This document shows positions 1 through 35,114 of a stretch of DNA of 35,114 nt, in pieces. The notes beneath the pieces are model-generated. The model saw only the letters and a list, made by a program, of their open reading frames with translations. It did no database searches and was not told the origin of the DNA. The stretch lies in the NCBI GenBank assembly GCA_016840315.1, contig JAEOSO010000005.1, forward strand, positions 1 through 35,114, in the 5' to 3' direction. A program made the translations under genes and the position numbers. Numbering within the stretch: position 1 is the first letter of the stretch; every line of letters begins with the position of its first letter. This DNA is from Candidatus Borrarchaeota archaeon (lineage in GTDB: Archaea; Asgardarchaeota; Sifarchaeia; Borrarchaeales; Borrarchaeaceae).

Positions 1-1
1 A

Positions 2-1534
2 GTGGTTGCAACTGTTTTCAATGATCCAATCGCGGGAGACATACGATGGCAAATTATGAGAATCGCATTAATTAGATCATTTGAAATTGCGGGTATTGTG
101 ACAGTTATTAATGTTATAATCGGATTGCCAATGGCTATCCTTATTGCCCGATATGATTTTAAAGGAAAAGAAATTTTGGATACATTAGTGGATCTGCCTA
201 TGGCGGTTCCAACGGCAGCCCTTGGCTTTAGTATATTCTTATTCTGGGGTAGCCGTAGTGGAATTTCGGTGCTTTTTGGCTTGGAATCAGGTCTTGTATC
301 CCGTGGTCCGCTTTTAATTATTTTAGTTCATACAGCGTTTACCTACCCTTACATCGTAAGATCTCTAAAAGCAGTTATATTAGGAATTGATACAACCTAT
401 GAGGATGCTGCAAAAACCTTAGGTGCGTCGGGATTCACTACATGGCGGACGATAAGTATGCCCTTAATGAAGGAAGGTCTCATTGCGGGCGCAATACTCT
501 CATTTACCAGAAGTTTGGGTGAAACTGGCGCCACATTGATTGTGGCAGGCGTATATGACACAGCACCAATACTCATAGTATCCTGGAGAAAAATGCTATT
601 AATTCCTGCCACTGCATTTCTATCGATGATACTTGTAACTATAGCTGTAGTAATGCTAGTTTTAGTTAGATTTATGGCACGAAAGGTTGGATTTCCGATT
701 GAAAAAGTATGGCCACGTCCAGAACAGTTTTTAAGTGGCATTTGGCAACGAAGATTTCGAAACTCGGTGACCATAGCTATATTTCTAGTTATCATTCTTC
801 TTCCGAGCCTCTTCACCTTTCAATATGTGGCATTATGGTGGAACGGTTCCCCTGCAACTGGGCGGTTTGAATCAGGCGTATTTTATCAAGTGTTTAGAGC
901 GCCTGATTTGAAATGGGCATGGTTGCTCATTAGTTTGGTGACTTCTCTGCAGATTGCAACATTAGCAACGTTAATAAATTTAGGGTTTGGGTTACCTATG
1001 GCATTTATTTTGGTTAGACGCAAATGGGGCAAAATTAATGGTATACTTGATGCTATTATTGACATTCCTCTTGCAGTTCCTTCTTCTGCAATTGGCTTTT
1101 CAGCTTTCCTATTCTGGAGAGGCATTATTAATCCAGGTTTTTGGCTTATTCTGATGGTTCATATTATCTTTACATATCCTTATTTTATCCGTCCTGTTAT
1201 CGCAGTCATAGAAGGGATCGATCCAGGCTACGAAGAAGTCGCAAGAACACTCGGCGCATCTGATTTGACAACTTTTCGAACAGTCTCGCTTCGTTTGACT
1301 GGACGCGGCATTCTTGCAGGTGCAATAATGGTGTTCACACGATCGCTCGGAGAAACCGGCGCTACAATCGTTGTAATGGGTTTATCACGAACAGTTCCTG
1401 TATATATTGTGGATTTAGTAGAATCATTGGCTCTTCCTGCAGCAGCCTTTGCGTCCATTATTTTAATTTGTATCTCTTTGGCGCTTTTATTGATATTGCG
1501 CTATATTAGCAGGTCAGCAGAAGAATGGAAATGA
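2..1534 (+). CDS. fused double-domain ABC transporter permease (partial at window start)
   Basis: Membrane channel of an ABC importer. Two BPD_transp_1-type permease domains lie in one chain (about residues 1-230 and 295-505). Each carries the cytoplasmic EAA loop that docks onto the ATPases: EDAAKTLGASGFTTWRTISM near residue 135 and EEVARTLGASDLTTFRTVSL near residue 415. The repeated DLPMAVPTAALGF / DIPLAVPSSAIGF segments are typical of the sulfate/molybdate/iron/thiamine-type permease group, and fused permeases are known in the iron and thiamine branches. The first base of the window precedes a GTG codon, so the true N-terminus, and probably a first membrane helix, lie outside. Two ATPase genes follow on the same strand at 28 and 24 nt. 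No substrate-binding protein is visible, so the substrate cannot be named. Confidence 0.9.
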   Translation: MVATVFNDPIAGDIRWQIMRIALIRSFEIAGIVTVINVIIGLPMAILIARYDFKGKEILDTLVDLPMAVPTAALGFSIFLFWGSRSGISVLFGLESGLVSRGPLLIILVHTAFTYPYIVRSLKAVILGIDTTYEDAAKTLGASGFTTWRTISMPLMKEGLIAGAILSFTRSLGETGATLIVAGVYDTAPILIVSWRKMLLIPATAFLSMILVTIAVVMLVLVRFMARKVGFPIEKVWPRPEQFLSGIWQRRFRNSVTIAIFLVIILLPSLFTFQYVALWWNGSPATGRFESGVFYQVFRAPDLKWAWLLISLVTSLQIATLATLINLGFGLPMAFILVRRKWGKINGILDAIIDIPLAVPSSAIGFSAFLFWRGIINPGFWLILMVHIIFTYPYFIRPVIAVIEGIDPGYEEVARTLGASDLTTFRTVSLRLTGRGILAGAIMVFTRSLGETGATIVVMGLSRTVPVYIVDLVESLALPAAAFASIILICISLALLLILRYISRSAEEWK

Positions 1535-1562
1535 AAATAGAAACTTATGGAAAGGCGAAAAA

Positions 1563-2669
1563 ATGCCTGAAGTAAAATTAAGCACCATCTCGAAACATTA
1601 TGATGAGGTCATCGCTGTCGATTCAGTAAATTTGACAGTTCATAATGGTGAATATGTTGCCTTACTAGGTCCAAGCGGTTGCGGCAAAACAACGACTTTA
1701 CGAATCATTGCTGGTCTAACATTGCCTACTGAAGGTGATGTCTTTATAGACGGAAAACACGTGACATATGCTCCACCTGGCAATCGTGATATTGGTTTCG
1801 TCTTTCAACATTTTGAGATTTTTCCATTTTGGGACGTCTGGGATAATGTAGGATATGGTCCTAAATTGAGAGGATTGGATGAAATAGAAATTGAGAAACG
1901 TGTTTGGGAGGCTTTAAAAACTACTAAACTTACAGATAAGGCAGATAATTTACCTGATGAACTAAACACGCCTGAACTACAACGTGTTGGAGTCGCTAGA
2001 GCTTTGGCTACTGGCGCCAGACTTATGCTATTTGATGAAGCACTAGGGGCTCTAGATCCCAAAGTCAAAGCTATTTTTCAGCACGAACTGCGCAAGATTG
2101 TAAAAAAGAATAAATTAACTGCAATTCACGTAACACACGATCAGCAAGAAGCTATGGCAATTGCAGACAGAATAATTGTTATGAGAAAAGGTAGAATCCT
2201 TCAGATAGGAAAGCCTACAGAACTTTATTACAAACCGAACGACATTTTCATAGCGAATTTTCTTGGCGAGTCAAATTTTATTGAAGGCGTTGTTTCAAAA
2301 GTTACTGAGACGGGATCTGAAATACGATTACGTGATGGATCCATACTTAGAACAGATGAAAAGGCAATAAAAGGGGGCAGGCGTGTTATTATAAGCATTC
2401 GTCATGAATTATTGAAACTGCAGCCCTTTGAAAGATTTAGTGCCCTCAATTTCATCCCTGGAAAGGTAATTGGGTACAGATTTTTGGGAGACCGGCACTC
2501 ATATGAAGTAAAACTGGACGCAGGTGAGATAGTTGGGGTAAAGGAATTTGCTCGCGCTCCACCACCCTTTAAATTGGAAGATCCAGTAACAGTTCGAATG
2601 GACACCTCATTGGCTGTTTTATTCTCATATCCAAGCAACGGTCTGGCCCCGCATCTATCTTTAGAATAG
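1563..2669 (+). CDS. ABC importer ATPase with degenerate signature motif (CUT1/Fe/Mo-type, TOBE C-terminus)
   Basis: ATP-hydrolysing subunit of the importer encoded by the preceding permease gene. Visible motifs: Walker A GPSGCGKTT (36-44), Q-loop Gln82 in FVFQHF, Walker B LMLFDEALGALD with D158/E159, and switch His192 in HVTHDQQEA. The ABC signature, normally LSGGQ, is replaced by NTPEL at 135-139, while the following QRVGVARAL is intact. Residues from about 240 form TOBE-like regulatory or substrate-sensing strands. The protein lacks a good signature but has all other catalytic residues. The downstream paralogue has the reverse pattern, so the two most likely act as an obligate heterodimer (inference). 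ATG start. Confidence 0.92.
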   Translation: MPEVKLSTISKHYDEVIAVDSVNLTVHNGEYVALLGPSGCGKTTTLRIIAGLTLPTEGDVFIDGKHVTYAPPGNRDIGFVFQHFEIFPFWDVWDNVGYGPKLRGLDEIEIEKRVWEALKTTKLTDKADNLPDELNTPELQRVGVARALATGARLMLFDEALGALDPKVKAIFQHELRKIVKKNKLTAIHVTHDQQEAMAIADRIIVMRKGRILQIGKPTELYYKPNDIFIANFLGESNFIEGVVSKVTETGSEIRLRDGSILRTDEKAIKGGRRVIISIRHELLKLQPFERFSALNFIPGKVIGYRFLGDRHSYEVKLDAGEIVGVKEFARAPPPFKLEDPVTVRMDTSLAVLFSYPSNGLAPHLSLE

Positions 2670-2693
2670 TTAAATGTAGAGGTAGAACTACGC

Positions 2694-3809
2694 ATGTCGC
2701 CTAAAGTTGAACTAAGGCATGTTACAAAGAGATATGAAAGCCTTGTTGCATTAAACGATCTTATTTTGACAATAAACGACGGCGAGTACCTTACATTATT
2801 AGGACCCACGGGTAGTGGCAAAACTACAACACTTCTCTTAATTGCCGGGTTAATCCAGCCAGATAAGGGAGGCGAGATCTATATTGACGATGTACCTGTA
2901 GCTGATATATCTACAGAAAATCGTAACATAGGTTTTGTTTTTGCGCGATATGCATTATTTCCTCATCTAGATGTCATCGATAATTTGATATACTCTCCCA
3001 GAGTTAAAGGAGAGAATTTAGATGAGTCAAAAAAAAGCGCCCGAGAAATGTTAGAACTTATGGTACTTAGTGGAAGGGGAGATGCCATTCCAAAAGAATT
3101 AAGCGGTGGAATGAAGCAAAGAGTGGCACTAGCGCGTACATTGATGAGTGGAGCAAAATTACTTCTTTTAGATGAACCGCTTGGTGCTCTAGATGCACGA
3201 ATTAGAATGGCATTACGTAAAGAACTCAGAAAAATTGTAAAAGACCTAAAGATAACCGCAATACATGCGACTAATGACATTACTGAAGCATTTTTAATAT
3301 CAGACAGAGTCGCTATCTTGCGAGAGGGAACTTTAATACAAATTGGCACGCCTGCTGAAGTTTATGAGAAACCAAGAAATATTTTTGTCGCGAATTTCCT
3401 CAGTGACACTAATTTTTTTGGAGGAATTGTAAAAAGCGTCGACATACAGAAAAAAAGTGCATTGCTAGAACTCGAAGGTGATCTAAGAGCAAAAACCAAT
3501 AAAACATCCAAACCAGAAAATTTCCAGATTGTTCTTGGCGTTCGAGCCGAAGATATTCAAATTAATCCAAGAATTAGTATTGATGAGCCAAATCATTTCA
3601 ACGGAGAAGTAGAAAGTTCAAAATTCATTAGCGGCACGAATAGATATGAAGTAATATTAGAAAATAAAGACTTGGTAATAATCAGAGAGAAAGCTTCGAA
3701 AGAATGGTTTGAAGAAGGTGACAGTGTAACAATTTCTTTTCACCCAAGAGAGACATTACTTTTTGACTATCCAGAAGAAGGTTTAGAAAAAGCGTTAGAG
3801 TTTGAATAA
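2694..3809 (+). CDS. ABC importer ATPase lacking Q-loop Gln and switch His (TOBE C-terminus)
   Basis: Second ATPase of the same importer, 24 nt after the first. It has Walker A GPTGSGKTT (37-45), a canonical signature LSGGM (136-140) and Walker B LLLLDEPLGALD (D160/E161). The Q-loop reads FVFARYALFP, with Ala84 where Gln is expected, and the H-loop reads HATNDITEA, with Asn194 where His is expected. The C-terminal part (about 240-371) looks like a TOBE domain. Paired head-to-tail with the first ATPase, one nucleotide site would be fully canonical (Walker A/B, Gln and His of the first subunit with LSGGM of this one). The other site would lack the signature, Gln and His. Both base substitutions were checked directly in the DNA. 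Confidence 0.92.
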   Translation: MSPKVELRHVTKRYESLVALNDLILTINDGEYLTLLGPTGSGKTTTLLLIAGLIQPDKGGEIYIDDVPVADISTENRNIGFVFARYALFPHLDVIDNLIYSPRVKGENLDESKKSAREMLELMVLSGRGDAIPKELSGGMKQRVALARTLMSGAKLLLLDEPLGALDARIRMALRKELRKIVKDLKITAIHATNDITEAFLISDRVAILREGTLIQIGTPAEVYEKPRNIFVANFLSDTNFFGGIVKSVDIQKKSALLELEGDLRAKTNKTSKPENFQIVLGVRAEDIQINPRISIDEPNHFNGEVESSKFISGTNRYEVILENKDLVIIREKASKEWFEEGDSVTISFHPRETLLFDYPEEGLEKALEFE

Positions 3810-3879
3810 GTACCGTATTAAAAAAAGTTTCACCTTAAAGCAGATGGGGGGTCTTCTTGCGGAGAAATGATAAAAGTAG

Positions 3880-4551
3880 TTATCTCACTTCTTCTCGCAA
3901 AGCCATCAATTTGACAATGTCAGCTGTATCTTCACACGCATCTGCAGTGTTTTCAATACGTTCAATAAATTCGAGAACCACTATCGCTTCAAACGGGTTC
4001 GTTGTGAGGTTAGACTGTATTAAGAAGCTTTTAACTTCTGAAAACAAGAGATCGACCTCGTGTTCAATATCCCCAATCTTGTCTGTAAGTCGCAGAATTT
4101 CTGATGCATCGATTCCAAGTTTTTCAATGCACTCCTTCACCATGTCACTACATTGTAATGAATGCGACATCATCTTTAATATCAAGTCTTTGAGCTCATC
4201 AGGAAATTCTCTTACATTAAGTAAAGCCATTCTTCTTACCGATGCATTAGCATTGTTTGCTACATCGTCCATTCTTTTGACTATATGCATTAGATCTTCT
4301 CTCTCATTTGGCTGGGTGAGTTCTCCACCAGTTGTTAAAATTGAGAAAATTTCTCTTCGTAAAATATCCGCCTCATGTTCGATTTGCTCAGTTCTTTTTT
4401 GAGTTCTTCTGGGAGTTTTTCCTTCAAACGCCTTAATAATAAAGGCTTGTGTTTCGTGAACAACCTGATTCACTTTTAGGGCATGTTCCCTAGTTTTTCG
4501 AATTACTTCGGATTCACGTCTCGATTTAAACCATTCAAGAAGCCCACTCAT
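3880..4551 (-). CDS. DUF47 / PhoU-like phosphate-related helical protein
   Basis: All-helical protein of about 223 residues. It matches the DUF47 (PhoU_div) family, which usually accompanies phosphate transporters. Recognisable family features are the N-terminal LLEWFKSRRESEVI, the internal acidic/helical repeat EQIEHEADILRREIF and a second copy DIEHEVDLLFSEVKSFL, and the FEAIVVLEFIERIENTADAC stretch. I chose ATG at 4551 (MSGLLEW). An upstream in-frame TTG at 4587 lies before the likely transcription start set by the TATA-like box at 4596-4603. No PiT-type phosphate transporter is in the window. The gene is convergent with the ABC operon, so its phosphate role is inferred from family only. 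Confidence 0.85.
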   Translation of the reverse strand: MSGLLEWFKSRRESEVIRKTREHALKVNQVVHETQAFIIKAFEGKTPRRTQKRTEQIEHEADILRREIFSILTTGGELTQPNEREDLMHIVKRMDDVANNANASVRRMALLNVREFPDELKDLILKMMSHSLQCSDMVKECIEKLGIDASEILRLTDKIGDIEHEVDLLFSEVKSFLIQSNLTTNPFEAIVVLEFIERIENTADACEDTADIVKLMALREEVR

Positions 4552-4595
4552 AAATTCACACGTCCATCTCTCATCAAAAAAAATCAACTTTAAGA

Positions 4596-4603
4596 AATTT
4601 ATA
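4596..4603 (-). promoter_or_regulatory. TATA-like box for the DUF47 gene
   Basis: Reads TATAAATT on the minus strand. A start about 25 nt downstream would fall near 4575 and leave a leader of about 24 nt before the ATG at 4551. This supports the shorter gene start. Confidence 0.45.
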
Positions 4604-4724
4604 GTTAAGTTTTAGAAACTTATAGTTTTTGGTTTTTGAGTTTCCCTACAGAAATTTTATTTGGACTTTAGACCCAGTTTTCCATAACATCTATAACATA
4701 GTGATAATCTCAATGTGATGGCTT

Positions 4725-5711
4725 ATGAAAATTAATCTCAGTAAATTTCTAGCCGAACTGAAAGATTTTTCGGCGATAAAAGCGAAAAGAGCTACTGAAC
4801 CGATCCTTAAGGAACTTGAAATTAAAGGATACAAATCACCTCACGTTATTCTATTCAAAGGCGAAGATTGTGCAAGCGTGGAATTTGATACTAAATCGGC
4901 TTATGAACTCGTATTCCATGCAGACAGCATAACTGAAAAGTTCATTGAAGTAAACCCCTATATGGCAGGTTATTCTCTTGTTATGGTAAATGTGAATGAC
5001 ATTTACTCGACCGCAGCTAAGCCTCTAGCTATGGTTCTTACAATAGCATATCCAAATGAACAAATTGGAGATGCTCTGGTTCAGGGCATCATTGAGGGAT
5101 CCAAAAAATTCGAAACGCCAATAGTAGGCGGTCATACACACTCGAATGACACCAGAAACATAGCCAGTGCAGGAATAATAGGCAAAGTCAAAAGAGAACA
5201 TAGGATCTCAAGTAGCGGAGCCCGAGCAGGTGATATTTTGCTCACAGCAATTGACACAAAAGGGCATGTAGGGCAAAAATATACTTTCGGGTGGGATTGT
5301 ACTTCAATGAAAACATCAGAAGAGGTACTTCGGCATAGGCAGGCTATTTGTGAAATTGGGAAGGCAGGATTTGCGACCGCATGCAAAGATATAAGTAATG
5401 CCGGACTTCTTGGGACGCTCGGCATGCTTTTTGAGGCTAGTCAAGTTGGTGCTGTTATTGACCTTAAAAAAATTGAGGAGAGCAAACCAGAACCAGTACC
5501 ACTTGACCATTGGGTCAGAATATTCATTTCTACAGGATTTATCCTTACTATAAAACCGCAGCATGTTTCAGCGGCGGTAGAGCTCCTTAAATCTTACGAA
5601 TTAACAACTGCCGTGATTGGAAAAATAGATGAAACGAAAATATATAGTATAATCTACGATTCTGAAACTGCTATATTTTTCGATTTCAATAAGGAAAGCA
5701 TCCTAGGTTAA
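4725..5711 (+). CDS. AIR-synthase-related (PurM superfamily) protein
   Basis: 328-residue protein of the PurM/SelD/ThiL/HypE superfamily of ATP-binding enzymes. Family-like segments are the N-terminal Asp-containing strand FKGEDCASVEF, the central NPYMAGYSLVMVNVNDIYSTAAKPLAM region, and the glycine-rich IVGGHTHSNDTRNIASAGIIG with a Thr-His cluster. The C-terminal AIRS_C-like half begins near GARAGDILL and contains DISNAGLLGTLGMLFEAS. It most resembles the archaeal methanogenesis-marker-2-like and sll0787-like AIR-synthase relatives. It lacks the N-terminal glycine/Cys-Sec loop of selenophosphate synthetase, so I do not call it SelD. GTGATGG lies just ahead of the ATG. The reaction is unknown. 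Confidence 0.8.
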   Translation: MKINLSKFLAELKDFSAIKAKRATEPILKELEIKGYKSPHVILFKGEDCASVEFDTKSAYELVFHADSITEKFIEVNPYMAGYSLVMVNVNDIYSTAAKPLAMVLTIAYPNEQIGDALVQGIIEGSKKFETPIVGGHTHSNDTRNIASAGIIGKVKREHRISSSGARAGDILLTAIDTKGHVGQKYTFGWDCTSMKTSEEVLRHRQAICEIGKAGFATACKDISNAGLLGTLGMLFEASQVGAVIDLKKIEESKPEPVPLDHWVRIFISTGFILTIKPQHVSAAVELLKSYELTTAVIGKIDETKIYSIIYDSETAIFFDFNKESILG

Positions 5712-5734
5712 AACAAGATAAATAAGAAGAGATT

Positions 5735-6688
5735 TTAATCCTCTAAGTCTTCTAATTTGTCTAGTTCAGCTTCAATCCTATCTAATTCTTCATCTGTTAT
5801 GTCTTCGGTTTCTTCTTCCTTTTCTTCCTTTTTCTCTCTTTCAAGATGCTTTTGTGCGTTTTTAATCCAAGTTCTCACCGTTTTAGTAGAGACATCTGCT
5901 GTTTCTGGCATCATATCCACTTCAAGGGCTGCTAATTCTTCAATCGATGTAGCACCTAACTCTACAATTTTTTGAGCGGTTTTTTTACCTATTCCACGAA
6001 CCTGCATAAGTTCTTTATAAATCTCTTCTTTTTTAGACTCTTCTAGTTCTTCTCCAGGTGCTTCCTCTACTACTATCTCTTCTTCCGCTCCAATTTCCTC
6101 TAATTCAGCTTCTAACTCCTCTAGTTCTGCTTCCTCAAGTTTATCCATTTCCGCTTCCATTTCCTCTAAATCTTCTTCCTCTATCTCTTCTAATTCTGCT
6201 TCGATCTCTTCTAGTTCCTCTTCCTCTACCTCTTCACCAAGGTGTTTTTTCGCATTTCGAACCCATCTCTTTAGCGTCGTGATAGGTAAATCCATTTCTA
6301 ACTTATCTACTTCAAAGGCTGCCAACTCTTCAACAGATGTAATGCCCATATCAACTAATATCTCTGCACTTGATAAGCCAATTCCTCGTACCTGCATTAA
6401 CTCTTTATATTTTTCTTCGACGATCTCTTTCTCTAATTCTGCCTTGACTTTACGTGCTCTTTCTTCCTCAAGTAATTGCTTCAGGAAGTTTACATTGAAA
6501 TCATGCACAGATTTACGCCTTGTATCCACCAGGATGCCAAACTTTTGAGCTTCGAAGACGGTACCGCCGGCTTCCTGTAATTCTAAACGGCTGAAACCTC
6601 GTCCTTTCCTTAATAATTTGCCTCTTACTGGTTTTCCAACTCCTGGTTCCACTTTGAATACATTTGCGCCTTCTTGTTCGTTGCTCAT
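5735..6688 (-). CDS. eL13-like ribosomal protein with acidic linker and two helix-hairpin-helix modules
   Basis: 317 residues. The N-terminal ~70 residues carry the eL13 signature: PVRGKLLRKGRGFSRLEL, then FGILVDTRRKSVHDFNVNFL. The rest is unusual for eL13. Two near-identical helix-hairpin-helix modules (about 93-150 and 230-283) each begin YKELMQVRGIG and end in a Trp-containing basic helix (TLKRWVRNAKKHL and TVRTWIKNAQKHL). They are separated by about 70 residues of almost continuous Glu/Leu/Ile repeat, and there is a further acidic tail. The GGTGAGG ribosome site just before ATG 6688 fixes the start; an upstream in-frame TTG at 6700 is less likely. The HhH motifs suggest nucleic-acid contacts. 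Confidence 0.82.
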   Translation of the reverse strand: MSNEQEGANVFKVEPGVGKPVRGKLLRKGRGFSRLELQEAGGTVFEAQKFGILVDTRRKSVHDFNVNFLKQLLEEERARKVKAELEKEIVEEKYKELMQVRGIGLSSAEILVDMGITSVEELAAFEVDKLEMDLPITTLKRWVRNAKKHLGEEVEEEELEEIEAELEEIEEEDLEEMEAEMDKLEEAELEELEAELEEIGAEEEIVVEEAPGEELEESKKEEIYKELMQVRGIGKKTAQKIVELGATSIEELAALEVDMMPETADVSTKTVRTWIKNAQKHLEREKKEEKEEETEDITDEELDRIEAELDKLEDLED

Positions 6689-6834
6689 TGTCCTCACCAA
6701 ACTTTTCGATGTTTGATTTAATAAATTTGAAAGATTTGAAAGACTAACTAGAGAAGACCTACTTTTTTAATTTGTTTTTAAATATTATGACGCTTTTCTA
6801 ATCTCTTAAAAATAAATGGAATGCAAGGCAATCC

Positions 6835-7218
6835 TTAGTCTAGCGATTCCACAAGAAGTGCACCTGCAAGGGTTAATTCCGCATTAATCCCTTTTTCATT
6901 CACGTCTCCACCTTTAAGCAACCCAACATCTCGTAAAGCGCGAAGGTTCCATTTTACTGTCGAATGTGCTAGGTTTAGCTCTGTAGATAAGTACTCTGCT
7001 AAAGATGTTAGGGTCATCTTTCTAGAAGACAGCAATGTCTTTGACTTTTTAAGAAGTAACTTTTGTTTCGTAGACAATCGAAATTGTGCTAATCGGACAA
7101 AAGATCGCATTACAATAGAGAACATTGCTTTGTAATCAATGTTGTTTAACAAACTTAAATCAATGTTATCTAATTCAAAAAACAATTCATTTGTGGATTT
7201 CGTGATTCCTCCAGTCAA
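6835..7218 (-). CDS. winged-helix DNA-binding protein
   Basis: 127 residues. The C-terminal half is a winged helix: MTLTSLAEYLSTELNLAHST is the HTH, followed by VKWNLRALRDVGLL as the recognition helix, then a Gly-rich wing and a final helix. It resembles ArsR/MarR-type archaeal regulators but cannot be placed in a named family. The start is a TTG, with GAGGTGA about 13 nt upstream; the next Met is well inside (residue 31), so the TTG is probable but not certain. It is divergent from the nuclease gene set that starts about 185 nt away, so it may regulate itself or that set (inference). Confidence 0.6.
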   Translation of the reverse strand: MTGGITKSTNELFFELDNIDLSLLNNIDYKAMFSIVMRSFVRLAQFRLSTKQKLLLKKSKTLLSSRKMTLTSLAEYLSTELNLAHSTVKWNLRALRDVGLLKGGDVNEKGINAELTLAGALLVESLD

Positions 7219-7404
7219 CTCTTTCTGACTGTTTCACCTCATTCACGTCCCCTGAACTTTTTTATTGTCACCAGCTTTGATGATTCGCACTTTTTAAGTG
7301 TTTTGCTTATTACTGAACGGCTTCTAACATATTCAAAGTTTAAAACGTATTACTCTATTTTAGAAAGTAGTCAAAGAACTTTCGGAGAGTTCGAAGTGAA
7401 ATTT

Positions 7405-8112
7405 ATGGCTAGATATGACACTCAAGTACTATCATCATTACTTAAGTATAAAAATGAATTAATTAGCATAGAATTGCTAGCCGGCTTAACAGGAATTGAT
7501 GATCTGGACCGTCTTAAAAGTATAATAGATGCTCTTGTTACAGACGAAATTATAAATAGAGAAAATCATCATCAGGTCACTTTAACACCTAAATCTAGAC
7601 TTAAACTTGCCTTTTTGTTAATTAAAGCGGGCATTGATGTTGAACATGTTGCAAAACATCTCGATTGGAAAGAGTTCGAAGGTTTTACTAAAGATATCCT
7701 TCTTCTTCACGATTTCAATGTACATTCAAGAGTTCGATTCAAGAGTTCAAAGAAAAAACGTTACGAACTCGATTTACTAGCTATACGTAATTCAATTATC
7801 TTATGTATCGATTGTAAGCATTGGAGTGCTAGAACTGGCAAAAAACATGCATTAAAAAATGCTGTTGAAAAGCAGGTAGAAAGAACTATAGCTTTTTCAA
7901 ACTTAGAAGACTTTTCAAAGTTTGATATTGAAAAAAGGGATGATCTACAACTAATGCCACTTCTTGTCAGTTGGCTAGTAGAAGATATAAAAACTTATCA
8001 AAACGTTCCAATTGTCCCTATATTTCAATTAAGTAATTTTCTCAATCAAATCGATGCTTACATAGATGAATTAAAGATAATATCTATTAAAAAACGATAT
8101 AAGATCATTTAA
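7405..8112 (+). CDS. HTH plus PD-(D/E)XK-type nuclease-like protein
   Basis: About 235 residues from the chosen ATG (MARYDTQVL). An N-terminal winged helix (about 1-80, ending TPKSRLKLAFLLIKAG) precedes a restriction-endonuclease-like core. That core has a Glu/Phe-rich first helix (WKEFEGFTKDILLLHDF), then YELDLLAIR, then IILCIDCKHW. The Asp in ELDLLA and the D-x-K of CIDCKHW match the PD-(D/E)XK pattern seen in Mrr-like archaeal restriction-type enzymes. An in-frame TTG at 7303 would add 34 residues but looks less likely. It is followed on the same strand by two unknown genes at 54 and 28 nt spacing, possibly one transcript. The substrate could be foreign DNA or a housekeeping DNA/RNA structure; this is not decided. 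Confidence 0.6.
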   Translation: MARYDTQVLSSLLKYKNELISIELLAGLTGIDDLDRLKSIIDALVTDEIINRENHHQVTLTPKSRLKLAFLLIKAGIDVEHVAKHLDWKEFEGFTKDILLLHDFNVHSRVRFKSSKKKRYELDLLAIRNSIILCIDCKHWSARTGKKHALKNAVEKQVERTIAFSNLEDFSKFDIEKRDDLQLMPLLVSWLVEDIKTYQNVPIVPIFQLSNFLNQIDAYIDELKIISIKKRYKII

Positions 8113-8166
8113 TTGAAGAAACGTGAGCATTATGCCTTGTGAGTACAATAAATGGGGTAAATAGAT

Positions 8167-8697
8167 ATGGCTAAGGATGGAAGTGAATCACTTGATGCAG
8201 TAGTGATTCCTACACTCTTTTTGGGAGAACTCAAATATTCTCCTGATGAAATTGCCTGCATGGTTTATTTTGAAAGCAATAATAGAATTTCTGAAGATTT
8301 AAGAAATGACAAAATACCAGCAGGGGAAATACATATTGGTATTCCAATTCATATTAACCTTAAAACTATTAAATTAGTTGTCGAGCGATTTTTCATACGT
8401 GCATTTGAAACTGGTGCTAAGGTTTACGATCAAGTAAAATTAATACCGAATGAAAGTATTACAGAAATTTGGAGAATTATCGGCACAACATACTGGAATA
8501 CTTCTGGTGCACTAAAAGGAAAGATAAAAGAGGCATATAGAAACGCAGCAGAAATAACAAAAGAGATCGCAAAAAAGGATAAAAATAATATGTCACTACT
8601 TGAGGAATTAGAAACTTTTCTAGCTCTTTGTGTTTCTGTATCAAATAATTTGCCTCCTCTAAGTCCAAACGTCATCAAACAAATTCTGCCAATTTGA
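8167..8697 (+). CDS. hypothetical protein, middle gene of the nuclease set
   Basis: 176 residues, family not recognised. The first half is mixed alpha/beta (LDAVVIPTLFLGELKYSPDE, then IHIGIPIHINLKTIKLVVERFF). The second half is predicted helical and Lys/Glu-rich (KIKEAYRNAAEITKEIAKKD). No Cys pairs, membrane segments or signal peptide are visible. It lies between the HTH-nuclease gene and the coiled-coil/HTH gene with short gaps on the same strand, so a joint function is plausible but unproven. ATG start with weak GGGGTAAATAGAT upstream. Confidence 0.6.
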   Translation: MAKDGSESLDAVVIPTLFLGELKYSPDEIACMVYFESNNRISEDLRNDKIPAGEIHIGIPIHINLKTIKLVVERFFIRAFETGAKVYDQVKLIPNESITEIWRIIGTTYWNTSGALKGKIKEAYRNAAEITKEIAKKDKNNMSLLEELETFLALCVSVSNNLPPLSPNVIKQILPI

Positions 8698-8725
8698 GAA
8701 ATAAAAAAAGTGGTAAGGGGATCTT

Positions 8726-9355
8726 ATGGTGGTAGATGAAAATTTCATTCATAGAATGACTTTACGTTTTGTAGGAGCTATTAACAAAGTAAGAGAAGAC
8801 AAAATTCGCGAATTAGGAGACTTTTTCCAAATATTGAAAACGCATTATTCCCAGAAACCACAGAGCCATAAGGAAATAAGTTTAATCGAAGTGTTCGAAA
8901 AAATTGAGGTTAAGGTCACAGATAAACTAACGCAAATTATTAATTCGATTACTGTAAAAGCAATTGGTCATCTTGGACAGTTAAGAGAAGAGATTATTCA
9001 AAAAGGAATGATCTTAGATCAAATTACGGAAGTACCTACAAAAGCAGAGACACAACTTTCAACTCAACCTGAGATAATTGATGTAAAAAATATAGAAACC
9101 GCACGTAAGATCAAGGAAGAAATTGTACGGAGAAATCGGATCCTTAAAGAACTGCTAGAAGCTGTGCCGCAGTTCAAAATTCTTGAGATCATAGAAAAAA
9201 CCAAAGCCGACAACTATACGACCCTTAGTAAAGCTACAGGATATTCTAATACAGCCATCCGAAACTACATAAGCGAACTTGAAGAGGGTGGGTTCATTAT
9301 TGTTGATAGATCCAGAAAGCCCTTCATGCTTAAAATTGCAAAAACTCCGTGGTAA
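8726..9355 (+). CDS. coiled-coil protein with C-terminal winged helix
   Basis: 209 residues. Residues about 1-145 are long amphipathic helices rich in Lys, Glu and Ile (KVREDKIRELGDFFQILK; TARKIKEEIVRRNRILKELL). Residues about 148-209 form a winged-helix domain (KILEIIEKTKADNYTTLSKA, then TGYSNTAIRNYISELEEGGF, followed by a wing). This layout suggests a dimerising DNA-binding protein. A clear AAGGGGA ribosome site sits a few bases before the ATG. It is the last gene of the three-gene set. An A-rich stretch, about 65 bases, separates it from the convergent surface-protein gene. No named family recognised. Confidence 0.62.
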   Translation: MVVDENFIHRMTLRFVGAINKVREDKIRELGDFFQILKTHYSQKPQSHKEISLIEVFEKIEVKVTDKLTQIINSITVKAIGHLGQLREEIIQKGMILDQITEVPTKAETQLSTQPEIIDVKNIETARKIKEEIVRRNRILKELLEAVPQFKILEIIEKTKADNYTTLSKATGYSNTAIRNYISELEEGGFIIVDRSRKPFMLKIAKTPW

Positions 9356-9420
9356 TTATAAGTTCTGCTATTACAGATTTCATGGAATAATAATGAATAA
9401 AAAAGAGAAAAAGAATAAGT

Positions 9421-10488
9421 TTATTCTTGTTTTGTACGACGCACTAGAACAATAGCTATGACTGCCAAAACCGCAACTATTACAATTATCTCTATGAACA
9501 GAATGTTGCTCAAGATACCGGGGAGTCCCTGAAAGATAGAAGTAACATCTCCTAATCCTCCAAATCCTCCTTGTCCTTGATCTGTAGGTGAGCTTAGAGA
9601 TTCTGGTACTCCAAGCGACATTTGGTGAACGCGAGACTTACCTATGTTCGAATAACTGGACATTATGGCAATTTGAGTCCCAGTTGCCCTATAGGTATGA
9701 TGTTCATCCGTATCTTGGTTATCCTTATCAGCTAGCCGTATATAACCCATCTGTGCGCCAGTCGAATTAGAAACCGATACAAGGTGCAAATTAGCAACGG
9801 GGAAATCCTTATAGTCGTTCATAGTTTGTACCGACTGTCCATCTATAGTAGCAGCATCTCCTGACTGCATTTCGAGTGATGTGTTTAACGCAAGAACGTT
9901 AAATTCTTTACTAGCGTAGTCCCATTCATCCACAATTACTTCAATTGCCATTTCTACGCCATCTTGAGGCGCATAAACAGCTGCTCCGCTTTCGGAGGAA
10001 AAGATTTTGAAGACGAAGCGCACATCAGCAAAACCCACGTCGTCACCGGTTGTATCTAATATATCACCTCGTACCCTGAAAGTCAACGTTATTTTATCTG
10101 AACCAATCGATTTAGTTACATCATAGCCCTTACCAAAAAGTTGATTTGGATCGTCTATGGCGAAGTTCCGGTAAATAGTGTCTCCATTATCATATCCTGC
10201 GGGATCGGGATTTTTATCGAAGTACTCTGTGATTCCTTTTATGGATAAAGAGAGTTTATGCTTGCCTGTTTCGTTACTGTACCACTCGACGAATGGGCGT
10301 TTCTTAACAAATTTTATTTGAATGTAGTCATTTTCAATGATGAACGAATCCGTTTCTGTGAAAGTAAGTTCCTTAGATTTTTCATCTTGTGCAACAACTG
10401 GGGATGGCATTAGTACCAGGGAAACCATTAAAAACACTAGAATTGCCGATATGAAAAAGGTAAGCAATTTGTTAGATGACCACCTCAT
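9421..10488 (-). CDS. secreted/cell-surface protein with signal peptide and C-terminal membrane anchor
   Basis: 355 residues from ATG 10488. That start is fixed by TGGAGG six bases upstream; the longer frame to 10566 adds an unlikely N-terminus. Residues 1-34 are a signal peptide (basic start, hydrophobic run FFISAILVFLMVSLVLM, then PSPVVAQ). The large middle part is beta-rich and acidic with no recognised domain. Near the C-terminus a Gly/Gln-rich linker (SPTDQGQGGFGGLGD) leads to a single membrane helix (IEIIVIVAVLAVIAIVLV) and an RRTKQE tail. The topology is outside, then a single C-terminal anchor. It is likely an envelope protein of unknown role. Confidence 0.75.
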   Translation of the reverse strand: MRWSSNKLLTFFISAILVFLMVSLVLMPSPVVAQDEKSKELTFTETDSFIIENDYIQIKFVKKRPFVEWYSNETGKHKLSLSIKGITEYFDKNPDPAGYDNGDTIYRNFAIDDPNQLFGKGYDVTKSIGSDKITLTFRVRGDILDTTGDDVGFADVRFVFKIFSSESGAAVYAPQDGVEMAIEVIVDEWDYASKEFNVLALNTSLEMQSGDAATIDGQSVQTMNDYKDFPVANLHLVSVSNSTGAQMGYIRLADKDNQDTDEHHTYRATGTQIAIMSSYSNIGKSRVHQMSLGVPESLSSPTDQGQGGFGGLGDVTSIFQGLPGILSNILFIEIIVIVAVLAVIAIVLVRRTKQE

Positions 10489-10679
10489 AGTAATCCTCCA
10501 AAAAAATATAGAGTTGCATCTCGATTTATTCGATATTATAACCTTGGACAAATTACTATATATCATTTTTTTTAAGTTGACAAAAATTCTTTTGCAAACG
10601 TCATGGTTTGTTAAAGAAACATTTTAAAAAATCAAACACAAAAAATTTCTGATCAATAGTTTCATGCAATTTAAAGACT

Positions 10680-11057
10680 TCATAAAAGTTCAGTGACCTG
10701 TTGAGCCGTTCGTTTCATGTCAAGGAAAATTAGACCTAACAAAGCTCCTTCAGGTGCTAATGCGACTAAAACTGCACTAGGACCTGCAGACATAATAACC
10801 ATATAACCTTGATTGCCCTTCACAAATAATTGTTCCAAATTACCCCGGGTTAACTCGTCAACAGCCCGTTCTCCGAGTGAAAGCATGGCGGCGGTCATAG
10901 CTCCAACGATCTCTTCATTAACGTCAGAGGGCATGGCAGAAGTTATAGGCAAACCCTCACGACTGATAACCGCGCTGGCGGTCAATCCTGAAGAAAGTTC
11001 CATCTTCTTGAGAAGTTTTGTGATTTGCTCTATTTTTGTCGTCGGAGTTTCTTCCAT
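10680..11057 (-). CDS. Roadblock/LC7 domain protein
   Basis: About 125 residues, covering one complete Roadblock/LC7 domain: helix KIEQITKLLKKMELSSGL, strand ASAVISREGLPITSAMPSD, helix EEIVGAMTAAMLSLGERAVDEL, then strands LEQLFVKGNQGYMVIMSAG and AVLVALAPEGALLGLIF, and a last helix. Roadblock proteins dimerise and serve as regulators or platforms for Ras-like GTPases; many archaea, notably Asgards, have several. A start three codons upstream (ATG 11066) is equally possible; I prefer 11057 because GGATGAT sits five bases before it. A GTPase gene lies 10 kb away, but nothing in the sequence links the two. Confidence 0.85.
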   Translation of the reverse strand: MEETPTTKIEQITKLLKKMELSSGLTASAVISREGLPITSAMPSDVNEEIVGAMTAAMLSLGERAVDELTRGNLEQLFVKGNQGYMVIMSAGPSAVLVALAPEGALLGLIFLDMKRTAQQVTELL

Positions 11058-11314
11058 TTTTATCATCCTAATGTGCTATAGGTCTACAAAGGGCTATTAT
11101 TCTTAGACACTAATCTATCTTAAATAAATATTGTCTGTCCTTAATTATGAATTGTTCGCCCTTAGGATAAGCAAAAAGGTATACGAGACGCGATTTTTCT
11201 CGTGAGTTATGAAAAAAAGCATATTTAAAGGCAGCGGGACAGAATTATTATGATATACTCCATTGAAAAAAATCGACTTCAGTAACAAGTAATGACAAAT
11301 ATTTGGGTGTCCTA

Positions 11315-11842
11315 ATGTCCACTAGAAATGAATCGTCAAAATACACAGCAAAGGATGTTAAAATAAGATATGCAACAAAAGAAGACGTTGTAATTCTCAA
11401 AAAGATGTTCAACAAGGTTGTTCAAGAAAAGCGATTTTTGCCTACCCTGCAAGAAATAGATATAGAAGAAGTTGAGAATGGATGGCTTGACTTTAGATTT
11501 CAAAATTCTATTGTAGTAGCAGAAATTAAAGGTGAAGTAGTAGGACAGGTTCAATTGGAGCGGTTAGAAGATGCTGCTGCTCAGCATGTATGCGAAATTG
11601 GAATAATAATAGACCCTGATTATCGAGGGAAAGGTGTAGGGAGCGCATTGTTGGAGAAGGCAATACAAACAGCAAAACACCTGGGATTCGAGAAAATCAC
11701 CCTTAGCGTATTTTCCACTAATAATAAGGCAATTAAGTTATACACAAAGTTGGGATTTATTGAAGTTGGCAGAAGAGAGAAACAGTTTAAGATAATGAAT
11801 AAATATATTGATGAAATACTAATGGAACGTTTTCTAACGTAG
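11315..11842 (+). CDS. GNAT-family N-acetyltransferase
   Basis: 175 residues. The acetyl-CoA-binding motif A is visible as EIGIIIDPDYRGKGVGSALL (RGKGVG at 104-109), followed by motif B (KITLSVFSTNNKAIKLYTKL, then GFIEVGRR). The N-terminus VKIRYATKEDVVILKKMF is the usual first strand and helix. Such enzymes acetylate amines of proteins or small molecules; the substrate is unknown. ATG 11315 is chosen with GGGTG just before it; an in-frame TTG at 11303 overlaps that ribosome site. A TATA-like ATATTTAAA lies around 11219-11228. Divergent from the Roadblock gene. Confidence 0.88.
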   Translation: MSTRNESSKYTAKDVKIRYATKEDVVILKKMFNKVVQEKRFLPTLQEIDIEEVENGWLDFRFQNSIVVAEIKGEVVGQVQLERLEDAAAQHVCEIGIIIDPDYRGKGVGSALLEKAIQTAKHLGFEKITLSVFSTNNKAIKLYTKLGFIEVGRREKQFKIMNKYIDEILMERFLT

Positions 11843-12056
11843 AAAACGCATGAAATACATTAAAAAGATTTTATTTAGTGAGAAAACTATTTTGATAATT
11901 TAAGGGGTTTATCTTCGAGCCATAATATTTTTAAGTTTTCTATTTTTAATAAGGAGTCGGAAAGAACGTATTGACAGCCTTAGCAATCACATAATTGTTT
12001 CTAGAAAGTAGAATAAGTAAAAATATGATAAGAGATCTAAAGTAATAGGTGAGCTT

Positions 12057-12452
12057 ATGGATGATTCAGAACTTGAAAAAATCAGAGAAAGAAAAAGGGC
12101 TCATTTACAAAAAGCACTTGAGGCTAAGAAGAAAGAAGAGGAAGCGAAGAAAGACGAAGAAATAAAAGCGAAAACTCTTGAAGAGCGTAAGAAACAATTG
12201 ATTCAACAACTTCTAATGCCAGATGCCTTAGTTTATTTAAACAATATTAGAAAAAATAACGAACCTTTGGCAAATAAAATTGTAGATACGATCATGTTGA
12301 TGTATGTAAATCACTTAATTGATGAAAAACTAACTCTTGTAGATGTTAAAGCTGTGGAGCGGCGGTATACAGGGCAGGAATCGTCTATAATGGTAAAAAG
12401 ACGTGGAAAAGATCCTAAAACGCTTTCTGACGAAATTACTGGCGAACAATAG
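12057..12452 (+). CDS. PDCD5-like DNA-binding protein (TFAR19 family)
   Basis: 131 residues, close to the usual size. It starts with the family pattern MDDSELEKIRERKRAHLQKA, followed by a charged Lys/Glu helix. The conserved core holds LLMPDALVYLNNIR, VDTIMLMYVNHLIDEKLT and then DVKAVERRY, with a basic tail (IMVKRRGKD). Archaeal and eukaryotic members bind nucleic acid; the precise role is not known. AGGTGAGCTT directly precedes the ATG. It converges with the HDAC-like gene with only 9 bases between stops. Confidence 0.93.
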   Translation: MDDSELEKIRERKRAHLQKALEAKKKEEEAKKDEEIKAKTLEERKKQLIQQLLMPDALVYLNNIRKNNEPLANKIVDTIMLMYVNHLIDEKLTLVDVKAVERRYTGQESSIMVKRRGKDPKTLSDEITGEQ

Positions 12453-12461
12453 CGTGTCATT

Positions 12462-13535
12462 TCATCTATCGGGTTTTTCTGGATTTAAAAAGGGTAACAA
12501 TTCATCTACAATTTGTTCTGTTTTCTCCATCACGTTAATGTTCTCATATGGCTCCTTTTCGCAATTATCATCATAGGGCGTTAAATCTAGATTTAACTTG
12601 GCTAATTCATTTATCACCACTGCCCAGCAAAGAGATGCTGCCAACGGGTCGTAACCACCTCCACCAAGAACAATTAATTTTGTCTTAGGCCACGTGTCGT
12701 CCAAGAGTTCTCGAAGTGTTCGTGCTACTGTTTGATACGCAGTCTTTGTTAACAATAAATGACTTTGCCAATCTCTACAATGTCCATCTACACCAGATTG
12801 AAATATTATGAAATCAGGCTCGTAAGAAGTAACTATAGGCAAAAAAGTAGAGTTAAATGCATACTGAAATGCATCGTCATCAGCCCAAATTGGGATCGGA
12901 ACATTTAGATGATAACCGTACCCTTCACCTTCTCCGAAAAGTTGTTCATCAGAATAAGGATATAAAGATTCACCGCTTTCGTGAAATGAAAGTGTAAAGA
13001 ATCTGGGGGTATCTTTAAAGAAAAGGTATGTTCCGTCGCCAAAATGAGCATCGATTTCCACATACAATATCCGTTGAAATCCTCTATTTAATAAAATCGT
13101 CCCTAATATATTCACATCGTTGAAGATGCAATATCCTCTAGCTTGATTTGGCATCGCATGATGAAAACCACCCGAGAGATTCATTGCGCATTTTACATGT
13201 CCACGCAATACTGAATGCAAAGCTGTTATTGATCCGCCTGTAGTTAACCTCGCAACCTCAAATATACCTTTATAAGCAGGTGTGTCCGCATCAAATTCAC
13301 CTTTTCCGTGTTCACTAAGCCTTTGAACTAGCTGTAAGTGATCTTCTGTATGTGCAAGTAAGATCTCATAATTAGTAGCAGGCTCTGGTTCAATTAATTT
13401 AACAGAATCTAGAATTCCAACCTCATCAAAGAATCGAATACTTTCTAAATAACGAGTTCCTTGAAGGGGATGATTGGGGGGGTTCAGAACATCTGCATAT
13501 TTTGGACTATAGACGATCCCAAATTCCCGACTCAT
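12462..13535 (-). CDS. histone-deacetylase superfamily amidohydrolase
   Basis: 357 residues with arginase/HDAC-fold motifs: GGFHHA (His125-His126, the catalytic pair), YVEIDAHFGDGT (zinc ligands Asp162 and His164), QSGVDGH (third ligand Asp250), GEGEGYGYHLNVP and GGGGY (catalytic Tyr295). It should remove acetyl or similar acyl groups from lysine, polyamine or small-molecule amides. Two positions differ from the common DIDVHHGDG: Glu160 replaces the structural first Asp and Phe165 replaces the His after the ligand His. All zinc and catalytic residues are kept, so activity is expected. ATG start with AGGACGTG upstream. The true substrate is not readable from sequence. Confidence 0.9.
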   Translation of the reverse strand: MSREFGIVYSPKYADVLNPPNHPLQGTRYLESIRFFDEVGILDSVKLIEPEPATNYEILLAHTEDHLQLVQRLSEHGKGEFDADTPAYKGIFEVARLTTGGSITALHSVLRGHVKCAMNLSGGFHHAMPNQARGYCIFNDVNILGTILLNRGFQRILYVEIDAHFGDGTYLFFKDTPRFFTLSFHESGESLYPYSDEQLFGEGEGYGYHLNVPIPIWADDDAFQYAFNSTFLPIVTSYEPDFIIFQSGVDGHCRDWQSHLLLTKTAYQTVARTLRELLDDTWPKTKLIVLGGGGYDPLAASLCWAVVINELAKLNLDLTPYDDNCEKEPYENINVMEKTEQIVDELLPFLNPEKPDR

Positions 13536-13599
13536 GGATTACACGTCCTTAAATAAAAATAGAGCAAAAATTCAGATAGAAGATTGTACGCACTTAAAA

Positions 13600-14040
13600 T
13601 CAACGTGTTTCATATTCGTATTCTGAATAATGAATATAGAGAATAAATAGGAAGATCCCAATTAAGACATAATAGAGATGCCATGCGAATAGATATTGCA
13701 CCACTTGCTCTGGCGCAGTTCTCGGATAATCCCACATAAAATACGCAATGATAGCCGTTAAAATGGCGGGTGTCAGTACTTCATTCCATCCTGGAAGATC
13801 TCCAGCCCTTTCCCGATATGTTGCTAATGCTAGTACGAACCCAACATAGAAGAAAACGAGCAAAAGCACACGTACGAAGGTCATCAACGAAATTCTGTAA
13901 GTAAAATCTTCACCTATAGTTAAATTTTCAGTTCTAACGTCAGAAATGAATCTAAATCGCCCAGGGTCACCCCATATCCAAAAAGTTATCCCAATGCAAA
14001 AGCCGGCGATTATTAGACCGATAAGTATGGCCCTGTTCAT
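13600..14040 (-). CDS. hypothetical four-helix membrane protein
   Basis: About 146 residues with four predicted membrane helices: AILIGLIIAGFCIGITFWIW near the N-terminus, FVRVLLLVFFYVGFVLAL, LTPAILTAIIAYFMW and YVLIGIFLFILYI near the C-terminus. The loop between helices 1 and 2 is about 30 residues with charged positions and is probably outside. No family recognised. I take ATG 14040; a TTG at 14064 in the same frame would add eight residues. It is on the same strand as, and 64 bases upstream of, the HDAC-like gene, so the two might be co-transcribed. Confidence 0.6.
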   Translation of the reverse strand: MNRAILIGLIIAGFCIGITFWIWGDPGRFRFISDVRTENLTIGEDFTYRISLMTFVRVLLLVFFYVGFVLALATYRERAGDLPGWNEVLTPAILTAIIAYFMWDYPRTAPEQVVQYLFAWHLYYVLIGIFLFILYIHYSEYEYETR

Positions 14041-14198
14041 TTTATTTTGCCAAAATGTATACAACTATGTCCACCACTCAAAACTTAACTCTTCTTTATT
14101 AATAAAAATGTTATAGGTTTAACATTTTCAAGAAATTATCTCTCTAATCATAATATTCAGTTTTTAAAAAACCATCGCTTTTGTGCCATAAGCTTTTT

Positions 14199-14423
14199 AT
14201 GGAAGAAGCGCAAATTTCAAGTAGCGAAATCAATTGGGGAAGAGGCAGAATGGATAGACCTGACGAATATATCTGTATTAAGTGTGATTCAAGGTTCCAA
14301 GAGGCGGAGTATAAACAATTTGAAGATGAAGATGGGCTATTTAAACTTCATCCTACATGCCCAAAATGTGGTTCAACAGAAATCACGCTAAAACAATGGA
14401 TTAAAGAGAAGAAGCAAGAATAG
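14199..14423 (+). CDS. small zinc-ribbon protein
   Basis: About 74 residues, or 51 more if it starts at the internal ATG 14250. Two Cys pairs, YICIKCDSRF and HPTCPKCGST, make a zinc ribbon. The acidic spacer between them (EAEYKQFEDEDG) is typical of small archaeal zinc-ribbon proteins. The internal ATG (MDRPDEYICIKC) has AGAGG five bases upstream and is a credible alternative start of a 57-residue protein. Function not recognised; such proteins often act as transcription or translation accessory factors. Confidence 0.6.
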   Translation: MEEAQISSSEINWGRGRMDRPDEYICIKCDSRFQEAEYKQFEDEDGLFKLHPTCPKCGSTEITLKQWIKEKKQE

Positions 14424-14545
14424 TTTGAAACGCTCCGTACTCTTAGCTTGTTTTTCCTTCATCGTTTTCTAGACGTTATTTCTATTTAAAATGTTGAAGT
14501 TATGAAGGTATTTATCGTTATCACTCTCTAAATAACACAAAAATA

Positions 14546-14992
14546 ATGTTGGCGATGTTCTTGCCCCTTTTCAAAGAAGTCGTATTAGCGAAGAATTTAC
14601 ACAGGAAAATGCTAGAAGTAGCAAGAAACAGTTATCCGTTGGAAGGATGCGGAATTTTATTTGGTCATATCGATAATAACAAAGCAATAATTAGGGACGT
14701 TATTGAAACCGAAAATAGTGCTGACAATCCTACTGTGAGATTTTACATCGATCCTGAGTTGTTTTATACCATTCTTATATCTGCCGAAGAGTCAGGACTT
14801 GAATTCTTAGGAATCTTTCATTCACATCCAACACAGCCGAATCCATCAAATTGGGATCTTGAATACATGAAGTTACATCAAAATGTTTGGATAATAATTC
14901 AATCTCTCAACCGAGAAGAGAAGAAACTGAAAATGAAGGCTTTTCAGTGGTATAACAAAAAACTTTTTGATGTCAAATTGAAAATAACCTAA
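14546..14992 (+). CDS. JAMM/MPN-domain metalloprotease (RPN11/AMSH/RadC-fold)
   Basis: 148-residue stand-alone Mov34/JAB domain. The JAMM zinc site is complete: Glu33 in PLEGCGILFG, His92 and His94 in FHSHPTQP, Ser101 and Asp104 in PSNWD. Such enzymes cleave isopeptide or peptide bonds next to ubiquitin-like proteins. In archaea they process SAMP/ubiquitin-like modifiers or sulfur-carrier proteins. No ubiquitin-like, E1 or E2 gene is nearby, so the partner is unknown. Start ATG 14546, or ATG 14555 three codons later. Confidence 0.87.
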   Translation: MLAMFLPLFKEVVLAKNLHRKMLEVARNSYPLEGCGILFGHIDNNKAIIRDVIETENSADNPTVRFYIDPELFYTILISAEESGLEFLGIFHSHPTQPNPSNWDLEYMKLHQNVWIIIQSLNREEKKLKMKAFQWYNKKLFDVKLKIT

Positions 14993-15128
14993 TCTAGGTT
15001 TCGATTACAAAAAATGTCGTTATACTCATTTTAATGATTATAAATGAATTCAGACTATAACACTTACAATTTTATATAGAACGTGTGACACATAGGGATG
15101 AGCTGAAAATTGGAAGGACGAATGAAGA

Positions 15129-15338
15129 ATGAGTACAAAACGTATTAAAAAACCAGAGGCCCTCTTAAAACACACACATTGTAAAAACTGCGGAGTATCA
15201 ATTCCATTCGGAAAGGAGTACTGCGGCCCTGAATGTGAGATCGATTACCAGAAATTTAAAAGGAGGCAGCAATATCAAATGATCGCAATCGTTGTGGCAT
15301 TAATAATCGTCGTTGCGTTTGTGTTTCTCACTCGGTAA
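15129..15338 (+). CDS. DUF2116-like zinc-ribbon protein with C-terminal membrane helix
   Basis: 69 residues. A zinc-binding motif HTHCKNCGVSIP, then EYCGPECEIDYQK, matches the small archaeal DUF2116 type. It is followed by a basic stretch (KFKRRQQYQ) and a single C-terminal membrane helix (MIAIVVALIIVVAFVFL). The expected topology is tail-anchored, with the ribbon in the cytoplasm. GGAAGGA lies about 10 bases ahead of the ATG. Function unknown, but the family is widespread in archaea. Confidence 0.82.
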   Translation: MSTKRIKKPEALLKHTHCKNCGVSIPFGKEYCGPECEIDYQKFKRRQQYQMIAIVVALIIVVAFVFLTR

Positions 15339-15524
15339 AACTGTTGACATTCAGAGAGGTTCTAGTAAAAACATTATTATCAAAATAACGTTTTCCCAAA
15401 TCTTAAGATATAAAAATGATCGGATTCCAATAATGGTTTATAATATATTAGGAACGGTTACATTCTCATCTTTAATGCATCAATGTCAAATTTCATTGAA
15501 GAGATTGCAATTAGGTGGATAGAA

Positions 15525-16628
15525 ATGTCTACTAATGGGAAAATCGTACTCTATGAGGAACCAGGTGGCATTTATCGAGTAGAAGTTGAGCTTCCTTTAA
15601 GTTCAAAGGTGAAGCCGGAAGAATTTCCTAAAATAAGGGACGAGCTTGAAATACCTTCCTATGTAGATTTAGAGTATTTACCGATAAAAAGCGCATTAGT
15701 TATGCTAACAGCGGCAAGAAATGCCCATCAACTTCACAAAGAATTTCCTGACGTCGTTCGGAAAAGAATATCAAAAAAACCCTTAGATATCCTTATTTTT
15801 GGCGGGGGCGCATTTAAACTCCATTGTCCAAGTTGTAACGCTGGCGGTGTCTTTGAAAGGGAACTCCATGATATTGACATCGTTGTACCTAGGAAACAGG
15901 GAGGAGCGATAAGAAAACTTCTCCTTGCATTAAGCGATCTCTACGGAACAATGTTTCTGCACTTTATGAGCACCAGCGACAGAATTTTTGCAATGCAGAG
16001 GCGGGGTTCTCGCTTTCGCTTACGTTCGATCAAAACAATAAGTAACGAGGAGGGTCATCCGACAGTGGAAGTTATGGACATCCTGACGAATGAAATTGAT
16101 ATGAGACACACTGTTAATGTCGAGGATGAACTCAAAGAAGACCCGAAAAAACTGTTATATACTATTGGTCTAGAAAAAATGCTCGCAACGAAATGCCAAT
16201 TTATCATGGATATGGATAAAGCTGTTCAGAAGCAATTAGAAGAACAAGGAGTATTATATAGGCAACTTCACTACGAGCATTATAAAAAAGATAAAATCAT
16301 AATTGGAATGGAAAAGAAAGACATAAAAGATGTTAGCGCAGCCTTCCTTGATCATCCTCTTGGTGAAGGCCCAGAAACAATTGATGTAGAAAAAATGAAG
16401 CAAATCCTCTCAGATAAAAAAATTCTTAAAACCGTTCGCTTAAACCTTGAGAATCTCTTGCATAATCAAGATGTACTTGAATCAGCTGGAGCATCAACCA
16501 GTCAAATATCGACTATTACGACCAAAATTGAAGACTTGTTAGAGCAGCTTCCTAAGTCTGACAAAAAGTGGAGTAAGCCATGGTGGAACCTTGACGTGGA
16601 AACACCAGAAATTTTTGAGGGCCACTAA
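15525..16628 (+). CDS. nucleotidyltransferase-fold protein
   Basis: 367 residues from ATG 15525, chosen because AGGTGGAT lies a few bases upstream; an in-frame ATG at 15483 would add 14 residues. Residues about 86-120 show the nucleotidyltransferase pattern: LDILIFGGGAFKLH (GGGA at 93-96), then HDIDIVVPR with the metal-binding D-x-D at Asp116 and Asp118. A Cys pair (HCPSCNAGG, Cys101/Cys104) sits between them, an unusual insertion. The helical C-terminal half has coiled-coil character. Related folds transfer nucleotides to proteins, tRNA or antibiotics; no specific assignment is possible. Confidence 0.6.
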   Translation: MSTNGKIVLYEEPGGIYRVEVELPLSSKVKPEEFPKIRDELEIPSYVDLEYLPIKSALVMLTAARNAHQLHKEFPDVVRKRISKKPLDILIFGGGAFKLHCPSCNAGGVFERELHDIDIVVPRKQGGAIRKLLLALSDLYGTMFLHFMSTSDRIFAMQRRGSRFRLRSIKTISNEEGHPTVEVMDILTNEIDMRHTVNVEDELKEDPKKLLYTIGLEKMLATKCQFIMDMDKAVQKQLEEQGVLYRQLHYEHYKKDKIIIGMEKKDIKDVSAAFLDHPLGEGPETIDVEKMKQILSDKKILKTVRLNLENLLHNQDVLESAGASTSQISTITTKIEDLLEQLPKSDKKWSKPWWNLDVETPEIFEGH

Positions 16629-16675
16629 CAAATTAGTTGTGCTTAGATAGCATAAAGAATTCCTGCGTAAGCAAA

Positions 16676-17365
16676 TCACCACTCTCTTTTCGGTTTTATT
16701 TGCTTGAAATCCTTGAGACGTAAAATCTTAAGAAGTTGTTTGCTTAACCAGGTATCCCCTTGAACTATGATTTTGCGTTGTGGATCTGTAAGAGCTAAAC
16801 CAATTTCCTTTGTTCTAAAATTTAAAGTAGTGCCTTTTGCGGGACGTTCAAAGCCCCGTCCATTTACAATGACAAACAGCCATTTAAATTTTTTCTCCAT
16901 AAGCCATCTTTCTGCAGATTTAATAACATCTGATATATTCGACGCTGTTACCCAGTCTTTGAAATCGAAAATGAAAGTGGCTACGTCCCATTTTGGAGTC
17001 ATGACCGCGGCAATCTTTGCTAGGAGGAAGCCATCAGCCATTCCAGTATTGCCGTACAGCAGATACTTTGCTTTAACTTTATAAAGGGCTACATCTTCCT
17101 CAATGGCATACCACATTGCTACGCCTCTGTTTTTCCTCATCTTTGTCTTGACCCACTCAACGAAATCTTCTTCCAGTAGTGCTTCAGCCTCTGTTTTTTC
17201 AGACCTAAGAGCATATACAAGTGACCCAAAACCTACAAAAATCATAGCGATGCCATAATAAGGGAATGCAATAAAAATAAATACGCCAATCATAAGTAGA
17301 ACGACGCCGATGCCCATAAGCGTCCTCCTAGAGAAAACTTTATCCGTATCAGACATTTTTTTCAC
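16676..17365 (-). CDS. hypothetical membrane protein with soluble alpha/beta C-terminal domain
   Basis: 229 residues. Two adjacent membrane helices (TLMGIGVVLLMIGVFIFIAF and YYGIAMIFVGFGSLVYAL) near the N-terminus are followed by a cytoplasmic domain of about 165 residues, with strands such as KWDVATFIFDFKDW and KWLFVIVNGRGF. The domain is somewhat reminiscent of restriction-endonuclease-like folds (ATFIFDFK followed by an alpha/beta arrangement), but no catalytic set can be assigned. Start GTG 17365 with GGATGG just upstream; ATG 17356 is the alternative. No known family recognised. Confidence 0.55.
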   Translation of the reverse strand: MKKMSDTDKVFSRRTLMGIGVVLLMIGVFIFIAFPYYGIAMIFVGFGSLVYALRSEKTEAEALLEEDFVEWVKTKMRKNRGVAMWYAIEEDVALYKVKAKYLLYGNTGMADGFLLAKIAAVMTPKWDVATFIFDFKDWVTASNISDVIKSAERWLMEKKFKWLFVIVNGRGFERPAKGTTLNFRTKEIGLALTDPQRKIIVQGDTWLSKQLLKILRLKDFKQIKPKREW

Positions 17366-17537
17366 ATACCATCCTTTGAGTATCGAAAACTTTTCAACCC
17401 ATCCTTTATTGGATTACAAATATAACATTATTTATTTTGTAAGAAAGAAAAGATGGCATAGTCAATCTATCAATTAGACGAGATCAGTTATTGAGTGAAA
17501 GCTAGTGGTACAGATATTTCAATACTCTTTCAAGCCG

Positions 17538-17607
17538 TCACATGGGGCTGTAACGTCTTAACTGACTTATGAGGAAGTTCCTCACTGCTTCAGCGTGAGG
17601 TAGTTTA
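17538..17607. mobile_element. possible IS200/IS605-type terminal hairpin relic
   Basis: The stretch includes a 6-bp stem hairpin CCTCAC/GTGAGG (17580-17585 with 17595-17600) beside AGTTCCTCAC and GTAGTTTAC. Read on the minus strand, GTAAACTACCTCACGC resembles the left end (GTCAACTACCCCACCC) of the better-preserved element at 34.1 kb. It lies just downstream of the metallophosphoesterase stop. No transposase remnant is present. This could also be a simple terminator hairpin. Confidence 0.3.
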
Positions 17608-18561
17608 CCCTCGTGTTCCCCAAAACTTCTCAATGCCGTCTTTTGTCAAATCGATAATATATCCCCTTAGGATACCTTCACCATATTCAGAACCTGGGTT
17701 CACGAGCTGCGTTTTTCCAAGCGTCACAGCTCCAGCTGATTCGTGGATATGTCCATGAATGCCCATTAAAGGTACATTTTTAAGAAACGACTCGCGTACG
17801 GCTTTACTACCAACTGGTTCCGTGAGTTGATGCCCTGCAATTTGAATCGTCCTTAGATCTTTGGTCAGTTTTGGGGCTTCATCGAGCCGGGTGCCATATG
17901 GCGGTGTGTGAAAATTACAAAGTAATTTTGGATACTCACCTGGGTCGACCATGTCGAATAGTTTATCTATTTTTTGCGCTAATTCTTTTTCAGAACATTC
18001 TCTTGGAGAGTTCCAAGGAGTTGGGTTAACCCATTCTAAGCTTATCATTGGATGATTGTCATCGAGATAAACCACCTCGTCTAAAGGATAAATAACTCGT
18101 TCAGCCTTTCGGATGACATCATCAATTAAAAAACTATCATCGTTGCCAGGGTTCACGATAACTTTTACATGAGGTGGAACCCTATCCTCTATCAAATCCA
18201 TCCAACGTTCAAGTTCCGAAACTATTACATGATCAAACAGTTCATCTAAGGCGTGTTTATCCTTTTCAAGCTCTTCTACACCTTCCGGTGTGGTTCGATA
18301 GGGATAAGACCCACAGTACCGGATAATTTTCTCTGCCTCTTCAATCTCCTTCTCACTTTTCATATGATATTCCTTGTTGAAACTCGCTCTCCATGAACCG
18401 TCGCTTTGTTCAACAATCGGGACGATTACCTTACCTGTAGTATCGCCGCCCAATATGGCTACGTCGATCTCCTTGTAAAATTTTGTGACATTTAGAAATT
18501 TTCGCCAACACTGTTCACTTCCGTGGACATCCGTAGTAAAGAAAATCCGAGTTCTTGTCAC
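17605..18561 (-). CDS. calcineurin-like metallophosphoesterase
   Basis: 318 residues with all five metallophosphoesterase motifs: TTDVHGS (Asp11, His13), ILGGDTTGK, NPGNDDS, CNFHTPPYG and GIHGHIHES. The two-metal site should be active on phosphoester or nucleotide substrates; the family includes nucleotidases and phosphodiesterases, and the specific substrate is not readable. The start is GTG 18561, fixed by GGAGGT seven bases upstream. The insertion of about 80 mainly acidic residues between GGD and GND motifs (KSEKEIEEAEKIIRYCG) is larger than in the smallest family members. Confidence 0.88.
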   Translation of the reverse strand: MTRTRIFFTTDVHGSEQCWRKFLNVTKFYKEIDVAILGGDTTGKVIVPIVEQSDGSWRASFNKEYHMKSEKEIEEAEKIIRYCGSYPYRTTPEGVEELEKDKHALDELFDHVIVSELERWMDLIEDRVPPHVKVIVNPGNDDSFLIDDVIRKAERVIYPLDEVVYLDDNHPMISLEWVNPTPWNSPRECSEKELAQKIDKLFDMVDPGEYPKLLCNFHTPPYGTRLDEAPKLTKDLRTIQIAGHQLTEPVGSKAVRESFLKNVPLMGIHGHIHESAGAVTLGKTQLVNPGSEYGEGILRGYIIDLTKDGIEKFWGTRG

Positions 18562-18940
18562 GTCACTACCTCCATATATATGACCATATTTTATCTAATT
18601 CTCGCAATAAAACACTTTTCTTTGTAGAGGGGTACACTGCGCTTATTAATTATTTTCTGTAAACATAAACAGGAATACTTTCCCTTACTTAATCAACTGT
18701 ATGTTTTTAATGTTAGTATTCACGGTATCTTCTTGAGTACACAGTTGCACGTCTTTCGAATTCATCTACCAATAATACAATTGTATTAAAGGTTTTTCGG
18801 TATGGTGCAACAAAAGGTTAGAAATGAAACCGGGCATAAAACTAGCTTTAAGGTGTTAAGAGGTAGACTATTCTTGGTTTATTATATCGTATTTAAAATG
18901 AAAAAAAAAGAGAGAGGATTTTAATTTGTTGACGCCATCG
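18562..18940. other. 379-base intergenic stretch
   Basis: Between the APC permease end and the metallophosphoesterase start, both on the minus strand. AT-rich, with many stops in all frames. It holds the ribosome site of the phosphoesterase (near 18569-18574), presumably its promoter, and the T-run terminator of the permease at 18901-18909. I see no RNA gene or repeat in it. Confidence 0.6.
18901..18909 (-). terminator. oligo-T terminator after the APC permease
   Basis: Nine T residues in a row on the minus strand about 30 bases after the TAA of the permease, preceded by CTCTCT. Archaeal intrinsic termination commonly uses such U-tracts. Confidence 0.5.
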
Positions 18941-20569
18941 TTATTCGGGCGGTATCTCTGAGTATATAGTATCGACATCGATACCCATTTCTTGGTTCTT
19001 GTTCTGCATCCAGATCCATACTATGACCGAGAGCGTAAACCACAGCATTAACACAGGCACACCACCGGGTATTGTAGCTCCTGCACTCACTACGAGAACA
19101 TAAGTATTAGCTACAAATCCGATAAACCCTAGGATTGCCAACACGGGCGCAGGTCCTATCTTAAACGCCGCTCCCTTCTCAAAGAGGTCCTTACGCATGT
19201 ATGGTAGCATCATGGCTGTCAAGCAGCCTGCCCACATCATGATCGTGTCTAAGAACGTCTGAGTGGCAATTACTGCAAACCACGTGCCCAGAATAGGTGT
19301 AACACCCATGTCTTCACCTGTAGTCTGGAAAACTCCAAGGAGACCTAAGAACGCGGTCAGGTTTATTGCCCATACGGGAGAATGCCATCTGTCGCTTACC
19401 TCTGCGAATTTTAGTGGGAATGCACGGTCAAATGCCCATGCAAACAAAGTTCTCGAAGAGGTAATTAGGAACGGTGGTATATCGTTGGCTAACCAAATAG
19501 CGCCTGTAATTGCTATAAACACAGCAACCGCTGGATTTGAATGCATTAAAATTGCAGCAAATGTTGGCAGTAGCGCGACCACAGGAGGTGTATTCCCGTT
19601 TAGCACCACACCATTGACGTCACAGTATGTATATGACTTTATAAATACTCCAACGGAACCATACATCAAACCAGAGATTCCAATGTAATAGACTGCGATT
19701 AGGATTGTACCCATGCCAAGGCCGATGAGCATATTTCTTTTTGGGCTCTTTACTTCACCACCAATGAAGGAGGTTGCAGTATAACCAATGTAAGCCCAGA
19801 TTGCACCGACAGCCATAAATGTCATCGTAGCGCCGAAGTCAAATGGTGCCGTTCCTGCTACAGCCCCCGCAGTTATTATTTGGTCATACGACGCATAATA
19901 GAACTGAGTGCCTTGAGTTCCGAAAGGACTAGAGTTCCAAGCAGCAGCCATTGCCGCTTCGCCACCGCCCATAAAAGCACCTGCATACACGCCAATCGTG
20001 ATGAAGCTACCAATAATGGCGATAATGAACGAAGCGTTCAATACCTTGCCATATATATCGACACCCATTATCGCTAGTACCCAGAATATAACTACTATTA
20101 TAATACCGAGAACAATCCAAGCAACTGGATTGGTCGCCAAAACTGTACCAGCATTATAGGTCCCAATATTGTTAGTAGACGCACCTGCAATTTGCAAGCT
20201 AAGACCCCAGAACCACACATCCCATACCGCCAATGATCCGAAAGCAGTCGCTGTGCCAAACCACCAGCACCATGAGGCTAAGAAACCAGCATATGGTCCC
20301 AAAACTCTAGAGACCCAGACGTATGGACCACCACTTCTTGGCATAGAAGTTGCCATAAGTGCAAATGCCCATGCTGTACATACTGCTGGAATAGCTCCAA
20401 TAGCAAAACCAAGTGGAACATTTGTGCCCCATCCGGCTACGGCTACTGTTCGAACCGACTGAAAGTTAATTCCACCACCGATAACGTAGCACATAACAGT
20501 TGTCATAGCTGTAAACCAGCCAATCTCTCGGACAAGTCCGGTTGCATCACGCGCGAATGTTTTAGACAT
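18941..20569 (-). CDS. APC-superfamily amino acid/polyamine permease
   Basis: 542 residues with about 12-14 hydrophobic helices. The first helix region has VMCYVIGGGINFQSV, the Gly-rich substrate-binding element of the APC family. It is followed by MATSMPRSGGPYVWVSRVLG, the highly conserved PRSGG(P)Y/VWVSR segment after helix 2, and by GEVKSPKRNMLIG and GAIWLANDIPPFLITSSRTLFAW further on. It should import an amino acid or related amine by proton or sodium symport or by exchange; the substrate is unknown. Start ATG 20569. A TATA-like box upstream and a T-run downstream suggest a single-gene unit. Confidence 0.88.
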   Translation of the reverse strand: MSKTFARDATGLVREIGWFTAMTTVMCYVIGGGINFQSVRTVAVAGWGTNVPLGFAIGAIPAVCTAWAFALMATSMPRSGGPYVWVSRVLGPYAGFLASWCWWFGTATAFGSLAVWDVWFWGLSLQIAGASTNNIGTYNAGTVLATNPVAWIVLGIIIVVIFWVLAIMGVDIYGKVLNASFIIAIIGSFITIGVYAGAFMGGGEAAMAAAWNSSPFGTQGTQFYYASYDQIITAGAVAGTAPFDFGATMTFMAVGAIWAYIGYTATSFIGGEVKSPKRNMLIGLGMGTILIAVYYIGISGLMYGSVGVFIKSYTYCDVNGVVLNGNTPPVVALLPTFAAILMHSNPAVAVFIAITGAIWLANDIPPFLITSSRTLFAWAFDRAFPLKFAEVSDRWHSPVWAINLTAFLGLLGVFQTTGEDMGVTPILGTWFAVIATQTFLDTIMMWAGCLTAMMLPYMRKDLFEKGAAFKIGPAPVLAILGFIGFVANTYVLVVSAGATIPGGVPVLMLWFTLSVIVWIWMQNKNQEMGIDVDTIYSEIPPE

Positions 20570-21062
20570 TGTATTTTTCCAACCTTATTTTTTTTTTGTA
20601 AAATATTAGGCTCGTTTATGAATTGGCAATTACGTAAGAGTTCCTTATATAAATAGTTAATGGGAAAGCGCGTTTACAAAGCGCATTAGTCAATTTGACT
20701 TGACATTGTTTCTAATACTATGTGTCTTGAGTAAAACAAAAAACAATTCTCTTGAACAACTAAGACACACAACGTTGAGCGTACTGTCAAACAAAGATGA
20801 GGCGCCTAATAAAACGGGAATTCATTTCGTCAAAATCATACTTAGAACTGGACAATTTAATGAACTTGCGTTCAAAAAACCTCAGGAAGGTTGAGAATTC
20901 ATTAGTTTTTGTAGTTTGGCTTGATATAACAAGGGCACAAAGTCCTCTAAGGAAAGAAACAAGCAAAAGAGTCTGCTTTAAAATATTGGTGATATAGTTT
21001 TCCACAATAGATAAAAAGAGGCATCACTGTAGATAACACAAGCAAGGTGAAGGGATACCATT
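20570..21062. other. 493-base intergenic stretch between divergent genes
   Basis: Separates the APC permease (minus) from the GTPase gene (plus). Contains a near-palindromic TATA element and GCGC-rich spaced repeats around 20668-20686. Short open frames (for example 20797-20997, 66 codons, plus strand) lack a ribosome site or recognisable content, so I do not call them genes. Near the GTPase start, AAGGTGAAGGG supplies its ribosome site. Confidence 0.5.
20644..20656 (-). promoter_or_regulatory. TATA-like promoter element of the APC permease
   Basis: On the minus strand it reads ATTTATATAAGG-like sequence. It lies about 80 bases ahead of the permease ATG, so the leader would be about 50 bases. 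The motif is almost palindromic and could also work in the plus direction. Confidence 0.4.
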
Positions 21063-21785
21063 ATGAAGGTAATAATAACGGGCGCGTTTAGTTCTGGCAA
21101 ATCTACCCTTGTAAGAACGCTAACAGGTGGAGATTGCGTCAATTTAGATCGTTCTGGAACCACAGTTGCCCTCGACCATGGAACAGTAGCTGTTTTAGGG
21201 ATTCCAGCTTTTCTTTTTGGAACTCCCGGGCTTGTCCGGTTCTCAATTTTGCGTCAAATCTTATCAGAGGGAGCTGACGGTATGGTCTTCACTGTAGATT
21301 CTGCAAATCCAAATATAGAAAATTTCAATCAAATATGGAAAGAGATGCAAGAGATACAGATCGGTGCATCAGTGCCATGTGTTGTAGCAGCAAATAAGCA
21401 GGATTTACCGGATGCAAAGAGCGTGGAAGAAATAAGAGAACTTTTAGGACTTAATGGATATCCTATCATACCCATTTCAGCTAAGACAGGCGAAGGGATG
21501 ATGAGACCGCTACTCTTACTTCTGATAATGAACATTTTACGTTCGAGCCCAATGCTACGTATAGTAGAACGCATCGGAACTGAGAAAAATGCGATGGAAC
21601 AGATTTCAGAGATAATAGAATTGGGTAGATATAAAACAAAACTAAGATTGTACTGGCTTGAGTGGCGTGGACTAATTGAGGCGGATTGGAATACAGAGCG
21701 ATTTAAAGTAGTTCCAGCAGTTAAAAAAATCTTTGAAATACTTCCTAATTTGATCCGCTCATATGAAGAGATTTCATTAATGTAA
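21063..21785 (+). CDS. Ras-like (COG2229-type) GTPase with winged-helix-like C-terminus; Leu at the Gln61 position
   Basis: 240 residues. G1 is GAFSSGKST (7-15), G2 lies in LDRSGTTVALDHG, G3 in FLFGTPGLVRF, G4 is NKQD and G5 is ISAKTGEG. The LFGTPG form of G3 is characteristic of COG2229-type archaeal/bacterial GTPases. In most relatives it continues GQ-E/D-RF; here it is GLVRF, so the residue equivalent to Ras Gln61 is Leu. This change generally lowers intrinsic hydrolysis. Residues about 172-240 look like a winged helix (EIIELGRYKTKLRLYWLEWR, then GLIEADWNTERFKVVP). It may act as a switch that binds DNA or a protein; no operon partner is visible. Start ATG with AAGGTGAAGGG upstream. Confidence 0.8.
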   Translation: MKVIITGAFSSGKSTLVRTLTGGDCVNLDRSGTTVALDHGTVAVLGIPAFLFGTPGLVRFSILRQILSEGADGMVFTVDSANPNIENFNQIWKEMQEIQIGASVPCVVAANKQDLPDAKSVEEIRELLGLNGYPIIPISAKTGEGMMRPLLLLLIMNILRSSPMLRIVERIGTEKNAMEQISEIIELGRYKTKLRLYWLEWRGLIEADWNTERFKVVPAVKKIFEILPNLIRSYEEISLM

Positions 21786-21951
21786 TGCTATTTTCTTTTT
21801 CTCAAAATTCTGTGAACTATCCCCTTTTTGGAGGAGACTTCGCACCGATTAAGTTAAAAGAAACTATATTATCTAATTGTTTTTAACCCATAAGAAAACT
21901 TTATTGTAGTTGAAGATTATCCATGCACGATTTATTTTGGAGAAAGTGTTG

Positions 21952-22662
21952 ATGAAAGTAGCCATCGTGGTTCCTGCGCATAATGAAGAAGAAAATATCA
22001 AAAGACTCATATCGGACATAGATAAAGTACTGCGCTCACTAGATAGGTCTATTTCAGAAAATCAAATAATAATCGTAGATGATAACAGTGACGATAACAC
22101 AAGTATAATTCTCAGGGATTTATCAAAAGAAATGACGAATTTAACCCCAATTTATCGTAACGACGGAGTTTGCGGTGTGGGATTAACTTTACGAGAGGGT
22201 ATAAAGGCTGCCAAAAACAGTGATATTATCGTTACAATGGATAGCGACTTCTCTCATGATCCGAACGAAATCCCAAAACTGATTCAAGGAATTAAAAACG
22301 GTGCAGATCTGGTCATCGGATCGCGTTATATGAAAGGGGGAAGAGCAGATATGCCCCGCTCTCGGATTCTCATCAGTGGCTTATACAACATATTGAGTAA
22401 GATCTTCTTGCGGACTTTTATAAATGATTTAACGACGGGATTCCGTGCAGTGAGAAAGAAGGCAGTAGAAAAGATAGAACTTAATTCTGAAGGGTTTGAG
22501 ATTCATCCAGAAATCCATTTAAAAGTTTACAAAAAAGGTTTTAAAGTTATAGAAGTTCCAATTCATTATCACAGAAGAGGAGGAGGAACTTCCAAATTAA
22601 GATATTTCAAAGTGGGCCCAGGCTATCTTAAAGTGGTGTTTAAACAATTATTAAAGCAATAG
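21952..22662 (+). CDS. DPM1-like GT2 glycosyltransferase (dolichol-phosphate mannosyltransferase type)
   Basis: 237 residues from ATG 21952 with GGAGA upstream; an in-frame start at 21910 is less likely. GT-A fold motifs: VAIVVPAHNEEENI, IIIVDDNSDDNTS, TMDSDFSHDP (the metal-binding DSD of the DPM group), GADLVIGSRYMKGG and DLTTGFRAVRK. The C-terminus IEVPIHYHRRGGGTSKLRY is also typical. It should transfer mannose or another sugar from a nucleotide donor to dolichyl phosphate at the inner membrane face. No C-terminal membrane helices, as in the single-domain human DPM1. The methyltransferase gene follows 24 bases later. Confidence 0.9.
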   Translation: MKVAIVVPAHNEEENIKRLISDIDKVLRSLDRSISENQIIIVDDNSDDNTSIILRDLSKEMTNLTPIYRNDGVCGVGLTLREGIKAAKNSDIIVTMDSDFSHDPNEIPKLIQGIKNGADLVIGSRYMKGGRADMPRSRILISGLYNILSKIFLRTFINDLTTGFRAVRKKAVEKIELNSEGFEIHPEIHLKVYKKGFKVIEVPIHYHRRGGGTSKLRYFKVGPGYLKVVFKQLLKQ

Positions 22663-22686
22663 TAGTATGGTAACTGAGGATTTTTG

Positions 22687-23319
22687 ATGAGTAAAGACAC
22701 ATGGGATACTGTCTGGGAAAAACAACAAATTCGCCAATCTGCCCTTCATTCGCTTATTTATTTTTTACGGGAGCATTATTTTTCTTCTACGTTTGCACGT
22801 TTTGCCAGAAAACGAATCAAGGGTTTGATTCTAGAGGTTGGTTGTGGTACTGCGCAATGTTCACTAAAAATAATTGCAAAAGGAACAGATATAATCGGTG
22901 CTGATTTTTCCTCCTCTGCTTTGCAAGTAGCCAAGAAATATTCTGCAAGCAACAAACTCATCAAATTCGTTGTTACAGATGCATTTAACTTGCCATTTAA
23001 CGAAAACACTTTTAACGCGGTATGGAGCGTTGGTTTGCTAGAACACTTTGAGACTCCAAGCCTGGCATTAACAGAGATGAGACGTGTTGTTAAACCAGAA
23101 GGTAAGGTAATTGCAATAGTGCCTTACAAATATGGGCCTTTAGGGATGCTGAATTATGGGTTCCAAAAATTAGGGAAAGAATGGATTTGGGAAGAGGAGA
23201 CACCAATGGATCAAGACGAAATGTATAGAATTTTTGAACAGGCAGAACTAAGAAATATTAACGTCCAAAAAATGTATGACACATTCCTAATGTTCTTGGG
23301 AGCGACCGGAGAAAAATAG
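22687..23319 (+). CDS. class I SAM-dependent methyltransferase
   Basis: 210 residues. Motif I is GLILEVGCGTAQCSL, followed by IIGADFSSSALQVAKKYSAS (motif II region), FVVTDAFNLPFNENTFNAV and VGLLEHFETPSLALTEMRRV (post-motif II/III). This is the Methyltransf_11 pattern of small-molecule or lipid methyltransferases. Start ATG 22687 with GAGGAT upstream; a TTG just before it is in the same frame. Close spacing behind the DPM1-like gene suggests co-transcription and a lipid or glycan substrate (inference). A long basic/aromatic segment KYGPLGMLNYGFQKLGKEWI may contact a membrane or lipid. Confidence 0.85.
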   Translation: MSKDTWDTVWEKQQIRQSALHSLIYFLREHYFSSTFARFARKRIKGLILEVGCGTAQCSLKIIAKGTDIIGADFSSSALQVAKKYSASNKLIKFVVTDAFNLPFNENTFNAVWSVGLLEHFETPSLALTEMRRVVKPEGKVIAIVPYKYGPLGMLNYGFQKLGKEWIWEEETPMDQDEMYRIFEQAELRNINVQKMYDTFLMFLGATGEK

Positions 23320-23494
23320 TTGCCCAAAGTTTTTTTAGTTATTGGTAATGATTTAGACATAAGAGTTTAATGGAATAAATACTATCTCAATATAGTGTTC
23401 ATTTGGAAATGTATTTAAAATCCGAGCATATTCGTTGTCTAGTTTAAGAACAGCACGGAGTGTTAAGCTATTGGATGAAGAATACGAAGATTCT

Positions 23495-24010
23495 ATGCCT
23501 TGCAACATGGATCCTTTTGTTAGCTTAGAACCATATACTGTTATTTCCGATTTAATCACTCAGGCATTAAGAGAGGGAGTCCAACTTCGATGCATTCTCT
23601 GTGGAGGCAAAGTAGATACTAAAAACGTTATAGTTGTCCAGGGGCATCATGTAATTCACGAGGACTGCTTTGTTAATACAATGTGTGATAATGAAAGAGT
23701 AATTCAGGAATCAATTAAACTAGGTATCATGGGGCGCGAAGAGATCTGTAAACGACTGAAGAAATATCCAGTTCGTTATGTACTATCTAAACTCCGTTGG
23801 ACCATAAAAAAGCAGACAGGTGTTAGGTTGCCGATTCCTATTCGAGAAAGAACCTTCAAAGAGCTTCTTAAAAAGAACAGATCCATAACCGAAACAAATG
23901 AATCTGCTTTAATTGATTGGTTTAAAACAGCAAACCAACCATCACGTCTCAGAGATGACTATTCAGGTGTTGAGGATGATATGGATCCTTCATTTTCGTA
24001 TTTCACATAA
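23495..24010 (+). CDS. hypothetical protein with a treble-clef-like zinc-binding motif
   Basis: 171 residues from ATG 23495; an in-frame TTG at 23435 gives 191. A possible zinc site is built from LRCILCGGKVD (Cys-x2-Cys) and GHHVIHEDCF (His/His, Cys) about 25 residues apart, like LIM or similar treble-clef modules. The middle is basic (KRLKKYPVRYVLSKLRWTIKKQ) and the C-terminus is acidic and disordered (DDYSGVEDDMDPS). No named family recognised. A TATA-like TATTTAAAA lies at about 23412-23420; it fits a transcript start near 23440, which favours the internal ATG. Confidence 0.5.
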   Translation: MPCNMDPFVSLEPYTVISDLITQALREGVQLRCILCGGKVDTKNVIVVQGHHVIHEDCFVNTMCDNERVIQESIKLGIMGREEICKRLKKYPVRYVLSKLRWTIKKQTGVRLPIPIRERTFKELLKKNRSITETNESALIDWFKTANQPSRLRDDYSGVEDDMDPSFSYFT

Positions 24011-24118
24011 CATTAATTTATATTACTAATTTTTTAAACAATTACGGCTGTTTTTCGTTTATTTGACACCAGCTTTCAACTCGCGCTCAGAAAAGGTCAG
24101 TGAAAAAAGTTAGATTAA

Positions 24119-24127
24119 ATATTTTTT
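24119..24127 (+). promoter_or_regulatory. TATA-like element for the box C/D sRNA
   Basis: AAATATTTT-type sequence about 25-30 bases ahead of the predicted RNA 5' end at 24152. It is the right distance for an archaeal promoter. Confidence 0.35.
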
Positions 24128-24151
24128 TAAGCACTGTTTTTAATATATAAT

Positions 24152-24215
24152 GGGCAATGATGGTGCCGTCCCAATCCGAGTTAAAACTATGAGGATCTCG
24201 CGACGATCTGAGCCC
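24152..24215 (+). ncRNA. predicted box C/D sRNA
   Basis: A 64-base element with all parts in order. Terminal stem GGGC (24152-24155) pairs with GCCC (24212-24215); box C is ATGATGG (24157-24163), D' is CCGA (24176-24179), C' is ATGAGGA (24189-24195) and box D is CTGA (24208-24211). Two 12-base guide segments lie upstream of D' (24164-24175) and D (24196-24207), the length expected in archaea. The D guide is complementary to ATCGTCGCGAGA, close to the conserved 23S rRNA sequence CGUCGUGAGACAG near the peptidyl-transferase centre, which suggests a 2'-O-methylation target there. It lies in the gap between two convergent genes. Boxes C and C' each differ from RTGATGA at one base. Confidence 0.75.
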
Positions 24216-24254
24216 AATATTTTTCATCTTAGTCACGATAAATCTGATAAAAAA

Positions 24255-25496
24255 TCATTTTATTACTTCTGCAAGTATCTCTGAAAACGAATAGACTTCT
24301 TCAAAAGTATTGTATAAGGGGTGAGGGGCGACACGAATTATATTTGGCTCCCTCCAATCAACGGTTACGCGTTCTATCAACGTATTAAATAATTTCTTAC
24401 CGTTTTTGAGAGTTCGAATTGAGAGTTGGCATCCTCGCTCATTAGTTTTTGAAGGAGTAATTATCTGGTAATTTTCAGGGCCTAGTTCTTTTATCAAATA
24501 CTCTAAGTAGCCAGTCAATAACTCTCTTTTCTGATGAAAAAGAGATAGATCTTTTAACTGGTCCCAAATATCCAATGCTGCTTTTAAACTTGCCAATAGA
24601 AGTACAGGATGTGTACTAACTTGCCAACCCTCCGCTCCATATGCTGGATTAATGTCTGGTTCCATTAGGAACATGCTCTCACGTTTTCCGCCCCACCATC
24701 CCTCGAACCTATGGAGGTCTTTTTCAAAGTGGCGTTCATGTACGAAACATGCACTTATTCCGCCAGGACCGGCATTAAGATATTTATAATTGCAGAACAC
24801 CGCAAAATCTACATTCCATTTATGCAACTCAAGAGGAATATTCCCGACTGCATGAGCAAGATCGAAGCCAATTATACATCCCTTTTCATGACCTGCTTTC
24901 GTTATTGCTTCCATATCAAATGCTTGACCAGTGAGATAGTTGACTCCAGAAAAAAGAACTAAGGCGAAAGATTCATCTATTGCTTCAATAATGTCTTCCG
25001 TCCTAAGCGTTGCTTCACCAGCTTTAGCCTTAACTTCTAGCAAAGAACCATTAACATCGTAGCCATGAAAACGGATTTGGGATTTAAGGGCATATTCATC
25101 ACTTGGAAAAGTATGTTCTTCAATTAAGATTCGATAGCGTTCTGGTGTAGGACGGTAAAAACTTACTAGAAGAAGATGGAGATTAACAGTCAAAGAATTC
25201 ATTATTGAGACTTCTTCAGGTTTTGCACCTATAATTCGTGCCATGCTTTTTACTAAATCATTTGACATATCCAGCCAGTTTGATGAACCATGAAACCATC
25301 CTTCCACGCCAATTTCTTCCCATGTCTTTAAGATGGTCTCAATTTCTGTTCTTGCGGTTTTTGGTTGAATACCTAATGAGTTACCACAAAAATAAATAAC
25401 GGATTTGGGATAGTGGAACATTGTTCGATATTTAGCTAATGGATCAACCAAATCCATCTCTTTTGCAAACTCTAAACTTCGCTCAAATTCTTTCAT
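24255..25496 (-). CDS. kynU: kynureninase
   Basis: 413-residue PLP enzyme, the usual length, that cleaves kynurenine to anthranilate and alanine. Visible family features: VIYFCGNSLGIQPK near the N-terminus, EEHTFPSDEYALKSQI, VLFSGVNYLTG, GFDLAHAVGN (cofactor-binding Asp), FAVFCNYKYLNAGPGG with the Schiff-base Lys238, and FEGWWGGKRESMF. The ATG lies 24 bases after the HdrB stop, so it may be the last gene of the Hdr operon. No other tryptophan-catabolic or NAD-synthesis gene is in the window. Whether the product feeds NAD/anthranilate synthesis or handles another beta-substituted substrate is open. Confidence 0.93.
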   Translation of the reverse strand: MKEFERSLEFAKEMDLVDPLAKYRTMFHYPKSVIYFCGNSLGIQPKTARTEIETILKTWEEIGVEGWFHGSSNWLDMSNDLVKSMARIIGAKPEEVSIMNSLTVNLHLLLVSFYRPTPERYRILIEEHTFPSDEYALKSQIRFHGYDVNGSLLEVKAKAGEATLRTEDIIEAIDESFALVLFSGVNYLTGQAFDMEAITKAGHEKGCIIGFDLAHAVGNIPLELHKWNVDFAVFCNYKYLNAGPGGISACFVHERHFEKDLHRFEGWWGGKRESMFLMEPDINPAYGAEGWQVSTHPVLLLASLKAALDIWDQLKDLSLFHQKRELLTGYLEYLIKELGPENYQIITPSKTNERGCQLSIRTLKNGKKLFNTLIERVTVDWREPNIIRVAPHPLYNTFEEVYSFSEILAEVIK

Positions 25497-25520
25497 GTGC
25501 TAATCACAAATTTTGAGTTT

Positions 25521-26411
25521 TCACTCACTTTTTAAAAGAAATTGAGTAAATTTCATAGCACTTTTAACTCTGTTTTCAAATAAACCGAGTTCCCTGACTC
25601 CGAATCCCATTGAGAGTCCCATTAATTGCGGCAGGTGAAGAACAGGAATTTCATAATCAAGGTTCCAGAGTTCCTTGACCTTTATTTGATTCAAATCTAG
25701 ACTAAGAGAACAAAATGGGCAAATCGTAATAAGTGCACGAAGATCAGCAGCATGTGCAGTCGAAATGATGCGATGCGTAAGTCGCCAAGCAACATCAGGA
25801 TTTACGCTCAGGACGGGTGCGCCGCAACAGGATATTTTCCCCTGATAATCGCCAGCGCTAATTCCAGGGATCATATTTATAATCTCATCCATTTGAACTG
25901 GTCGTTCTGGATCACCATGGTGCATGATTTCGTAAGGTCTGAGCATGTGACAACCATAATATGCTCCAACCTTTAGATCATCTTTGAACGGTATTTTAAG
26001 GTGCTCTTTTATCCTTGCAAGACCGACATCCTCATAAAGAACTTTGAGGAAGTGCTTAACTTCAATTGTGCCTTTATATTCTAGATCAAAGTCTGATAAA
26101 ACGTTGTTAACGTATTCCTTTAAAGTGTCATCTTTTTTCAAAGCGTCATTTGCGTGAATGAGCGAGCCTACACATCCATTACAAAGAGCACAAATATCCA
26201 ATCCCATGTTTTCCGCTGTGGCCAGAACCCTAGCAGCCAGTAAAGTATAGTAATGTTCATCGATTGAACGAATAATTGGAGACCCGCAACATCCTGAATC
26301 AGGGAGGTCAATCAATTCGACACCTAACTCGCTTGCGACTACGCGAGTTGACGCTTCGTACCCATTCATCTTTTCTGGAATCGTGCAACCAAGAAAAAGT
26401 GTGTACTTCAC
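25521..26411 (-). CDS. hdrB: heterodisulfide reductase subunit B-like (HdrB) protein
   Basis: 296 residues with two complete CCG domains that bind the non-cubane [4Fe-4S] clusters used to split disulfides. The first uses Cys9, Cys41-Cys42, Cys74 and Cys77 (LGCTI, SGCCGSP, CALCNGC). The second uses Cys154, Cys195-Cys196, Cys231 and Cys234 (YYGCHMLRPY, ISCCGAP, CPFCSLS). It forms the catalytic subunit with HdrC and is fed electrons by HdrA. The start is GTG 26411 and overlaps the HdrC stop in a GTGA quartet, indicating translational coupling. The natural disulfide partner is unknown; it need not be CoM-S-S-CoB. Confidence 0.93.
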   Translation of the reverse strand: MKYTLFLGCTIPEKMNGYEASTRVVASELGVELIDLPDSGCCGSPIIRSIDEHYYTLLAARVLATAENMGLDICALCNGCVGSLIHANDALKKDDTLKEYVNNVLSDFDLEYKGTIEVKHFLKVLYEDVGLARIKEHLKIPFKDDLKVGAYYGCHMLRPYEIMHHGDPERPVQMDEIINMIPGISAGDYQGKISCCGAPVLSVNPDVAWRLTHRIISTAHAADLRALITICPFCSLSLDLNQIKVKELWNLDYEIPVLHLPQLMGLSMGFGVRELGLFENRVKSAMKFTQFLLKSE

Positions 26412-26944
26412 TCCTTTTCACCACTTTTTTCTTTGAAATGGACTAATACATCGAATTTGATCTTTTCGGCAAGTTTTTTAATCGTATCTGAGTCTGGGGT
26501 AGGGAGTTCTGGTAGTTTGAAGCGAGTTTGGCGTATTTTATTCTCATATTCACCTACTTCGTTCATCAGACCAAATGTTAAGATGTTAGCAGCTATATCT
26601 GGCCACGCATCAGGTAGAATATCCTCTTTCGATGCAATATTCCTCAGTTTCACAATAATCTCAGGAGGCTTGACGTCTTGTGGACAGCGCTCCTCGCAGA
26701 CATAACAGCTTGTGCACAACCAAATGAGCGAATTGTGCAATACTGCGTCTCGGTCGCCCATCATAATTAGCCGAATAATATTTCTTGGGCTAAATTCTTC
26801 GCCACCGAAACGTGCTACAGGACAGCTACCCGTGCATGTCCCGCACTGGTAACAGGCAAAGAGGTCAAATGTAAGGTCCTCGATAAATTCCTCTGCGAGA
26901 CGCAAGTCTACATCTGAAAGTCTTACTACCTTCTCAGTTGTCAC
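26408..26944 (-). CDS. hdrC: heterodisulfide reductase subunit C-like (HdrC) protein
   Basis: 178-residue ferredoxin-like electron wire with two [4Fe-4S] motifs: FACYQCGTCTGSCPV (Cys31, 34, 37, 41) and LCTSCYVCEERCPQ (Cys77, 80, 83, 87). These and the Arg/Pro context after each (EEFSPRNIIRLI; DVKPPEIIVKLR) are typical of HdrC. It should pass electrons from HdrA to HdrB. GTG start three bases after the GcvH-like gene, with AAGGA upstream. It ends inside the HdrB start. Confidence 0.93.
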   Translation of the reverse strand: MTTEKVVRLSDVDLRLAEEFIEDLTFDLFACYQCGTCTGSCPVARFGGEEFSPRNIIRLIMMGDRDAVLHNSLIWLCTSCYVCEERCPQDVKPPEIIVKLRNIASKEDILPDAWPDIAANILTFGLMNEVGEYENKIRQTRFKLPELPTPDSDTIKKLAEKIKFDVLVHFKEKSGEKE

Positions 26945-26947
26945 GCT

Positions 26948-27403
26948 CTATTCCTTCTTCTTTTGTTCTTCCATTTCTTTTTTAACTCGAATAATTTCAG
27001 ATTTTTGCCACTCAATAAATTCGTCCGAACCGCCTTTCATTAGTTTTGAAAGGTCTTCTTGCAAATTAGATGGATTAACTTTGACAAGCCAGCCGAGACC
27101 ATAGGGTTCTTTATTGACAAGAGAGGCATCATCCCATAACGCTTCATTGAAGGCTGTTACTTCGCCATCTACTGGAGCATAAAGTTTACCTGTCCACTTA
27201 CCGCTTTCAAGTGTTCCAAAAGGCTTCATAAATTCTACTGGTTCATCTTCAAATGGTAGTTGCACAGCCTGTACCTTTTCAGCTAGTGCTTGAGCAAAAT
27301 CTGTAATGCCAAACACTACGCTATCTCCTTCGATTTTCACCCAAGAATGTTCAGTAGTATAATATAATTCATCTGGGAGATCATAATCTTCAATTTTTAC
27401 CAT
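26948..27403 (-). CDS. GcvH/LbpA-like lipoyl-carrier protein in an Hdr cluster
   Basis: 151 residues. The lipoyl-domain hallmarks are WVKIEGDSVVFGITDFAQA, then FGTLESGKWTGKLYAPVDGEV with the attachment Lys69 in ESGK, and NKEPYGLGWLVKV. In the glycine cleavage system the H protein shuttles a lipoyl-bound methylamine. Here it sits between the HdrA fusion and HdrC, with no glycine-cleavage P, T or L gene nearby. The same neighbourhood is known for LbpA proteins of the sulfur-oxidising sHdr system. It may therefore carry a substrate or a dithiol/disulfide for the Hdr complex (inference). It has an extra charged C-terminal helix (EWQKSEIIRVKKEMEEQKKK). GGAG precedes the ATG. Confidence 0.88.
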   Translation of the reverse strand: MVKIEDYDLPDELYYTTEHSWVKIEGDSVVFGITDFAQALAEKVQAVQLPFEDEPVEFMKPFGTLESGKWTGKLYAPVDGEVTAFNEALWDDASLVNKEPYGLGWLVKVNPSNLQEDLSKLMKGGSDEFIEWQKSEIIRVKKEMEEQKKKE

Positions 27404-27488
27404 CTTTTCATTCTCCTTTTCAATTCATAGAAATTGTTTTCTTTAAAGGTTATATATAAAGGAGCACCCTGCGTAAGGGAGCTAGTCC

Positions 27489-27520
27489 TTCTCTCAGTCC
27501 CATTGGGTTTCCCAAGAGAA
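27489..27520 (-). promoter_or_regulatory. SECIS element (selenocysteine insertion) in the 3' leader of hdrA-mvhD
   Basis: Eleven bases after the fusion gene's stop. On the minus strand TTCTCTTGG pairs with CTGAGAGAA (9 bp, two wobbles). Then comes an internal loop of GAAA on one side and a single A on the other, then CCC paired with GGG, capped by AAT. The GAA/A bulge below a CCC/GGG stem is the archaeal SECIS signature. Immediately below the stem, ATGA plus A on the 5' side faces GGAC on the 3' side, giving possible tandem sheared G-A pairs like the eukaryotic SECIS core. One element would serve both UGA codons. Confidence 0.85.
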
Positions 27521-27530
27521 TTCATTCCAA

Positions 27531-30500
27531 TTAAGATTCTATTATCCGCGACGGATTGGGCCCAAGTTTGGACACGTTTTTGCCAAAGGATTGCATTGCT
27601 TCTCTAAACTTTTCTGCTTCTGCAGATGACAAGAAGTACATAGCAACTCGTGAGTCACCGAGACCAAGAACTTCGAGTAATTTATTAGCTAATTCAACAG
27701 ATCGTTCAGCCATCAAGTTTCCGTCGATATAATCGCAATCGCCCTTGTGTCATCCAACTACTGCAACGCCATCAGCGCCTTGTGAAAGCGCATTTAAAAT
27801 CCAAGCTGTGTCAACTCGACCAGTACAAGGTACGCGTATTATACGTACACGGTGATCATATTGGAGTTTTGATAGACCAGCCAGATCCGCTGCACCGTAT
27901 CCACACTTTTCACAAGCGAAAACTAGCAATAATGATTTGCGACTCTGGAGCATAGCTTCAATTTGCGGATAAAATTGTTCATCGCGCCAGTATCGAAGTT
28001 CTCTTGCACTAGAAGGACACGCTGCGACACACATACCGCAGCCTTTGCATTCTATTTCATCAGTAGCCGAAACAAGTTTTCCTTCTTCTTTTTCTTCCAG
28101 ATATATTGCGTCGTATGGGCAAGCAGCAACACAAATGGCGCAACCACTACAGAGATCTTGGTCACAAACTGCTTTAATAAGTTCAAGTTGTAGTTCTTTT
28201 TGTCGTAAGAGTACTCCTGATGCCGAAGCAGCAGCCTTACCTAGGGCTATTGAGTCACCTATACTTCGAGGTGAAAGAATTGCTCCAGCGAGATAGATGC
28301 CATCCTTTCTTGTTTCGACAGGCTTAAACTTGATATGAACTGGCTCTATAAAGCCATCAGCCGATCGAGTAACACCAGTCATCTTGCACATATCTTCGAA
28401 ATCTTCAGGTGGTTCCTGTCCAACTGCTAACACTACATAATCTGCGTCGATTTCAAACGCTGTTCTTGACAGAGTGTCATATACTTGAACAACGACATTT
28501 CCATCTTGTCCCTCACTAACGACGGGAGGTTTATCTTCGATCCACCGCATAAAGTTAGTTCGATACTTTTTCCGTGTGGTTAGATAGAACTCCTCCATAT
28601 AACGACCTGCAGGTCGTAAGTCCTCTTTATAGAGAATGAATGTTTGACATTCAGGGAAGAGTTCTTTCACTGCTTGCGCATTTTTCATTGAAGCGCCGCA
28701 ACAAACACGAGAACAATGTACGTTTCCATCTTTTTCCCTTGAACCGACACACTGAATAAAAACTACGCGCTTTGGATCTGGATTTATTGATTTGTCTTTC
28801 AGCATTTGTTCGAATTCAAGTGAGGTTACAACATCCTTAATAGAATTGTAACCATATTCTCCTTCATTAGGCGTGTATATTTTTGTTCCGACTGCTAAGA
28901 TTATAGCGCCAACGTTTACAGCGACTTCTGCGCCATTCTTTGTCCTGATTTGTGCAAGGAAGTTACCAATATGTCCGTCAAGAGATGCTAACGATGCTTC
29001 AAGGTAAATCGAGATATTAGTAGACTGGAGTATCTGAGAAGTTAGTTCGTCTACAATTTGATCGGCTTCGACAAGTTCCGGTGCAATTTTGTAGAGAGAG
29101 TTTAAACGTCCACCAAGTTGTGCTTCCTTTTCAATGATGTGAACATTGAACCTTTGTTGCGATAAATCAAGAGCGGTTGACATTCCGGCTATACCGCCCC
29201 CAATTACTAAGGCCTCATTGATTACCTCTACTGTCCGGTAGGGAACGATTTCAAGATGTAAGGCACGTGAGATGCCAGCTCTGATTAAATCTTTTGCCTT
29301 TTCTGTGGCTTCTTCCGGTGTCTGCATATGCACCTGGGAACTCTGATCTCTAAGATTCACCATCTCGAACAGATATTTATTCAAGCCTGCCTCCTCTACC
29401 GCTTGGCGAAAAGTCGGTTCGTGTAGTAAAGGAGAGCATGATGCAACGATCACTCTATTTAGATTATTTCCCTTGATTGCTTCCTTAATGTCTGCTTGTC
29501 CAGGTTCACTGCAGAAGAATTGATCTTGAGCTGCGTAAACAACGTTAGGCAGTGTTTTTACATAGTCTATAACTTCGGGTACATCAGTGTAATTAGAAAT
29601 GTTACCACCACAATGACATACAAAAACGCCAAGTCTTGTTTCGCCAGAAATATCCAACTCTGTCTCTGGTACTGACGGTTTAATATACGGGGGACGACTA
29701 TCTAGAAAACTTATCGCTGACGAAGCCGCAGCTCTTGCCTGAGTGACTGTATCTACCGCATCTTTTGAACCAGTTGCTACTCCTGCCAAAAAGATTCCTG
29801 GTTGGGACGTTTCAATCGGATGATAACTATTTAGCTGCTTAGGAAATCCGTCCACACCTAAATCAATCCCTAAGAGGTTGCACAGATCAATCGTTCCTTT
29901 AGAAGGAACAAATGAGCAATTTAGGACAACTAGAGCGATATCTCTAATTTCTGAGATTTCTCCAGTGTCGGTATCTTCATTCCAGACAATTAGATTTCTT
30001 GTTTCAGCGTTTTCTTGTATTTCTGCAACCTTTCCACGTACGAAATTCACATCATATTTCTCTTTAGTCTGTCTATAGTATTCTTCGTAGAGTTTTCCAG
30101 TAGTACGCATATCAATATAGCAAATATCTGCTTTTCCCTCATTTACTTGGAGTCTATATGCTCTAGCCTGTTTTAATGCCCACATGCAGCAAACTCTATT
30201 ACAGAATTCATTGCCTTCTTTAGCACTTCTAGAACCTACGCATTGAACCCAGAGAATACTTTGTGGTACATTTCCATCAGATGGCCTCACTATTTTACCA
30301 GTGCTCGGTCCTGTAGGATGAAGTAAACGCTCATATTGAAGCGATGTAATGACATTTGGGTAGATTCCGTAACCAAAGTGCTTTAATTGACTTGGATCGA
30401 ATTCATCAAATCCAGTAGCCATTACTATAGAACCAACTTGAATCTCAAAACTCGTTTCTTTTTCATCAAAGTTAACCGCGTCTGCAGGGCAGATTTTTTG

Positions 30501-31025
30501 ACAAATCTGGCAGATTCCGTATTTGAAGTAAAGGCAATGGGCTGAATCAATTTTGTACACAAGCGGAACTGCTTGTGGAAATGGCACATATATAGCACTT
30601 TTGTTATCAAAAGATTCATTGTATTCATTTGGCGTCTTTATTGGACAATTCTGAGTACATAAACCGCATCCTGTGCATTTCTCTTCATTGACATAGCGCG
30701 GGTTTCGCTTTATCTTAACCTTCCAGTTTCCTGGATAACCTGAGATTGATTCTATCTCAGATAAGGTTAATACATTGATGTTTTCCGTTCGTGCAACATT
30801 TGCCATTAACGGAGCGAGAGGTCACGCCGAACATTCGTCTGTAGGAAATATTTTGTAGATTTGGCTGTATCGTCCACCAATTGTTTCTTGCTTTTCCACC
30901 AAAAATGCAGTGTACCCTTGATTCGCAATGTCTAGCGAGGCATACATTCCAGCCATACCGCCGCCGATAACTAGTATTGAAGTACTGGGATCACTTGTAA
31001 CCTTTTCATTTTCCAATGCATTCAT
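27531..31025 (-). CDS. hdrA: selenocysteine-containing tandem HdrA-HdrA-MvhD fusion protein (UGA read as Sec at two positions)
   Basis: One reading frame of 1164 residues, interrupted only by UGA at 30822-30824 (U68) and 27750-27752 (U1092). Order: a first FAD module (SILVIGGGMAGMYASLDI, residue ~17), DECSA-U at 64-68 matching the family's conserved DC-x2-C, and [4Fe-4S] motifs from ~117. A complete second HdrA follows: CHCGGN at ~470, a second FAD fingerprint VIGGGIAGMS at ~607, and a two-cluster ferredoxin (CSGCAICVAACPY, CKGCGMCVAACPS). The MvhD domain comes last, where VAVVG-U-HKGDCDYIDGN matches the family's GC-x2-GDCHY. HdrA is the flavin bifurcation subunit and MvhD links it to a hydrogenase or dehydrogenase. 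GGAGG precedes ATG 31025. UGA is an ordinary stop elsewhere here, for example for HdrC. Confidence 0.9.
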
Positions 31026-31256
31026 TTAAAGAGCCTCCTATTACTTGTTAGACACCTCCATAACACGATGGTCTGAAGTTTCTTTTGTTTTGATCGAATT
31101 CTGCTTTGAATTTTTTGTCACAATGACTAGAATATGTTATTAGAACTCATTAAAAAAAGATTAGGAGGGGATGTTGGTTAGAAGTTTGTAGTATTTGCAC
31201 AGTGATTTGTCACTATTCGCGACTAGATATAGTTATTCTACGTACGTCAACATCCT
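31026..31256 (-). promoter_or_regulatory. leader and promoter region of the selenoprotein operon
   Basis: 231 bases between HdrD stop and the fusion start, enough for an independent promoter or an attenuation site. It holds the ribosome site TAGGAGG near 31034-31040, a T-run (minus strand, about 31147-31153) and the palindrome at 31201-31214. No gene is visible. Confidence 0.45.
31201..31214. repeat. perfect inverted repeat AGTGA-TTTG-TCACT
   Basis: Fourteen bases with two perfect 5-base arms, just after the HdrD-like gene. It could be an operator for the HdrA unit or a 3'-end hairpin of the GlcD-HdrD transcript. Confidence 0.4.
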
Positions 31257-32444
31257 TCACCGGTAAGAATCAACTATACCTGCTGAATAAGCAACGAGCC
31301 TTGGCAATTCCAACACTCTAATGCGCTCTCTGTAAGCCCGCATACCGATAGAGTGATGACATGTAGGACAAGTAGTGAGAATATACTGTACTCCTAACTT
31401 AGCTGCATCTTTTACTATTTCATCGCTTAGATCATTTCTTAGTTCAGTATATGGGACACGGATAGGTCCACCACAACATCTCGCATCGCCTTTAGTTTCA
31501 GGTAACTCGACGAATTCAACACCTGGAATGCTTTCTATGATCTTCCGAGGGGCATCGTATTTCAGTGCATACCTCCCGAGATGGCACGGATCCTTGAAGG
31601 TAACCTTTCCTTCAAGTGGCTTTGTCAGTTTTATTTTACCCTCGTCGATTAAACGTGTGAGCACTTCCGAAATGTGATATGCTTTTGGAGCATCCTCTGA
31701 GATAGCTTTATAATCCTCATTGAAGACTGAAGCGCACATCGGACATGCTGTAATAATAGTCTCAATCCCTTGCGATTTAAAGAGTTCGATGTTTTTCTTA
31801 GCAGCTTTCTCAAAATATGGTTTGAATCCTAACCAATTAAGAAATCCTGCGCAGCAATCCTCTGCATCGAGCATCGTAAAATCTTCGCCAGCCTCTTTCA
31901 AGAGTTTAACTCCAGCAAGTGAATTGTCGGGATAATCTATGGTCCCTACACAACCAGCGTAATAGAGCGTAGAAGATTCCTTTGGTAAGGTTGCTTTTAT
32001 TTCGCCAAAAACCTCGTTGAAAACGACAGGGTAATCCTGTCCATGGGTATTTCCTTTCTCAAGAATATTGTCAGCAATGCTCCTATGCTCTGAAAGCGTA
32101 TAATCGTTATCGGCTAAATAAACGCGCACGCTATCCATAACGTCTGTCACTTTTATTTTTGCTGGACAGTGCTCCTCACACTTTTTGCACAAAGTACACG
32201 TGTAGAGAATTTCCATTGCATAATCATCAATGGGAAATCCCCCTTCAATGAGAGCTCGCTCTAGCATGATCCTTCCTCGACAGTTGTAACTGTCCACCTG
32301 TGTAGCATCAAAAATCGGACATGCAAACCGACAAAATCCACATCTTACGCATCTATACGTTTCTGTTTCAGCATCATCTTCAATTACCATTTTCTTGTAT
32401 TTTGGTTCCAGCATTGTACCTGAAACCACATCTTCTTGCGTCAT
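31257..32444 (-). CDS. HdrD/GlcF-like iron-sulfur subunit
   Basis: 395 residues from ATG 32444, fixed by GGAGGATGC upstream and lying two bases after the GlcD stop; the longer frame to 32507 would overlap GlcD. Two ferredoxin motifs come first (YRCVRCGFCRFACPIF and YTCTLCKKCEEHCPAK). Two CCG domains follow: YYAGCVG, AEDCCAGF, ACPMC, and then DPCHLGRY, ARCCGGP, TCPTCHH. HdrD combines HdrC- and HdrB-like parts in one chain. Paired with a GlcD-like flavoprotein, such proteins form lactate/glycolate-type dehydrogenases that pass electrons to quinone or to a disulfide. Confidence 0.92.
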   Translation of the reverse strand: MTQEDVVSGTMLEPKYKKMVIEDDAETETYRCVRCGFCRFACPIFDATQVDSYNCRGRIMLERALIEGGFPIDDYAMEILYTCTLCKKCEEHCPAKIKVTDVMDSVRVYLADNDYTLSEHRSIADNILEKGNTHGQDYPVVFNEVFGEIKATLPKESSTLYYAGCVGTIDYPDNSLAGVKLLKEAGEDFTMLDAEDCCAGFLNWLGFKPYFEKAAKKNIELFKSQGIETIITACPMCASVFNEDYKAISEDAPKAYHISEVLTRLIDEGKIKLTKPLEGKVTFKDPCHLGRYALKYDAPRKIIESIPGVEFVELPETKGDARCCGGPIRVPYTELRNDLSDEIVKDAAKLGVQYILTTCPTCHHSIGMRAYRERIRVLELPRLVAYSAGIVDSYR

Positions 32445-32446
32445 CT

Positions 32447-33880
32447 CTAAGCATCCTCCAAAATATTGATTCTTTGACCTGGAATTGGGATTATGTGCCC
32501 CGGACAAAGAATGTTCTTAGGGTCAAACGCGTCCTTGATCTTCTTTTTGAGCTCAAGCACTTTAGGTTGATGTTCAACGGGCATCATCATGAGCTTGGAA
32601 ACACCAATTCCATGTTCCCCGGTGACTGTCCCTTCTAACTCAATCGCCGCATGCCACAAATCAACTAGTGTTTGCAATGCTCTTCGATGTTCATCCGGAT
32701 CTCTTTCATCCCAGAGTAAAATAGGGTGTAAGTTTCCGTCTCCTGCGTGACCGAACGTGGCAATCTCAATCCCATTCTTTTCGCTTACTCTATCAATTTC
32801 TTGGAACATGGCAGGTAAGTTTTTCAGAGGTACTGATACGTCCTCCATTCGTGCCGTTGGACGTCGAAGTGTTAGTGCTGGAAATGCAGCCTTTCTTGCA
32901 GCCCAGACTTGTGTACATGTTTCCAGATCTCGCGCTGTTTCGGATTTGATTGCTCCCATCTCCTTGAACAAAACTTCCAGTTTATCAAGCCGCATCTCTA
33001 CGTCATCTCGATTTCCATCTAGTTCCACGAGGACAACAGCTCCGCATTCGGGGAATTTTAAGGTTCCTGAATATTCTTCCACTGCTTTAAGGGTCTTATA
33101 GTCGAGTATTTCTGTTCCTGAGGGGTCAAACCCTCTCTTAATGATTTCTCTGACACACTTTCCTGCTTCAAAAGCAGAATTGAAATAACCACTTGCCACA
33201 AGGCGGACTGCAGGCAAAGGCTGTATTTTGAGCATTGCCTTGGTAATAATACCGAGAGTCCCTTCTGACCCTACAAATAGAGAAACAAGATCGTAGCCGC
33301 ATACAAATTTAATAGCCTTGTTGCCGATATTAATGACATTTCCGTCCGCTAGAACGACTTCCAGACCCATGATCCATTCCTCCGTAACGCCGTACTTAAG
33401 GGCTCTGATGCCTCCGGAGTTGTTGTTTATCATGCCACCAATGGTCGCCGTTTTGTCGCTTGCAGGATCTGGCGGAAAATAGAAGCCATAGGGCTCTAAG
33501 TAGGTATTAAGGTCTAGACATACGATTCCTGGCTCAACAGTTATTAGAAAATTCTCAACATCGAAATCTACAACTTTATTCATCCTTGCGAGCACCAAAA
33601 TCAAACAATCAGGCTTTGCAGGGATGACGCCTCCACTGACGTTGCTTCCAGCCCCTCTTGGAATAATTGAGAATCCTTCTTCATTAGCTAGTTTCACGAT
33701 ATCTGCAACCTCTTCTGTGGTATTAACAAAGGCCACAGCAGCTGGCATACCTACATCAATGCTAGCGTCGCGCGAGTATATGTATAGGTCGATCGCGTGG
33801 TTTAAAACATTGTCCTCTCCAGCTATTTTCTTTAATTTTGGGATGATTACACCATCCCAGTTTAATAAATGTTTTTCCAT
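32447..33880 (-). CDS. GlcD/lactate-dehydrogenase-type FAD-linked oxidase
   Basis: 477 residues, the size of GlcD/Dld flavoproteins. FAD_binding_4 domain: the PP-loop IIPRGAGSNVSGG, VEPGIVCLDLNTYLEPYGFY and KTATIGGMINNNSGG, with GSEGTLGIITKAMLKIQP closing it. The C-terminal FAD-oxidase domain contains IATFGHAGDGNLHPILL, then GTVTGEHGIGVSK and a final FDPKNILCPG. Substrate: a 2-hydroxyacid such as glycolate or D-lactate; the sequence alone cannot decide. It is the first gene of the minus-strand redox cluster. The ATG at 33880 has no good ribosome site, but a strong one stands 22 bases upstream (see separate entry). Confidence 0.93.
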   Translation of the reverse strand: MEKHLLNWDGVIIPKLKKIAGEDNVLNHAIDLYIYSRDASIDVGMPAAVAFVNTTEEVADIVKLANEEGFSIIPRGAGSNVSGGVIPAKPDCLILVLARMNKVVDFDVENFLITVEPGIVCLDLNTYLEPYGFYFPPDPASDKTATIGGMINNNSGGIRALKYGVTEEWIMGLEVVLADGNVINIGNKAIKFVCGYDLVSLFVGSEGTLGIITKAMLKIQPLPAVRLVASGYFNSAFEAGKCVREIIKRGFDPSGTEILDYKTLKAVEEYSGTLKFPECGAVVLVELDGNRDDVEMRLDKLEVLFKEMGAIKSETARDLETCTQVWAARKAAFPALTLRRPTARMEDVSVPLKNLPAMFQEIDRVSEKNGIEIATFGHAGDGNLHPILLWDERDPDEHRRALQTLVDLWHAAIELEGTVTGEHGIGVSKLMMMPVEHQPKVLELKKKIKDAFDPKNILCPGHIIPIPGQRINILEDA

Positions 33881-34091
33881 ATCCGCAAGAGAAATTTTAA
33901 AGCCTCCTTTTCTTAATGCTCCCTCTATCTAATTTGGTGTTAACTTTCCGTTTTTATTCGCCTCAAACTAATACCGAGTATTAGTCGCTGAAAGTTATAA
34001 ATGTTCCAATATGACAATTTATCGTAGTGCGCGCTCGAATGATTCAATTTATAAATTGTAAGTGATATAAAACTCCTCTACTATCTATCGA
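33881..34091. other. intergenic region upstream of the GlcD gene
   Basis: AT-rich, with stops in every frame except the short in-frame GlcD extension. A TATA-like element around 33995-34004 can serve GlcD on the minus strand, and another AATTTATAAATT lies at about 34047-34058. No RNA gene or repeat found. It continues into the mobile element, so the full gene-free stretch reaches to 34461. Confidence 0.5.
33903..33911 (-). promoter_or_regulatory. strong ribosome site (AAAAGGAGG) out of register with the GlcD ATG
   Basis: Reads AAAAGGAGG on the minus strand. It sits 22 bases ahead of the ATG but exactly seven bases ahead of an in-frame ATT (33893-33895), which would start the protein as (M)SLADMEKHLL. 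Either a rare ATT start or a longer-than-usual leader is used. Confidence 0.5.
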
Positions 34092-34436
34092 GATCGTCAA
34101 CTACCCCACCCAAAGGGTAGGGGCTTGTTCAAAACACAAGTCCCTTAGTTGATTAGAGGGCTTCTCAGGTATGTGAGATGCAGTAGTTGTTTAGGTTATG
34201 ACACCCTGGGGTGTTCCACTAGCCCCCTGCTCTGTCGTCGGTGGTTAAAAGTTCTGAGGGGTAGGAACGGTGCTGCCGATGTAAAAAGCCTTTACAACAG
34301 CCTCGAAGTGGACTTACGCCTTGGTGTTGGGCGGACGGGACTTGCGAGTTCCCGTTATTACAACACCACAATGTCTCTATTAAGAAAAGAACCGCAATTC
34401 CTCTCCCCGCTAAAGCTGGGGAGTTCCTTGCGGTGG
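34092..34436 (+). mobile_element. non-autonomous IS200/IS605-like element (MITE/PATE type)
   Basis: About 345 bases bounded by two subterminal hairpins. The left hairpin CCCCACCC-AAA-GGGT(A)GGGG occupies 34104-34123 inside GTCAACTACCCC. The right one has an outer stem ACCGCAA/TTGCGGT (34391-34397 with 34428-34434) and an inner stem CTCCCCGC/GC(T)GGGGAG. Both ends are of the IS200/IS605 kind and there is no transposase or TnpB frame. The interior is G-rich compared with the surrounding AT-rich DNA, which suggests it came with the element; it may be a former noncoding guide-RNA/3' segment of a TnpB-type element (inference). A 107-codon open frame across it (34149-34469) runs through both stems and is not a gene. 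Confidence 0.6.
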
Positions 34437-34461
34437 AATTGTAGAGTTGTGAGGGTTAGTT

Positions 34462-35114
34462 TTGAGTGAAAAACCTAAAGTCTTTGTTTCTCGTATAATC
34501 CCAAAGCCAGCTTTAGATATGATCGATGTTGAGTGTGAGATGGAACTTAATGAAAGTGATATTCCTCTTACACAGGCAGAGTTTATAGAAAAAATGAAAG
34601 GTCTCGACGGACTTGTCTGTTTACTAACAGATGCTATCAATCGTGACATTTTACAAACGGTGAAAGATGCAAATCCAAATCTCAAAGTAGTTAGTAATGT
34701 AGCTGTGGGCTATAATAACATAGACTGGAAAGCAGCGACAGAGTTAGGTATAGCAGTAACTAATACACCTGGTGTTTTAGATGACACGACTGCGGACTTT
34801 ACATGGGCAATTATTATGGCCGTGGCGCGGAGAGTGGTAGAAGCTGATAAGTATTTCCGTAAAAAGACATGGAAGGGCTGGGGAATCATGCAATTTCTTG
34901 GTTCTGATGTTTACGGAAAAACGCTGGGTATCGTAGGAGTTGGACGTATCGGACGTGTCGTTGCGAAAAGAGCGCAGGGATTTGACATGAAAGTTCTTTA
35001 CACTGATGTTATACGGTTCGAGGATCTAGAAAAAGAATTTGGAATCCAATATGTGGACAAAGAGACGCTTCTCAGAGAAAGTGACTATGTGACGTTGCAT
35101 GTTCCATTGCTTCC
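34462..35114 (+). CDS. D-2-hydroxyacid dehydrogenase, glyoxylate-reductase-like (partial, runs off window)
   Basis: 217 complete codons from a TTG start with GAGGG about seven bases upstream; the end lies beyond the window. N-terminal catalytic part begins KPKVFVSRIIPKPALDMID. GLVCLLTDAINRDIL and VVSNVAVGYNNIDWKAATEL follow, then NTPGVLDDTTADFTWAIIMA, typical of glyoxylate/hydroxypyruvate reductases. The NAD(P)-binding Rossmann motif is GKTLGIVGVGRIGRVVAKRA, followed by the loop DVIRFEDLEKEF and the start of the substrate/helix region. It should reduce glyoxylate or a similar 2-keto acid using NAD(P)H. The IS200/IS605-like element ends about 25 bases upstream of the start, so it may have altered this promoter. 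Confidence 0.88.
   Translation, partial: MSEKPKVFVSRIIPKPALDMIDVECEMELNESDIPLTQAEFIEKMKGLDGLVCLLTDAINRDILQTVKDANPNLKVVSNVAVGYNNIDWKAATELGIAVTNTPGVLDDTTADFTWAIIMAVARRVVEADKYFRKKTWKGWGIMQFLGSDVYGKTLGIVGVGRIGRVVAKRAQGFDMKVLYTDVIRFEDLEKEFGIQYVDKETLLRESDYVTLHVPLL

Follow-up and report, generated by a model that had tools for sequence, protein, structure and literature searches.

The window, i.e. the 35,114 nucleotides of Borrarchaeota contig JAEOSO010000005.1 that were analysed, encodes a GcvH-fold lipoyl protein that is probably the dedicated carrier of an HdrABC-MvhD electron-bifurcating complex. We propose that its lipoyl dithiol would shuttle electrons between GlcF and HdrB, replacing CoM and CoB, and we place the probability of this reading at roughly 0.57. 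The gene lies within a seven-gene minus-strand operon in the order glcD-glcF-hdrA~mvhD-gcvH-hdrC-hdrB-kynureninase, with two UGA codons in hdrA~mvhD. The features in the window are:

24255-25496, minus strand: kynureninase, the final gene of the operon (TIGR01814, 437 bits, above the cut-off of 246); kept at loci L040 and L047.
25521-26411, minus strand: HdrB-like protein (TIGR03288, 277.7 bits, under the curated cut-off).
26408-26944, minus strand: HdrC-like 4Fe-4S dicluster protein (TIGR03290, 112.8 bits, E 1e-32, under the curated cut-off).
26948-27403, minus strand: gcvH, the GcvH-fold lipoyl carrier of KW type (ESGKW, lipoyl Lys69).
27404-27530, minus strand: candidate SECIS (eSECIS-like) in the gap between hdrA~mvhD and gcvH, a conserved stem-loop block with an apical GGAAA and a fold z-score of only -1.5 to -2.0.
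27531-31025, minus strand: HdrA fused to MvhD/FlpD, 1164 amino acids (HdrA2 model NF040770, 1131.9 bits against a cut-off of 1100; FlpD, 154 bits).
31257-32507, minus strand: GlcF/TfrB/HdrD-like iron-sulfur protein with two CCG domains (best NCBIfam match TfrB, 166 bits, under the cut-off).
32447-33880, minus strand: GlcD-like FAD-linked 2-hydroxyacid oxidoreductase (TIGR00387, 436 bits, under the cut-off of 567.9; FAD_binding_4 and FAD-oxidase_C domains).
34462-35112, plus strand: divergent D-2-hydroxyacid dehydrogenase running off the contig end, assigned by eye from the sequence, with a neighbour 88-89% identical at loci L076 and L077.

The stop codon of hdrA~mvhD is followed by 127 bp before gcvH, and gcvH by 3 bp before hdrC; hdrC and hdrB overlap. 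Two in-frame UGA codons are read through in hdrA~mvhD (Sec68 and Sec1092), and both remain UGA in two related genomes (L076 and L077). Both UGA codons of the fused reading frame would be decoded with the help of the candidate SECIS; an apical GGAAA motif has been described for the SECIS elements of Borrarchaeales hdrA and frhD (PMC11227280). By cysteine spacing, both C-x(n)-CC-x(n)-CxxC (CCG) motifs of the HdrB-like protein are intact; these are the expected sites of non-cubane clusters. The operon contains what is expected of an HdrABC-MvhD bifurcating complex, i.e. an HdrA2-type HdrA with MvhD, HdrC and a two-CCG HdrB, with HdrB and HdrC scoring under the methanogen equivalog cut-offs. The initial annotation of this DNA had placed a Sec-bearing HdrA of bifurcating type alongside the carrier, which is confirmed by the HdrA2 score and the conserved UGA codons. 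It was also right that Hdr genes surround the carrier, but it overlooked glcD and glcF upstream, the kynureninase downstream and the divergent D-2-hydroxyacid dehydrogenase. A HEARO RNA (RF02033, 128.7 bits) lies at 34096-34317 on the plus strand between glcD and the divergent dehydrogenase, and is not followed by an IscB-type reading frame.

The same seven-gene order is found in Candidatus Borrarchaeum weybense and B. yapensis, making three species in total, and the GcvH of the conserved operon is 79 and 77% identical, respectively, to the window protein. The divergent dehydrogenase adjoins glcD in all three. We also note that the kynureninase gene is directly 3' of hdrB in three Borrarchaeum genomes.

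The carrier is a protein of 151 amino acids beginning at ATG. It matches the full Pfam GCV_H domain over residues 13-124 (118 bits), and contains no cysteine anywhere in its length. Lys69 lies in the segment GTLESGKWTG and is invariant across the close set of relatives, so that the lipoylation site reported initially as ESGK is intact. The suggested likeness to LbpA is seen at this site, since LbpA of the Sulfolobaceae type has ES[GA]KW there.

The genome from which the window comes has three LplA-family genes, and two for LipS1 that score above the cut-off. Two of its loci (C26 and C34) each carry LplA, LipS1 and LipS2, and one of these also LipT, where LipS2 and LipT were assigned by similarity. 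With these sets lipoylation of the carrier is predicted to be possible. The initial annotation had suggested a search for lplA and lipS genes beside other copies of the carrier; they do adjoin many of these, but in the window genome they lie elsewhere, unlinked to the operon.

We define the KW type of carrier by a tryptophan directly after the lipoyl lysine. When GTDB species were scanned for relatives of the closest carriers, 80 loci were recovered from Asgard archaea, other archaea and many bacterial phyla. Most of these carriers have the tryptophan, like the window protein; the scan was partly seeded with GKW, so this frequency arises by construction, while the neighbour counts do not. The commonest neighbour is GlcF, followed by LplA, GlcD, HdrA and HdrB/C. 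The recurrent radical-SAM neighbours match the NCBIfam models for LipS2 (202 against 270 bits) and LipS1 (220 against 230), and the recurrent ligase those for lipoate-protein ligase, in each case under the cut-off. At 40 of the 80 loci the carrier has an Hdr, Glc, Lip or Tus gene on its own strand no more than 350 bases away; these include a locus (L103) that has a second, glycine-cleavage-linked H protein. This locus, on a WOR-3 contig, has a KW carrier behind TusBCD-like genes together with a separate GcvT-GcvH-GcvP set whose H protein has EAVKA. The label MtrH for one neighbour cluster was dropped, as it had no NCBIfam match.

GlcF or HdrB is a neighbour of 54 of 107 KW carriers outside Sulfolobaceae, in many cases as the very next gene in the same orientation. 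The pairing is seen in Deltaproteobacteria, Thermoplasmata, Chloroflexi, Sumerlaeota, Actinobacteria and Asgard archaea. Comparison with proteins having alanine or threonine after the lysine (K[AT]), the site of nearly all H proteins linked to GcvP or GcvT, separates the two types by their neighbours, with p-values that are indicative only because the rows are related by kinship: GcvP or GcvT is found beside 2/125 KW against 11/38 K[AT] proteins (p 1.7e-6), LplA beside 51/125 against 3/38 (p 7e-5) and GlcF beside 43/125 against 2/38 (p 3e-4). HdrB does not part the two (p 0.79). Some K[AT]-type GcvH copies are also near HdrBC, so that KW is an imperfect divider, and about half of the KW carriers have no recognised Hdr or GlcF gene within 6 kb. 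In an Asgard sample collected by BLAST rather than by motif, a CCG-domain neighbour was found for 8 of the 12 KW carriers whose motif could be clearly read, and a P or T neighbour for none of them. GcvP above the cut-off is missing from 13 of 30 genomes with KW carriers, including the closed chromosome CP070770.1; many genomes with KW carriers also possess the glycine cleavage system.

Borrarchaeum genomes have five to nine GcvH-like paralogs each, several of them adjoining Hdr or GlcDF genes; there are five in the window genome and eight in B. weybense. In the latter, five of the eight have a CCG domain at most 4 kb away, a zone that makes up 4.8% of the genome (p=1.3e-5). Some paralogs in the window genome and its relatives (L036-L054) have odd lipoyl-site motifs, i.e. 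DSSKG, DSWKG, EAGKY and KSNKT. In four genomes an ESVKT-type GcvH occurs with a pyridine nucleotide-disulfide oxidoreductase, with HdrBC near (L036, 5535-7551; also L044, L052 and L058); this is a possible lipoamide reductase pair.

In the mechanism that we propose, the LplA, LipS1 and LipS2 of the cell would lipoylate the carrier. Its disulfide/dithiol would then act as a two-electron shuttle linking the CCG domains of GlcF (in GlcDF) with those of HdrB, and this role would explain why carriers recur beside both. HdrC would hand electrons to HdrA, whose flavin, by analogy with its family, would confurcate or bifurcate with ferredoxin and MvhD. TfrB is the subunit that oxidises the thiols of CoM-SH and CoB-SH, and protein-bound lipoate would fill the place of these methanogen thiols. 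The likeliest direction is from 2-hydroxyacid through GlcDF, lipoyl and HdrBC to HdrA, with intake of reduced ferredoxin; the reverse may also occur. The potential of the lactate/pyruvate couple is about -0.19 V, so that electron transfer from it to lipoyl is uphill without coupling. The lipoyl potential is -0.29 V, and a redox role has been considered for LbpA (PMC6067878). With lipoamide at this potential, hydroxyacid oxidation would need ferredoxin-driven confurcation at HdrA, or else the system may run in reverse.

The lipoyl group might alternatively bear persulfide sulfur, or another group, and offer it at the Hdr site, in line with the model put forward for sHdr. The ESGKW site is shared with LbpA2 of Sulfolobaceae-type genomes, TusBCD-like genes adjoin some KW carriers (L083, L100, L103 and L109), and the window genome encodes LipS1, LipS2 and LplA. 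Two ES[AG]KW carriers are found in each of the complete Thermoproteota genomes that encode an sHdr cluster, TusA, DsrE, LipS1, LipS2 and LplA; these carriers are called LbpA, and their genomes Sulfolobaceae-type, by gene content. However, TusA, DsrE and sHdr-type genes were not recognised in the window operon, its HdrA is of the HdrA2-MvhD bifurcating type, and the carrier is without cysteine where most LbpA proteins have two. The initial annotation had suggested that the Hdr disulfide site may act on lipoyl-bound substrate in place of CoM-S-S-CoB, and this is supported in part. With a GlcDF oxidoreductase in the operon, a dithiol that carries electrons is a better fit than one that carries a sulfur substrate, and we regard sulfur carriage as unlikely.

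We think it decidedly improbable that the protein carries a C1 or acyl group, in a methylamine or kynurenine-derived pathway, with Hdr handling the released dithiol. The kynureninase of the operon is consistent with such a role, and gcvH occurs beside methyltransferase genes in Atabeyarchaeia and Freyarchaeia (PMC11291895), but neither a methyltransferase nor an acyltransferase was recognised in the operon, and at other loci the genes that most often adjoin the carriers are GlcF, LplA and GlcD.

A further alternative is that the protein is a GcvH of glycine cleavage, or of a lipoyl relay, that sits by chance among the genes of an Hdr operon, P, T and L being encoded elsewhere. It passes the GcvH subfamily model NF002270 (122.2 bits against a cut-off of 117), but fails the GcvH model TIGR00527 (103.6 against 115.85) and lacks the ESVK[AT] motif. 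The window genome has an E3-like gene and a 2-oxoacid dehydrogenase set, the latter with its own LplA; no dihydrolipoamide dehydrogenase was found there above the curated cut-off, the best candidate scoring 335 against 409 bits. P and T had been reported missing from the neighbourhood, and a family-by-family search extends this to the whole window genome, which is 77% complete. Both are also absent from B. weybense (listed as 100% complete, with 8% contamination). In B. yapensis P and T are present and flank a separate GcvH of ESVKA type (L048), so they keep an H protein of their own. The outcome that would have counted against the initial annotation, P, T and L genes lacking another H protein, is not what these genomes contain, and from the genes of these two species it is very unlikely that the carrier serves glycine cleavage.

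Phylogeny, which the initial annotation had proposed as a check, is compatible with descent from either GcvH or LbpA. In a tree of 100 GcvH-like proteins the P/T-linked H proteins group with their ESVK relatives, and the window protein lies outside them among the KW rows, nearest to GlcDF-linked carriers of Thermoplasmata and Methanomassiliicoccales; LbpA1 and LbpA2 occupy separate positions. With too few alignment columns for a decision, AU tests reject neither grouping of the window protein with GcvH (p 0.495) nor that with Sulfolobaceae-type LbpA (p 0.643).

Adjacency by chance with no functional link is rejected at the level of gene order by the conservation in three species, and with the pairing repeated in distant phyla it is scarcely credible.

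The reading of the protein as a redox carrier for HdrABC-MvhD can be extended. Among anaerobic archaea and bacteria in general, protein-bound lipoate might be a shared thiol currency for redox reactions, with KW carriers made by LplA, LipS1 and LipS2 ferrying electrons between CCG-domain enzymes (GlcDF, HdrABC and others) in place of CoM and CoB. We advance this tentatively, and would not give it even odds. If true, it would also explain much of the LipS1 and LipS2 outside sulfur oxidisers; sHdr is present in just 8% of archaea bearing LipS1/S2 (PMC10332631). Two studies call the Hdr disulfide of non-methanogenic archaea unidentified (PMC11291895, PMC9723716). A KW family linked to Hdr and LipS1/S2 offers one testable answer both to the identity of that disulfide and to the use of most LipS1/S2 lipoate. 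Lipoate would then matter beyond sulfur oxidation, in the metabolism of hydroxyacids and in electron bifurcation, also in the Asgard relatives of eukaryotes.

Two related associations are already known. The sHdr-LbpA system is established (PMC6067878, PMC10332631), and it resembles that of the window in that a lipoyl protein of GcvH fold is associated with Hdr proteins and with LplA, LipS1 and LipS2; LbpA of Sulfolobaceae-type genomes has an ES[GA]KW site. It differs in the Hdr partner, in the linkage of the lipoate genes, in the presence of Tus and DsrE, and in the N- and C-terminal cysteines of LbpA (some archaeal LbpA excepted). For the Ehe cluster of Culexarchaeia, a published study (PMC9723716) already proposes the GcvH lipoyl as the disulfide of HdrB; no family-wide analysis was found there. 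GcvH again occurs with HdrA2B2C2/HdrB, the host being a non-methanogen without full CoM/CoB synthesis; according to the same study that cluster has a membrane hydrogenase, SdhA and CdhA, whereas the window operon has GlcDF, the MvhD fusion, selenocysteine and kynureninase. No paper tying such carriers to GlcDF or defining a KW group was found in the open-access literature. The GcvH of glycine cleavage shares the fold, the lipoyl lysine and the overall sequence, but has K[AT] in place of KW, and in the genus P and T occur only beside another H protein. The methanogen HdrABC-MvhADG and TfrAB systems share the HdrA/B/C/MvhD architecture and the disulfide chemistry of CCG domains, and TfrB is the best match of GlcF. 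The window genome differs in being without McrA, and here the lipoyl protein would replace CoM and CoB.
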